A stretch of DNA of 64,000 nucleotides from an uncultured Chlorobiaceae bacterium (GTDB lineage Bacteria > Bacteroidota > Chlorobiia > Chlorobiales > Chlorobiaceae), in contig CAIJVD010000010.1 of assembly GCA_903824045.1 (NCBI GenBank), positions 1-64,000 of the forward strand, given 5' to 3'. Under the pieces are notes generated by a model. It was not told the DNA's origin, ran no database searches, and was given only the letters and a program-made list of their open reading frames with translations. Positions within the stretch are counted from its first letter, which is position 1. Each line of letters begins with the position of its first letter. This document shows, one piece after another, positions 1-64,000 of the stretch. The position numbers were made by a program, and so were the translations under genes.

Positions 1-95
1 ATCACCACAAGACCGGGGCCTGCGATAACCAGGTAGAGCCGGACTGCTTTCCAGACTTTTTTAAACCGGTAGTAGAGAACGGAAAAAAAATCCAT
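1..95 (-). CDS. N-terminus of an Nramp-family-like transporter, truncated by the left window edge
   Basis: Reverse-complement reading from ATG at 95: MDFFSVLYYRFKKVWKAVRLYLVIAGPGLVVM..., open to the edge; IAGPGLVVM resembles the Nramp TM1 entry motif. Only about 31 codons visible. Confidence 0.5.
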   Translation of the reverse strand, partial: MDFFSVLYYRFKKVWKAVRLYLVIAGPGLVV

Positions 96-318
96 ATCCG
101 CTATGGTTGGGTGTTGAGAAAATCCGCTCGAGGCTGGTTGAGGCGGAAGACGTTGCACGTATTCTCTGGCTATGAATTCAATGCCGGGAAGGTGCTGCGG
201 AAAGCATTGAAATTGGTGCGACATGCTGCAGTAGTGCCACTCAATCAGGCCGGAATTTACCATTCTCCGGAAACATTACAAAGTCATTTAATTCAATAAG
301 ATCCAGAATACTCGCCAC

Positions 319-2052
319 TCAAGGGGCGATGAGTGACTGAGAAAGGCCTGAGTTTCGGACAATCCTTTTTCTGACGGCAGTTTGCAATACCGCTTGACTG
401 CCCCATATTTCCACGCTGCTTTTTGCTCTGGTAACTGCCGTATAGATCAACTCTCTCGTCAGGATTTCGCAATCTGCGGGAGGGAGAATCAGCACTACAC
501 GCTCAAACTCGGAGCCCTGGCTTTTGTGTACCGTCATTGCATATGCCGTTTCGTGAGCTGGAAGACGTTCGGACGCGATGCTCCGCAGTGTTCCGTCTGA
601 TGCCGGAAAATATGCCATGAGGCGACCATCTTTCGCCGGATCCGTAAAGAGCACTCCGGTGTCGCCATTGAAAAGCTGGAGGGCATAGTCGTTGGCGGTG
701 ATGATAATCGGCCGTCCATGATACGCTTCATTATGGGGGTTTATCAGGCCATGGCGCCCGAGGATCTGTTCGACAGCTCTGTTCAGGGCGTTGATGCCGA
801 AGGGGCCTTCACGCAGGGCGGAGAGTATCCTGAAACGCTCAAACAGGGAAATGGCTTCAGCGGGAGTTGCCGCACGCAAGCACTCCCCATAACCATCAAT
901 CACGATATGTTGAAGCATCTTCTGCAGTGCATCCCGAGCGGAGAGCTCCTGCCAGCTGAGGGCATTCGAACCGCTCTCGGTGAGCAGCCTCAAGGCCTTG
1001 AGATCATTGCCGGTATTGATTGCTCGGCTGAGTTCCCAAATCGGACTTCCCTCTTCGAACCTGAAGCTTCTGTCAAGAACAACTACAGCCTCGTCAAGAG
1101 GGCTTCCTTTATGCTGTTCTGAGGCGCGGCAGATGTCGCCAAGCACCGAGCCCGCCTCCACCGAGGAGAGTTGATTGCGGTCACCCAGAAGAATCAGGCG
1201 TGCATCGGCAGCAAGCGCACTGAGGAGAGCCGTCATCAGGGGAAGGTCAACCATCGATGCCTCGTCAACAATAACCGTATCGTATGGCAAGGGATTTGAG
1301 GCAGAGTGGCGGTAACCACCCCGCCCCGGTCTCGAGCCGAGCAGACGATGGATGGTCGAAACCTCGTGAGGGATGGCGCTCCTTATCGGCTCAAGAGAGG
1401 AGATGGAGTCACGTGCGGAGGCAATAGCGGCGCTCAGCCTTGCCGCAGCCTTGCCGGTAGGCGCCACAAGAGCAAACCGGTGTTCAACTCCTCCGGGCTG
1501 CTCAAGAAGAAGAGCGATAATACGCACAACGGTAGAAGTCTTGCCTGTTCCCGGACCTCCGGAAATGACCGTAAATGCTCTGTGAACCGCTGCGGAAGCG
1601 GCAACTTTCTGCTGAAGGGCCTCAAGGGTAAAGAGGCGTTCAACGCCAGAGAGGAGGGCTGGCTCGTCACCGTCACCGCAGATTATGGAAGCTCTCAAGC
1701 GGATTGCCCGCGAAAGGCTCTCTTCGTAGCGCCAGTAACGGTAGAGGTAGAGGCGGCCTTCATCGTCAAGAATAAGCGGTCGATGCTCTCCGGGCCTTCC
1801 GGCACTCTCCAGAGAGCGGAAGAGCGCGATGAGCTGGTCGAAATCGGGCAGGGTGAGGGAAGGGGCCCCGGCAATCGGAATGGTTCCCCCCGCAATGAGA
1901 GAGAGCTCCAGGCAGATGCTCCCCTTTCCTGTTGCCTGGCTGAGAAGCGATATGACAAGACGCAGCAGCGACGAGCTGGAAGAGTGGGCTCCCTGGCAGA
2001 GAAATGCCGCAGCCTGGCGGTCTATGGGGCGTTCATGAAATTCGATGATCAT
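319..2052 (-). CDS. recD: Exodeoxyribonuclease V alpha subunit (RecD helicase)
   Basis: Walker A GGPGTGKTSTV, DEASMVD, GDRNQLSSVEAG, C-terminal AMTVHKSQGSEF and YTAVTRAK motifs; 4-nt overlap with recB. Confidence 0.95.
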   Translation of the reverse strand: MIIEFHERPIDRQAAAFLCQGAHSSSSSLLRLVISLLSQATGKGSICLELSLIAGGTIPIAGAPSLTLPDFDQLIALFRSLESAGRPGEHRPLILDDEGRLYLYRYWRYEESLSRAIRLRASIICGDGDEPALLSGVERLFTLEALQQKVAASAAVHRAFTVISGGPGTGKTSTVVRIIALLLEQPGGVEHRFALVAPTGKAAARLSAAIASARDSISSLEPIRSAIPHEVSTIHRLLGSRPGRGGYRHSASNPLPYDTVIVDEASMVDLPLMTALLSALAADARLILLGDRNQLSSVEAGSVLGDICRASEQHKGSPLDEAVVVLDRSFRFEEGSPIWELSRAINTGNDLKALRLLTESGSNALSWQELSARDALQKMLQHIVIDGYGECLRAATPAEAISLFERFRILSALREGPFGINALNRAVEQILGRHGLINPHNEAYHGRPIIITANDYALQLFNGDTGVLFTDPAKDGRLMAYFPASDGTLRSIASERLPAHETAYAMTVHKSQGSEFERVVLILPPADCEILTRELIYTAVTRAKSSVEIWGSQAVLQTAVRKRIVRNSGLSQSLIAP

Positions 2053-5000
2053 GGCAACTCCTCCCCTGAATCTGTAAGCAGGGCGCCAAGTTCGCGGATA
2101 AGTTCTTCCGGCGGAAGATCACGGAAAACTCCGGTATCCTCTCCCGATGCGGCAATTACGCCCCTGAGATAGAGATAGATCACGCCGCCGAAATGCGTGC
2201 TATAGCGGTAGCCCGCCACCCGTGTGGAGAGATAGCGGTCGAGCGCCACGGTGTAGAGGAGGTACTGAAGAGAGTAGCGGTGCAGGTCGATGGATCGGCG
2301 GAGTGCCGCGGCACTGTAATCGCCCGGAGTGTTGCCAAGATGGTTCGATTTCCAGTCGAGGAGCCAGAACTTGCCGCCAGCCTCGAACACCATGTCCATG
2401 AAGCCCATCAGCACTCCTTTGACCGGCTGGAACTCGAGTGATACAGCAAGCGCCGTCAGGTCTGAGCCTGCGGTGACGAGGCCGTATTTGGTGAGCAGAA
2501 GAGCGAGTGCCGGCGAAGTCAGTCGTCTTAGAGGAATGAAAAACTCAAGCTCAACAAGCCTGCTTGTCGGCTTGAGGCTGCCGAGCCTGAACGGGGTGCC
2601 CGACAGCGCGAGCGGCGTGGAGAGTACATCCCGTACCATGGCAGAGAGGCAGGGTTGCCAGCTCGCGTCGAATCCATGACGTTCCAGAAGTTTGTCGATC
2701 AGCGTTTTCACCTCTAGCTCCCCCGCTGATGAGAAATCGAGCAGTTCGAAGATTGAGTGCATGAGGATACCTGCGCGGGCTCCACGCTGAAAGGCAAAAA
2801 TGGTACGGTCACCCTCCGCCAGGGGTTCACTCTCCGAAAAGGCGGTGTCTGGCTCATCGCGGTCAGGAAGCTCGGCTGCCCTCTTCTGCTGGCGGAGGAA
2901 CGAGGTGAAGCTTGCTACTCTCCACTCATCTTCCACTCTGCCTTCGAAGCGCCTCAGTTCGTACTTCTCCAGAGTTGATTCAGTTGATACCTTTACAACT
3001 GGCGGCGGTGAGGTTTCGCAATCTTTCGTCGTCAGGGTGGTGAACCCAATGCTTCCTTCCGAGCTGCCGGCAAGCTCTTTCAGCTGATCCGCCATTGCCG
3101 GGAAACTCAGTGCGCCGAACTCATGGCGGGCGTCGCTGAGCATCGAGGGCGCTCGCTTTGCCCCGTCCGAGGCGTGCAGCAGGTATGCAATCGGCGAGAG
3201 GCCGGGTGGATCGTTCTTTTTTCTGCCGTCGACCACCTTGCCGGTAAAAAAGACACAGCGGCTTTCCGCCCTTGTCAGCGCCACATAGAAGAGACGAAGG
3301 TTCTCGGCAAGGGTCTCACGCTCTGCGAGGGCTCGATGCCGGGCTATATCCTGCGACCCGAAATCACTGACAAGCAGGCCGTTCTCATCATGAAACTGCA
3401 CAACATCGCGACCTCTTGCTATTCCGCTGAACATGAACGGGCAAAAGACCACCGGATACTGGAGTCCCTTGCTGACATGCACGGTCACAATTCTTACTCC
3501 CGCCTCGTCGCTTTCAAGGCGGATCTGGTACTCCTCTCCCGGCTCCTTTGCCGCAATGCGTTCGCTGAACCATGAGACGACTCCCTCCAGACCGAGCCCG
3601 CCCTCATGCGCCTGGCGGTGAAGAAGCTCGAAGCAGTGCAGGACGTTGGTAAGGCGTCTATCGCCCTCCTTGCCGGGTGCAGAGAGGAGGCGGCGGCGAA
3701 CCGATTCAGCTCTCATGAGCTCTCTTGCCATCACCATGAATCCCCTCTCGATCCAGATTCGGTGATAGTTTCGGAACTGCTGCAGGCAATCAACCCATGC
3801 ACTCTCGTCACCATTGAGGCGATCAATATCGCTGCCTGAACGACCCATCAGCCCGGTCACAAGCGCCGCGCGAATCAGCGGTTCACTCCCCGGATCGGCA
3901 AGCGCGGCAAGCAGAATGCGCAGCTCTTCGGCCTCCCTCGAGGTGAAGATACTCTCATCGGTCCTCATTACCGATGCAATCCCCCTTGCGCTCAAGGCAG
4001 CCCGTGCCGCACGTGCCTGCCGGTGTGTACGCACAATGACGGCGATATCATCCGGCTTGATCGGACGACCCGCCGCACCCGCTCTCGGATCGGAGAGCAG
4101 GTTCCTGATTGCCAATGCACAAAGGGCTGATGCGAGCTGCTCCGCCTCTCCGGCATTCATGCTGCCGTCCGGAGTGGCGGGGTCGATGAGAGTGATCTGC
4201 AGCGGAGAATCAGCGCACATTTGCCGCTCCTGACTTGCGGCAGTGAGGCCTGCTGTAAGCGGATGATAGCTGATTGCGTCAAAGAGAAAGGGGCGCCGAC
4301 TCTCTTCAAAAAGGATGTTGAACCCTTTCAACAGCGCGGGCGTCGAGCGCCAGTTTGCCGTAAGGGTGAAGCGCCGGCATTGCTCTACATCTGAAGCCGC
4401 GCGCATGTAGGCAAAAATGTCCGCTCCACGGAAGCTGTATATCGCCTGCTTCGGATCTCCTATCATGAAGAGCGGAGCGTTCGAACGGGCAAAGATCGTT
4501 TTGAAAATCTCGTACTGCACCGGGTCAGTATCCTGAAACTCGTCGACAAGCGCGGCACGGTAGCGGTTTCTGATAGTTTCTGCCAGTACCCCCGCACCAT
4601 CTTTTTTTGAAAGCGCATGGTAGAGATCGGCCAGCAGGTCATCGAAAAACCGGACATTCTGCTCGCGTTTTCGACGGGGAAGATTTTTCCGGTAAAAGGT
4701 CAGGAGTTCGGCCTTGAGTGAGAGCACGCTCCTTTCAACGCACTCCAGCAGTTCCCCGGAGAGATCGAAAAGCCGGTGGCTGGGCGGAGGGGCTTTTGTG
4801 GTGGTTCCGGACTCTATTGCAGCTTGGGTGAGCTTTTCAAAGCCAGGGAAGAGTGCGTAGGGGTTCCCTCTGGCGGTAAAGGCATCCATCCCTTCAAAGA
4901 GCTGTGCAAGCTGGTCTTCGCGATAGTTTTTTTCCGAACGGCTAAGTCCCTTGTGCTCTCGAAGAAGGGTGATGATACTCTCGCGCTCCCGGGTCCAGAG

Positions 5001-5678
5001 CTGCGAGAGGGCCTGAAAAGTCGCGCGGCACTTTGCCTCAAGCAGAGCAACATCCTTTTCGCTGAATGCCGGAATGACCCCATCTTCGGGTGTGTTCTGC
5101 ATTTCACGCAGAAACGATGCAAAGCGCTGTGGAGAGAAGCCCTGCTCTATCAGATAGTCGAGCAAGGGGCTTTTATCACCAAAAAAGTGCATGCGCCAGA
5201 AATCATCGCTCAGCTCCTGCAAAAGGGGTTGCTGATCAGAGAGCAGCTCAGTGTCGTAGGCCGAACCACTTTCGAAGGCACTCTCCTGCAGACAGCGCAG
5301 ACAGAAGCCGTGAATAGTCATGATTGCCGCAGTATCGAAGGCGGCGAGGGCGGCGGCAAGGCGTTCAACGGCATCCTCAGCGCTTGACGACGAGATGACG
5401 CGCTCCTTGAGGCCAGTGAGAAACTCATCATTCGACGAGCCTCCCTGTAAAACGTCGAGGGCCTGGCGGATTTTCTGGCGGATTCGAAGCCTCAGCTCAC
5501 GGGTTGCCGCTTCAGTATAGGTGACCACGAGAATCTGCTCCGCCAGGAGCTTGCTCTCGAGCAGCAGGCGCAGATAGAGCGAGGTGATGGCGTAGGTCTT
5601 GCCGGTTCCGGCGCTTGCTTCGATTATGTTGACGCCGTGAAGATCGACGGTGGCTTGGTTTAGCGGTTGCATCGTCAT
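2049..5678 (-). CDS. recB: Exodeoxyribonuclease V beta subunit (RecB helicase-nuclease)
   Basis: UvrD-type motifs (EASAGTGKTYAITSLYLRLL, DEFQDTDPVQYEIF, GDPKQAIYSFRGAD, VHVSKGLQYPVVFCP) and nuclease motif GFMDMVF...LLDWKSN. Confidence 0.96.
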   Translation of the reverse strand: MTMQPLNQATVDLHGVNIIEASAGTGKTYAITSLYLRLLLESKLLAEQILVVTYTEAATRELRLRIRQKIRQALDVLQGGSSNDEFLTGLKERVISSSSAEDAVERLAAALAAFDTAAIMTIHGFCLRCLQESAFESGSAYDTELLSDQQPLLQELSDDFWRMHFFGDKSPLLDYLIEQGFSPQRFASFLREMQNTPEDGVIPAFSEKDVALLEAKCRATFQALSQLWTRERESIITLLREHKGLSRSEKNYREDQLAQLFEGMDAFTARGNPYALFPGFEKLTQAAIESGTTTKAPPPSHRLFDLSGELLECVERSVLSLKAELLTFYRKNLPRRKREQNVRFFDDLLADLYHALSKKDGAGVLAETIRNRYRAALVDEFQDTDPVQYEIFKTIFARSNAPLFMIGDPKQAIYSFRGADIFAYMRAASDVEQCRRFTLTANWRSTPALLKGFNILFEESRRPFLFDAISYHPLTAGLTAASQERQMCADSPLQITLIDPATPDGSMNAGEAEQLASALCALAIRNLLSDPRAGAAGRPIKPDDIAVIVRTHRQARAARAALSARGIASVMRTDESIFTSREAEELRILLAALADPGSEPLIRAALVTGLMGRSGSDIDRLNGDESAWVDCLQQFRNYHRIWIERGFMVMARELMRAESVRRRLLSAPGKEGDRRLTNVLHCFELLHRQAHEGGLGLEGVVSWFSERIAAKEPGEEYQIRLESDEAGVRIVTVHVSKGLQYPVVFCPFMFSGIARGRDVVQFHDENGLLVSDFGSQDIARHRALAERETLAENLRLFYVALTRAESRCVFFTGKVVDGRKKNDPPGLSPIAYLLHASDGAKRAPSMLSDARHEFGALSFPAMADQLKELAGSSEGSIGFTTLTTKDCETSPPPVVKVSTESTLEKYELRRFEGRVEDEWRVASFTSFLRQQKRAAELPDRDEPDTAFSESEPLAEGDRTIFAFQRGARAGILMHSIFELLDFSSAGELEVKTLIDKLLERHGFDASWQPCLSAMVRDVLSTPLALSGTPFRLGSLKPTSRLVELEFFIPLRRLTSPALALLLTKYGLVTAGSDLTALAVSLEFQPVKGVLMGFMDMVFEAGGKFWLLDWKSNHLGNTPGDYSAAALRRSIDLHRYSLQYLLYTVALDRYLSTRVAGYRYSTHFGGVIYLYLRGVIAASGEDTGVFRDLPPEELIRELGALLTDSGEELP

Positions 5679-8600
5679 GGTGGCCCCCCATGGTCGAGCA
5701 TCGGCCGCAGAAGCGTGTCGGCAATAATCCGGAACTCACTGCCAAAAGGAGTCTCGGTTCCGAAACAGCGACTGAATGCCAGGTTTGACCCTTCGCCTGC
5801 GATATCTCCAAATCCGTCACTCCATGCCTTTGCGGCTGCTTTGAGACGCTCCTCATCGCTTTTGCCGAGTTTTTCGCTCCATGCGGTAGAGGCCTTCGGA
5901 AAGAACGGAAGTGGTTCCGACAGTCCTCGCCAGTAGTGCGCAAGAAGCGTCTGAAGATGAGCGTTGGCATCCTCAACGGGAAGGTATCGCACCGTTCTGT
6001 TGCGCATGACCAGAAAACTCTCTTTGGGATAGCCCTCAACGCTGCTAACATTGAGCGCCAGATGGGATATCCAGGCGCGGATTCGATCGGTCTCCTTCAT
6101 CGAAGCACAGCGATAGAAGAGCTGACCGCTCTCTGTAATTCCGTCGAGCTTGCCGCTCAACCGGAATTCGCCGCTATCCAGCGTTGTAACGAGCGGTTCG
6201 AGCCGCCGTCCCTCCTGCTTTTTTACCTCACGAAGAAAATTCCGGACATCAGCGATGAGCTCCAAAAACACCCTCTCTCCATGAAGTGAGGGCGGCAGGA
6301 GCCCCCTGCTGCGGAAGTGCGCGAGGAGCTCAACACCATCAATTCCATCCAGTTCGGCCGTGAGCAACTCCTGACGCATCATGTAGGCGTCCAGAGGGCT
6401 CAACTCGAAGGGCTCCCGCTTTTCAAGCGGTTTCGGGGCGGTGTTAAGAGCCATGCCAAGCCGCTCCTCCAGAAAATATGCTGCCGGATTCGCGTAAAAA
6501 CGGGAGAGCTGCTCTATAGTCACCCGCTTCAGCTCATCGGGCGGCGGGCCGAGAGGCTCGTCAAGAAAGGGCCTTATGTCGCCGCCGGAGTTGCGCCCCT
6601 GAAGTGCGCTGTAATTCTCTTTTGAATAGCTGAAGAGTCCAGAACCCGGGGTAAAATAGTCGGGGTGATAACCCTGAAGGCGGTGATTGACGATGAGCTG
6701 GCCAGCGCTATCGAGCCCCTCCCTGCTTTCCGATGTCTCGCTCCCCCTCCGCACGGCGTCAAGGAGCTCGCTGACCAGCACTGAGGGAGGAATCTCTGCG
6801 TTGTCCCGGACGCTTCGTCCGACATGGCTGATGTAGAGGACATCACGGGCCGAGAGTATTGATTCAAGAAAAAGATAGCGGTCGTCATCCCGCACAGAGC
6901 GATCTGCGCGCCTCGGCTCCTTGGCAATAATATCGAAGCCTGGAGGGCGTTGCTGACGGGGAAACTCGGAGTCGTTCATGCCGATCATGGCAATAACCCT
7001 GAACGGAATGCTTCTCATGGGGAGCATTGAGCAGAAGGTGATGCCCCCGGTCATAAATCCAAGCCCCTGCTCGGCCTGCTCAAGCTGCATTCGAAGCCAG
7101 GAGGTCATGACCGGCGCGGCAAGCTGTTCTGAAAATCCCGCGTCCCGGCAGGTTGAAGCAAGGGTGTCGATTGAAGCATGGATGGTCGCCAGTTCACTTT
7201 CAGCATCCTCCTCCGGGGTGATGAAGCTCTCCAGCATGTCGAAAAAGAGCGTGCGCCACTCTTCCGGTGATTTCGGCTCCGATAAAGAGGCGGAAAGCTG
7301 GTCGACGGCATCGACAAAGTTTGCGAATTTTCCGAGAGTCACTGCATCATCGCCCTGGATGGGGTCGTATGGAAGAACTCCCTTGTAGAGCACCCCTTCG
7401 TCCGGCATTGCATATCCGAGAAGAAGCCTGTCGATGCCTGCCCTCCAGGAGTTCTCCCTGTATCCCGGCAGGTTGAGCTTTCTTCGGTCACCCTCATCCA
7501 TCCCCCACCGGATGCGGGTACCTTCAATCCACCGTCGTACCTTGTCGAGCTCTCTGTCGTCCAGCCCGAAGCGCCGGCTTACCGGTGGCGAAGCGATGAG
7601 GTCAAAGAGCTGCGGAGCGGTGAGGCGACTGCCGTAAAGAGCAATCAGCTTCACTACTGTCGATGCAATTTCACCCTCGTTCATCAGCCGCCGGTCAGCA
7701 ACCGAGTGCGACAGATAGGGCTCACCCTCAGCTGAGGAGCCGAACACGGTGGAGATAAAGGGCGCATAGGTTTCAATATCGGGAGCCATCACAAGGATAT
7801 CTCTTGGCCGGAGTCCGGGCAGCGTGGCAAGAAGATCGAGAACAGTGTCGTGCAGCACCTCGACCTCTCTTTGAGGGGTGTGGCAGGAGTGAACCTGCAC
7901 GGAGCGGTCAGAATCGGTGATGGGCGGTCGAGGGCCATCTTCCACGCTGCCCTCAAGGTTCAGTATTTCACTCTGGAGGGTGTGCAGAAGGCTCTCCTCT
8001 CCGGGCTCAAGGTATAACTCCTTGTGGAGTGCTGCGATGTCCGCAAGGTCAACCACCAGCTCCGAGAAATCCCGCCCGCTTCGGCCGAGCGAAGAGAGCA
8101 GCGGGTTACCTTCACTCATGAACTCCCGTTCAGCGGCGGGTCTCTGCATCCGTGTTTTTGCCGAAACGATATCACCCCAGTAGAGCTGTGAGGGGCTCAG
8201 GATAAAGAGATGCACCTCTGTACTCCTCGAAACCGCGGCAAGTATTTCAAGATGGAACGGAGGAAGATAGGAGATGGCGAACAGCGAGATGCGTTCAGGA
8301 AAAGTACCATCCGCTACCGGAGTGCTGCTTATCCGCTTGCAGAACTCCTCCTTCAAACTTCCCCGATGGCGGCCGGAGGCTTCGGCGGTTATTGTTCGCC
8401 AGAGTTCCGGCTGCCAGTCACACGCCCCACCGCCTCTCTCCCACTCTGCCAGCATATCCGGACGATAAAGGGTATACTGGTCGAAGGTATCAGCAATCTT
8501 GCCGGCAAGCTGAAAGCGTTTCACTCCATCGTCATCATCCGCGAGATAGCTGCGAAGCGGAGCGAAGCTCTCTTTGCCAGTAAGGCCAGAGAGAAGACGC

Positions 8601-8890
8601 ATGATTTTCCATCGCATCGCCTCCTTGGAAAACCCTTCGGAGTCCGGCTGCTCAAGGCCGAGCATGGCGAAGAGGTTTCGGACAAGCGCATTGGGAAAGG
8701 GATACTCTCCGTTCGCCCAGACGCCAAAACGGGATGCAAGTCGCATAGAGAGCCATCGCTGCATGCCACGACTCTGCACAACGATAACCTCGCGCATGAA
8801 GGGCGAAGAGAGAGGACTCTTTTCGACGGTATCTGCCAGCGCGTCGGCAAGGGCCTCCATCCGGTTGCTGGTATAAAGCTTAAGCGCCAT
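5675..8890 (-). CDS. recC: Exodeoxyribonuclease V gamma subunit (RecC)
   Basis: N-term LYTSNRMEALADALA; VVQSRGMQRWLSMRLA; IGMNDSEFPRQQRPPGFD; directly upstream of recB with 4-nt overlap. Confidence 0.95.
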   Translation of the reverse strand: MALKLYTSNRMEALADALADTVEKSPLSSPFMREVIVVQSRGMQRWLSMRLASRFGVWANGEYPFPNALVRNLFAMLGLEQPDSEGFSKEAMRWKIMRLLSGLTGKESFAPLRSYLADDDDGVKRFQLAGKIADTFDQYTLYRPDMLAEWERGGGACDWQPELWRTITAEASGRHRGSLKEEFCKRISSTPVADGTFPERISLFAISYLPPFHLEILAAVSRSTEVHLFILSPSQLYWGDIVSAKTRMQRPAAEREFMSEGNPLLSSLGRSGRDFSELVVDLADIAALHKELYLEPGEESLLHTLQSEILNLEGSVEDGPRPPITDSDRSVQVHSCHTPQREVEVLHDTVLDLLATLPGLRPRDILVMAPDIETYAPFISTVFGSSAEGEPYLSHSVADRRLMNEGEIASTVVKLIALYGSRLTAPQLFDLIASPPVSRRFGLDDRELDKVRRWIEGTRIRWGMDEGDRRKLNLPGYRENSWRAGIDRLLLGYAMPDEGVLYKGVLPYDPIQGDDAVTLGKFANFVDAVDQLSASLSEPKSPEEWRTLFFDMLESFITPEEDAESELATIHASIDTLASTCRDAGFSEQLAAPVMTSWLRMQLEQAEQGLGFMTGGITFCSMLPMRSIPFRVIAMIGMNDSEFPRQQRPPGFDIIAKEPRRADRSVRDDDRYLFLESILSARDVLYISHVGRSVRDNAEIPPSVLVSELLDAVRRGSETSESREGLDSAGQLIVNHRLQGYHPDYFTPGSGLFSYSKENYSALQGRNSGGDIRPFLDEPLGPPPDELKRVTIEQLSRFYANPAAYFLEERLGMALNTAPKPLEKREPFELSPLDAYMMRQELLTAELDGIDGVELLAHFRSRGLLPPSLHGERVFLELIADVRNFLREVKKQEGRRLEPLVTTLDSGEFRLSGKLDGITESGQLFYRCASMKETDRIRAWISHLALNVSSVEGYPKESFLVMRNRTVRYLPVEDANAHLQTLLAHYWRGLSEPLPFFPKASTAWSEKLGKSDEERLKAAAKAWSDGFGDIAGEGSNLAFSRCFGTETPFGSEFRIIADTLLRPMLDHGGPP

Positions 8891-8970
8891 GCAGCCCTGC
8901 GGTTATGTGCAATACTCTCCGGTAAGTTCTCCTCATCGCCATGGAGTCCTGAATGTTGCTCTCAAGGCGC

Positions 8971-9465
8971 TCAGGAGTTCTGTGAAGCATCAATGGCTTC
9001 CATCGCTTTGCGCCTGAATCCGAGCGGATCGGAAATATTGGGTATAGGAGTTATTCCGCCTCCCGTACCGTTGATGTGAAGCGTTCCAAATCCGAAAATG
9101 CGGCCCAGTATCCCCTGATCCACATGCAGGCTCTCTACCTTGCTGTGGTTGAGCTCAATGGTACTTCGCCTGATAAATCCGAATTTGGCAATGACCCTTT
9201 TCGAGGTTACAGCAAGCTCGGTTGCCTGGTGTTTCATCAATGCTGCCGCACCGCTCCACACTCCCGGAATCAGCAGGATAAATCCGGAATTTCGCGCTAC
9301 GAGCGAGCTGCTTTCGTTTCCTGACAGCGATGCCTTAAGCGCAAACGCCAGCAGTGCGAGCGCAGCGGAACAGAAAAAAAAGGATCTGGAAAAAATAATC
9401 CAGTGAAGTTTAGCCTGAATGCAGATTCGCTCGCCCGGCATCAAATTGTTCTCTACATATCCCAA
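8971..9465 (-). CDS. PH (bPH2)-domain membrane protein
   Basis: Two hydrophobic segments followed by ELAVTSKRVIAKFGFIRRSTIELNHSKVESLHVDQGILGRIFGFGTLHINGTGG, typical of bacterial PH domain proteins. Confidence 0.85.
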   Translation of the reverse strand: MGYVENNLMPGERICIQAKLHWIIFSRSFFFCSAALALLAFALKASLSGNESSSLVARNSGFILLIPGVWSGAAALMKHQATELAVTSKRVIAKFGFIRRSTIELNHSKVESLHVDQGILGRIFGFGTLHINGTGGGITPIPNISDPLGFRRKAMEAIDASQNS

Positions 9466-10063
9466 ATGGATGACCTCCGTTTACAGTGTTATGCCTGCGC
9501 CTTACAGGCAATCAATAAACAGTAAATAAATAAATGCGATAGAGCAAGAGATGCCGAACTGAAAGCAGAGAATTGCCCTCCTTGGGGCGCTTCTTTTTGA
9601 TGACCACGCTGTCGGATTTCAGGCCACAGAGTGGAGCGGCTCTGCATCAGCAGACCGAAGTGACGTGATAAATGACCTGATAAAGTATTTATTGAGCTAT
9701 ATTCATGGTATATTTATGGTATCAGTTTGGAAAATAATATGGAAAAGCAGTTAATTAAGTATTGTCTAAACAAATACACCGGGCTTAACGACTTTTCCGA
9801 ACCCGACAGATCAGGGTTTATCAAGACCTCTGACGTTCTCCCGGCAAACACGAATGAAGTAGTTTTTGGATTTTCGTCGCTGTAAAAGCCGCTCCCGGAT
9901 ATCCGGAAAATGGTTTTTTTATGTTTGCTGCGGAAGTTCGTTGGCCCGATGCTTGTCGAGCTTGCTGGTGTTTTATTGCTCGCGGCATACATATGAATCT
10001 TCCAGGCTTTAAAATAGTTAACCAGTAAAAGGTTTTTTCATCAACAAAAAACAATCCCCTACT

Positions 10064-10339
10064 ATGTCAAAAGCAGAGTTAGTCGAGCAGATCGCCGCTC
10101 AGGCAAAGCTTACCAAAGCTGATGCCGACCGTGCAGTCAACGCATTTATCAGTGCAGTAAAAGGATCCCTGAAAAGTGGTTCTGACGTTACACTCATCGG
10201 TTTTGGTACCTTTACCACAGTTGACAGGCCTGCACGCAAAGGCCGCAATCCGCAGACCGGAAAAAGCATCACCATCAAGGCAAAAAAAGTTGTCAAGTTC
10301 AGGCCTGGAAAGGCATTGAAAGACGAAGTGGGCGGCTGA
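10064..10339 (+). CDS. HU-family DNA-binding protein
   Basis: [29 protein letters not shown]...[44 protein letters not shown]. Confidence 0.97.
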
Positions 10340-10368
10340 TCTCAAGCTGTTTATTTTTTACTCCATTG

Positions 10369-10406
10369 AGTCCATCATACAGCGATGCATGATGGACTTT
10401 TTTTTT
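10369..10406 (+). terminator. Rho-independent terminator downstream of the HU gene
   Basis: Inverted repeat agtccatcat / atgatggact followed by a T-tract. Confidence 0.85.
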
Positions 10407-10546
10407 CTGCCATATTTACGGCATCAAATTTCCCTCTTCTACGGTATTTGAGAGGCAGAAATCTTTGTCGAAGTTTAAAGGGAAAACCGAATTGCGCTCT
10501 CATTTCGGGAGCCGTTGATTTCCAGGATAAACTAACGCATATAATT

Positions 10547-10759
10547 ATGGCAAGCAGCAGAGTCAAGTGGTTTGACGCAAAAAAAGGGTACGGGTTTATT
10601 TTCAATCCCGAAGGTGGTGATGATATTTTCGTTCACTACACAGCCATCATTTCCGAACACCGCTACAAGGTTCTCAATCCGGACGCGGCGGTGGAGTATG
10701 AACTCGACCATTCACGCCAAAAGCTCCATGCAACTTCCGTTCGGGAGGCCGCAACCTGA
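10547..10759 (+). CDS. Cold-shock domain protein
   Basis: MASSRVKWFDAKKGYGFIFNPEGGDDIFVHYTAI (CSD RNP motifs). Start placed at internal ATG 10547 of the longer ORF 10385..10759. Confidence 0.9.
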   Translation: MASSRVKWFDAKKGYGFIFNPEGGDDIFVHYTAIISEHRYKVLNPDAAVEYELDHSRQKLHATSVREAAT

Positions 10760-10801
10760 ATCTCTGCCCGTCAGGTAAAAGCGCTCAGGAGTTCAGGATC
10801 G

Positions 10802-11206
10802 CTATTGATGGTGAGTGCATGCATCTGCCGCCGCTGACAGAGCCGTCGCAGCCGAAATGATTGCCTGTGGATGGCCCGAAGCTATTGCTCCGCCCATGGT
10901 GATCATGGCACCACTCACCGTCAGAATGTTCTGGATGGAGTCTATTGACCTGACAACAGAGAGGGCTTTATTGGCAGCCTCCGTTATGTTGTTAAGATCT
11001 CCCTCCATCGCATCCAGAGAGAGACCGACAGCGGTTGTTATCAGCTTGCTTGAAATTCCGATCATCGTCCATTCGGCATGTTCAAGATCACTTCGTTCTC
11101 CAGGGGAGAGCTTCGCAATGTTGTCTGAGCGGAACTGCCCAAGCCTCGCCGATGCACTCGTGTATGCCTTCGCCAGCTCAGTTGCCTGTTGTTCGGAAAG
11201 TGGCAT
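10802..11206 (-). CDS. Conserved-looking hypothetical protein (134 aa), Ala/Ser/Ile-rich C-terminus
   Basis: Complete ORF with good coding character, co-directional and 19 bp downstream of a lipoprotein ORF. Confidence 0.65.
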   Translation of the reverse strand: MPLSEQQATELAKAYTSASARLGQFRSDNIAKLSPGERSDLEHAEWTMIGISSKLITTAVGLSLDAMEGDLNNITEAANKALSVVRSIDSIQNILTVSGAMITMGGAIASGHPQAIISAATALSAAADACTHHQ

Positions 11207-11225
11207 GATGATATTCTCCTTATAA

Positions 11226-12080
11226 TCAGTGAGAGGTCATGAGGATCGAGATGCGCAACGTCATCAGCTCTTTACTGTACTGCCGGAGCCGATCCTCAAG
11301 GAGTCGCCCCCTAATGTGTGCTACATTGACGAGAAGGTCGGCATGTCCTTTTCCTATGGTGTCAAGCACCCTGATATAGGTATCGAGCCTCATGCGCTTT
11401 TTCTGAAGCTCCAGGCGGCGTTCGACAAGCAGCACCTGAGCCACTCGCCCGGCACTCTCTTTCTGGCCATGCAGGCCGGCATCAACCTCCCATGCAAGAA
11501 AAGGTTTTGAGAGTGCTGCCTCCTCGTTGTCGAGCGATGCACGCATTTGGGTGTCGAGCAATCGCTTCATCCCGGCAATCACTGCCTGCAAATGGGGATC
11601 ACACTCCCTGATAATTCCCGAAACCTCGTGCTGACGCCAGCTGTCGAGAGACCTTTTGAGAAGGATTGCTGCAATGGAAGCGCCGGCTGTTGCCGCAGCC
11701 TTTCCTGATGCTGAAGCTGCAAAGCCGTAGCTACCAAGAGAGGTGCCGATGGCGCCGATGCGCTCATCAACGCAGGGCCGTTTTCCATCTGAAAGTTCGC
11801 CAAGTGCGCTCATGTACTCGACGAGTACCGTCTGTATGTTTTCGAGGCGCGGTTTTTGCTCTTGGCGGAGCCGGACAAGGGTATCCAGCTGTGCCGTAAA
11901 GCCCGGGGGCGAATAGGGACGCAGACGCTCCGGCGAATCGGAGTAATCGCTAACTATCTGACGGTAGCCTGCGGTATCTGCCGACAATCGGGCAAAATTT
12001 CCGACAGCCTCAAGATTTGCGCATCCGCAAAGCAAAAGGAAGATAAGGAAGATTACTGGCTTTGAACGTGAGTGTGCCAT
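11226..12080 (-). CDS. Putative lipoprotein, helical
   Basis: Start chosen at internal ATG 12080 (ORF track extends to 12197): MAHSRSKPVIFLIFLLLCGCANLEAVG has a signal peptide and a plausible lipobox. Confidence 0.7.
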   Translation of the reverse strand: MAHSRSKPVIFLIFLLLCGCANLEAVGNFARLSADTAGYRQIVSDYSDSPERLRPYSPPGFTAQLDTLVRLRQEQKPRLENIQTVLVEYMSALGELSDGKRPCVDERIGAIGTSLGSYGFAASASGKAAATAGASIAAILLKRSLDSWRQHEVSGIIRECDPHLQAVIAGMKRLLDTQMRASLDNEEAALSKPFLAWEVDAGLHGQKESAGRVAQVLLVERRLELQKKRMRLDTYIRVLDTIGKGHADLLVNVAHIRGRLLEDRLRQYSKELMTLRISILMTSH

Positions 12081-12479
12081 TGCTCTTGCTGGCTTGAAAG
12101 AGATCGGAAATGTCAAAATCAACGGTTCGGGCCTGCTCAAGCTCGACGAAGACTCTGTTGACAGGAAAATATACAGTAATAGTACATTTTTTACCAACCA
12201 GGATCCAAAGGAAAGTGCGCATGTTGAGGTACCTTTTTACGATCTATAACAGCCACCTCTCGTTATTTCCTGCAGTAGGGTGCCTGCTGTTTTCTATTAA
12301 TTCCTGTGATATTTTCGTGAATAGAAAAATAGGTCTATATTAAGTCGGTTTTATTCACCTTTTCCGCCTGTCCACCTGCCTCCGGCACTCTATTAAACCA
12401 GCCTACCGGAAATCACAGCAACACAAGCCGAATTTATCCCCTCAGATCACATCTTGACCTGGTATACAGCATTTGCATA

Positions 12480-13664
12480 ATGGAATACTCTGAAAAATCT
12501 ATAGCCCTTCATCTCGAGTCACGCGGGAAAATCGAGATCAAGTCAAAAGTCAGCATTAAAAACCGCCACGACCTCTCCCTTGCCTATACTCCCGGTGTTG
12601 CTGCAGTCTGCACTGCAATAGGCAATGACAAGAAAAAATCATTCACTCTGACCAATCGCGCCAACCAGGTAGCCGTTGTTTCGGATGGCACAGCCATTCT
12701 CGGCCTCGGTGACCTTGGTCCCGAAGCCGCAATGCCGGTTATGGAAGGCAAGGCGATCATCTTCAAGGAGTTTGCCGACATCGATGCCATCCCGCTCTGC
12801 ATCAACTCTGTGGAGATCGATGACATCGTAAAGTTCTGCAAGCTTATTGAACCAAGTTTCGCCGGAATCAACCTTGAGGATATTTCCGCGCCCAGATGTT
12901 TCGAGATACTCGAGCAGCTTGAAAAAGAGCTCTCCATTCCGGTTTTTCACGACGATCAGGACGGTACAGCCATTGTTACCCTGGCGGCAATCATCAATGC
13001 CTGCCGCCTTACCGGCCGTCACCTCAAGGATCTGAATATCGTCATTAACGGTGCCGGAGCAGCCGGGATTGCCATTGCAAGACTGCTGATCCATGCCGAG
13101 GTCAAGGATGTGGTTCTCGTCGATACCCAGGGCGCTATTTACGATGGCCGTCCCGGCATGAACCCGATCAAGCAGGATATCGCCGAGGTCAGCAACAGGA
13201 GTATGCTTCAGGGTGACCTGCAGACCGTTCTGACCGGTGCCGACGTCTTTGTTGGTGTTTCGCGCGGCAATATTGTAACTGCGGCCATGATCGAAGGGAT
13301 GAACAACTCCCCTTTCATCTTTGCCATGGCCAATCCGACTCCCGAGATCATGCCCGAGCTCGCCTACAAGGCTGGAGCTGTGGTTGTAGGCACCGGACGT
13401 TCCGACCTTCCCAACCAGGTCAACAACGCCCTCGTATTTCCGGGACTCTTCCGCGGACTGCTTTCTACAGGAACCAGAAAAGTGACACCCGAAATCAAAA
13501 TGGCCGTTGCCAATGCCATTGCGCACTCCATCACACCAACGCACGACAGCCTGATGCCGACAGCGTTCAATGAAGATGTTGTGCAGAATATTGTTACCGT
13601 GATTGCCGAGATCGCCTCGGCATCAATACCCCAGGAGAGCGATCTGGTTTGCTCTCAGTCCTGA
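12480..13664 (+). CDS. NAD(P)-dependent malic enzyme, short form
   Basis: [17 protein letters not shown]-like [51 protein letters not shown]. Confidence 0.95.
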
Positions 13665-13690
13665 TAACTGAATACTTTTTCGTCATCCCC

Positions 13691-14950
13691 ATGCAATTCG
13701 ATTCACTGGGCATCATAGAGCCCATTCTTCGCTCACTCAAGGAGGAAGGATATACAACGCCGACGCCGATACAGGCCGAAGCAATCCCTGTCGTCCTGAC
13801 AGGCTCGGACCTGCTCGGCTGCGCACAGACCGGAACCGGCAAGACTGCGGCCTTTGCCATTCCCATCCTTCAGCTGCTCTCCGCCGAGAGATCCAACGAT
13901 AAAAAAAGAAAGGTCAGAAGCCTGATCGTCACCCCGACCCGGGAGCTCGCCATACAGATCGGTGAGAGCTTCAGCGCATACGGACGACATACAGGGCTCA
14001 CGAACACCGTGATCTTCGGCGGCGTCAACCAGAACCCCCAGACGGCGATCCTTCAGCGCGGCATCGATATTCTCATTGCAACTCCCGGCAGACTGCTCGA
14101 TCTTATGAACCAGGGGTTTGTCACCCTGCGTGATGTTGAAATTCTGGTTCTCGATGAAGCCGACCGTATGCTCGACATGGGCTTCATCCACGATATCCGC
14201 AAGATTCTTGCCGTTGTGCCGAAGAAGAAGCAGTCGCTCTTCTTCTCCGCAACCATGCCGCCGGAGATCGTCAAGCTCGCAGGAACCATACTGCACAACC
14301 CTCGTGAAGTGTCGGTCACTCCGGTCTCTTCGACCGTCGAGATCATCAACCAGCATATCTATTTTGTCGACAAGGGGAACAAAAATCATCTGCTTATCGA
14401 TCTGCTCAAGAACGAGGAGATCAAGACGGCGCTTGTCTTTACCCGCACCAAGCATGGCGCCGACAAGGTTGTCAAATACCTGCAGAAGCACCATATTACC
14501 GCTGAGGCCATTCACGGAAACAAGGCGCAGAACGCCCGACAGAGAGCGCTGACCAACTTCAAGGCGCAGGCGACACGGGTCCTTGTTGCTACTGACATTG
14601 CAGCCCGCGGCATTGACGTCGACGAGCTGGAGTATGTGATCAATTTCGACATCCCGAATATTGCCGAGACCTATGTTCACCGTATTGGTCGTACCGGCCG
14701 GGCCGGTGCAAAAGGAACGGCCTACTCCTTCTGCGACGCCGAGGAGAAAGAGTATCTTCGCGACATCGAAAAGCTGATTGCAAAGAAAATACCGGTCATT
14801 GACCTGCACTCCTACCCACTGTTGGACCACAATCCGGTCAAGACGCCCCTTCAGCAGGGTCGTGGAGGTTCCGGCCATCCCGGCCCGAAACCTCCGGCTC
14901 AAGGAAGTTCAAAGCGATGGTTTGCCGGCAGGCAGGGCAAATCGCGCTAA
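13691..14950 (+). CDS. rhlE: DEAD-box ATP-dependent RNA helicase, RhlE-like
   Basis: Q motif and [57 protein letters not shown]. Start placed at MQFDSLG (13691). Confidence 0.93.
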
Positions 14951-14967
14951 TTGCCGCTTGAAGCTCT

Positions 14968-14998
14968 GCGGGTATTGCCCAATACCCGCTCTTTTTTT
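14968..14998 (+). terminator. Rho-independent terminator downstream of the DEAD-box helicase gene
   Basis: gcgggtatt-gccc-aatacccgc followed by TCTTTTTTT. Confidence 0.9.
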
Positions 14999-15040
14999 AC
15001 TGTAAGAATCACAAGAGGATCTCCACGATTACTGCGTACC

Positions 15041-15595
15041 TCACCCCCCCTGCACGACCTTGCTGTGAACTGCGGTGGTCAGAGTGTCGATACGCTCGGC
15101 CAGCTCTCTGACGAGCTCTGTGAGGCGGGTGTTTTGCTGAAGCAGCAAAAGAATCTGTTCCGACTGCCGGGCCCCAAGCAGCTCGCGCTGTTCGCTGGCC
15201 ATGGCAAGCGCCTCACGGTGCTGTGCGTCAGCATCGGCATGGGCCTTGTCGCGGTCGGCCTGCCGTGTCTGCGCAAGCAGGATAAGCGGTGCGGCATAGG
15301 CCGCCTGAAGGCTGAATGCAAGGTTCAGGAGGATAAAGGGATAGATGTCGAAGCGGGTGTATCCTGAAGCATTCAGGAAAATCCAGATAGCAACAATAAT
15401 TGTTTGTCCTACAAGAAAGACCGGTGTCCCGAAAAAACGGGCAAATCCTTCGGCCTTCAGCGCGAACCAGTCATCACCGAAGACCGAGCCGAGATGAAGG
15501 TGCTGCAAATGGAAGCGGAAGTAATTGGTTGGGGCCTCAGTAATGCCTGGTTGCTCTTCTCTATGTTCCGGATTGCTCTTGATCGTTTCAGCCAT
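15041..15595 (-). CDS. DUF1003-family membrane protein
   Basis: DxxA/GFARFFGTPVFLVGQTIIVAIWIFLNASG...FDIYPFILLNLAFSLQAAYAAPLILLAQTRQADRDK, typical DUF1003 two-TM pattern. Confidence 0.88.
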   Translation of the reverse strand: MAETIKSNPEHREEQPGITEAPTNYFRFHLQHLHLGSVFGDDWFALKAEGFARFFGTPVFLVGQTIIVAIWIFLNASGYTRFDIYPFILLNLAFSLQAAYAAPLILLAQTRQADRDKAHADADAQHREALAMASEQRELLGARQSEQILLLLQQNTRLTELVRELAERIDTLTTAVHSKVVQGG

Positions 15596-15600
15596 GGTGG

Positions 15601-16824
15601 TCAGTTGTTTAGTCTTCGCATGTATGCCGGTGTATCCGGTTTGCCCTTCTGAATTCTCTCTTCATACGGCGCTCTTCTGCCGCTCGGTGAGGGGTATTGC
15701 ACCCCGCCTTCCCGCAATGCACTCCCGACGCCTTTTTCAACAGGCTCGATGATCTTTATCTCTCTTCGGATGTAGGCTGGAACGCCCAGATCCGATTTCT
15801 CAAAGAGAGGTTGAGGCTCCTCAACCTCGGGAACCACTGCCGGCCGGCGGCGGCACCCTGTGGCGATCACGGTCACCCTTGTTTCGCCCGAATGTTGGGC
15901 GTCGTCTATGTAGCCGTTGATAATGGTAGTTTGCTGGCCGACCTGCTCCTCGATATAGGTCATCGCTTCGGAAAGATCACGCATGGTAAGCTCACCGGTA
16001 ATATTGACCAGAATCCCCCGGGCATCCCTGACTGAAACGCCCTCTTGCTGCAACGTTTCAACGGTGCTTGTGGCGGCCTGCAGAGCGCGTCTCTCGCCGG
16101 AAGCCACGGCCGTTCCTATGACCGCATCGCCCGCACCTCTCAGGAGTTCCGAGAGATCGGCAAAGTTGACATTGATGTGACCACGGCTGGTAATAATGTC
16201 GGCAATCCCCTTCGCCGTCATGTAGAGCAGATCGTTTGCCAAAATGAACGCTTCATTGACTGTGGGGTTGTCTATAGCACCGTTCAGGATGCTCTCATTG
16301 TTCACCAGAATGAGGGTGTCGATGTGCCGGCGCAGCTCTTCGATCCCGCTTTCGACGCTCCTGGCACTCATGCGTCTTTCGCAGCTGAACGGCTCGGTCA
16401 CTATGCCAACGGTGAGGATCCCCATATTTCTCGCAATCAGGGCTATGAGCGGCGCAACCGTTGTACCGGTCACCTTGCCCATTCCCGCCGCGATGATCAC
16501 AATATCGGCACCTTTAAGCTGGGCGGCAATGTTCTCGGCGTCACCTTCATCCAGCAGCGGGTTGCTCACTCCTCCTCTTGAGAGCGAAACGCCCTTGACT
16601 GAGCCGTTCGAACTCCTCTTGCCGACTCTGACCCTTTTTTCTGCTTTGGAGGCAACAAGGGTCTCCGGATCGGTATCAAAGGCAATGTAATCGACGCCCG
16701 CAATCGACTGCTCGATCATATGGTTCAGCGCATTGCATCCGCAACCGCCGACGCCGACAATTTTTATGGAGATTCCTTTGCCATGGAGCGTGTCAAACAG
16801 TTCCGGCTCTATGATGAATGCCAT
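15601..16824 (-). CDS. Divergent FtsZ-like tubulin-superfamily protein
   Basis: Full-length FtsZ architecture: IKIVGVGGCGCNALNHMI (T1), GADIVIIAAGMGKVTGTTVAP (altered T4), GHINVNFADLSELL (altered T7), FtsZ C-domain, C-terminal DTPAYMRR peptide. Confidence 0.93.
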   Translation of the reverse strand: MAFIIEPELFDTLHGKGISIKIVGVGGCGCNALNHMIEQSIAGVDYIAFDTDPETLVASKAEKRVRVGKRSSNGSVKGVSLSRGGVSNPLLDEGDAENIAAQLKGADIVIIAAGMGKVTGTTVAPLIALIARNMGILTVGIVTEPFSCERRMSARSVESGIEELRRHIDTLILVNNESILNGAIDNPTVNEAFILANDLLYMTAKGIADIITSRGHINVNFADLSELLRGAGDAVIGTAVASGERRALQAATSTVETLQQEGVSVRDARGILVNITGELTMRDLSEAMTYIEEQVGQQTTIINGYIDDAQHSGETRVTVIATGCRRRPAVVPEVEEPQPLFEKSDLGVPAYIRREIKIIEPVEKGVGSALREGGVQYPSPSGRRAPYEERIQKGKPDTPAYMRRLNN

Positions 16825-16857
16825 CCTTCAATCCTTTTTCAATGGGTAATAATTTTG

Positions 16858-17871
16858 TCAGAACACGGCGTGCTCACCAAGCTCCTGGCCTTTGAGGCCC
16901 TCTTTCAGCACCCGCTTGTAGAATTCGCGCAGGGTGTCGCTTCCGTATGAGGGGGTCAAGTCGGCACTGTACTTTCCGCTCTTCGCATCGAACACCAACA
17001 TCGACTCCGAGCAGTAGTATTTGCCGATACGGGCAAACTCCGCCTTGTCCTGTAGCTTGGGAAAGATCTTCGAAAGCAGGCTGAGCAGCGCAATGATCAC
17101 GTCAAACATCGCGATCGGCATATTTTTGAACTTCGGTTCTCGCCCGAGAAGTTCAAAGAGCAGTTCACCCTGCTGTCTGGCAGAAATCGCCTCGCCCGGC
17201 CCGCCGATTGGCATGACGGTGTTCTGCTGCTCGGAATTTTCGAGGCAGTTGACGATGAACCGGGCCAGATCCGCCTCGCTGATAGGCTTGCAGGCGGTCA
17301 GCTCCCCGTTGCCGAACATGATGTAGGGCTTCCCTTTCTTTACAGACTCTACCTGGCCGGCGATCGACTTGAAAAAGGCCGTAGGACGCACAATTGACCA
17401 GGTGAGCCCTGAGGCAATCAGTTCGCCTTCGAACTTCAGTTTCGCACGCTGGAACTCAAGCAGGGGCTTCTGGACGCAGATGGCGGAAAGCAGCACAAAG
17501 TGAGTAGCTCCGGCTGCTTTGGCAGCGTCGAGCGCGTTGCGGGTTGCCTGATAGTCGATATTCCATGAATCCTTTATCCCCCCGTTACGAGAGGTCAGGC
17601 AGGAGACAAAAACGTCGAACTGTTCACCCTTGATGCCGGTTCTCATAAGTGAATCCATGCTGCCGACATCGCCGAACCGCACCTCGGAGCCCTTCAGCTC
17701 CCGGCGAATCTCATCCGCACCCCCGGTACCGGAGCGTTCACGGGCGAAACTCACCACCTCATAGCCCCGTAAAACAAGTTCACGGACCACGAACTTGCCG
17801 ATGTAGCCGGTAGAACCGACGACGAAGACGCGCCTTGCTCTCTGGCTAAAAGTATGTGAAGGAGTATTCAA
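16858..17871 (-). CDS. bciA: Divinyl (proto)chlorophyllide a 8-vinyl-reductase, NADPH-dependent, BciA type
   Basis: VFVVGSTGYIGKFVVRELVLRGYEVVSFARERSG, NIDYQATRNALDAAKAAGATHFVLLSAICVQKPLLEFQRAKLKFE, GKPYIMFGNGELTACKPISEADLA: characteristic of BciA. Confidence 0.9.
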   Translation of the reverse strand: MNTPSHTFSQRARRVFVVGSTGYIGKFVVRELVLRGYEVVSFARERSGTGGADEIRRELKGSEVRFGDVGSMDSLMRTGIKGEQFDVFVSCLTSRNGGIKDSWNIDYQATRNALDAAKAAGATHFVLLSAICVQKPLLEFQRAKLKFEGELIASGLTWSIVRPTAFFKSIAGQVESVKKGKPYIMFGNGELTACKPISEADLARFIVNCLENSEQQNTVMPIGGPGEAISARQQGELLFELLGREPKFKNMPIAMFDVIIALLSLLSKIFPKLQDKAEFARIGKYYCSESMLVFDAKSGKYSADLTPSYGSDTLREFYKRVLKEGLKGQELGEHAVF

Positions 17872-18066
17872 GGTTCAGGGATGGTTACGGTTCAGGCCTA
17901 TAGCGGAAAATAATGCATATAATCCGTTCGCAAAACAATGTCTGGGGTCAGGTCTTGTATTTTGACTTTTTTCACGCCTTCGGTTTTATGGAAATTCCGA
18001 CAATTCCCTGCGGAGAGGTCGCGGCACCCAGATCCCTCCCTTTGTTCGGGATGAGAGAGTCCGACA

Positions 18067-20514
18067 TCAGGAACGCTCGTCAATTGAAATAATCTGGTCG
18101 GTAATTTCGGTGAAGGCGACATCGTGACTGATCAGGAATAGCTGGTCGTACCAGTGCTCTGTCACCTCCTCACGGCCGACGTCTATGGCGCGGAATGCGT
18201 GGGCGAGATTTTCGCGGCGGGAGGCGTCAAGGTTTGAGGTTGGCTCGTCGAAAAAGGCGATCCTTGCGCCGATAGTCTGCAAGAGCGCGAGCCTCAAGGC
18301 GACAACGGCGCTCATGGTCTGGCCGCCGGAGAGCTGGTCGTCGCTCCTCTCCCTCACAGCACCCGCCGCCATGTCGCGGAGGATGATCTGGTAGTTCTCT
18401 CCCCATACAAGTTCCTCATCCGATTCGGCAATGGTGCGGTAGATGCGATCGGCCCGCAGGGTTATCTCTTCGCGGAAACGCTCGGAGAGCTGTGCCGAGA
18501 CGTTTTTGAACACCTGGTTGCGCAGGAACCGTACCATCCGCTCCTTTTCCTCCAAGAGTGCAATCGCGCTCTTTTTTGCTTCCACATCCGCCTCTACCCT
18601 GCGAAGCGCGACGACCTCCATCTGGAGCCGTTCGATACTCTTTGCCGTGTCAAAAATCTGCTGCTGGCGGGTAGCGACCTCTGCTACGACCCGCTCCCGC
18701 TCCTGCTGAAGAGCCTGGTGCTCCTCAAGGCTGTACTCCCTGCCGGAGAGGGCATGATGCACTCGTTTCCCTTCCAGATCGTTCTTCAACCCCTCAAGTG
18801 CTGCCGACCATCTGTCAAAGTTCTCCCTCCGGCTCTCCAGCTCCCCGGCAACATTCTGGTTTGCCGTAAACTGCGCACTTGCCTCCTTGAAACGCACGCG
18901 CTCACTCTCCGCCGCCTCGATCTCGGTGTCGAGTAGCAGAAATGCCCGAAGCTCACTTTTTCTCGATTCCACACGACGCTCTGCATCCGAATGCTTTTTC
19001 CTCAGCAGTTCGAGAGGTTCAAGGCGAAGGCGGTTGCCGGAGCGTTTCTTTTCAAGCTCCAGCAGCTGCTTTTCGACCTCCTGCAGGCGTACCTTGTCGG
19101 CATCCATCGCCTTGACGGCAGCTTCAGCCCTCTGGAGCTGAAGAGCCAATGCGGAGATGCGCTGGCCGAGTGAGGCGATCTTCTGCTCAAGATCCTCCGT
19201 TTTCGTGGTAAAGAGGTCGCGCGCTTCGCCTCCTTCGATGTTCTTGCACTCCTCCTGAAAAAAGGGGCAGATGCCCGAAGCGAGCTTCTCCTTGCCCTCT
19301 TTTACCCCCTCAAGCCGTCCCTCGAGGAGTGACTTTTCCGTCCTGACTCTATCCGATTCAGCAAGCAGCTCCCCGAGAATGGCGGTATCCTCTGTTCGTG
19401 CACTTTTTGCAAGAAGTTCACGCGCTAAAGTGGCAAGTCTCTCGTGCTCATCATCAAGTTCAGTGTCGAGTTTCCGGATATCCGCCGCCTCATGCGTGGT
19501 TTTTGCCAGGAGATCACGGGCCTCCATTTCCAGTTCGCCGATCGCTTTCTCAAGAGTCCGGCGCTGTTGCTCCTGAGTCCGGAGTTTGGTCAGCCGACTT
19601 TCCGCTGCGTCGAAAGCTCTCTTGCCTTCCCGGTTCTCTTCGACCAATGCGACCGCTTTTTCGGTATCTGCGACGAGCTCCTTCTGCACCTCAATGGTTG
19701 CGGTTCCGTCAGTGATCCGTTTTTCAAGAGCCTCGATATCTTTGGCCATAACGGATAGCGCCCTCTCGCGTTCATCCAGCAGCGAAACTCTCTCCTGCAG
19801 ACCCTTCAGCATTGCGACTTTCTCCTCAAGCTCTGCTTTTGCGGCGGCAAGCATCCCGATGGAAGCGTCTCGCTCCCGCTCACGCTCCGGCAGTACGGCG
19901 AGCTGATGCTGGAGAAGCTCTATCATCTCCGAAAGGTTCTTTATCCGATCCTGCACGGCTGTGAGCAGCGACGAGGTGCCCTTGAAGGTCTTTCTCCAGG
20001 TGTCAATGCCGAGGATCTCGTCGAATGCCTCCTGCCGCTTTGTGACCTGCCTGATAATGAAAGGGCCGAGGAACTCGTTCTGGAAGGGGCCAATGACCAG
20101 CCGAAACTGCTCGCCGAGAGGCCGTCCGTTGGCAAGGCCGAGCAGCTCGGCAAGCCGTGCGCCGGTCTCCTCGATGCGCGCATGCTCCTCAACCTCAAAG
20201 TCATCGCCGGTTTTCTTTTCGAGCAGCCATTTCGATGCAGCGCCGACCGTGCGGGAGACCCTCCACACCTCGCCGGCATCGCACTCAAAAACAACCGCAA
20301 TCTTCCCCGACTTTGCTCCTATGGAGATGAAGCGTGATACATTGGAGACAAACTCCTGGGCATCGACACCGAAGAGCGCATAGCCGATGGCCTCAAATAC
20401 CGTGCTCTTGCCTGCACCGTTCGCTCCTGAAAGCACGTTGATGCCCGGCGAGAAGGTGAGGCTGGTGTCGCGGTGCGACTTGATGTTCTGCAGGTGTAGC
20501 GAAACTATCCGCAT
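18067..20514 (-). CDS. sbcC: SbcC/Rad50-like SMC-family exonuclease subunit
   Basis: N-term LHLQNIKSHRDTSLTFSPGINVLSGANGAGKSTVFEAIGYALFG, coiled coil, C-term LSGGQTMSAVVALRLAL and FFDEPTSNLD; overlaps sbcD. Confidence 0.9.
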   Translation of the reverse strand: MRIVSLHLQNIKSHRDTSLTFSPGINVLSGANGAGKSTVFEAIGYALFGVDAQEFVSNVSRFISIGAKSGKIAVVFECDAGEVWRVSRTVGAASKWLLEKKTGDDFEVEEHARIEETGARLAELLGLANGRPLGEQFRLVIGPFQNEFLGPFIIRQVTKRQEAFDEILGIDTWRKTFKGTSSLLTAVQDRIKNLSEMIELLQHQLAVLPERERERDASIGMLAAAKAELEEKVAMLKGLQERVSLLDERERALSVMAKDIEALEKRITDGTATIEVQKELVADTEKAVALVEENREGKRAFDAAESRLTKLRTQEQQRRTLEKAIGELEMEARDLLAKTTHEAADIRKLDTELDDEHERLATLARELLAKSARTEDTAILGELLAESDRVRTEKSLLEGRLEGVKEGKEKLASGICPFFQEECKNIEGGEARDLFTTKTEDLEQKIASLGQRISALALQLQRAEAAVKAMDADKVRLQEVEKQLLELEKKRSGNRLRLEPLELLRKKHSDAERRVESRKSELRAFLLLDTEIEAAESERVRFKEASAQFTANQNVAGELESRRENFDRWSAALEGLKNDLEGKRVHHALSGREYSLEEHQALQQERERVVAEVATRQQQIFDTAKSIERLQMEVVALRRVEADVEAKKSAIALLEEKERMVRFLRNQVFKNVSAQLSERFREEITLRADRIYRTIAESDEELVWGENYQIILRDMAAGAVRERSDDQLSGGQTMSAVVALRLALLQTIGARIAFFDEPTSNLDASRRENLAHAFRAIDVGREEVTEHWYDQLFLISHDVAFTEITDQIISIDERS

Positions 20515-21764
20515 GGAGCAACTCCCTCAAGGATACCGAGCAGTTCATCGCCCTCGCACTCCCCCTTCATCACCTGATCGCGTATGGCGATGGAGAGCCT
20601 CACAAGCTCCTCTTCCCGCCCCTTGTACTCGCTCTTTGAGGAGATAAGTCCACGCAGTACGTCATGCTCGATTTCGGCGAGGTTTTTCAGCTCCTTCTCC
20701 GATCCCGACTCGCCGGTGACGAGCGAGAGATGGTTTTTTATCTCAACATGCAGCGGCCGGCAAAGCTCCGCAACAGTCGCTCGCAGCCGCTCCCGTCCAA
20801 GCTCGAAGGGGTGGAACCCTACTCTTCCGGCAAGCTTCAGCTCAAGCAGCGGTGCCCGAGGGTCATTGATGCCTGCGGTTTTAGTGCCGACCTGCTCCCT
20901 CAGGCGCCCCAAAGCCTCATCAGCGCTTTGGGCGCCATCAAGCGCAACGCTCATCACAAGCATTGGGCGCGGGGAGGTCGTGCGAAACTCGTGGCGCCAC
21001 CCGCTCGCCTCTCTGGTGACGATATAGTAGCCCTTTGGGTAGCGCTCCTCCCCGAAATTAACGCACTCCGGAGAGCCCGGATTAAAGGCGTAGGTGCGCC
21101 CGTCGGGCGTCGGCAGGGTGTATGGCTTGTGGCCATGACCCAGCGCCACATAGTCGAACATACTCGCCAGCGCAAGCGCCTCTTCGGGCTTCATGTTGCC
21201 GATCTCAACCGGCGAGTAGCTCCAGATGCCTACATGAAAGAGGATGATGTTGTTTGTGGTGGTGACCGCCTCACAGATCCGAGCAACGTGACTGCCCGCC
21301 TGTGCGCCGATATAGCCGAGGCCGTAGATGTTCACTCCGCCAATTTCGATATGGCCACCCCGCCCCTCATTGCGGTCGAACGGGTCGAACCGGTAGGCGC
21401 CCTCCTCCGTTCTTGCGGGACGAAGCAGAGCGATATAGCCCATCTCCGAGAGTGCCTCCATCCACGATATGCTGTCGCGACGATGGATCCAGTCGTGGTT
21501 TCCCTCAACCGAGATGCACGGTATGGCTGCATCTTTCAGCGGTTGCAGGGCCTCTATGGTCCGGGCAAAGGTACGCGGCAGAATCTGGCCCGTATGGAAC
21601 AGATCCCCTGCAATCAGCATAAAATCAACCTGTTCAGCGACTGCCGCCGCAACAATGCCCTCCAGCATGGCAAAAAAATCCTCATAGCGTGCCGCTTCGC
21701 CCTCCCCGTTACGATAGCTCTTTCCAAGATGGATATCCGCCGTATGCAGAAATTTCAATGCCAT
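20505..21764 (-). CDS. sbcD: SbcD/Mre11-like nuclease subunit
   Basis: FLHTADIHLGKSY, IAGDLFHTG, VEGNHDWIHRRD, DYVALGHGHKPY metallophosphoesterase motifs; overlaps sbcC by 10 nt. Confidence 0.93.
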   Translation of the reverse strand: MALKFLHTADIHLGKSYRNGEGEAARYEDFFAMLEGIVAAAVAEQVDFMLIAGDLFHTGQILPRTFARTIEALQPLKDAAIPCISVEGNHDWIHRRDSISWMEALSEMGYIALLRPARTEEGAYRFDPFDRNEGRGGHIEIGGVNIYGLGYIGAQAGSHVARICEAVTTTNNIILFHVGIWSYSPVEIGNMKPEEALALASMFDYVALGHGHKPYTLPTPDGRTYAFNPGSPECVNFGEERYPKGYYIVTREASGWRHEFRTTSPRPMLVMSVALDGAQSADEALGRLREQVGTKTAGINDPRAPLLELKLAGRVGFHPFELGRERLRATVAELCRPLHVEIKNHLSLVTGESGSEKELKNLAEIEHDVLRGLISSKSEYKGREEELVRLSIAIRDQVMKGECEGDELLGILEGVAPCG

Positions 21765-22120
21765 GATGATCGATGAAGGTTACACTCTCCTGCAGGGTTA
21801 TGAGAGTGCTTGTAGGAGAAGATAGGCAAATGGAGGCTATTTTTTTTAATACTCTCGGCAACACCGGGATGTTGATACGGAATATGCAGAGAACGTAATT
21901 TATTCAAGGAATTTGGCGCGGAATCAGGGTCGCTGATGAAACACAAGAAACCTGAGACCCTGCGTTATTGAGCAGCAGATCAGGCTATATTTCGATCTTC
22001 ATGGCCGCCATAAAGCTTCGTATATTGGCTCTGTGACTGCAAATTTCTGCGCGTCACTCCCGACAGAGCAATGAAACCGGCTCCGGATGGAGAACAGCGC
22101 GTAATCAATTAGAGATAGCG

Positions 22121-23176
22121 ATGAGCATGAATGTACTTGGTTTTGCCGCCCACTCGTCCAGGGAGGCATTGGTCCCCTACCGTTTTGAGCGCCGCGACCC
22201 TCGTGCGGATGACGTGATGATTGAGATCCTCTACTGTGGTGTCTGCCACTCCGACCTGCATCAGGTTCGCAACGACTGGGGCGGGAGCTGCTATCCGATC
22301 GTGCCGGGCCATGAGATTATCGGCCGCGTTGTCAGCGTCGGACCGGCCGTTACCCGTTTCAAATCCGGCGACCAGGTGGGCGTTGGCTGCATGGTCGACT
22401 CCTGCCAGAGCTGTGAGGCCTGCGATAGCGGCCTGGAGCAGTATTGCGAAGAAAGCGCAACCTTCACCTACAACTCGGTTGACCGTCATGACCATACGGC
22501 TACGTACGGCGGCTACTCCGAAAGGATCGTCGTGTCCGACAAATTTGTCCTGAAAATCCCCGATACGCTTGACCTGAAAGGGGCCGCACCTCTCCTGTGC
22601 GCCGGAATCACCACCTGGTCACCGCTTCGCCACTGGAAAATCGGCAAGGGCAGCAAGGTTGCGGTCATCGGCCTTGGCGGCCTCGGCCATATGGCGCTGA
22701 AACTTGCCAAAGCGCTGGGCGCAGAGGTCACGCTCTTCACCCGTTCACCCGAAAAAGCCGCTGACGCCCGTCGTCTCGGCGCAGACGAGATCGTGCTCTC
22801 CACTGACCCGAAGCAGATGACGGCCGTAAAACGCCGCTTTGAGCTCATCATCGATACCATCCCCAGCGTCCATGACCTCAACCCCTACTTACCCTCACTG
22901 GCCATTGACGGCACGCTGGTACTGGTCGGCTATCTGGGTGGTCTGGAGCCGCTGCTGAACACCGTACCCCTCATCATGGGCCGAAAATCAGTTGCCGGAT
23001 CGGTTATCGGCGGTATTGCCGAAACCCAGGAGATGCTCGACTTTTGTGGCCTGCATGGCATCACCTCGGATATTGAAGTGATCAGGATTCAGGATATCAA
23101 TGAAGCCTACGAACGAATGCTGAAGAGCGATGTCAAATATCGCTTTGTGATCGACCTCGCATCGCTGAAGAGCTGA
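22121..23176 (+). CDS. NAD(P)-dependent alcohol dehydrogenase, cinnamyl-alcohol-dehydrogenase/YahK-like zinc family
   Basis: YCGVCHSDLHQVRNDWG, GHEIIGRVVSVG, GVGCMVDSCQSCEACDSGLEQYC, VIGLGGLGHMALKLAKALGAEVT. Confidence 0.95.
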   Translation: MSMNVLGFAAHSSREALVPYRFERRDPRADDVMIEILYCGVCHSDLHQVRNDWGGSCYPIVPGHEIIGRVVSVGPAVTRFKSGDQVGVGCMVDSCQSCEACDSGLEQYCEESATFTYNSVDRHDHTATYGGYSERIVVSDKFVLKIPDTLDLKGAAPLLCAGITTWSPLRHWKIGKGSKVAVIGLGGLGHMALKLAKALGAEVTLFTRSPEKAADARRLGADEIVLSTDPKQMTAVKRRFELIIDTIPSVHDLNPYLPSLAIDGTLVLVGYLGGLEPLLNTVPLIMGRKSVAGSVIGGIAETQEMLDFCGLHGITSDIEVIRIQDINEAYERMLKSDVKYRFVIDLASLKS

Positions 23177-23474
23177 GAACGGAACAATCCTGCGCATCAA
23201 GATTACGGCCCAGGGTGCACGCTACCCCGAAGAGCCGGCGCGCATGATCAATCACACTTCAGCCGATTGCATGCGCCTGCCTTCATGCGCGCTCGTAACT
23301 GCTTGCAGTGTAAGTCGTCACCTCTTCGTGGACACAGGATCGCAGAGAGCTCAGACTTGAGTTGGAGGATTACAAGTTTACGTTTTCAGGAACGTCCCCC
23401 TCGGAATGTACCAATGACAATAAACCGCGGAGCGGAGGTATGTTGGTAGCTCCGAGAAAAAAACGACCGGCATG

Positions 23475-23508
23475 GAGATCTCTCTGCCGACTCGTCGGGA
23501 CGAGATGA
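23475..23508. repeat. Copy of a dispersed REP-like repeat, single arm
   Basis: agatctctctgccgactcgtcgggacgagatgac; nearly identical to 30479-30513. Confidence 0.6.
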
Positions 23509-23758
23509 CACTCGGGAGAGAATGAGATGACACGGGGAGAGGGTGTGCGGCTGCAATTGCGGAGAGAATGTGACGAAAATGGCAACGCGTTGCGTAAAAT
23601 CTGTTAGCAACTCAGCGGGCTTAGCCGTAACTTCTCCTATGGCCTGAGACCCCTTGCCGTGCAGTGGCGACTTTCCCTGTCGCCGTTTTCAAGGATGTCT
23701 CCGGCTTTTTGATTTTTCCGCACAGATTCTTACTGCAAAGCACCAGAAACATTTGCGG

Positions 23759-25030
23759 ATGATACGGTTTATCAGAGATCGCTTGAAGGAGCATCCGCTG
23801 CTGCGGGTTGGGCCGGGGCTTATTACCGGGGTTGCTGATGACGACCCGAGCGGAATTGCGACCTACTCACAGGCGGGGGCGCAGTTCGGGCTCGACATGC
23901 TGTGGACGATGCCGCTGGCGTTTCCTCTGATGGCGGCAGTGCAGTCGATGTGTGCGCGTATAGGCAGGGTTACGGGAAAAGGGCTTGCGGCAAACATCAA
24001 AACCGCTTTCCCGCCCTTTGTGCTTCAGTGGGTTGTGGTGCTGCTGCTTATCGCAAACACGCTCAACATTGCAGCGGATGTAGCTGCCATGGGGGAAGTT
24101 GCCGAGCTGATCACCGGGTTGAACCGCCATCTTATGACCGCGGTATTTGTTTTTGGAACGATTATCCTTCAGGTCTTTATCCCCTATCATCGTTACGTCT
24201 CCTTCCTGAAGTGGCTGACCCTTTCGCTTCTGGCCTATGCTGCGGTGCTCTTTACGGTCCATGTGCCATGGGGTGAGGTGGCGAAGCGGACAGTCTGGCC
24301 GAGCCTCAGGCTGAATTCAGATGCTGCCGCAGTAATCGTCGGGGTTTTTGGCACAACCATCAGCCCCTATCTGTTTTTTTGGCAGGCGTCGGAAGAGGTT
24401 GAGGATATGCATGCAGTACGCGGAGCGGTTCCGCTTGTTGAAAATGACAAGGCTGGCGGTTCCGAGTTGCGACGCATCCGCTGGGACACCTGGACCGGAA
24501 TGTTCTACTCCAACATAACCGCATACTTCATCATCCTTGCCACAGCCGTAACTTTGCATGTTTCCGCAGTCACCGATATCAATACGGCTGCTGAGGCTGC
24601 GACCGCACTGAGGCCTCTGGCCGGCGAATTTGCGTTCATGCTCTTTGCTGTCGGCATTCTTGGTGTGGGGTTGATCGGGGTGCCTGTGCTGGCTGGCTCC
24701 GGGGCCTATGCCCTGTCGGAGGCGATGGGATGGAACTCCGGCCTGGAGTACAGGCCTGAAGATGCCCGGGGCTTTTACAGTATCATAGCGGTCAGCGTTC
24801 TGCTGGGGCTCGTCATACAGTACTCTCCAATCAGCCCGATGAAGGCACTCTTCTGGAGTGCGGTCATCAATGGGGTCATTGCCGTGCCACTAATGGTGGT
24901 CATAATCATGCTCGCATCGAAAAAATCCGTGATGGGAAAGTTCACCGTAAACCGGGTAATCATAGCTCTTGGCTGGATTGCGGTGATCGTCATGGGCGCC
25001 GCCACAGCACGGATGTTCCTACCCGGTTAG
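23759..25030 (+). CDS. Nramp-family divalent metal transporter
   Basis: LRVGPGLITGVADDDPSGIATYSQAGAQFG plus many TM segments. Start placed at MIRFIRDRL (23759). Confidence 0.9.
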   Translation: MIRFIRDRLKEHPLLRVGPGLITGVADDDPSGIATYSQAGAQFGLDMLWTMPLAFPLMAAVQSMCARIGRVTGKGLAANIKTAFPPFVLQWVVVLLLIANTLNIAADVAAMGEVAELITGLNRHLMTAVFVFGTIILQVFIPYHRYVSFLKWLTLSLLAYAAVLFTVHVPWGEVAKRTVWPSLRLNSDAAAVIVGVFGTTISPYLFFWQASEEVEDMHAVRGAVPLVENDKAGGSELRRIRWDTWTGMFYSNITAYFIILATAVTLHVSAVTDINTAAEAATALRPLAGEFAFMLFAVGILGVGLIGVPVLAGSGAYALSEAMGWNSGLEYRPEDARGFYSIIAVSVLLGLVIQYSPISPMKALFWSAVINGVIAVPLMVVIIMLASKKSVMGKFTVNRVIIALGWIAVIVMGAATARMFLPG

Positions 25031-25055
25031 TTTTCCGCTCCATGACCGCCTCCGT

Positions 25056-25499
25056 TCAGGGTTTTGCGACGTTCGGGGTCTCTTTTATAACATTCGGTAC
25101 CCCTAGAGCTCCCGTATAGAAGACGACAAGCGAGACGCTCCCTGTGCCGAGGTTTCGTCCGTTATGCAGGGTGTTCATGACTTCCACAATAGCCTCCCCT
25201 TTTTTGAACTGGTAGCTCTGGCCCTCCTTCATTTCAACGGTGAGCATGCCTTCGAGCACATAGGCGTAAACCGGCACCGGGTGCTTGTGCCAGCCCGTCT
25301 CTCCCCCAGGCGGAATCGTAACGACCAGCGCGGTCACCTCCGGGTGTTCCGTCCGAAGGTAAGACAGCGGCTGGCCGTTGCTCGCACTGGACGATGTGAG
25401 CAGTTTTTTCACTTCGACGTTCCGGTAGTCGTCGGCTGCTGCCCTGCCGCTCAGCAGAAACATCAGCATAACGGAAACGATGAATGATCGACGTTGCAT
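25056..25499 (-). CDS. Cupin-domain protein with signal peptide
   Basis: Signal peptide MQRRSFIVSVMLMFLLSGRAAA; cupin pattern PPGGETGWHKHPVPVYAYVLEGMLTVEMKEGQSYQFKKGEAIVE. Confidence 0.88.
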   Translation of the reverse strand: MQRRSFIVSVMLMFLLSGRAAADDYRNVEVKKLLTSSSASNGQPLSYLRTEHPEVTALVVTIPPGGETGWHKHPVPVYAYVLEGMLTVEMKEGQSYQFKKGEAIVEVMNTLHNGRNLGTGSVSLVVFYTGALGVPNVIKETPNVAKP

Positions 25500-25682
25500 A
25501 AAAACCTCCTCCCTGCTTTATTTTTACGGTAAACTAACTAATCATTCATTCAAACCATTGCCGTCGGTTCAGCACTCTCGGCAAATATACGCCTCCCCGA
25601 ACACCCTTTATCAAGGTTCTTTTTCGCTCGATTTTGTTATTTTCCTGCTCAGTGTTCCCATCCGCAAACAATCCATACCGAC

Positions 25683-27065
25683 ATGAGCAACAAAAAAGAA
25701 CTTCTCTGGCAGAGCCGATTTTCCGAACCGTTCGACCGCAATGCACTGCTTTTCTCTTCATCGGTTCATGTCGACAAAAAGCTCTACCGGGAGGATATTG
25801 AGGGTTCGATAGCCCATGTAACGATGCTCGGTGAGGAGCATATCGTCAGCAGCGAGGATGCATTGCAGATCATTGAGGGGCTGCGCGAAGTAAAGGAGGA
25901 GATCACGCACGGCTCGCTCATTCCACACTGGGAGGATGAGGATATCCATACGGTCATAGAGAACCGGCTGAAGGAGAAAATCGGCCCGGTTGCCGGCAAG
26001 CTCCACTCCGGCAGAAGCCGCAACGATCAGGTGGCGACCGATACGCGGCTCTACATGCGCCGTCAGATTGCGGACCTTCAGAAGGCACTCAGCGGATTGC
26101 TCGGAGTGCTGGTCAAGAAGGCTGAAACCTACCGCGAAACAATCATTTTTGGCTACACCCATCTGCAACGTGCCCAGCCGATCTCTGCGGGCCACTACTA
26201 TCTGGCGTGGTTCAACATGTTCCTGCGTGACCGCCAGCGGCTCCAGGACCTTTTGAAGCGGGTCAACATCTCCCCTCTCGGCGCCGCAGCGTTTGCCGGC
26301 TCTACGCTGCCGCTCAATCCGCGGAGAACTGCCGAGCTGCTCGGGTTCGACGATCTCTTTTCGAACAGCATCGATGCGGTGAGCGACCGGGACACGGTCA
26401 TTGAGTTCATCTCCGCCTGTTCGGTGATTATGATGCACCTCTCAAGATTTTCAGAGGACATTATTCTCTGGAGCTCCTACGAGTTCGGCTACCTGGAAAT
26501 CAGCGACGCCTTTGCGACGGGGTCATCAATCATGCCGCAGAAAAAGAATGCAGATATTGCCGAGCTGGTCAGGGGAAAAAGCGGAAGGGTCTACGGCAAT
26601 CTGATGGCGATGCTGACCATTATGAAGGGGCTGCCGCTCTCCTATAACCGCGACATGCAGGAGGACAAGCAGCCGCTCTTCGACAGCGCCGAAACCGCCA
26701 TCGAGAGCGTCAAGATCTTCAGCAAGCTGCTTGAACACACCACCCTCAAAGAGGAACGGCTTGCGAAGCTGACGGCCGAAGATCTCAGCCTTGCCACAGA
26801 GATTGCCGAATACCTTGTCGGCAAGCAGATCCCCTTCCGCGATGCTCACCGCATAACCGGAAAGATTGTGACCTGGAGCATCGCCTCAGCGGTGAACCTG
26901 CCGAAGATTCCTCTGGAAACCCTGAAAGAGTTCTCTGCGGTTATCGACGCTGACATCTACGACTGCCTGAAACCCGAAGCGAGCGTGAACTCGAAAAAGA
27001 CGCACGGAAGCTGCTCCTTCGACTCAGTTGCCGCACAACTGAAAGAGGCTCGCAAACAGCTTTAA
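25683..27065 (+). CDS. argH: Argininosuccinate lyase
   Basis: [82 protein letters not shown]. Confidence 0.97.
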
Positions 27066-27085
27066 GGGTCGTCATGAAAAGAACC

Positions 27086-27126
27086 AAAGCAAAAAGCCCC
27101 CGGACAAACCAGGGGCTTTTTGCTTT
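27086..27126. terminator. Bidirectional terminator between argH (+) and prc (-)
   Basis: 15-bp perfect inverted repeat aaagcaaaaagcccc / ggggctttttgcttt. Confidence 0.9.
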
Positions 27127-27140
27127 ATAGGAGAATCGGC

Positions 27141-29213
27141 TCAGTTCAGCGAAGGGGCGGTTTTGATGACCGTCTGCTTCATGCGGGCATTGATTTCTAC
27201 AAGATCAGACACAACGCCAACCGACTCCTGGAGCAGCACATCCTTGACGGCTGTTTTGGCGGCGGTCGAGTCTGGATCCGGAATCCACTGTTTCTCAATC
27301 TGCTTAAGCCCCTCTATCTCCGATTTGAAGGTGGTATCCAGAAGCGACACAGACTTCTTCTTGCGGATCTGGCTCAGTGTATTCAGGTCATGGATATAGC
27401 TCTGATAGAGACGGCTCCTTGAGGCACGCTCCTGCTCTTTCTGGCGCAGAACCGAGATCTCTTCAGGCGTAACATCCAGAGTCGGGCGATAGAACGCCTT
27501 TGAAATGGTAGTCCACGGAAGACTGCTGGTATAGGTATCCTCGCCAATAGTGGCCGTATCGATCATTGAGGGCATGACAATATCCGGAACAACTCCCTTG
27601 TGCTGGGTGCTGCCTCCTGATATCCGGTAAAACTTTGCAATCGTCAGCTTTATCTGACCAAGCTCACTCTTCCTCCCGAAAAAGGAGAATGGTCGCGAGA
27701 GCGTCATGATGCTCTGAACCGTCCCCTTGCCGAAAGTCCGCTCGCCGATGATCACCCCTCGGCCATAATCCTGTATGGCGGCCGCAAAAATCTCGGAGGC
27801 CGATGCGCTGTAGCGGTTTACCAGCACCGCAAGCGGCCCGCTGTACTGCTCACGCCGGTCCTCGTCACGAAGCACCACCTTGCCACCTGTCGAATTGCTG
27901 ATCTGAACGATGGGGCCTGTCTGAATAAAGAGCCCGGAAACATTGACCGCCTCCTCGAGCGATCCGCCACCGTTATCGCGCAGGTCGATGAGGATGCCTG
28001 CTACATGCTCCGCATTGAGCTCGCTGAGAATCCGGGCAACATCACGGCTGGTACTCGTATAGTTTGCGGCACTCTGCTGCTGGCCTTCGAAATCGAGGTA
28101 AAATGAGGGGATGGTGATCACACCGATCTTCTCGCCGTTCTGCAGGATGATGCTTTTCTTGGCAGCCTGCTCCTCCAGAGTCACCTTGTCGCGAACAATC
28201 TCGAGCGTCTTGGCCGGACCCCTTCCGCCCTGGCTCGCTGGCAGTACCTTCAGTCGAACAATGGTCCCCTTTTTGCCGCGAATCAGCTTGACAACATCGT
28301 TGATCCGCCATGCCGTCACGTCCACGATCTCGCCGGCCTTGCCCTGAGCGACACCGATGATCTTGTCACCCTTTTTCAAGAGGTTGCTCTTGAAGGCCGG
28401 TCCACCAGGGATGATCTCGTTGACAACCGTGTTCTCCCCCTCCGTCTGCAACTTGGCTCCTATCCCCTCCAGCGAACGGCTCATGTCGATCTGGAAGTTT
28501 TCGTACTCGTCGGGAGAGAAGTAGCTGGTATGCGGGTCAAACGAGGTCGTCACCGCGTAGGTATAGGCCTGGAAGGCATCGTCCGGCTTCATCCGGTTCA
28601 ACAGGTTCAGCCGGCTGGTAAAACTTTTGGCAAGCGCTTCACGAATCGTTGTGCCACTCTCTCCTGAATATTTCTGGTTGAGCCACTGGTACTTCAGCTC
28701 CTTTTTCCAAAGCGCAATCAGCTGCGCCTTGTCGGCAGGCCAGGGATCGTTCTTGCGATCAAGGTCAAAGCTCTCCGGTTTCGAAAAGTTGAACTTGACG
28801 GTATCGGCCACCGCCCTCATGAAGCGCATCTTCTCTTTGGCCCGCTTCAGAAAGAAATTGTAGATGGCGAAACCCGCATTAGCCTTGCCGGCCAGAAACT
28901 CGTCGTCGAGTCGGGAGCCATAGTACTTGCGAAGAGTCTCGACCTCGCTTGCAACAAAGTAGCTGTGACTGGCGTCGAGGTTGTCGATATAGCGTTTGAA
29001 TATCTGCTGCGAGAGCGAATCGTTAATTGAGATTTTCCGGTAGTGGTTCTGCAGAAGAGACTGGCTGAGATATTTTGCAGCATCCTCTTCGGCCTCAGTC
29101 GGCCGGAGAATAACAACGGCAGGGGGTGCTGCTGCCTGTCTGGACGGTGCGGAAAGAAGTGGCGTGGTGCCAAACAGCAAGACAAAAACGACAAGCAGGC
29201 TTTTTCTGAACAT
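27141..29213 (-). CDS. prc: Carboxy-terminal (tail-specific) processing protease with PDZ domain
   Basis: PDZ region EGIGAKLQTEGENTVVNEIIPGGPAFKSNLLKKGDKIIGVAQG; S41 motif GILIDLRDNGGGSLEEAVNVSGLFI and VLVNRYSASASEIFAAAIQDYGRGVIIGERTFGKGTVQ. Start placed at MFRKSLL (29213). Confidence 0.95.
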   Translation of the reverse strand: MFRKSLLVVFVLLFGTTPLLSAPSRQAAAPPAVVILRPTEAEEDAAKYLSQSLLQNHYRKISINDSLSQQIFKRYIDNLDASHSYFVASEVETLRKYYGSRLDDEFLAGKANAGFAIYNFFLKRAKEKMRFMRAVADTVKFNFSKPESFDLDRKNDPWPADKAQLIALWKKELKYQWLNQKYSGESGTTIREALAKSFTSRLNLLNRMKPDDAFQAYTYAVTTSFDPHTSYFSPDEYENFQIDMSRSLEGIGAKLQTEGENTVVNEIIPGGPAFKSNLLKKGDKIIGVAQGKAGEIVDVTAWRINDVVKLIRGKKGTIVRLKVLPASQGGRGPAKTLEIVRDKVTLEEQAAKKSIILQNGEKIGVITIPSFYLDFEGQQQSAANYTSTSRDVARILSELNAEHVAGILIDLRDNGGGSLEEAVNVSGLFIQTGPIVQISNSTGGKVVLRDEDRREQYSGPLAVLVNRYSASASEIFAAAIQDYGRGVIIGERTFGKGTVQSIMTLSRPFSFFGRKSELGQIKLTIAKFYRISGGSTQHKGVVPDIVMPSMIDTATIGEDTYTSSLPWTTISKAFYRPTLDVTPEEISVLRQKEQERASRSRLYQSYIHDLNTLSQIRKKKSVSLLDTTFKSEIEGLKQIEKQWIPDPDSTAAKTAVKDVLLQESVGVVSDLVEINARMKQTVIKTAPSLN

Positions 29214-29375
29214 TTGTAAGGTAAGCGGCGCTAAAGGGTTATGTGCTGGACAAGCAGTTATCCTGTGAGGAAGAAAAATAAAAATAGTATATTGCCGGCG
29301 CTTGATAAACGGTTGCCGATGTGTATCCGGACGAAAAAAATCCGTCATAAAATACTAATAATGGGAGAGCTTTCA

Positions 29376-30350
29376 ATGCAAAACAAAAAAATCAGTTATA
29401 AAGAACTCGGCCTGGTCAACAGCAGAGAACTTTTTCAGAAAGCAGTGACCGGCGGCTATGCTGTTCCTGCCTATAACTTCAATAACCTTGAGCAGATGCA
29501 GGCCATCATCATGGCATGCGCCGAGACCGCCTCGCCGGTCATTCTGCAGGTTTCGAAAGGCGCAAGAAGCTATGCCAACGAGACCCTGCTCCGCTACCTC
29601 GCACAGGGCGCCGTAGCCTATGCAAAAGAGCTCGGCACACCTATTCCGATTGTTCTGCATCTCGACCACGGCGACAGCTTCGAGCTTTGCAAGGACTGTA
29701 TCGACTCCGGCTTCTCCTCGGTGATGATCGACGGCTCTCACCTCCCTTATGAAGAGAATATCGAACTGACCAAAAAAGTTGTAGCCTACGCTCATGAGCA
29801 TGACGTGACCGTTGAGGGTGAGCTTGGCGTGCTTGCCGGCATTGAGGATGAGGTTTCGGCCGCGCACCACACCTACACACAGCCCGAAGAGGTTGAGGAT
29901 TTCGTTGCCAAGACCGGCGTCGACAGCCTCGCCATTTCCATCGGCACTTCGCACGGTGCATTCAAGTTCAAGCCGGGCGAAGATCCGAAGATCCGCCTCG
30001 ACATTCTTGCCGAGATCGAACGCCGCATCCCAGGATTCCCGATCGTGCTGCACGGCTCCTCCTCCGTACCGCAGGAGCTCGTCAAGATCATCAACGAGCA
30101 TGGCGGAAAGCTGAAAGATGCAATCGGCATCAGCGAAGAGCAGCTTCGTCTTGCAGCAAAGTCAGCGGTCTGCAAAATCAACATCGATTCAGACGGCCGC
30201 CTTGCCATGACCGCCGCAATCCGCAAAGTGCTTGACGAAAAGCCGGAAGAGTTCGATCCGAGAAAATACCTCGGACCTGCTCGTGACTCTCTCAAGAAAC
30301 TCTACATGCACAAGAACATCAACGTTCTCGGCTCCAACGGAAAAGCCTGA
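29376..30350 (+). CDS. fba: Class II fructose-bisphosphate aldolase
   Basis: GGYAVPAYNFNNLEQMQAIIMACAETASPVILQVSKGA, HLDHGDSFELCKDCIDSGFSSVMIDGSH, VEGELGVLAGIED, LHGSSSVPQE. Start at 29376 preceded by a GGGAG Shine-Dalgarno. Confidence 0.95.
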   Translation: MQNKKISYKELGLVNSRELFQKAVTGGYAVPAYNFNNLEQMQAIIMACAETASPVILQVSKGARSYANETLLRYLAQGAVAYAKELGTPIPIVLHLDHGDSFELCKDCIDSGFSSVMIDGSHLPYEENIELTKKVVAYAHEHDVTVEGELGVLAGIEDEVSAAHHTYTQPEEVEDFVAKTGVDSLAISIGTSHGAFKFKPGEDPKIRLDILAEIERRIPGFPIVLHGSSSVPQELVKIINEHGGKLKDAIGISEEQLRLAAKSAVCKINIDSDGRLAMTAAIRKVLDEKPEEFDPRKYLGPARDSLKKLYMHKNINVLGSNGKA

Positions 30351-30363
30351 GCATCTCCTTCAC

Positions 30364-30397
30364 AATAAAAAAGGCGCCAACCGGCGCCTTTTTTATT
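30364..30397. terminator. Rho-independent terminator downstream of fba
   Basis: aataaaaaaggcgcc / ggcgccttttttatt inverted repeat. Confidence 0.92.
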
Positions 30398-30421
30398 ATC
30401 TCATTTCGAGCATCCCTCATT

Positions 30422-30513
30422 TCATTTCGAACGAAGAGAGAAATCTCCTCCGCTGTCATTGCAATCTTAACCAGAATCAGATCTCTCTGCCGACTGGTCG
30501 GGATCGAGATGAC
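30422..30513. repeat. Dispersed REP/MITE-like element with imperfect inverted arms
   Basis: Left arm catttcgaacgaagagagaaatct versus right arm agatctctctgccgactggtcgggatcgagatgac (imperfect inverted relationship); the right arm recurs at 23475-23508. Confidence 0.55.
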
Positions 30514-30533
30514 CGTTAGCACCTCTCTGGCAA

Positions 30534-31742
30534 TCAGAGAAACTTCAGGGCGGTATAGACCAGAAGGCCTGTGCCTGTCTGAAGCGCCTGCTCCTCGGGA
30601 TTGAAGGTCGGCGAGTGGAGTGTATTGCCGCTTACCGCTTCGGGCAATCCGGTTCCGAGCTGCCAGAAGGTTCCGGGACATGCCTGCAGATAGTAGGCAA
30701 AATCCTCCGCCGTCATCAGCGGCTCACTCTTGATGACATTCTTTTTTCCAAGATACTCTTCGCAAGCCTCCCATGCCTGATCGGTCACATCCGGATCGTT
30801 GTAGAGCACCGGATAGCCGGTCCTGATCTCCACCTCTGCCTCAACACCCAATGCTTCAGCAACGTGCGTGACTGTCCTCTGCAGCCGTTCATGCAGAAGA
30901 GCGCGGAGCTCCTCGTTCATGGTTCTCATGGTACCCTGCATGGTAACCTGCCGAGGAATGACATTGGTCGCATGACCGCCATGAATCGAAGCTATCGAGA
31001 GCACTGCCGGTTCATGAGGGGGGGCAACCCTGCTGACCAGATGCTGGAGAGCGGTAATAATATGAGCCGCCGCGAGGATTGGATCAGCCGCCTTGTGCGG
31101 GGCCGAGGCATGACCGCCCTGGCCGTTAACAGTAAAATAGAGCTCATCGGCCGCAGCCATGAAGCTCCCCTTGCAGAGCGCCACCTTGCCGTTGGGCACA
31201 TTGGGGAAGCAGTGCTGTGCAATGACGACAGAAGGTTTAAACCGATCAAAAAGGCCTGCGTCAAGGAGCGGCTTTGCCCCCCCCGGTGCCTTCTCCTCCG
31301 CCGGCTGGAAGACAAGAAGCAGATCGCCCTCGAGCTCCCCTTTCATCTCCACCAGTATCTTTGCCGCACCAAGAAGCATCGCCGTATGCATGTCGTGACC
31401 GCAGGCATGCATCTTCCCCTCTTCAAGTGAACAGAAACCGTGCAGGTTCTCCTCGTTGAGCGGAAGGGCATCAATATCTGCCCTGAGAACAACAACCCTC
31501 TTTCCGGAAGAGCGACGCCCCCCTTCAATCAAAGCCACAACGCCGGTTTCAAGCAGGGGCGGCTCGGGGGTAAGACCGAGGCCTGTGAGGTAATCCCTGA
31601 TGAGTGCCGTCGTCCGAAACTCCTGGTAAGCGAGTTCGGGATGACGGTGAATATCGCGCCTGAGAGAGACGACTTCAGGATATATCTCCTCCGCACGGGC
31701 CCGAATCCTGTCGGCAAGCCCGGAAGCGTTATCTCTTTGCAT
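30534..31742 (-). CDS. M20-family metallopeptidase / amidohydrolase
   Basis: RRDIHRHPELAYQEFRTTALI, VVLRADIDALPLNEEN, MHACGHDMHTAMLLGAAKIL, FQPAEEKAPGGAKPLLDAGL. Confidence 0.95.
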   Translation of the reverse strand: MQRDNASGLADRIRARAEEIYPEVVSLRRDIHRHPELAYQEFRTTALIRDYLTGLGLTPEPPLLETGVVALIEGGRRSSGKRVVVLRADIDALPLNEENLHGFCSLEEGKMHACGHDMHTAMLLGAAKILVEMKGELEGDLLLVFQPAEEKAPGGAKPLLDAGLFDRFKPSVVIAQHCFPNVPNGKVALCKGSFMAAADELYFTVNGQGGHASAPHKAADPILAAAHIITALQHLVSRVAPPHEPAVLSIASIHGGHATNVIPRQVTMQGTMRTMNEELRALLHERLQRTVTHVAEALGVEAEVEIRTGYPVLYNDPDVTDQAWEACEEYLGKKNVIKSEPLMTAEDFAYYLQACPGTFWQLGTGLPEAVSGNTLHSPTFNPEEQALQTGTGLLVYTALKFL

Positions 31743-32017
31743 AAATGTTTGTTATCTGTTAAATCCGGAAAGGGACAAAACCCCGCCCGCAGTGCCCGGC
31801 CCAATGACCGGGGATTACTTTATCCGCCACTCCAAGGTACAAATAAGCCGGCAAAAGGAAAAGGCCAGCTCGTAACGGCACGATGAGGCACCACCGACAG
31901 AGAGCCGGAAATTTTGAATATCGGAAAATAATGAATATACTCCCATAATTAACGATATTCCGACACCTCCCATTTGAGGGCTATAGAGGGCACTGGAAGA
32001 CAAAACGGAGCACCGCA

Positions 32018-32749
32018 ATGAAAAAAGGCAACTCTCTCGGGGCGCGCATCAGAAGTGTGCGCAACCACTTCAATCTCCGCCAGGAGGAGTTCGGTGAAAA
32101 AATCGGGCTCTCCGGTAACCGGGTATCCGAAATCGAGCTCGACAAGGGTGGAACGACGGCTTCAGTCATGATGTCGATATCCAGGGAGTTCCCCGTCGAC
32201 CCCCAGTGGCTGCTATCGGGTGAAGGCACCATGCTGAAGAGTGCAGCGGAGCGCATCCCCATCCTCCCGGAAGCAACCATCTCCTCCCGCCTCAACACGC
32301 TCGAAGAGCAGGTTGCTCGCTATATGAACATGATTGTCGGGAGCGAACCGGGCGAAGCGGTGACAAAAGTGCCGCTCTACAGCAACGCCGTCCCGGCCGG
32401 AATGCCCGATGCCGCATCAAACGACGTCGAGGAGTTTCTCGACATGCCCGCATCATGGACGCAGGGCAAAAAGAATGTTTTTGCGCTCAGGGTTAACGGC
32501 GACAGCATGATTGAGGTTGGCATCATGCCGGGAGACATTCTGCTTGTGGAGGCACGCCAAACCGCGAAAGACCGGCAGGTAGTCATTGCAAGCATAAACG
32601 GAGAGGTGACCGTCAAGACCCTCTGCATCAGCAGCGGCGGAACCATCTCGCTTGCACCGGAAAACCGCCGCTACCGCCCCATAGCCATCACGCCCGACAC
32701 CGACTTCCGCATCCAGGGCATTGTGCTTGCCGCCGTCCGCCACTACTGA
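32018..32749 (+). CDS. XRE-HTH / S24 (LexA-like) transcriptional repressor
   Basis: HTH RSVRNHFNLRQEEFGEKIGLSGNRVSEIELDKGG; putative cleavage site NAVPAGMPDAA; S24 Ser in NGDSMIEVGIMPGDILLVE and Lys in GEVTVKTL. Confidence 0.92.
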   Translation: MKKGNSLGARIRSVRNHFNLRQEEFGEKIGLSGNRVSEIELDKGGTTASVMMSISREFPVDPQWLLSGEGTMLKSAAERIPILPEATISSRLNTLEEQVARYMNMIVGSEPGEAVTKVPLYSNAVPAGMPDAASNDVEEFLDMPASWTQGKKNVFALRVNGDSMIEVGIMPGDILLVEARQTAKDRQVVIASINGEVTVKTLCISSGGTISLAPENRRYRPIAITPDTDFRIQGIVLAAVRHY

Positions 32750-32788
32750 CCCCCCTTTTACTCGCCCCTCAGCAAACACAGCAGAAAT

Positions 32789-32821
32789 GCAAAAAGCATC
32801 GACTGGATCGATGCTTTTTGC
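32789..32821. terminator. Terminator hairpin downstream of the S24 repressor gene
   Basis: gcaaaaagcatcga / tcgatgctttttgc 14-bp inverted repeat. Confidence 0.85.
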
Positions 32822-33378
32822 GTTAAACCGAATGAAGTATGTTTGACTGACTGAGGCCGGTTGAAACAGGAATGCCTGTAGTTGAAGATGTTACCTGCGA
32901 TAAATCAAAAGAATTCGTAGCCATAAAAGTCTCCTGTTCAGGAATAATATTCCGGGGTAACTCGACGCAGATCGAGCGGCTTATGCACTTACGTTCTGCA
33001 GTGCCGGGTACTCAAAAAGTCTTTCGTGAATCGGGGGTACAGATGTGTGCGGATCAAATCCGCTTGCCTTGGCCTTGGTTTTGAGCCTTGCACGTTGCCT
33101 GAAGGCACAGGATCGCGCAGTAATAAAGGCCTTGTCCAAGTGAGCAGGGGAAACATGGAGAATTACGTTTCTGCCCACATGACTCAACTTGGTATTTGAT
33201 TATTATTAAGCTGAATAGCAAATTTTTGGCAGAATATGTGGCGTCTTTTTTTACAAGGAAACCCCTGTTGGATCTTGCCTATTATGCGGCAAAAAGGCTG
33301 GCGCAATTACGTTCCGATGGAGGTGAAAAAATTGTAGCCGGGGGCATGTCACTCCTGACAGAGCGCGGGTTATCTCAA

Positions 33379-33409
33379 ATGAAGCCCCCTGGGGTGTAGG
33401 GAGCTTCAT
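33379..33409 (-). terminator. Possible terminator hairpin at the 3' end of the type I secretion operon (minus strand)
   Basis: Minus strand: gaagctccct-acacccc-agggggcttc; weak T run. Confidence 0.4.
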
Positions 33410-33430
33410 GGGCTAACGGTTTCGGTTGGC

Positions 33431-33682
33431 CTACTCGGCGGCGGAGTCGGCAGGTGCTTCGGTATCGTTCTTTTTCAGGATGCCGTCTTCGACCATTTTG
33501 CTGATGGCTTTTGAAAGCTGGTCATGGGTTCTCAGCAGTGCGGGTACGGAGAGCGCAACGGCTCCGACGGTACGGAGGTTAGCTTTTTCCTGTTCGAGCT
33601 GAAGGATATTGACGAGGTCAAAACGAATGACGCCGTCAATCAGCGAAATGTTGGCAATGCCGTCTGCGTAGATTGTCTGCAT
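33431..33682 (-). CDS. Small hypothetical protein (83 aa) at the 3' end of the type I secretion operon
   Basis: MQTIYADGIANISLIDGVIRFDLVNILQLEQEKANLRTVGAVALSVPALLRTHDQLSKAISKMVEDGILKKNDTEAPADSAAE; co-directional, 43 bp after the TolC-like gene. Confidence 0.7.
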   Translation of the reverse strand: MQTIYADGIANISLIDGVIRFDLVNILQLEQEKANLRTVGAVALSVPALLRTHDQLSKAISKMVEDGILKKNDTEAPADSAAE

Positions 33683-33725
33683 GGTAGATCTCTCCTGTTG
33701 AAAAGTTATTGGTTAAATACTGGAC

Positions 33726-35126
33726 TTATTTTCCGGTGGCAGCAAGCCAGCCGTTGACCTCGTCGAGGTCGAATGACGAGAGCGTTCCTGCGCTCTGGCG
33801 AAGCATGAGGAAATTGAGGATATACTGGTATCGCGACTTGGCAAGATTCCGGCGGCTTGCCAGAAGCTTCTGTTCAGCTTCAAGCACGTCGACATTGCTG
33901 CGCAGCCCCGCTTCGTAGCCTTTGCGCGTTCCGGTGAGAGCGACCTCCTGTGATTGCATTGCCTGAAGATAGGCATTGATCTGGGCTATGCTGGCGATGA
34001 CGCTGTTATAATACTTGCGAACATCAGATTCGACCGCTCGTTCCTCGCCGTTGAGCAGCTCCCCTGCTTTCACCCACTTTGCATGTGCCTGGCGCACAGC
34101 TGCGCTGGTGTATCCTCCGCTGTAAATCGGCACGTTCAGCTGCAACCCGATAGAGTAGGTGTCGTAGGTAGAGCCGATCGAGTAGTTGTTTTCACTCACG
34201 GAGTAGTTTCTCCCGGCAACCAGGTCGATTGTTGGATAGCGCATTGCCCGCTGCTTTTCGATCTCGCGTTTCGAGATGCTGGCATCCTTGCGTGCGGCAC
34301 TCAGCAAGGGGTTTTTGGAGAGAGCCAGCTCTACCCAGGACTCGACCCGGGCAGGAGAGGGTGCATTGAGGGTGAGCTTTTCAGGAACCAGCCTGCAGAT
34401 CCTGTCGGGATAGACGCCTGTGAGAACTTCAAGCTCCCGGCGTGCGAGTTCAGCGGAGTTGGCAATATCCAGACCCTCTGCCACCGCCATGTCGTAGTTT
34501 GCCTGCGACTCCTTGATCTCGGTGATGGTGCCGAACCCTTTTTCATATCGCTTTTTGGCCTGGTTGAGCTGCTCGAGAGATGAACGGATGTGTGCCTGGC
34601 TGAACTCTATGTTGTCCTCTCCATAGAGCGCATTGCAGTAAGCTTCAGCGATCCTGACCATGAGGCCGAGACCCTCCTTCTGCAGTTCAGCATCACTTTT
34701 GGCGGCAACGTCCCTGGACTGCTTGTATTCAGCGATATTTGACAGATTAAGTATCGATTGGCGGACCGTCAGGCTCTGGCCGATGGTGTTGTAATACTGA
34801 GTTGGATCCAGAAATCCCTTCGCGGCATGCTGCGTAGAGTTTCTTCCTCTCGAAGAGCTTGCCCGAACGGTCGGGCGAAACTGGGACTTCGCCTTGTCGA
34901 CCTCTTCCTTGTAAACAAGATTTTCCGCCTGGGCCGCACGATAGCGCGAATCATACTCGACGGCCTTCTGGTATGCTCCGCTGAGATTCAGCGTCTCGGC
35001 ATGACCTGAACCCAGTGGCGACAGTGCTGTGGCGGCAATAAGGCATGTCATCAGTTTCTTCATCGGCACTCTCTTCATTAACTCCATGGTATCGGGTTTG
35101 TCGATTTGATTCCTCTCTCTGTTCAC
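33726..35126 (-). CDS. TolC-family outer-membrane efflux/secretion protein
   Basis: Signal peptide, LSGAYQKAVEYDSRYRAAQAEN, NVPIYSGGYTSAAVRQAHAK, GYEAGLRSNVDVLEAEQKLLASRRNLAKSRYQYI. Confidence 0.93.
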   Translation of the reverse strand: MNRERNQIDKPDTMELMKRVPMKKLMTCLIAATALSPLGSGHAETLNLSGAYQKAVEYDSRYRAAQAENLVYKEEVDKAKSQFRPTVRASSSRGRNSTQHAAKGFLDPTQYYNTIGQSLTVRQSILNLSNIAEYKQSRDVAAKSDAELQKEGLGLMVRIAEAYCNALYGEDNIEFSQAHIRSSLEQLNQAKKRYEKGFGTITEIKESQANYDMAVAEGLDIANSAELARRELEVLTGVYPDRICRLVPEKLTLNAPSPARVESWVELALSKNPLLSAARKDASISKREIEKQRAMRYPTIDLVAGRNYSVSENNYSIGSTYDTYSIGLQLNVPIYSGGYTSAAVRQAHAKWVKAGELLNGEERAVESDVRKYYNSVIASIAQINAYLQAMQSQEVALTGTRKGYEAGLRSNVDVLEAEQKLLASRRNLAKSRYQYILNFLMLRQSAGTLSSFDLDEVNGWLAATGK

Positions 35127-35128
35127 CC

Positions 35129-36310
35129 CTACTCCTCTTTCATTGAGACGTTTATTCTCTTGACAAGCGGATCAAGCAGGTAGGTCAACAGCGAACGCTC
35201 ACCGGTCTTGATAACCACCTGTACGGGCATGCCTGGCTGCATCTGGCGGTTGCCGAGCGACTTCAGTCCGGCAGGTGTCACCGAGACGCGGGCAAGGTAG
35301 TAGGGTGCTGCCGGCTGGGCCGGGTTTGAGGAAGGATCGGTAACAATATCATGCGAAAGCGATTCCACCCGTCCCTCAACAACAAGCTGCGGAGAGTGGG
35401 CAAAGGAGGAGAAGCTGATGCTTACCGCCAACCCCTTGCGAATGCTGTCGATAAGGTGCGGGGCGATCTTGGCGTCAATCAGGAGAGCCTCATCGCTTGG
35501 GACGATATCCATGATCTTCTGGCCCGGCTGGATCACCGCTCCAACCGTCTGCACCTGCAGCCCTACAATCTGGCCAGAAGCAGATGCGCGGATAGTTGTG
35601 TCGGCAAGCTCTTCGGCGAGCGCTCTGGTTTTTTCGGCATCGGCCTCGACCTCCCGCTGAATCTGCGCAAGCTCAGTGGCGGTGTTGCTCCTGAATTCGG
35701 AGATTTTGAGTTCAAGTTCACGCTGTTGGCTCTTTGGAGCATACCCCTCCTTGACGAGTGAGGTAACCCCTGCAAGCTGTTCGTTGAGGATGCCGAGCGT
35801 TATGCGGCGCGAATTGAAGAGCTCCCGCTGGTTCTGCATGTTCAGCGCAGCAAGCGCCCTGTCGGGGTCGTTGAGAAGATCCTTGTGAAAGGTGATAGAA
35901 GCAGACCCCCGAAGTTCGGCCATCAGGCGGTCAGCCGCGGCGCGTAAACCGAGATAGTGCTGGTGGACCTCATCGTATCTGGCTTTTGCCGTCTGGCTGT
36001 CGAGCCTGATGAGCTCATCCCCCTGGTGAACCATCTGCCCCTCCCTGACACTGACCTTTTCGATCCGGCCGCCCCGAAGGTTCTCGACGACCTTGCGCTT
36101 GGTGGCGATGCTGACCAGACCCTGGCAAGGCACGCCTTCATCGAGCGGGGCAAATGCCGACCAGAGCAAAAATCCGCCGAATCCCACAAGCAGGATCCAG
36201 ATACCAAGCCTGACGGGAGTTCGGGTATCACGATAGGAGGCCCATTTTGAGGTAGCTGCATCTTGGGGTGGCAGGGTGCTCAACGATGGCTTGCTCTCAG
36301 TAGTGCTCAT
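35129..36310 (-). CDS. HlyD-family membrane fusion protein (type I secretion adaptor)
   Basis: Single N-terminal TM, VVENLRGGRIEKVSVREGQMVHQGDELIRLD, GQIVGLQVQTVGAVIQPGQKIMDIVP, MQPGMPVQVVIKTGERSLLTYLLDPL. Confidence 0.95.
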   Translation of the reverse strand: MSTTESKPSLSTLPPQDAATSKWASYRDTRTPVRLGIWILLVGFGGFLLWSAFAPLDEGVPCQGLVSIATKRKVVENLRGGRIEKVSVREGQMVHQGDELIRLDSQTAKARYDEVHQHYLGLRAAADRLMAELRGSASITFHKDLLNDPDRALAALNMQNQRELFNSRRITLGILNEQLAGVTSLVKEGYAPKSQQRELELKISEFRSNTATELAQIQREVEADAEKTRALAEELADTTIRASASGQIVGLQVQTVGAVIQPGQKIMDIVPSDEALLIDAKIAPHLIDSIRKGLAVSISFSSFAHSPQLVVEGRVESLSHDIVTDPSSNPAQPAAPYYLARVSVTPAGLKSLGNRQMQPGMPVQVVIKTGERSLLTYLLDPLVKRINVSMKEE

Positions 36311-36340
36311 GGTGAAGGGTTGAATACAGTTTAAAAGATC

Positions 36341-38056
36341 TCATACCGGCTCGTTTTCCGTCTCCGGTTTTTTTTCGGCGCCCTGCAGGCTGGCAATCAT
36401 TTCGTCGCGAGGAGCGCACTGCACGATGCGCCCCTCCTGCATGAGGGCAACAAGGTCGGCAGATGCAAGAATGCTGGGGCGGTGAGTGATAAGAAGCACC
36501 GTTTTTCCTGCAGCTTTCAGTTCAGCGACAGCCTGGAGCAGGGCGCGCTCCCCTGCATCATCAAGATTGGCATTCGGCTCGTCGAGCACAAGAAGGGCCG
36601 GGTTGCCGTAGATCGCACGGGCGAGGCCAAGGCGCTGGCGCTGACCGCCCGAAAGCATGCCGCCTGCCTCACCGATCTGTGTGTCGTACCCTTTTGGAAA
36701 ACGAAGGATCATCTCATGAATACCCGTGCGCCGGGCAGCTTCGATGACTTTGAAAGAGTCAAGCTCACTGAAGCGTGCGATATTCTCGGCTATTGAGCCG
36801 TCAAACAGCTCGACATCCTGCGGAAGGTAGCCGACATGCGGGCCAAGCTCCATCCTGTCCCAGCTCTCGACCGGCTCACCGTCGATGAGCACCCGCCCCT
36901 GACGCTCCGGCCAGACCCCGACGATGCATCGGGCAAGAGTTGATTTTCCCGACCCGGAGGGACCGAGCACCACAACACTCTTGCCTGCCGGGAACATGAT
37001 GGTGATATCCTGCAGGATAGGCGTCTTGCGACCTGCCGCTGTTGCCGTAACCCCCTCAAGGCGGATCTCTCCAAAGGGATCCTGATGACGACTTCCCCGC
37101 TCCCGTTCCGGGTATGCTTCAAGGAGTTTTTCGAGGCGGCAGAAGGCTGTGCGTGACTGAATAAAGGGTTTCCAGGTAGCTACAATAAGGTCAAGCGGTG
37201 CAAGCGCTTTCGACATCAGCACATTGGCGGCAATCATAGAGCCGACATTCAACTTCCCTTCAAGCACCATCAGGGCGCCGGCGCCGAGGGTCATCGACTG
37301 CATGGTGTAACGCACAAACTTTGTAAATGCCTGCTGGCGGTGCTGGCGGTCGAGCGAGGACTCTGCCTTGGCAAGGGAGCTCTCATGCAGCTTCGACCAC
37401 TCTTTGCTGAGGTTTCCGGCCATGCCCATCGCATGCAGCGGCTCAATGTTGCGCAGCTTGGTCTGCAGGTAGCGGTGGCTGTCGTTGCTCGCCTCAGCCG
37501 CGTTTTCGATCTCCCTGCTGCTCATCCGGTGTGTCTGCCAGGTAAGGGCAAGCTGGATAGCGGCAAAGAGAATGGAGAGCCATCCGAGAAAGGGGCTGAG
37601 CATGAAAATCACACCAATATAAAAGGGTGTCCACGGGGTATCGAAAAATGCGATCATGCCGTTGGCCGTCAAAAACTGACGGATATTGGTCAGATCGGCG
37701 AATGCCTCGGAAACATTGTGATGCGTCCGGTTGAGGAAGGCTTCGAAGCTCGACTTGAAGACCAGGGAGTTGAGGCTTTCGTCGAGCCGGACCCCTGCAC
37801 GCACCAGAATTCGTGAACGGAGCCATTCGGCAAAAGCCATCACGCCGTAAAAGAGCACCATGAATAGGGTCATCATCAGCAGCGTCAGCTCACTGCCACC
37901 CTTCAGTACGCGGCTGTAGAGCTGGAGCATGTAGATGGTCGGCGTCAGCATCAGCAGGTTGGCAATCATGCTGAAAATGCCTACCCAGAGGAACTCCTTG
38001 CGGAAAGCCCAGAGCTGTCGGGAGAGAATGCTGCGATCAAAAAAATCTGGTTTCAT
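36341..38056 (-). CDS. Type I secretion ABC transporter (permease-ATPase), copy 1
   Basis: TM domain followed by GPSGSGKSTLARC, LSGGQRQRLGLARAIYG, LLVLDEPNANLD, LLITHRPS. Confidence 0.95.
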   Translation of the reverse strand: MKPDFFDRSILSRQLWAFRKEFLWVGIFSMIANLLMLTPTIYMLQLYSRVLKGGSELTLLMMTLFMVLFYGVMAFAEWLRSRILVRAGVRLDESLNSLVFKSSFEAFLNRTHHNVSEAFADLTNIRQFLTANGMIAFFDTPWTPFYIGVIFMLSPFLGWLSILFAAIQLALTWQTHRMSSREIENAAEASNDSHRYLQTKLRNIEPLHAMGMAGNLSKEWSKLHESSLAKAESSLDRQHRQQAFTKFVRYTMQSMTLGAGALMVLEGKLNVGSMIAANVLMSKALAPLDLIVATWKPFIQSRTAFCRLEKLLEAYPERERGSRHQDPFGEIRLEGVTATAAGRKTPILQDITIMFPAGKSVVVLGPSGSGKSTLARCIVGVWPERQGRVLIDGEPVESWDRMELGPHVGYLPQDVELFDGSIAENIARFSELDSFKVIEAARRTGIHEMILRFPKGYDTQIGEAGGMLSGGQRQRLGLARAIYGNPALLVLDEPNANLDDAGERALLQAVAELKAAGKTVLLITHRPSILASADLVALMQEGRIVQCAPRDEMIASLQGAEKKPETENEPV

Positions 38057-38080
38057 AGAGAGTCCGTCACCGGCCTGGAG

Positions 38081-39808
38081 TTAGCTCTGAGAATTTGGCG
38101 TCTGGGGCTGCTGTGGTTGCTGTGCGGCAGGTGGTGACTGCAGGGCCTCAAGCACCTCCCTGCAAGTGCCGAACCGCTGGACCTGCCCGTCAACAAGCAC
38201 CAGCATGTGCTCAATGGCCGCAAGAATATTGAGCCGGTGCGTAATGACAATTACCGTCGTACCCTGCGCCCTCAGCTGCTTTACGGCATCGGTCAGCGCG
38301 CAGTCACCCGCCTCATCAAGACTGGCGTTTGGTTCATCAAGCACGACGAATTTCGGTCTTCCGTAAACCGCCCGTGCAAGAGCGACCCGCTGCCGCTCAC
38401 CACCGGAAAGGAAGGAACCATCTTCGCCGATCTGGGTATCAAGCCCTTCAGAGAGCCCTGCGATAAAACCTGAAAGTCCCACCAGCCGGCATGCTTCCAT
38501 AAGCTCTGCCTCGTCGCGTTCACCAAAACGGGCTATATTTTCGGCGATAGTGCCCTCGAACAGCTCAACCGTCTGAGGAAGATAGCCGACATAGCGGCCA
38601 AGCTCCTCTTTATCCCACTGATAGATGTCGTTGCCGTCGAGACGCACCTTCCCCTGCATAGCCGGCCAGATGCCGACCAGAAGGCGGGCAAGGGTCGTCT
38701 TGCCCGATGCTGAGGGGCCGACAATGGCAAGCGACCCGCCGGCCGCAACCCTGAAGTTTAGCCCTTTTAAAATCTGTATCGGACTCCTCGGAGCTCCGGC
38801 AATGACCCCCTCAACCGAAAGAAACCCTGTCGGAGCGGGCAGGGGCATCTTTTTCTCAGGAAGCGGAAACTCCTTGAGGAGCACCTCCAGACGACCGAAC
38901 GAGTCTATCGCGCCCTCGACCTGACGCCAGTTCCCGATAATCTGAACAAGCGGGGCAAGTACCTTGCCGCCGAGGATGGAACCGACAATCATGCCTGAAC
39001 CGTGCAGCTCCCCTTTCAATGTCAGCCAGCAGCCGACACCGAGCAAGAGTGAACTGAGCAGGCTTTGCACAAGCTTGGAGAGCGCAGAGTTGGTGCCCGC
39101 ATGATCTGATGCCTCAGCCTGAGCATTCAGAAACTCCTCCTGACGTGCCATCCAGCGCTTGTGGATGGCGCCGAGCATCCCCATCGACTCAATCACCTGT
39201 GCGTTGCGGATCACTCCGTCAGCATAGGCCTGGGCATTGAGGGCGGTACGGTTGGCAAGCAGCAGCGGTTCTCGTATGCGGCGTTCATTGATGAAGCCAA
39301 TGGCAAACTGAACAAGCGCACCGGCAACGGCAAACCACCCCAGCAAGGGATTCATCAAAAAAAGAAGCACCATCACAAGCAGCGCAAGGGGGGTATCGAG
39401 CAGTGCCAGAAAGGCCTGGGATGGCAAAAATTCGCGAAGGTTTTTGAGGTCGCGCAGCGATTGAGCCCCGGCTGCCGGGATGTTCATAAGCCGTGCAGCA
39501 AAAACCGCACTGAGTACCCTGTCGCCAATAGCCCTGTCGAGCTCAATCGAGGCATCATGCATCACCTGACGGCGCACCCACTCAAGCGCTTCGAGCACCA
39601 TATAGGCGCCGACAACGAGTATCGTCAGCATCAGAAGCGTCTTATGGCTCTCGCTGTTGACCACCCTGTCGTAAACCTGCATCATGTAGACGCTGGGTGA
39701 AAGCACAAGCACATTGACGAAAACGCTAAAAAAAAGCGCCTGATTAACCGAGGGAATCAGGGCGAAAACGGCCTTGCGCAGGGGCGACCTCTCTATTGCC
39801 CTCTTCAT
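38081..39808 (-). CDS. Type I secretion ABC transporter (permease-ATPase), copy 2
   Basis: [49 protein letters not shown]. Start placed at [15 protein letters not shown] (about 39808) within ORF 38081..39931. Confidence 0.92.
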
Positions 39809-40099
39809 GACAGGAAGAAAAAAACGTGGTAATGGCTTATCTGCTTCATCACGATACCGGGGCTTAGGGGATTTATCCTGAAGATAGTATTGCAACCGAA
39901 CTGAGCGCACACACACTACGCTCGGCAACAAATAACGGCTGGAGTACAGAAATACTTTGGCGCTCTGAAATGCAACAGGTTAGTTGAATGTAATATGGGA
40001 TAATTATCCATGCAAATTATTGTTAGCCGCAGTAGTTCCGCTATTTTCGAAAACACCCCGCCAAAATCTGCCATAAATAAGCTTCACTCGGATGGGCGC

Positions 40100-41332
40100 T
40101 CAACCGGCAAGCGACTCCGCCCATGCAAGCTGCCGGGGCAAGCAGACGCTCTGCAGGTCGTAGGCCTGCCGGGCAAAGGCTCGCGCGTTTGCACCAAGAC
40201 GGGCTCTTTCGGCAGGGTCGTCAAGGAGTGAGCAGGCCTCTTCCACAAGCCCCCTGATATCGAAAAAATCCACAAGTCGGCCGGTTTCATGGTGACGGAT
40301 TGCTTCTTTGAGCGGCGGGGTGTCGCTGCCGAGAACAGTACACCCGGCACTCATCGCTTCAAGGAGGCTCCATGAAAGCACAAAGGGGTAGGTCAGGTAG
40401 ATATGGAGTGTGGAGAGCTGCAGAAGAGCGATAAAATGCTGGTAGGGAACCGTTCCAAGGAAGTGCACTCTTCCCCACGCTTCATCGCTGATTTCAGCTC
40501 GAACCTCGGAAATGAAAATCTCTTTCCACGTCCGCCCCTTTGCCGGCCTTGCTCCGTAACTGACGCCGTCGCCGCCGAGAATCAGCACCCGCGCCTTTGG
40601 CCGCCGTTTCAACAGCTCCGGAAGAGCCCGCATGAAAATGTGATAGCCGCGATAGGGCTCAAGGTTCCGGTTGACAAAGGTGATGACCTCGTCCTCCCTC
40701 GAAAGGGTGAACGTGCCGTTGAGGGTCAGCGTGACCGACGGGTTCGGGACGATGGAGAGGGTGTCGATACCATCATGTACCACCGAAATCCGGGAGCGAA
40801 ACGGTTCGGGAAAGGTACCGGCCTGCCAGATGGTAGGCGAAATTCCCGCATCGGCACCTTCAAAGTGCAGCCGGGTATTGAGGTTTTTCAGCCGCAAACG
40901 ACAGGCCTCACCATCGTCAAGGGAGGGGAACTCCGGGTCAAAACCGACATCCGCGCCTTCCGGGCGATAGAAGAACTCGCAGTAAATCCCCATCTTCGCC
41001 CCTGGCCAGACATCTTTCAGAAAGAGACTTTCTCCCCATCCGGGGTGGGCAATGATGAGGTCGGGAGTGAAGCCCGCTCTCTTCATGTTGCAGGCCGCAC
41101 GAAAACAGGCCTCACCGCGAATCGTCTTGCTCTCGAAATCTTTCACCCATGGATGCACATCAGCCGAAGAGCTCCGGGATGCCGAATAGGGCACAATCTT
41201 CACGCCGTTCCACTCCCGTGCAGGCATGTTGCGCAGGGTAAGGGCAACCACCTCATGCCCCCGTTTAGCGAGAGCAGGAGCAAGAAACTTGAACTGCCCC
41301 GGAAAATTCTGATGGATAAAAAGAATACGCAT
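40100..41332 (-). CDS. Glycosyltransferase family 4-like protein
   Basis: MRILFIHQNFPGQFKFLAPALAKRGHEVVALT; FVNRNLEPYRGYHIFMRALPELLKRRPKARVLILGGDGVSYG; LEAMSAGCTVLGSDTPPLKEAI. Confidence 0.9.
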   Translation of the reverse strand: MRILFIHQNFPGQFKFLAPALAKRGHEVVALTLRNMPAREWNGVKIVPYSASRSSSADVHPWVKDFESKTIRGEACFRAACNMKRAGFTPDLIIAHPGWGESLFLKDVWPGAKMGIYCEFFYRPEGADVGFDPEFPSLDDGEACRLRLKNLNTRLHFEGADAGISPTIWQAGTFPEPFRSRISVVHDGIDTLSIVPNPSVTLTLNGTFTLSREDEVITFVNRNLEPYRGYHIFMRALPELLKRRPKARVLILGGDGVSYGARPAKGRTWKEIFISEVRAEISDEAWGRVHFLGTVPYQHFIALLQLSTLHIYLTYPFVLSWSLLEAMSAGCTVLGSDTPPLKEAIRHHETGRLVDFFDIRGLVEEACSLLDDPAERARLGANARAFARQAYDLQSVCLPRQLAWAESLAG

Positions 41333-41356
41333 GCCGTGAGTCTTTATTGCGGGAAC

Positions 41357-42046
41357 CTACATATCCATAAGCCGGATAAATTCGAGAGCTCGCTCGCGGA
41401 GGTCATCTTCGCCTTCGCTGGAGAAGGGCGAAGAGTAGCGGATGGAGTAGCCGTATTTCTCCATGTTTTTCACCAGCCGGAAGGGATCGTGCGTCTGGAT
41501 ACGGAAGGTCTCGACAGCACCTGTGCCGCCTGAAGGCATGGGTGTAAGACCGAAGCTCAGCACGGTCGCGTCGTTTTTCTCGAAGGCAGCAATCACCTCG
41601 GAAAGCTTCAGGCCGAAAGATGGCACATCGATTTCAATGGTCATTCCCTCGTCGCCGAGATGAAATACCTCGGCGATACTCTCGGAAAGCATCGACTTCC
41701 TGACAACCCCGGCATACCGGCCGCTGTCATCGACCACAGGGATGAACGAGCCGGGAAAGGAGCGCATCCGCCTGAAAATATCGAAGGTGTGCTCATGTAG
41801 CCCTATCTTTTCGGGCATTTCGAGCCGCAGGTCCTTCAGGCGAAGCTCCCTCTTTGCGTTCGGCGGTTCCTCCATGAGCAGGTCGAACGGGGTCACCATC
41901 GCCCTGAGCTCACCGTCGCGAACGACCGGCGCACAGGAGAGACGCCCCTCTTGCATGCGGGCAAGAGCATCCTTGATGGAGAGCGTATCCTGAAAAACAG
42001 GATAGGAGGCATCAAGGCACTGATCTATGCATTCGCTTAGCAGCAT
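41357..42046 (-). CDS. CBS-domain protein
   Basis: Two CBS-like repeats (VFQDTLSIKDALARMQEGRLSCAPVVRDGELRAMVTPFDLL; HEHTFDIFRRMRSFPGSFIPVVDDSGRYAGVVRKSML). Confidence 0.85.
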   Translation of the reverse strand: MLLSECIDQCLDASYPVFQDTLSIKDALARMQEGRLSCAPVVRDGELRAMVTPFDLLMEEPPNAKRELRLKDLRLEMPEKIGLHEHTFDIFRRMRSFPGSFIPVVDDSGRYAGVVRKSMLSESIAEVFHLGDEGMTIEIDVPSFGLKLSEVIAAFEKNDATVLSFGLTPMPSGGTGAVETFRIQTHDPFRLVKNMEKYGYSIRYSSPFSSEGEDDLRERALEFIRLMDM

Positions 42047-42471
42047 GGCTCTATCTTCTCTACCCGCCGTTCGTGCCGTCCGCCTTCGAAATCGGCAGCA
42101 AACCAGTTGTGCAGGCTCTTCTTAATGGTCTCGGTATCGGCAAAGCGAGCCGAGAGGCAGATGACATTGGCGTTGTTGTGCTGACGGGCAAGTGTGGCAA
42201 ATTCAGGGTTACAGGCAAGCGCTGCGCGGATGCCGTGCACCTTGTTGGCTGCAATCGAGACCCCGATACCGGTACCGCAGAGAAGAACCCCCTGGTCGTA
42301 CTGCCCTGCCGCCACTGCCTCGCCAACTTTTCTGGCATAATCAGGATAGTCTACAGACTCTTCAGAGTAGGGACCCATATCGGTAAACTCATGGCCATGC
42401 TGCTCAAGCCAGGCAAGAACGCTCTTCTTGGCTTCGAAACCTGCATGATCGCTGGCAACTGCAATTTTCAT
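42037..42471 (-). CDS. rpiB: Ribose-5-phosphate isomerase B
   Basis: [60 protein letters not shown]. Confidence 0.96.
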
Positions 42472-44609
42472 AATTCGTGCGCTTTAAATTTTGATAGTGT
42501 TTTTTTCTGTGCGGCTCGTGATAAAAACAGTGCCTGGCTGCTGATGGCAGGCGCTTCATTCTCAATTTTCGAGTAGGTCCCGTCAGGGTTCATACTCCAT
42601 GCCTTGCAGTTGTCGTTCATCATGATGTCGAGTTCCGACTTGACCGAATGGATGCAGCTTTTGTCGAAAACCGGAAAGAGCGTCTCGACTCGATGATCGA
42701 GGTTTCGCGGCATGATGTCGGCACTTCCGAGATAGAGCTCAGGCTTTCCTCCGTTATGAAAGTAGTATGCCCTGCTGTGTTCGAGGAAGCGACCGATGAT
42801 GCTGATGACACGGATATTTTCGCTGATACCTGCAATAGCGGGCTTCAGGCAGCAGATCCCCCTGACGATCAAATCGATCCGCACCCCCTCACAGGAGGCC
42901 TGATAGAGTGAACGGATAATTTGCGCATCCACCAGGGCGTTCATTTTCAGTATGATATGACCGCACCCTGATTTGCGGCTCCACTCGATTTCGCGCTCGA
43001 TCATCTCGATCAGCCTTTTTCGGGTGTTGATCGGCGAAACAATCAGTTTTTTATATGCAGTATGCCGGGAGTAGCCGGTCAGGGCGTTAAAAAGCTCGGC
43101 CACATCATTGGCGAGCTTTTCGTTGATGGTAAAGAGGCTGTAATCGGTATAGATCTTGCCCGTTGCCGGGTTGTAGTTGCCAGTGCCGAGATGCAGGTAT
43201 CGCTGCAGTTTCTTCTGCTCGCGACGCACAATCATGGTAAGCTTGGCGTGGGTCTTGAGACCGGGAAGGCCGTAGATCACATGCGCTCCGACATCCTCAA
43301 GTGAACGTGCCCAGACAATGTTGTTCTCTTCGTCAAATCTCGCCTTGAGCTCCACCAGCACGGCAACCTGCTTGCCCGCTTCGGCGGCCCTGATCAGCGA
43401 CTTGACGATCGGCGAGTTGCTGCCAACCCGGTAGAGTGTCTGCTTGATGGAGAGCACATCCGGATCGGTCGCGGCGCGATCGATAAAATCGACGACCGGC
43501 TGAAAGGAGTCGTAGGGGTGGTGAAGCAGCTGATCTCTCTTGCGGATGGCAGCAAAGATGTCGGGGCCGAACTCATCCTCAATCGGGCTGGCAGGCACGA
43601 ATGTCTCGTCCTTAAGGTCGGGACGCTCAATCTTCATGAGGTCAATCAGCGCACTGAGGCCAAGCACTCCCCCATCTATCTCATAGACGCTCCGCCATGA
43701 AACCTCGAGGTTTTTCATGAGCAGCTTTCTCACCGAATCCGGCATTTCAGGGGTGATGTCGAGCCGAACGACCTTTCCGTACCGCCTTGAGAGTATCCCC
43801 TGCTCGATGGTTTCGAGCAGGTCGCCGGCCTCATCCTCTTCAATCTCGATGTCAGCGTCACGAATGAGCCTGAAAAGATGGGATTTGAGGATCCGCATCC
43901 GGGGAAACAACTCCCCTAGATTATTTTCGATGAGATCTTCAAGCCAGATGAAGCGTAAAACACTGCCACTCTCCTCGAAGCCCTCGATATCGTTCAGTCG
44001 TATCATTCGGGGAAGAACACTGGGAACCTTGACCCTGGCAAATTTCAAAACGCCGTGCTCCTCATCCTCCAGCTCAATGGCAAGGTTCAGCGAAAGATTG
44101 GACATGAAGGGAAAGGGGTGGCCGGTATCGAATGCCAGCGGGGTCAGCACCGGATAGATCTCCCTGCGGAAATAGGTGCGGAGAGCATCCTGCCGGGATG
44201 CATCAAGCGCAGCAAACCGGAGAAACTCGATTCCCTCACGCTGCAGGGCTGGCAGCAGGTCATTATAGAAGCAGTCGTTTCTCTCGGTGAGCTGCCGGAG
44301 CACCATCTCTCGAATGGTATCGAGCTGTTCGACCGGGGTAAAGCCATCAATTGTCCGCTCCTGAATGCCCGCCTCAAACTGGTCGGCAATGCCGGCAACG
44401 CGGATCATGAAATACTCGTCAAGGTTCGAGCTGAAAATCGATATGAACTTCACCCGTTCCAGAAGAGGATGCAGTCCCGCCTGAAGAGCCTCTTCGAGCA
44501 CCCGCTGATTGAAATAGATCCAGCTCAGCTCGCGGTTGACGTAGAATTGCGGCTCTATCGGATCCGGATGAGCGAGTTCCCTGCAGCTATGTTCCACCCC
44601 TGTCAGCAT
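42468..44609 (-). CDS. ppk1: Polyphosphate kinase 1
   Basis: [91 protein letters not shown]. Confidence 0.97.
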
Positions 44610-44621
44610 AAAAATAGTCTA

Positions 44622-45233
44622 TCAGTTAAATCTCTCGACACCATGCTCATGAACGACTGCATCAAGCGGTTGATCCCATGATTCAACCGGAAGCTCCTCA
44701 ACCCTCTGTACGCTGAAAGCTATCCCGAGACGCACCGGACGCAATCCGAGCTTTAAGAGACGAAGAAGATACCGGTCATAAAACCCTTTTCCCGAGCCAA
44801 GACGGCCTCCCCTTCGATCAAAAGCCAAAAGCGGAAGTACCACAATATCAGGCGCCATATCTTCGTCTATCGTTTCGAATTCCGGCTCAGGAACGCCGAA
44901 CTGGCCTGCGCGGAGCAGATCCCCTGTAGTGAATGACGCCGAATAGATCTCTCCCTGGCGGATAACGGGAACCAAGAGCGTTTTACGCATTTCAGAGAGA
45001 CGCTCAATCAAGGGAAGCGTCGAGAGTTCACTCGATCCCGGAATAGGAAGGTAGAGGTGAACCGTGCGGGCCTTCAGCATTTCCGGCAACCCCGCCGCTA
45101 CTTCCGCTGCGGCATCGCTCATCGCCGCGCGTGCTGCTTCCGGCAAGCTCCGCCTCTCTTCATGTGCCGCTCGCCTCAGCAGTGATTTAGCATCGGCCCT
45201 GGAGGCAACACTCTCAATTTTCATCGCTGGCAT
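44622..45233 (-). CDS. 5-formyltetrahydrofolate cyclo-ligase
   Basis: AKSLLRRAAHEERRSLP, IVVLPLLAFDRRGGRLGSGKGFYDRYL. Confidence 0.92.
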   Translation of the reverse strand: MPAMKIESVASRADAKSLLRRAAHEERRSLPEAARAAMSDAAAEVAAGLPEMLKARTVHLYLPIPGSSELSTLPLIERLSEMRKTLLVPVIRQGEIYSASFTTGDLLRAGQFGVPEPEFETIDEDMAPDIVVLPLLAFDRRGGRLGSGKGFYDRYLLRLLKLGLRPVRLGIAFSVQRVEELPVESWDQPLDAVVHEHGVERFN

Positions 45234-45415
45234 CTCTGGCTGTAGCGTGAGCTGCGGTTTCTTTTCATCTACTTTTGAACTATTAAACGTAAAATAATAA
45301 AATAGAGTTGTTTCCCTTCATGCCGAAACCTTCAGGGAGAGAAGAGGCGATCTTCCCTTCCTGGCGGGCTTTCAGTCAGGCGATGCATACCAGGACTAAA
45401 AAAACACTGCCTACC

Positions 45416-46147
45416 ATGACGAGAGTGATCGACCGAAACACCATCAAACCCGGAGCCATCTACTGCGTCGGAAAGAACTATGCGGAACATGCCCTTGAAA
45501 TGCAGAAAATCGAAGGGGGCATTGCCTCCTCTCCTCAAGCCGGGGAGGGCGAACCGATCATTTTCCTGAAACCCCCGACAGCACTTGAAACGGAGGGAAG
45601 GATCGTCATGCCAGGCATGGATGGCCGTCCGATCTCCTCCAACATGCACTATGAGGCTGAAATTGTGCTGCTTGTCGGAAAATCCACCGATGGATGCTCC
45701 ATTCAGGATGCGCACCGCCATATCCTTGGATTCGGAGCCGGACTCGACATGACGCTCCGCGACGAACAGCTGGCTGCAAAAAAGGCGGGCAATCCGTGGC
45801 TGAAAAGCAAGGGGTTCCGCAAAAGCGCCCTGATATCGGATTTTGTCTCGTTTACGCCCCAACAGGCAGAGAGCGACATTCCAAAGGAACTCACCATCTC
45901 CCTTGAGCTTAACGGCAAGCTGGTACAGCAGGGCTGCGTTGCCGAGATGCGACACTCACCAGCAATGCTTATTCATTATTTGTCGTATCTTTACGGATTG
46001 CGCCCCGGTGACCTTATCTTTACCGGAACGCCGGCAGGTGTCGGAAGGGTCGAACCGGGCGACACCTTGAATGTCCGGCTGCTCATGGCAGGCTCAGATG
46101 GCGGCGATATGCGTCTACTCGCCCAACTGCAGGCAGAGGCTCTCTAA
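45416..46147 (+). CDS. Fumarylacetoacetate hydrolase-family protein
   Basis: GAIYCVGKNYAEHALEM, PIIFLKPPTAL, MHYEAEIVLLVGK, PGDLIFTGTPAGVGRVEPGDTL. Start placed at MTRVIDRN (45416). Confidence 0.93.
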   Translation: MTRVIDRNTIKPGAIYCVGKNYAEHALEMQKIEGGIASSPQAGEGEPIIFLKPPTALETEGRIVMPGMDGRPISSNMHYEAEIVLLVGKSTDGCSIQDAHRHILGFGAGLDMTLRDEQLAAKKAGNPWLKSKGFRKSALISDFVSFTPQQAESDIPKELTISLELNGKLVQQGCVAEMRHSPAMLIHYLSYLYGLRPGDLIFTGTPAGVGRVEPGDTLNVRLLMAGSDGGDMRLLAQLQAEAL

Positions 46148-46171
46148 AACCCAAAACACAACAGACAGAGT

Positions 46172-47494
46172 ATGAGCATTATTTTCCAGCATGCACGGCT
46201 GCTCAACCCCCTCGAAAATCTCGATCGTGAAGGAACGCTGAGGGTTGCCGATGACGGGACCATAGAGGCAGTTGCATTCGGCAATGAACCGCTTGCGTCA
46301 TCCCCTCAGGACCGGGTGGTAGATCTCAGCGGGAAAATCCTTGCCCCGGGCCTCTTCGATATGCACTGCCACTTCCGGGAGCCGGGGCAGGAGTACAAGG
46401 AGACCCTCGAAAGCGGAGCAGCGGCCGCGGCCGCCGGCGGATTTACCGGCGTTGCTCTCATGCCGAACACGAAGCCAGCGATTGACAGTCCGCTCGGAGT
46501 CGCCTATATCCGCCATCACTCGGCACTGCTTCCGGTCGATCTCGAAGTCATCGGAGCCATGACTGCCGAAAGCAGAGGGGAGCATCTCGCACCGTTCGGA
46601 AAGTTCCGCTCATACGGAGTCACCGCCGTTTCCGATGACGGCACCGCAATTCAGAGCAGCCAGATCATGCGCCTGGCCTTCGAATACGCATCGAACTTCG
46701 ATCTGCTCATCATACAGCACTGCGAAGACAAATCCCTGACCCAGGGCGCAGTAATGAACGAAGGCCTCTTCTCGGCACAGCTCGGACTGAAAGGAATTCC
46801 TGAAGTTGCCGAAGCCATCATGCTCGCCCGCGACCTCCTGCTCATGCGCTACCTCGAAGAGCATAAACTCCACGACCCGCTCAGAAGGCCCCGCTACCAT
46901 GTGGCCCATATCAGCACAAAGGAGTCGCTCAATCTTGTCCGCAAGGCAAAAAAAGAAGGTCTCCAGGTCACCTGCGAGGTAACGCCGCACCATTTCACCC
47001 TTTGTGACGAGGACCTTTTCCTTGCGCCGAGCAAGGGAAACTACCTCATGAAACCACCGCTCGTCTCAAAGGAGAACCGCGACGCCCTGATTGAGGGCAT
47101 TGCCGACGGAACGATTGATGCAATAGCGACCGATCATGCACCTCATGCCTCGCACGAAAAAGAGTGCCCGCCCGATCATGCCTCATTCGGCATTATCGGG
47201 CTTGAAACTGCAGTCGGCCTCACCCTCACCGAACTGGTTGAGAAAAAGGTGATCACCATGGGGCGCGCCATTGAGCTGCTTTCGGTCAATCCGAGGGCCA
47301 TCATGAATCTGCGGCCGATCCGATTCACCGCAGGAGAGCAGGCCAACTTCACCCTTATCGACCCGAATGCAGAGTGGACTCTCAGAGCGGAATCGATTCG
47401 CTCAAAATCCTCGAACACCCCGTTTCTGAACCGCTCACTGACAGGCCGGGCAACAGGTATATTCCACAAGGGAAAGTTTCTCGAAACGAATTGA
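46172..47494 (+). CDS. pyrC: Dihydroorotase
   Basis: LAPGLFDMHCHFREPGQEYKETLESGAAAAAAGGFTGVALMPNTKPAID; DAIATDHAPHASHEKE. Confidence 0.95.
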   Translation: MSIIFQHARLLNPLENLDREGTLRVADDGTIEAVAFGNEPLASSPQDRVVDLSGKILAPGLFDMHCHFREPGQEYKETLESGAAAAAAGGFTGVALMPNTKPAIDSPLGVAYIRHHSALLPVDLEVIGAMTAESRGEHLAPFGKFRSYGVTAVSDDGTAIQSSQIMRLAFEYASNFDLLIIQHCEDKSLTQGAVMNEGLFSAQLGLKGIPEVAEAIMLARDLLLMRYLEEHKLHDPLRRPRYHVAHISTKESLNLVRKAKKEGLQVTCEVTPHHFTLCDEDLFLAPSKGNYLMKPPLVSKENRDALIEGIADGTIDAIATDHAPHASHEKECPPDHASFGIIGLETAVGLTLTELVEKKVITMGRAIELLSVNPRAIMNLRPIRFTAGEQANFTLIDPNAEWTLRAESIRSKSSNTPFLNRSLTGRATGIFHKGKFLETN

Positions 47495-47622
47495 TTTTAT
47501 TGAAAACTCATGCGACGCAGCTCTTGCTTGACGGTATTTTTTTTATTACTTTGATGCTCATTTTCAAAGAGAGAGTGCAGCAACAGCACAGCGTCTTAAC
47601 CAATTGAATTAACGCATTAGTC

Positions 47623-47817
47623 ATGGCAAAGAAACAAACGTTCGGCGATAAAGGCAAAAAAACAGGTGTCAGTGATTTCAAGATGGCAAAGCTTGTTTTT
47701 TCCGTTAAATCAGAAAAGAGCAACGCCTGGAAATTCATCGAAAAAAACGTCCGGATCCCCAACGGAGAGAATGAACAGCCAATTCTTGCAAAAGCAATCA
47801 GCGACTACGCGAAATAA
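47623..47817 (+). CDS. Small basic hypothetical protein (64 aa)
   Basis: MAKKQTFGDKGKKTGVSDFKMAKLVFSVKSEKSNAWKFIEKNVRIPNGENEQPILAKAISDYAK; isolated between pyrC and a hairpin. Confidence 0.7.
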   Translation: MAKKQTFGDKGKKTGVSDFKMAKLVFSVKSEKSNAWKFIEKNVRIPNGENEQPILAKAISDYAK

Positions 47818-47832
47818 GCTCTTTAATCGCCG

Positions 47833-47866
47833 AATCAGGACATCTCCGGATGTCCTGATTCCCCCC
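47833..47866 (+). terminator. Likely terminator hairpin after the small 64-aa ORF
   Basis: aatcaggacat-ctccgg-atgtcctgatt; no canonical T-tract. Confidence 0.55.
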
Positions 47867-47895
47867 TCTCCGATCATTTCTTTCTCCTTTTTTCC

Positions 47896-48681
47896 ATGAC
47901 AGAACGTTCCGGCGGTTCAGCAACTGCGCCCTCACCGAAGTGGTTTGAGGAGTGGTTCAACCACCCCTTCTATCTTGCAGTATACAGCCACAGAGACCGC
48001 CAGGAGGCAGCCGAGTGCATTCAGACCATCATCTCCCTTACAGGCATCAACCCCCTTGATTCCCCTGCGGTTTCGGCGCTCGATATTGCCTGTGGCGCAG
48101 GACGCCACGCCCTTGAGCTGGCCCGCCTCGGCTGCGTCGTCACCGCCAATGACCTCGCCCCGTTCCTCCTGGAAAAAGCAGAAAAGGATGCCAATGCTTC
48201 CGGCCTGAAGCTCAAGCTCACCTGCCGCGACATGAGAGCGGTTCATGACCGGGAGTGCTTCGACCTGGTCGTTCAGCTCTTTACAAGTTTCGGATATTTC
48301 GATACAAAGGAGGATGACCGGCTGGTATTGCGAAATGTGCATGCGGCGCTGAAACAGGGAGGATGGTATGCGCTTGATCTTATCAACCCCGACCATCTTC
48401 GGAAGAACCTTGTCGCCCGCTCCAGCAGAACCTCAGGCGATCTTACGGTTCAGGAAGAGCGCAAGCTTGAGGGCGAGCGGGTGAGCAAAAGCATAACGAT
48501 CTCGTCTCCTTCCGGTGAACAGGCCACCTTCACGGAGTCGGTCAGAATCTATGGGAAGGATGAAATTACGGGGATCCTGAGCGAGGCGGGCTTCACTGTG
48601 AAAGCCTTTGCGGGCAGCTACACGGGTGAGCCGTTTACAGCAGCATCGCCTCGAATGATGCTCATCTGCCGCAAAAGCTGA
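47896..48681 (+). CDS. Class I SAM-dependent methyltransferase
   Basis: SALDIACGAGRHALELARLGCVVTANDLAPFLLEKAEKDA; FDLVVQLFTSFGYF. Confidence 0.92.
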   Translation: MTERSGGSATAPSPKWFEEWFNHPFYLAVYSHRDRQEAAECIQTIISLTGINPLDSPAVSALDIACGAGRHALELARLGCVVTANDLAPFLLEKAEKDANASGLKLKLTCRDMRAVHDRECFDLVVQLFTSFGYFDTKEDDRLVLRNVHAALKQGGWYALDLINPDHLRKNLVARSSRTSGDLTVQEERKLEGERVSKSITISSPSGEQATFTESVRIYGKDEITGILSEAGFTVKAFAGSYTGEPFTAASPRMMLICRKS

Positions 48682-48715
48682 CCCCCATCGCCGCTCCGCG
48701 CAAAGGGGGGAAATA

Positions 48716-49711
48716 TCAGGTCAGCAGGTTACGCTCCCGGTACCACTCGAAAGCACTGCGAATGCTGTGTTCATGAGCTTCAGTGCGCATGCCGAGCTCT
48801 CGCTTCGCCTTTGTTGAATCAAAGTAGAGAAACTCCGAGGCAACCCTGAACATCGACATGTTGAAGAGTTTGGAGATATTGTGCCTTCCTTTGTAGCGAT
48901 CAAGGGCGGACTTCAGAATTTTGGCGGCCCAAAGCGGAAGCGGCATGTGAATTTTAGGAGCGCCGGTAACTCTGGAAATAGTCTCAAAAAGCTTTTTGTA
49001 GGATACATTGTCTCCGCCAATTATGTAACGCTCACCGGTACGCCCTCTCTCCATGGCCGTCATGATGGTCTCACCGACAATCTCGACGTCAACGACACAG
49101 ATTCCGCCCATCGGATAGAAAGGAAGCCGTTTGTTATATGCATCCTTGATGATGCGGCCTGCATTGAAGTTGATGTCGCCAGCGCCAAAGACAAATGCCG
49201 GATTGACGATAACGCAGTCAAGCCCCTTTTTGATGGCTTCGGCAACCTCCTGCTCAGCCTTGCGCTTTGTTCTTGCGTACTCGAGACTGATCTCGTCAAA
49301 ATTCCAGACTACCGACTCGTCGACCGGCTTCTGATTGAAGGCTATCCCGACGGCCGTAATTGAGCTGACATGAACAACCCGTTTAACCCCGCACTGAAGG
49401 GCCGCACCGAGAATGTTCTGGGTTCCCTCGACGTTGATTTTCTGAAGAAGCGCATTTTTCTTGTCACCCATGTAGGTAAGGCCTGCCGTATGGTAGACGA
49501 GGTCCATACCCTCCATCGCCGCATCGACCGAAGCCGCGTTGGTTATGTCCCCATAAACGAGGTTGATTTTCGGCAGAACATCCGATAAAGAGGTCAGATC
49601 GGAACTTTTACGGACAAGAACAAAAATTTCGTCCGGCGTGGCTGCGAGCCTGTGAACAAGGCGTGAACCAATAAAACCGGTACCCCCGGTTACAAGAATT
49701 TTTTTAGTCAC
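48716..49711 (-). CDS. NAD-dependent epimerase/dehydratase (dihydroflavonol-reductase-like extended SDR)
   Basis: KILVTGGTGFIGSRLVHRL, YHTAGLTYMGDKKNALLQKINVEGTQNIL, YARTKRKAEQEV. Confidence 0.92.
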   Translation of the reverse strand: MTKKILVTGGTGFIGSRLVHRLAATPDEIFVLVRKSSDLTSLSDVLPKINLVYGDITNAASVDAAMEGMDLVYHTAGLTYMGDKKNALLQKINVEGTQNILGAALQCGVKRVVHVSSITAVGIAFNQKPVDESVVWNFDEISLEYARTKRKAEQEVAEAIKKGLDCVIVNPAFVFGAGDINFNAGRIIKDAYNKRLPFYPMGGICVVDVEIVGETIMTAMERGRTGERYIIGGDNVSYKKLFETISRVTGAPKIHMPLPLWAAKILKSALDRYKGRHNISKLFNMSMFRVASEFLYFDSTKAKRELGMRTEAHEHSIRSAFEWYRERNLLT

Positions 49712-49794
49712 TACTGAAACGCTTCAATCGATTAAAAAGCAATCATTTTTTCCGCTGCCAGCACATTCCCATAACTGCAGGAACTCCTATAAAA

Positions 49795-50838
49795 TCATTG
49801 CACAACGGCGGTCTCATTGACAATAATTTTCCCCTCAACAATTTTTTTCCGTATATCCTCAATCCTCTCATGGGTTTTCGTGCCGACCAGAGCGGCATTA
49901 CGGTCATTGTAAACATAGTCGGTATAACGGTCGGCAAGACCGAACACCGCAACGGCTCCACCCTTGAACGTCCCATCCAAAACGGTTTCGACTGTCTTCA
50001 ATACAGCCCTGTCGACCGCCTTGGTCATGCTGGAAAGCACAAAGCCGGGAGCTTCAGGCTCCTGATCACGATCGGTACAGATAACCAGCTTGCGACTCTC
50101 TCTGGCGGCTTCTATGACGCCAAGACCGCTTGCTCCTGCGGCCTCATAGATGATATCGGCTCCCCTGCCGAACTGGCCTAACGCGACCTCCTTGCCCTTG
50201 GAAGGATTGGCAAAGGCACTGCCCGTCATGCCGATGTAACCGGATATCACCCTCGCCCCGGCATTGACCGACCGGACACCGGAAATGAAACCGGTTTCAA
50301 ATTTCTTGATAACACTCGACTCCATCCCGCCGATGAAACCAACAGTATTTGTTTTGGTAACAAGGCCCGCCAAGGCACCGGCAAGAAAAGAACCTCTCTT
50401 CTCTTCGAAGACAACGCCCTGAAGATTGGGCGGCATTTGAACTCCGGGCTTGCTGATATAGTCGATACAGACAAATTTCTTGGCCGGAAACTCCCTGGCA
50501 ATCACCGTAATATCATCGCTGAACAAGAGACCAACGCCTATGACAAGAGCAACATCGGGATCTGAAGCCATCTGTCGCAATGCGGCCTCCCGGTCAGCTC
50601 CCTCGCCCTGCGGCTCAACAAAGAGGAAATTGATGCCATGCTGTTTTTTTGCCATCTCCAGCCCGTTATAGGCTGAATCATTGAAGGACTTGTCACCACG
50701 TCCACCAACATCAAAAACAAGGCCGACCTGCAAGTTTTTTTTCGATAACTCCCCCTCTGCCCTATTGTTTTCACTCTTGGCGGAACAGCCGGAAAGAATA
50801 AAAAGAAAAAAAAGGAAATAAGAGAGCTTCCGCTTCAT
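49795..50838 (-). CDS. BMP-family (basic membrane protein) substrate-binding lipoprotein
   Basis: Lipobox ILSGCSAKS; VGLVFDVGGRGDKSFNDSAYNGLEMAKKQHGI; GVVFEEKRGSFLAGALAGLVTKTNTVGFIGGME. Confidence 0.93.
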   Translation of the reverse strand: MKRKLSYFLFFLFILSGCSAKSENNRAEGELSKKNLQVGLVFDVGGRGDKSFNDSAYNGLEMAKKQHGINFLFVEPQGEGADREAALRQMASDPDVALVIGVGLLFSDDITVIAREFPAKKFVCIDYISKPGVQMPPNLQGVVFEEKRGSFLAGALAGLVTKTNTVGFIGGMESSVIKKFETGFISGVRSVNAGARVISGYIGMTGSAFANPSKGKEVALGQFGRGADIIYEAAGASGLGVIEAARESRKLVICTDRDQEPEAPGFVLSSMTKAVDRAVLKTVETVLDGTFKGGAVAVFGLADRYTDYVYNDRNAALVGTKTHERIEDIRKKIVEGKIIVNETAVVQ

Positions 50839-50988
50839 CTGACTATTGAACCAAAGGTTGATTATTCCTCGTAGGTTACCGCGTTTTTTTAATCCGGAAT
50901 TTATGAAATATTCTCCCTAATTAAAAGCCCGAAGATAACGAGCGCAGCCAAAGCCTTCGCCACCGCAGAGCTGCCGATCACCAGCGAC

Positions 50989-51714
50989 TCAGGTGCCGCA
51001 ACAGCCTCTATACTCCTTACCGCTTCCGCAGGGACAGCGGTCATGCCTTCTGATCGTAAAGATTCGGGCTACAGGTTTCGCGATATCTGCCGCTGCTTCT
51101 CCCTTCGCTATCCGGGCTGAATACCAGAATCGATAGATATGACTGACGCTGTTTGCGACAAGCTCTTTCAGCCGCCTCCGCTCATCCCCTCCTAACTCCT
51201 GATCTTCATGCTCACCTCCGGCGAGCATCAGCATCGGGCCAAGCATCAGAGCGGCGGAATGGCCACCTTCATCAATGGCGACAAAGATAGGCTTCCAATG
51301 ATCGTAATAGAGCTCGATACCAAACATGAACGCCGCTGCCCAGGAGGCAACAGCCGACTCTTCAGCTTCCCTGGAAGGATAGGCAAAAAAATTGAAAACA
51401 GGCATAAAGCCATCCGGATCAGTCCGGATCGCGGCCTCAAGAGCGCCCATATAACGCACCAGAAGCCATCTGAGCCGCTGATCCTGCCCGGCAGAAGAGC
51501 TTCCGTCGAATTCGCTTTCCCGTGTTCCGATGACATAGCCAGTCCACTCCTCCGGAGTGACAGAGACCGGCCCGATAGCGAGTGCCGTTGCAAATCCGTC
51601 AAGGCCGTCAAGCGTCATGAGATCGGAAGTGGACGACTCAAACCGGAGAACGCGGTTGAGCTCCTCCAGCTCCAGGCTGGAAAGCGGCGTAGACAATGTA
51701 CTCAACGGCCCCAT
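50989..51714 (-). CDS. UPF0149/YecA-like protein with C-terminal SEC-C zinc motif
   Basis: LDGLDGFATALAIGPVSVTPEEW; C-terminal RRHDRCPCGSGKEYRGCCGT. Confidence 0.9.
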   Translation of the reverse strand: MGPLSTLSTPLSSLELEELNRVLRFESSTSDLMTLDGLDGFATALAIGPVSVTPEEWTGYVIGTRESEFDGSSSAGQDQRLRWLLVRYMGALEAAIRTDPDGFMPVFNFFAYPSREAEESAVASWAAAFMFGIELYYDHWKPIFVAIDEGGHSAALMLGPMLMLAGGEHEDQELGGDERRRLKELVANSVSHIYRFWYSARIAKGEAAADIAKPVARIFTIRRHDRCPCGSGKEYRGCCGT

Positions 51715-51935
51715 CGACCTCTCTTCAAAAGTTGCTGTCCGGGCCTATCCCCGCACTGTTTGTAACTCGTAGCTGTCTTCAGCATGGTCAAGTAAACGGA
51801 TGCGCGCAAAAGATCAATAAAGATCGGCTGCGCCTTAAAAAGTTAGAATAATCACTTATTTGTTCTTATAATGATCGATAGAAAATTCTCGACCCGAAGA
51901 CCCCATTCCTTTTACACTTTCAGACCGAGCACTCT

Positions 51936-52565
51936 ATGTCCTCATTCAAGTGCATACATGTTCCGCTACAAAAAGCTGTCCGTTCCTACCGGACAATGCT
52001 GTTGATCCTTGCAGCTTCAGCCATACAATCACTCTCTCCTGCAGCTGTTTTTTCCGAGACCGCCCCTGAACCTTTCCTCAAACAGCACACTCAGCAGGTT
52101 TCAGAAACGCCCCGTCCGTTCACGGACTCCATGCAGAAGTTTTTTTCCAATGTCACCCGGTACTTCGGAACACATTACCGCTCCGGCGGCCAGACCCCTG
52201 CGGGCTTTGACTGTTCCGGCTTTGTACGCTTCATGTTCGGCAAAACATTTGACATGGAGCTGCCAAGATCCTCAACGGAGATGGCTGCCATCGGAACAAA
52301 GGTAAACAAGGACGACCTTCAGCCCGGAGATCTTGTGTTTTTCCAGACAAAAGGGCGCAGAATCAATCATGTCGGCATCTTTATCGGCAACGATACCTTC
52401 ATTCACTCATCCCTCTCGAAGGGCATCACTGAAGACCGGCTGAACCACAGCTACTTCGAAAAACGCTTTGCCGGCGCAGTAAGGGTCCTCGACCCCGCAA
52501 CAGCCAAAAGCCCCGCTCTGCCTGTCAAGACCAAAGAGACAAAAGCGCAGGGCGAAGCCTCCTGA
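51936..52565 (+). CDS. NlpC/P60 (C40) family cell-wall peptidase, secreted
   Basis: GTHYRSGGQTPAGFDCSGFVRFMFGKTFDMELPRSSTEMA, LQPGDLVFFQTKGRRINHVGIFIGNDTFIH. Confidence 0.94.
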   Translation: MSSFKCIHVPLQKAVRSYRTMLLILAASAIQSLSPAAVFSETAPEPFLKQHTQQVSETPRPFTDSMQKFFSNVTRYFGTHYRSGGQTPAGFDCSGFVRFMFGKTFDMELPRSSTEMAAIGTKVNKDDLQPGDLVFFQTKGRRINHVGIFIGNDTFIHSSLSKGITEDRLNHSYFEKRFAGAVRVLDPATAKSPALPVKTKETKAQGEAS

Positions 52566-52592
52566 CACCTTTTCCTTCTTTTCCTTATACAG

Positions 52593-52620
52593 GGAGCATA
52601 GCAATTGCGATATGCTCCCC
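52593..52620 (+). terminator. Hairpin downstream of the NlpC/P60 gene, possible terminator
   Basis: gggagcata ... tatgctccc; no T-tract. Confidence 0.5.
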
Positions 52621-52818
52621 CTCCCCGTTTACCCCTGCATCGTCTCAATCAAATCATCCCAAGAGCAACACCCTCCATGTAAGACCTATGTTATTTGCTG
52701 ATTTTGCATATATTGAGCGTATATGCATCAGCGCACCCTTTAGTTTCAGCTGTGCAGAGAAAACCGTTGCGTTCCCGCATACGACAACGTTCCGCCAACA
52801 TCAAACAAAGGAATTGCC

Positions 52819-53496
52819 ATGAAACACCCCAGAGTGAAATACCTGCTGCTTGCAGCGCTCGCGTCAACGGCAACTACCGCCCCGGCATTTGCCGACACTG
52901 GAAAGATCGGCGCTGCCATCAAAGCCGGCACGTCAGGAATCGGCGGAGAGGTGACGATAGGCCTGACCCCCTTCATCAATGCAAGAACAGGAGTTAACGC
53001 CTTCAATTACGACGGATCTGCCACCGAGAGCGATGTCCGCTATAACTACAGCCTGAGGCTGAAATCCTATCCCGTACTTCTCGACTGGCACCCGTTTGAA
53101 GATTCAGGATTCAGAATAACTTCCGGTGTCGTCATCAACAACAACACTCTCAGCGCAACAGGCGCCCCCCAAACCTCCTATACCATCGGAAACACGACCT
53201 ACTCCGCCGAGGAAATAGGAACGCTCTCGGGCAATGTCACCTTCAAGCACTATGCACCCTTTGCAGGCATCGGCTGGGGGAATGCCGTTGGAAACCACTC
53301 GGCTCTCTCTTTCGCTGTGGACCTCGGCGTCATCTTTCAGGGCACCCCTGATGTCGCACTTGCTGCAAGCGGCTCTATGGCTACCAATGAGCTGTTCAAA
53401 GCCGATCTTGACAGGGAGATCAACACTGTGAAGAGCAAGATCAATGATATCAAATACTATCCAGTGATCTCACTCGGCCTTGCCTATAAATTCTGA
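52819..53496 (+). CDS. Secreted / outer-membrane beta-barrel-like hypothetical protein
   Basis: Signal peptide VKYLLLAALASTATTAPAFA; alternating pattern; ends YYPVISLGLAYKF (C-terminal Phe typical of outer-membrane barrels). Confidence 0.8.
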   Translation: MKHPRVKYLLLAALASTATTAPAFADTGKIGAAIKAGTSGIGGEVTIGLTPFINARTGVNAFNYDGSATESDVRYNYSLRLKSYPVLLDWHPFEDSGFRITSGVVINNNTLSATGAPQTSYTIGNTTYSAEEIGTLSGNVTFKHYAPFAGIGWGNAVGNHSALSFAVDLGVIFQGTPDVALAASGSMATNELFKADLDREINTVKSKINDIKYYPVISLGLAYKF

Positions 53497-53767
53497 GCGC
53501 TGCTCACCCCTCTTTTTTACTCCTGATGCGGCTCCAGCTTAGAGCGGATGCCGCACAGGCCTTTTTTCGCCCCGGAACGAACCTTTTTCACACCAATAAC
53601 TATCCGCTGTCCCCCTGTAATCATCATCCATCAAATCGCAATGGAGCATCCTCTTTGAAAGACCCCATCTGATTATTCATCGTAACCAATTGTTACACCA
53701 GGAACAGCGGAAAACCTCTTTTTTCTCTGCATGCCAAAGCGAGCGCGAGCACCAAACCCGGAACGGC

Positions 53768-54823
53768 TCATTGCAGACAAAGATGCTGCTGCTGCAGCAG
53801 ACGGTAGTAAAGCTCCTCGTACTTCCCCACCATGCAGTTCAGCGAAAAACGTCGCTCAAACTCCTCCCGGCAAGCATGGCGCGACAACTCTCCGACATGA
53901 TGAATCGCCTCAATAAAATCAAGCCGGCTTTCACAGATAAAGCCCGTTTTGCCATGCGTTATCACTTCCGGTACTGAACCGCACCCCCTTGCAATCACCG
54001 GAGTTCCGCATGCGAGCGCCTCAATCATCACCAATCCGAACGGTTCAGGCCAGTCTATGGTATTAAGAAGTGCAATTGATTCTCGAAGCAACTCAATCTT
54101 GCGATATTCGTCAACCTCACCCACATAGTCGATCAGCGGATGATCAAGCAGTGGTTTCACTTTTTCCTCAAAATAGAGCCTGTCTGCCGGATCGATCTTG
54201 GCGGCAATCTTCAGCGGCACATGACAAGCCTTGGCAAGCATGATCGCCTGCACAGGTTTTTTCTCTTCGGAAAAACGTCCCAGATAAAGAAAATACTTTC
54301 CGGGTCGTGCGCTGAATTCAAATGCTGACTTGGGATAGCCGTGATATATCGTGTCTACCCAGTTGATATCGGGGACCGGATTGCGCTGGGCGTCACTGAT
54401 CGAAACATAGCTCATATCCCTGTATGCTCTCAGCAGGTTGGGGCAATCCCCGAGATCAAGTCTGCCGTGCATGGTAAGCACGGTTGGTACTGGCGCGGTT
54501 GCTGCAAAAGGCAAGGTCAGGTATTCAAGATGCGAATGAACAATATCGAACTCATGAAGCATCCGCCCATAGACCTCTGTTAGCATCATCATGCTTATCA
54601 TGACCGGCGAGTGCGGTTTTCTGCCCAGACGAAGGCTTTCGCTTATCGGAGCAACAAGCCTGGCGCTTGTTATGGAATCTCCGGATGCAAAAAGGGTGAC
54701 CTGATGCCCCCTCTCCACCAGCCCTTCGGTTAAATGATAGACGACCCTTTCAGTCCCCCCGTATTTTTTTGGAGGCACCCGTTCAACCAGAGGAGCAACC
54801 TGAGCGATGCGAAGCTTCTTCAT
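53768..54823 (-). CDS. Glycosyltransferase family 4-like protein
   Basis: MKKLRIAQVAPLVERVPPKKYGGTERVVYHLTEGLVERGHQVTLFASGDS; LYLGRFSEEKKPVQAI; EPFGLVMIEALACGTPVIARGCGSVPEVI. Start placed at 54823. Confidence 0.92.
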   Translation of the reverse strand: MKKLRIAQVAPLVERVPPKKYGGTERVVYHLTEGLVERGHQVTLFASGDSITSARLVAPISESLRLGRKPHSPVMISMMMLTEVYGRMLHEFDIVHSHLEYLTLPFAATAPVPTVLTMHGRLDLGDCPNLLRAYRDMSYVSISDAQRNPVPDINWVDTIYHGYPKSAFEFSARPGKYFLYLGRFSEEKKPVQAIMLAKACHVPLKIAAKIDPADRLYFEEKVKPLLDHPLIDYVGEVDEYRKIELLRESIALLNTIDWPEPFGLVMIEALACGTPVIARGCGSVPEVITHGKTGFICESRLDFIEAIHHVGELSRHACREEFERRFSLNCMVGKYEELYYRLLQQQHLCLQ

Positions 54824-54854
54824 CAGAGTCCGCTCCCGTTGAAGGAAATGCCAC

Positions 54855-55235
54855 TCAACAGGAGGCCTTGATGAGGGTTCCGTCGACCAGCGACTTACGT
54901 CCCCAGGATAGCCACAACCGTATTGTTCCAAGAGGTTCGCCGATAATTTCAGAGATCTCCCGATGTTTAAGACCGCTAATCTCTGACAAAAGAACAGATA
55001 ACTTTATATCTGCTGAACAGTTATGCCCTGCAACAGCGGCTTCAATTGGGGGGATGGAATCATAATAACAGCTTCTGAAGGTACGGAAAAGCTCCTTTAC
55101 TGAACTGCCCTTTGCTGCATGGCGATAGGTCCGGCTTACCAGCTCATTGGTTGCCGAGAGTGAACCGGTCATCCAGTAAGCAAGGCTGTATATATCATCC
55201 ATCAGATCATATGGCGTTTTTTTTATGCTGACCAT
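54855..55235 (-). CDS. Very small ECF-sigma-like protein (126 aa)
   Basis: From MVSIKKTPYDLMDDIYSLAYWMTGSLSATNELVSRTYRHA (region-2-like) and LLSEISGLKHREISEIIGEPLGTIRLWLSWGRKSL (region-4-like HTH); Shine-Dalgarno-like GGGGTGGG before 55235. Confidence 0.6.
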   Translation of the reverse strand: MVSIKKTPYDLMDDIYSLAYWMTGSLSATNELVSRTYRHAAKGSSVKELFRTFRSCYYDSIPPIEAAVAGHNCSADIKLSVLLSEISGLKHREISEIIGEPLGTIRLWLSWGRKSLVDGTLIKASC

Positions 55236-55571
55236 TCCCACCCCGATAAAAAGACAGTTAATAAACGGTAACGAGGCTAAAAGCAGGCCTCTGACATTTT
55301 GTAAATGCAACTTGCATGCCAAAGGGTAAATGCGCTGGATACCGTATGAGAAGGGAGTGCAGGATTCGGAAGTGTCTCAACTTGACCGTCCTGATGTGAG
55401 ACGTTGCTGCGCTGAGCCGGGCAAAAAGAGGGCCGTTAGTGAACAGGATGAGTGAAAATGAACAAAAATATCGTTTGGAAGTGACGTCGCTGAAGTATAA
55501 AATCAACCCTAAAAAAAAAACAGAAACGATCTGCAAGGAGTGCTTTGATCATGCTTGAATCCTGAGCGGCC

Positions 55572-55919
55572 ATGACTCTCACCGAATTCATAGGCGGCAT
55601 ACTTGATAGCGCTGAAAAACATCACGGAGTCAGTCCCATGATTTTTGGGGTTCTCTATTTCGGAAGCATCCCCTTTCTCATGATCTCTCTTGCCTGGCTG
55701 GTAAAAAACCTTCGCCTGAAAAAGCCTGCCATTCTGCCTGGTGCGCTCTCGGCGCTCTTTTTTATCGCCTCTTATCTCTACCTCATCATTGCAGGCAAAA
55801 ACATCCCGACGGAAATCTATTTGCTTATAGGGTTGGTTTTTACGGGAGGAGTTACATCCACCGTCATCACTGCGCGGCACAGGATTGGTGAAAGAAAGAA
55901 TAATCCCGGAGAGCGGTAA
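55572..55919 (+). CDS. Small integral membrane protein, hypothetical
   Basis: 115-aa ORF with about three TM segments (FGVLYFGSIPFLMISLAWLV, ALSALFFIASYLYLIIAG, YLLIGLVFTGGVTSTVI). Confidence 0.7.
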   Translation: MTLTEFIGGILDSAEKHHGVSPMIFGVLYFGSIPFLMISLAWLVKNLRLKKPAILPGALSALFFIASYLYLIIAGKNIPTEIYLLIGLVFTGGVTSTVITARHRIGERKNNPGER

Positions 55920-56032
55920 GGGCAGCAACGGCCAGCCGAACTCCTCTGCCAAAAGCGCGGGGCATGATCACCCGCGAATCCGCCGAAAAGGCCGGACGGA
56001 GCTCCTGCCCTGAGGTTTGCCAAAAAAGCGGG

Positions 56033-58119
56033 CTATACGAAAGCGGGTTTGAGCAGTTCATGAACTTTTTTCAGCAGTACGTTTATTGAAAACGGCTTGC
56101 TGATAAAAGCGATACCATCCTCAAGCACTCCGTGCCTGGCAATGATATCAGTGGTGTAGCCTGACATGAAAAGGGTTTTAAGGCCATGGCGGCGGGCCTG
56201 CAGTTTCCGGGAGAGCTCTACGCCATTCATTTCAGGCATGATAACATCCGTCACGAGCAGATGAATCTCCCCATCGTATGCATCCGAAATGCGAATCGCC
56301 TCTCCGGGCGTTAAGGCCGAAAGGATAGCATACTCGCTGTTCTGCAGCATCATCCTGCAAAGATTAAGGATATCCGGTTCATCCTCGACAAGCATGATCG
56401 TCTCCTTGCCATGGCTCTTTGAAGGAAGGGGATTATCCGGATTGTCGGGATCGGCATACCCTCTCTGAAGGGGCAGATAAATAGTGAAGGTCGAGCCCTT
56501 GCCGAGCTCACTTCGGCAGTCAATGACGGCATTGTTCTGCTTGACGATTCCATAGACCGTCGAAAGCCCCATCCCCGTGCCTCTACCCTCTTCTTTTGTG
56601 GTAAAGAATGGCTCGAAAATATGCGGGAGGTTCTTTTTTTCTATACCACAACCATTATCACTGACCGCAAGCGAAACATAGCTTCCCGGCTCCTTGCAAG
56701 GGTGTCCCGATGCCGATGCCGCGCTGTCGACAAAGATTATCCCCGTTTCAATCGTAATAACCCCGTGACCGGTTATGGCATCACGGGCGTTGACACAGAG
56801 ATTGCCAAGAACAAGATCCATCTGCGCCGGGTCGATTTTGACAAGCGTGCGCCCGGAAGCCGGAATCCAGACAAGGGAGATATCCTCCCCGATCAGACGC
56901 CTCATCATGGAGAGCATCTTTTCGAGCATCGTATTCAGATCGATAACGATCGGCAAGACGGATACCTTGCGTGAAAAAGCAAGAAGCTGACGGGTCAGCT
57001 CGGCAGAGTGCTCTGTTGCCTTGAGAATATCCTTCAGGTTGTTTTTGAGCGGCTCATCAAGGGAATAACGATTCAGGGCAATCTCAACATTACCGAGAAT
57101 GACGCCCAGCATGTTGTTGAAATCATGTGCGACTCCGCCTGCAAGCTGCCCGATCAACTCCATCTTCTGTGCCTGCAAAAGCGACTCCTGAAGATGACGC
57201 TCCGACTCTTCGGCGCGCTTGCGGGCAACGATATCCCAGGCCAGATCGGCAAGGGCACCAACCAGATTGACATCACCCTCACTATAATCCCATGGCTTGT
57301 CGGCAACTCCAAAAATAGCAGCCACCCTGGTACTGCGAATCAGGGGTACAACGAGCGTACGGCTGATTTTTGGATGATCATCCGGCAGTTTCCGGAAGTT
57401 CGGAGAGTTCCGGCAATCGTTGTGCAGTACAGCCTTCCTCTCCTTGACGGCTTCATCCCATATCCATGCCTCGGCAAAGGATGTATGCATCATTGATCCA
57501 AAATGTTTCGTCAGATTATGATGCATGCTGCTCGAATTAACTTGAAAGGAGGGTGCCTCCTCATCGGCATCAATAAACTGGCAAAAGCTTATCGTACTGC
57601 CGGTCAGGCGCTCGGCCTCATCAAGTGTCGCACGCAGCAGCTCTTCAACCGTTGCAGCGTCAGCCATCTCGTTGAGGCGGATACGAAAGGCCATGAGATC
57701 CTCGAGCTGCTTGCGCTCCGTAATATCCACACTGAAAGCCACGACAAACGGATTGCCGTCGATAATTATCCTCCGCCCCGTAATCATGCGCCATTGAAAC
57801 TCAGGGCCTCCTTTAATCAGAACCCGCCCTTCGGCAGACACCTCTACCCCGTATTTCAGAACATTCGATATTTTTTCGAAGGCAAGCGGCCTGTCATCGG
57901 GATGAAAAACCCCCAAGGCATCGATTCCCTTCATTTCGCTTTCGGGCTTGCCGAGAAGCTCATCTCGATGAAAAGCATTCCAGCTGACAAGCCGGCCGTT
58001 GGCATCGTTAACGGTAAAAGCCCCGGGGAAGCTCTCGATCAGTGCATTATTGAAAGCTTCGTGCCTGCACCCATAATCGGTTCCAGACTCTTCCGGTTTA
58101 CAACTCTTATCTCTTTCCA
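56033..58119 (-). CDS. Hybrid sensor histidine kinase (PAS, GAF, HisKA/HATPase, receiver)
   Basis: H-box GGVAHDFNNMLGVILGNVEIAL; VSDNGCGIEKKNLPHIFEPFFTTKEEGRGTGMGLSTVYGIV; receiver HLLVTDVIMPEMNGVEL. Start placed at MERDKSCK. Confidence 0.94.
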
Positions 58120-58660
58120 TAGTATTGGGGTTCTCATCCTGCAACGTCCTGAACGGGACGACAATGACCAATCGGCAAACCACAGGCAACTACGGAAGCT
58201 TAGCCGACAGAGCCCATGTGCCGCAAAGAAGATGCAGGCAAATCATGAAAATAGTAATGGCAATGACCCATGTAATTCCTTTGCGTGAAGGTGGTAGCCT
58301 TCATACGATAGATCCTGGACAACAACAAACCTGACGATGACATTCGGCAGGAAACAGGGCACTCCGCAACAATGAGGGGGGGAAGGAAGAAATACACCTG
58401 TAAATCATCGAAAGCTAATAACCCTCAACGAAAATATAAATAATATAATAATCAGCGCGCATTTTCTTGAGAGTCGTTCAGCATCAGAGAGGCATGCAGG
58501 AAAGAGTTCTTCAACACCCCTTCCCGACATCGCTCGCCAGCGTCGCAGGAAGAAAATGGCGCTCTTCCCTCGAGAGAGCCTCGGCAAGGTTGCAAAATTT
58601 GATTATTATCAGGAAGTTTAGAGGATCAAACACCTTGCATCATAACCCTCACGCCTCTCC

Positions 58661-59251
58661 ATGAAACTCCTGCTCAAGCTGACGCTCTATTTTCTCCTCT
58701 CGACAAGCGTTATATCCGGGCTCTTTTTTTTAAGCCTGGGCTTTCTGGTTTCACTTCACGCAAGCACTCCACAAAAAGCTGATGTCATCATCGTGCTCGG
58801 CGGGGATAACGGCTTGCGGGTTCGAAAAGGGGCGGAGCTCTACAACTCCGGATATGCATCACACATCATCCTGACGGGAATCGATGAGCGGTTCTACAAA
58901 CCTGCCCATCCCAACTGGCGGGAGCGCCGAATGATCGCCTTTGGAGTACCGAAAACCTCGATCAAGGTGGACACCCGTTCAACAACCACCTGGGAGGAGG
59001 CTGTCAATTCATCAGAAACCATGAAGAAAAAAGGGTGGCGCCATGCCATCGTCGTCAGCGACCCTCCGCACATGTTCCGTCTCTACCAGACCTGGAGCAA
59101 GGCCTTCGACGGCTCGGAGCTCTCCTTCATTCTGGTTTCAACAAAGCCTGAATGGTGGCACCCGATCTTCTGGTGGGAAAACAGCAAGAGCTGCCAGTTC
59201 GTTGTAAACGAGGTCAAAAAGAACCTCTTTTACTCTATCATGTACTACTGA
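58661..59251 (+). CDS. YdcF/SanA-like (DUF218) membrane protein
   Basis: ADVIIVLGGDNGLRVRKGAELYNSGYASHIILTG; DTRSTTTWEEAVNSSE; HAIVVSDPPHMFRL. Confidence 0.88.
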   Translation: MKLLLKLTLYFLLSTSVISGLFFLSLGFLVSLHASTPQKADVIIVLGGDNGLRVRKGAELYNSGYASHIILTGIDERFYKPAHPNWRERRMIAFGVPKTSIKVDTRSTTTWEEAVNSSETMKKKGWRHAIVVSDPPHMFRLYQTWSKAFDGSELSFILVSTKPEWWHPIFWWENSKSCQFVVNEVKKNLFYSIMYY

Positions 59252-60552
59252 GGCTCCCCATCATCCCCCTCTATTTCGGCCTCTCTGGCAAGATCCGGCG
59301 GAATCTGACGGCTAACTTTTGCTCCGAGCTTTCGAATTTCCTCAACTCTTCCGACAAGGTTCCCTCTCCCCTCCTTCAGTCGTTTCAGAGCCAGATCAAA
59401 TGAGTCCGTCACCCCTGAAAGCCTCTTTCGGGCCTCGCTCATCGCCTCCAGTACAAGAAAGACCTGATCATAGATCCTGCCAGCCTTTTCAGCGATAAGC
59501 TCCGCATTGCGGTTCTCATTGTCACGCCTCCAAATCTGGGCGATGAGCCTGAGGGTGACCATGAGCGTCGTCGGACCACAGAGAACAATATTATTGCCGG
59601 CAAACTCGTAGAGAAGATCGGAATCGGCCTGCAGGACGGCCTGCCAGGCTGGTTCAAGGGGAATGCACATGATAACAAAGTCAAGAGTCCGGTTGCCGCC
59701 AATATCGCTGTACTCTTTGGTCTGTAGCCCTGCAACGTGCCGCCGCACAGAGTTCAGGTGCTCCTTGAGCGCCTGCTGCCGAAGCGCTTCATCCTCCTCT
59801 GAGCTGTAACGCTCATAGGCCGTCAGGGAGACCTTGGAATCGACAATAACCGCCTTGCCGTCAGGGAGCATGACCACGAAATCAGGGCGTTTCAACACGC
59901 CACCCTCCTGGCGAAAGCTCTCCTGGGCAATATAGTCCCGACCCTTTTCGAGACCGGAAACCTCAAAGATCCTCTCAATGATCATCTCGCCCCAATCCCC
60001 CTGCTTTTTCGAATCGCCCTTGATAGCCCTGGCAAGCAGGTTTGCCTCATCGCTCACTCTGCCACTCAGCGCATGCAGCTGCCGCACCTGCTCGATAAGG
60101 CGCCCGGACAACTCGGTATCGCTCAGATGCACCTCTTCGACCCTTTTGCGGAAAGCCTCGAGCTGTTCACGAAGCGGTTGCAGGACACCCTCCATACGCT
60201 CACGATTCTCCTGGCCGATCGTCCGCCCGCGCTCTTCGAAAATGCGGTTGGAGAGGTTTTCGAACTCGGTTTTCATGCGTAACTCCGACTCCTTCTCAAG
60301 CGCTGTTTTTTCGGCAGCAATGCGCCGCTCACTCTCAAGTTCGGTCTCAATGCGGGCGTAACGCAGCTTGAGAGCGTCGAGTTCGGTGGTTTTTGATTCA
60401 AGCGTCGCCAACACCGGGCGCGAGCTCTCTTCAACAGCTCGAAGCCGCATCAGTTCCTCCCGCTGTGGAGCATCACGAACAATGCGGAATGCCACAAAAG
60501 CGAGCGTGAGAAGAAAAAGGAGCAGTATCAATACAACAGAGATGTCAAGCAT
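59245..60552 (-). CDS. rmuC: RmuC-family DNA recombination protein
   Basis: Coiled coil then KKQGDWGEMIIERIFEVSGLEKGRDYIAQESF, KRPDFVVMLPDGKAVIVDSKVSLTAYERY. Confidence 0.95.
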   Translation of the reverse strand: MLDISVVLILLLFLLTLAFVAFRIVRDAPQREELMRLRAVEESSRPVLATLESKTTELDALKLRYARIETELESERRIAAEKTALEKESELRMKTEFENLSNRIFEERGRTIGQENRERMEGVLQPLREQLEAFRKRVEEVHLSDTELSGRLIEQVRQLHALSGRVSDEANLLARAIKGDSKKQGDWGEMIIERIFEVSGLEKGRDYIAQESFRQEGGVLKRPDFVVMLPDGKAVIVDSKVSLTAYERYSSEEDEALRQQALKEHLNSVRRHVAGLQTKEYSDIGGNRTLDFVIMCIPLEPAWQAVLQADSDLLYEFAGNNIVLCGPTTLMVTLRLIAQIWRRDNENRNAELIAEKAGRIYDQVFLVLEAMSEARKRLSGVTDSFDLALKRLKEGRGNLVGRVEEIRKLGAKVSRQIPPDLAREAEIEGDDGEPQ

Positions 60553-60796
60553 TGGCAGATAGATGTTTCAGGATGAGGGTGTGGATCCCCTGGAGCGGGG
60601 TGAGCCCTTGTAGGAAAAGCACTTCTCGTGCCCTTTGGTCAATATAAGAAAAAGCCGCAGGATGGCCGACAAGCGTGCCAACTGGCGAAGAAAATGCAAT
60701 ACCAGCTCCCAGCCTCATATGGAGAGAGGCAATTTACGCCCACCCCCGTTTGCAATACCACAAGTTTTTCTTACCTTAACACTTCCCGAACAAAAG

Positions 60797-60870
60797 GGCG
60801 AAGTGGCCGAGTGGTTAGGCAGAGGTCTGCAAAACCTTGTACAGCGGTTCGAGTCCGCTCTTCGCCTCCA
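60797..60870 (+). tRNA. tRNA-Cys (anticodon GCA), CCA encoded
   Basis: GGCGAAG acceptor pairs with CTTCGCC; anticodon loop CTGCAAA; T-loop GTTCGAGTC; ends TCCA. Confidence 0.96.
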
Positions 60871-60874
60871 TACA

Positions 60875-60909
60875 ACGACAAAAGCCTGCGCACTGCAGGC
60901 TTTTGTCGT
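60875..60909. terminator. Hairpin terminator directly after tRNA-Cys
   Basis: 15-bp perfect stem acgacaaaagcctgc / gcaggcttttgtcgt. Confidence 0.88.
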
Positions 60910-60932
60910 TTCTACCGTTACTGGCTACCAGC

Positions 60933-62090
60933 TCAACCGATCTTTTTTGATCCGGAGATGATGGCCTGGACAAGCTTGTCGATCGTAGCATCGTCGATAA
61001 GCACAGGAATGTTGAGGCAGACGCTGCTGCGAAGCAGTGCTCCGGTTTTCGGCCAAAGCGCCTCGAGATCGGCATTGCTATAGCGATCGTACTCGCCGAG
61101 CAGGTGACCCCAAACTCCGGCAAAGTGCCAGTCAAGCGCCTCAGGAAGAATTTTGGTACCGAATCCGTGCTCCATCAGGTGCGCCTCAAACTGGAGCGCA
61201 GCATCATGATCCCTGACCTTGAAGATGAGCGTGTCACCCTGTGAGCCAGCCTCGTCGCTGAATGGCCTCAGCGTAATGTTGTCGAGATGGCGGATCCCCT
61301 CCTTGATTTTGCGCTTGTTCTCCTTCGACTTCGAAAGAATCATCTCGATCTTGGCGAGCTGGGCAAGACCGATAGCCGCAGTAACCTCACTGAGGCGCAG
61401 ATTGAGCCCCTTTGCGCGGCGGGGATCCTTGCCTCTTGGCAGACCGGGAAGGTGCATGTGCCCATGGTCGGAGAACTCGGCTGCGCGGTCGTAGATCTCC
61501 TTGTCGTTGGTGACAATGATGCCGCCCTCGCCGGTGTGAAGGGTCTTGCCTGCGTCAAACGAGAAAGAGCCGACGCTGCCGAAGGTACCGAGCTTGCGTC
61601 CCTTGTAGGATGCGCCGAGCGCCTGTGCAGCATCCTCGATCAACAGAAGATTGTGCTTCTTGCAGATAGCTGCAATTTCATCCATCTTCGGCGGTGCCCA
61701 CATGGGAATCGCCACGACGGCTTTCGTTGCCGGGGTGATTGCCTTTTCAACCTCTGCCGGGTCGAGATGGTAGGTTTCGTCAAGCTCAACCGGAACAGGC
61801 ACTGCGCCGAGCGCGCTGATGGCCTCTATCGGTGCGATGAATGTCCATGCAGTGGTGATGACCTCGTCTCCGGGCTCGATGCCCGCTCCGGCAAGCGCGC
61901 AGTGAATTGCCGCCGTTCCGGAAGAGACTGCATGGGCATACTTTACGCCCATATAGGCCGCAAATTTCTCCTCAAACTCCCGTGCCTTGTAGTTGCCGCC
62001 GCCGTAGCGGTAGAGGTTGACCTTCTCCTTGCTGAAAAGCTCCTGGATTTCGGCCAGCTCCTCACGGCCGATTAGTTCTGCACCAGCCAT
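60933..62090 (-). CDS. DegT/DnrJ/EryC1/StrS-family PLP-dependent sugar aminotransferase
   Basis: VSSGTAAIHCALAGAGIEPGDEVITTAWTFIAPIEAI, LLIEDAAQALGASYKGRKLGTFGSVGSFSFDAGKTLHTGEGG. Confidence 0.94.
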   Translation of the reverse strand: MAGAELIGREELAEIQELFSKEKVNLYRYGGGNYKAREFEEKFAAYMGVKYAHAVSSGTAAIHCALAGAGIEPGDEVITTAWTFIAPIEAISALGAVPVPVELDETYHLDPAEVEKAITPATKAVVAIPMWAPPKMDEIAAICKKHNLLLIEDAAQALGASYKGRKLGTFGSVGSFSFDAGKTLHTGEGGIIVTNDKEIYDRAAEFSDHGHMHLPGLPRGKDPRRAKGLNLRLSEVTAAIGLAQLAKIEMILSKSKENKRKIKEGIRHLDNITLRPFSDEAGSQGDTLIFKVRDHDAALQFEAHLMEHGFGTKILPEALDWHFAGVWGHLLGEYDRYSNADLEALWPKTGALLRSSVCLNIPVLIDDATIDKLVQAIISGSKKIG

Positions 62091-62106
62091 ACTTCGCTCT
62101 GCTCCT

Positions 62107-63237
62107 TTAGGTTAATTGATTGACAACGGCTCTTGCCGATTCTTCTGTAAATTCGACGGGGTTGCCCGAAAACGATCCTTTCAGGGCCTCCGATGCATTT
62201 CGCGCAAACTCATTGGCATTGCCCTTGCCGTAACCGTATGGGACAAGCGTTGGAATGTTGAGCTGACCATAGAGATCATCCATCTGGGCGAGCAGCTCAG
62301 CGGTAACCTCCTTCGGAGATGCTGACGTGCGCATCGGGTTAAGCAGCGCATACTTTTCGTAGCCGTGCTCATGGTTGTATCGCATGACCTCCTTGAGGAA
62401 TATCGCTCCTGCCAGCCCGTGCGGCACACGATGCTTGACTCCGAGGTAGTAGGCGAAACCGTTGGTCGGGCCGTCGCCTGCGTTCATGAGAGCAGCCGTT
62501 CCGCAGACACTGCCGATAGCCAGATCGAGGCGAGACTCAGCCCTGTCGAGCTGACCCTGCTGAAGGGCATAGAAGGTACGCTGGAATCCCTCGACGGAAA
62601 AGATCCTGCTGAGAGGGGTATGCTTGATGGAGCCGAAGCTGTCGACGCAGTGCACAAGACTGTCCATGGCCGAAGCAATAACGCTCTCCATCGGGGCGGT
62701 CATGGAGAGATTGGGGTCTATGACCGCTTTTTTCGGGAAGTTCTTGCGGCTGTTGATGCCGAGCTTGCGACCCTCGGCCTCGTCGATAAAGACCGCATTG
62801 AAGCTCACCTCTGCCCCGCTGCCGAGCAGTGAAGGGACGGTGACAAGCGGGAGCGGATCGTTCACGCCCTGGGGGAACCCCTTGAGCGAAAGGGCCGGAA
62901 CTTCGTTGGTCAAAAGCAGAGCGACCCCTTTGCCAAGATCAAGCGTGCTGCCGCCGCCGATGGCGATGACCCCGTCCGGCATGTTGCTGCGGAAGAACTG
63001 TGCGACACTCTCCAGATGGGCGTAGGTCGGCTCCCCCTTGAACTCGTTGCTATAGACCACGGCGCCGGGGTATCCGGCAGTCAGCCTTCCGAGAACATCC
63101 TGAAAATAGAGGTTGCCTGCAAGATTTGCATCGTAGATGATCCCCGGCTTTTTCACCGAAAGCTGGGCAAGATGATCAGTGATCTTCAGGGCTTCATTGA
63201 CACCGATGACAAGATCGGTGGAGAGAAAAAAATTCAT
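62107..63237 (-). CDS. Iron-containing alcohol dehydrogenase-family protein
   Basis: GVIAIGGGSTLDLGKGVALLL, LVTVPSLLGSGAEVSFNAVF, AMDSLVHCVDSF, GVKHRVPHGLAGAIFL. Confidence 0.92.
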   Translation of the reverse strand: MNFFLSTDLVIGVNEALKITDHLAQLSVKKPGIIYDANLAGNLYFQDVLGRLTAGYPGAVVYSNEFKGEPTYAHLESVAQFFRSNMPDGVIAIGGGSTLDLGKGVALLLTNEVPALSLKGFPQGVNDPLPLVTVPSLLGSGAEVSFNAVFIDEAEGRKLGINSRKNFPKKAVIDPNLSMTAPMESVIASAMDSLVHCVDSFGSIKHTPLSRIFSVEGFQRTFYALQQGQLDRAESRLDLAIGSVCGTAALMNAGDGPTNGFAYYLGVKHRVPHGLAGAIFLKEVMRYNHEHGYEKYALLNPMRTSASPKEVTAELLAQMDDLYGQLNIPTLVPYGYGKGNANEFARNASEALKGSFSGNPVEFTEESARAVVNQLT

Positions 63238-63249
63238 ACAGAGGGTGAT

Positions 63250-63963
63250 CTAAGGGTTCGGTTGGTCGGCATCCTGGCCTGCCAGGTTTTTTCTGTTAAA
63301 ATAATACTCAATTAAATCTATTTCTTCGATAGTATCAATCTCCCATGTCTGCCAGAACTCCATTTCGTATGCCGAAAGCTTCTCGCCAATCCTGTTGGCG
63401 AAGCGGCGGAGAGTTTCAGGGGTAAAGATATAGATCGAGCCGTTTTCGATGAACTGCACCGGACGGTCCTGGCGCATCCCCCGGTTCAGGTAGTCGAAGT
63501 TGAGGCTGCTCCACCGTCCATCTTTCGTCTCCCAGATGGTCAGGTCATCGGCTTTGGTGACAGAGATCAGGGAGTCCGCCGCTTCACGGCGGAACACTGC
63601 CAGCGCCCCGTCGATATCGCCGGGCTTGCGAAGGGGCGAGGTGGCCTGCAGAAAAACAATTGTTCCGACCTTCTGGCCGTGAAGGCTCTCGATTGTCTCG
63701 ACGGCGTGCAGAACGGCCGACTCGGAGGTCGCCTTGTCACCCGAAATCTCTGCCGGGCGCTCAATCACTTCAGCCCCGAATCGCAATGCTACATCGGCAA
63801 TCGCCAAGTCATCGGTTGTTACGAAAACACGATCGATACCCTTTGAGGCCAGCGCCTGCAATATTGTCCAGGCAAGCAGCGGCTTGCCTGCAATGGGATA
63901 GATATTCTTGTTTTTAAGGCCCTTGGAACCCCCTCTTGCGGGAATGACAGCAACGGTAAGCAT
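63250..63963 (-). CDS. Acylneuraminate cytidylyltransferase-family (CMP-sugar synthetase) protein
   Basis: [66 protein letters not shown]. Confidence 0.93.
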
Positions 63964-64000
63964 TTACACAGGTAAGCGTTAGGTTAATTGTTGTTCAGCC

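Follow-up and report, generated by a model that had tools for sequence, protein, structure and literature searches.

The 64,000-nucleotide stretch of DNA analyzed here (the window), from an uncultured Chlorobiaceae bacterium, a green sulfur bacterium of the Chlorobium type, encodes a paralogue of FtsZ, termed the C2 type, which has lost part of its catalytic machinery and may act as an accessory subunit of the division ring. C2 is a single branch within a larger family of paralogues, accompanied by a second FtsA or an additional FtsW. The gene and its surroundings are as follows.

16858 to 17871, minus strand: NAD(P)-dependent epimerase-like gene (Pfam), 33 bp upstream of C2, co-transcription possible
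15601 to 16824, minus strand: ftsZ paralogue of the C2 type, 407 aa (P0001), identified by translation, Pfam, PDB match and orthologues
15041 to 15595, minus strand: DUF1003 membrane protein gene (Pfam), 5 bp downstream of C2, co-transcription possible
59249 to 59274, no strand: junction between a DUF218 gene (58700 to 59248, plus strand) and an RmuC gene (59275 to 60498, minus strand), the C2 site of other genomes, empty in the window

The frame is uninterrupted, and a purine-rich ribosome site (AAAAAGGA) lies about 8 nt 5' of the ATG. Both FtsZ domains were recognized by Pfam (Tubulin, PF00091, 104.3 bits; FtsZ_C, PF12327, 55.3 bits), and the top match in the Protein Data Bank was Bacillus subtilis FtsZ (E=5e-57), so that the description of the gene as intact and FtsZ-like from end to end, made in a sequence-only reading, was borne out. 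Against TIGR00065, the curated NCBIfam equivalog profile for FtsZ, the window protein scored 256.4 bits, below the cut-off of 295.2 bits, whereas the canonical FtsZ of the same genome scored 376.6 bits. The two proteins are 50.6% identical over their full length and have their domains and C-terminal peptide in common. The canonical gene (G000:C37) occupies the dcw cluster, whereas C2 lies outside it, between the epimerase and DUF1003 genes. The Pfam search of window C2 found FtsZ_C and reported no Tubulin_2, which sets the protein apart from CetZ, TubZ and FtsZ-like 1; CetZ is without the FtsZ_C domain (PMC9871819). In trees, which held no CetZ, TubZ or FtsZ-like 1 rows, it grouped with Chlorobium FtsZ paralogues (100/100). 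An AlphaFold model of the paralogue, based on seven sequences, was poor, with a mean pLDDT of 50.

The altered and retained motifs are listed below. Residue numbers are those of E. coli FtsZ and agree with the B. subtilis numbering at an offset of one.

16732 to 16758, minus strand: T1 loop VGVGGCGCN, with Cys at the E. coli G23 equivalent, as in all C2 and C3 copies
16531 to 16578, minus strand: T3 region RGGVSNPLLDEGDAEN, in which four residues are inserted when compared with canonical FtsZ (alignment)
16459 to 16479, minus strand: T4 tubulin signature GKVTGTT, where the canonical proteins of the order have GKGTGTG; Val at the G107 equivalent and Thr at the G111 equivalent
16156 to 16173, minus strand: T7 loop NVNFAD, with Asn at the D209 equivalent and the D212 equivalent kept
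15760 to 15783, minus strand: linker motif VPAYIRRE, matching canonical Chlorobium IPAYIRRQ
15604 to 15636, minus strand: C-terminal conserved peptide DTPAYMRRLNN (alignment; canonical DTPAYLRR)

Translation confirmed GKVTGTT at T4 and the replacement of the first T7 aspartate by asparagine, both of which had been read from the DNA, and T2 and T3 are atypical as proposed, with Arg replaced by Pro in T2 and T3 rewritten with four added residues. The lysine of GKVTGTT, on the other hand, had been counted as degeneration and is an order-wide trait. All 63 of the aligned canonical FtsZs of Chlorobium have it at the second T4 position, as do all further canonical FtsZs of the order that were examined; GKGTGTG is the canonical signature across the order examined, GGGTGTG that of other members of the phylum. 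Because this lysine is fixed in the canonical proteins of the order, K117 of the window copy is not a sign of degeneration. Even with the lysine discounted, window C2 departs from GGGTG[ST]G by the loss of G107 and G111, and its T7 loop departs from NxDxxD.

The substitutions recur throughout the type. D209 is Asn in all 12 C2 orthologues of the genus and the last signature glycine, G111, is absent from all of them (Met, Thr, Asn or Ile in its place), while G107 is missing from 10. Every C2 also has G23C, proline in T2 (R46P) and the four-residue insertion in T3. On the other hand, G105, T108, G109, E138, N186, D187, N207 and D212 are kept in 12/12. The idea of a degenerate site therefore stands for G111, D209 and usually G107 and fails for G105, T108, G109 and D212, and since D212 is retained in every copy together with the three signature residues, the catalytic machinery is altered only in part. 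With the T3 insertion, G23C, R46P, D212 and neither G111 nor D209, the window protein belongs to the degenerate FtsZ paralogue clade of the Chlorobiaceae; it is unlike the other C2 proteins at T5, with E for K and ERR for EGK. The C-terminal conserved peptide is the FtsA binding site in known FtsZs. It is kept, sometimes with a substitution, in 11 of the 12 (DTPAYMRR in the window), the exception being G068, where a stop codon precedes it; the second motif, IPAYIRR, is present in all 12.

Of the canonical-invariant positions, 72% are kept and many are changed. Changed surfaces are T2, T3, T5, H6 and T7/H8. A change confined to one longitudinal face, as for simple capping, was considered and is not clear, with 51% kept in C2 in loops assigned to the top face and 64% in those of the bottom face, the assignment being approximate.

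The window genome (G000; 2.085 Mb in 37 contigs, 99.96% complete) holds three tubulin-family genes, namely the canonical ftsZ directly 3' of ftsA in the dcw cluster, the window C2 and a third, more degenerate copy. The gene was thus correctly called a paralogue, and neither of the findings that would have spoken against this applies, since relatives share the substitutions and the window copy is not the only ftsZ of its genome. The genome also has two full-length MreB genes (G000:C23:231106-232077 and G000:C35:62071-63042). C2 orthologues were found in 12/65 genomes of the genus, that of the window included (G000, G005, G009, G016, G032, G066, G067, G068, G079, G082, G083 and G086). Because the genomes are mostly metagenome assemblies, absences are soft. 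As most Chlorobium genomes are without the gene, division does not generally depend on C2. In G083 a second, partial C2 (G083:C218; L061 2-367) lies at the RmuC site and is 92.6% identical to the C2 of G005, the full copy being on G083:C97; two C2 copies or mixed strains would account for it.

In the tree of canonical FtsZs, ten of the 12 C2 genomes and G069 group together as a single clade (98/95), and C2 is vertically inherited in this 11-genome clade. In G009 and in most clade members with a readable locus, C2 lies between a DUF218/Rrf2 side and an F8/RmuC side. The DUF218/RmuC site is empty in G003, G014, G069 and G081, and the window C2 lies 43 kb from the empty site of its own genome. 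The simplest, though unproven, account would be that C2 reached G009 by recombination and was moved or transferred independently in G000. Within the C2 group, the window copy has diverged most. Its placement with the third type rather than with C2 was considered and is weak (94/36), with long branches, and monophyly of C2 was not rejected (AU p=0.205). Pairwise dN/dS of C2 was 0.09-0.24, compared with 0.02-0.15 for canonical ftsZ of the same clade, and dS was similar for matching pairs. C2 is under purifying selection.

A second FtsA (FtsA2) was found in exactly 8 of the 65 genus genomes (G005, G016, G032, G066, G068, G069, G079 and G086), all inside the main C2-bearing clade; the Fisher value for this distribution, 2.5e-7, is uncorrected for shared ancestry and reflects one clade. 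The same search found no second FtsA in the window genome. FtsA2 is about 61-66% identical to FtsA and its C-terminal amphipathic helix is intact. In G069, ftsA2 directly precedes a second ftsZ, labeled X, and the pair lies between cupin and recQ genes (L156 11784-14322, G069:C11); in the other holders ftsA2 has the cupin/recQ place and ftsZ2 lies elsewhere. X has canonical motifs, is without the C-terminal peptide and is sister to C2 plus the third type (97/88). This suggests, without proving it, a duplication of ftsA-ftsZ as the source of the pair. An origin within the C2 clade is hard to square with the occurrence of the third type in a second genus. In two genomes (G062, a single 2,364,842-bp contig, L063 6922-8358; G024, L051 5756-7300) there is another second FtsZ, separate from these and older, whose motifs are canonical and whose open frame extends 57-93 codons beyond the aligned start in the upstream direction. 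A genome of the order with 13% contamination has a distant, possibly foreign second FtsZ (G048:C60:12861, L049; 30.7% identity).

C3, the third type, was found in G000, G016 and G023, in G032 with a broken frame and in G020 as a gene split at residue 110; three genomes belonging to a second genus of the family (G101, G102 and G105) have a related form. C2 and C3 form one clade (100/100). Every C3 has lost D209 (Asn, Ser or Gly instead) and kept D212, and 5/8 carry G109S, the change in the E. coli allele ftsZ6460, which is reported to be low in GTPase and temperature-sensitive (PMC8953583). The G020 gene was probably interrupted by an insertion; at each half (L046 and L048; G020:C30 and C6) the contig ends about 139 bp past the break, as for a repeated insertion element. 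An extra FtsW is encoded near C3 in G000, G016, G032 (broken) and G101. The C3 genes lie within a few kb of this FtsW-like SEDS gene (L053 7119-8351 and 9762-11054 on G000:C33; also L045, L047 and L129), whose product groups with the dcw FtsW and not with RodA. C3 loci share DUF2085 neighbors, and some also DUF3298. In G016, G020, G101 and G105 a vWA-domain gene stands beside C3; these genes (DRSGSM; L129 5358-6056, L131 1000-1602, L045 5566-7365, L046 4025-5854) come from two genera and in some cases are fused to or lie beside a conserved domain of about 370 aa without a Pfam match. The arrangement recalls the vWA partners of FtsZ-like 1.

C2 proteins keep the base- and ribose-contacting residues, the docking peptide and the catalytic D212, and have lost D209, G111 and canonical T2 and T3. 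The retained base and ribose contacts and first half of the signature speak for GTP binding, the missing D209 and G111 for impaired hydrolysis, and the retained peptide for tethering via FtsA. C2 would then bind GTP, be recruited through FtsA, or in the main clade possibly through the dedicated FtsA2, join or cap canonical protofilaments and either hydrolyze GTP slowly or fail to trigger hydrolysis in its neighbor, by which turnover, stability or geometry of the ring would be altered. Precedents exist for such behavior. E. coli FtsZ84 (G105S) hydrolyzes 0.47 instead of 7 GTP per FtsZ per minute and supports near-normal division under permissive conditions (PMC4603965), T7 mutations are reported to disturb polymerization and not GTP binding (PMC3684127), and plant FtsZ1 forms no detectable protofilaments or assemblies alone, yet tunes and restrains FtsZ2 (PMC8142252). 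On the strength of the kept and lost residues, the kept peptide and these precedents, an accessory FtsZ that shares the membrane-tethered ring of the canonical protein and tunes the turnover of this ring is favored over a separate filament or a slow GTPase, and we give it roughly an even chance. Also counting for this role are the canonical ftsZ in the same genome, the selection on C2, FtsA2 in eight genomes of the main C2-bearing clade, the adjacent ftsA2-ftsZ2 pair of G069 and the clustering of C3 with an extra FtsW, likewise a divisome part. Counting against it are the absence of the gene from most Chlorobium genomes and the window genome itself, which is without FtsA2 and has the most diverged C2, and because both longitudinal faces are changed and not just the catalytic residues, co-assembly with canonical FtsZ might fail.

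The changed surfaces (T2, T3, T5, H6 and T7/H8) would also suit a C2 that forms its own filament, unmixed with the canonical ring and with FtsA2 where present, at another place or time; examples would be a specialized septum, branching or ternary fission, and a scaffold unrelated to division. FtsA2 in eight genomes, the ftsA2-ftsZ2 operon of G069 and the ternary fission described in the Chlorobiaceae (PMC8232776) fit such a filament. The C-terminal peptide is nevertheless still canonical, the window genome has no FtsA2, and gas vesicles, tried as a rough marker of Pelodictyon-like morphology, were weakly associated (9/17 versus 12/48, Fisher p=0.07); we regard a separate filament as possible but unlikely. 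Less likely again is a further reading, that part of the green sulfur bacteria has a second dedicated division filament. In it, an FtsZ impaired in hydrolysis and served by an FtsA of its own (in the sister type, also by an FtsW of its own) would build a heteropolymer in which one subunit type holds GTP unsplit, like alpha-tubulin, and the filament would determine an uncommon way of dividing, for example ternary fission.

Retention of D212, N207, G105, T108, G109 and E138 in all 12 C2 proteins would also suit an ordinary FtsZ with other kinetics, in which D212 alone and the kept pocket residues suffice for slow GTP hydrolysis and the substitutions are compensated. No copy retains D209 or G111 and many canonical-invariant positions are changed (72% kept), which makes this rather improbable. 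A decaying duplicate with little function might be suspected from the faster evolution of C2 than of the canonical gene, the broken C3 of G032 and probably interrupted C3 of G020, and the G068 C2 without its peptide. The frames are, however, open over the GTPase and C-terminal domains in 12/12 C2 genes, the same substitutions recur in every copy, inheritance is vertical in the 11-genome clade, and with dN/dS well below 1 the selection test largely refutes decay, which is very unlikely. Almost no weight can be given to sequencing error, strain oddity or contamination, as the same motifs occur in 12 genomes from independent assemblies and the contig of at least 64 kb has neighbors typical of the genus.

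Among known systems, the chloroplast pair FtsZ1/FtsZ2 (PMC8142252) likewise has two types per lineage, one modulating the other, but plant FtsZ1 keeps its GTPase and has lost the C-terminal peptide, whereas C2 keeps the peptide and has an altered active site. The archaeal FtsZ1/FtsZ2 pair, including that of Odinarchaeota (PMC12583498), consists of two paralogues with distinct tethering, but stems from an ancient duplication with GGGTG[ST]G and NxDxx[DE] intact. Extra ftsZ genes outside dcw, with suspected subfunctionalization, are described for a few bacteria such as Bipolaricaulota in a survey that does not mention Chlorobi (PMC9871819). Nitrosopumilus FtsZ (PMC3684127) also has degenerate nucleotide and T7 motifs, but is without the T7 motif, failed to polymerize in yeast even when given the motif of E. 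coli FtsZ and is not a paralogue next to a canonical FtsZ. FtsZ-like 1 has vWA partners (PMC2875224), as Chlorobium C3 has a vWA neighbor, whereas the Chlorobium proteins are close to canonical FtsZ, have FtsZ_C and gave no Tubulin_2-type match. Among the matches listed from phages and plasmids there were just ordinary FtsZs of about 40% identity or less and no close relative, viral contigs yielded no relative, and defense-system models matched neither paralogue type nor the vWA neighbors. In open-access papers, no description of a conserved Chlorobium FtsZ paralogue was found.

To our knowledge, one FtsZ serves division in nearly all bacteria. Beside the canonical protein, Chlorobium has a conserved paralogue that shows the same losses in its active site wherever it occurs; one clade has FtsA2 in addition. 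An extra FtsZ in some green sulfur bacteria, often with an extra FtsA, suggests a built-in modifier of the division ring. Such a system offers a natural test of the roles that the signature glycines, D209 and the turnover of GTP play in the Z ring of a living cell, and it is a parallel among bacteria to the rings of plastids and archaea that contain two FtsZs.
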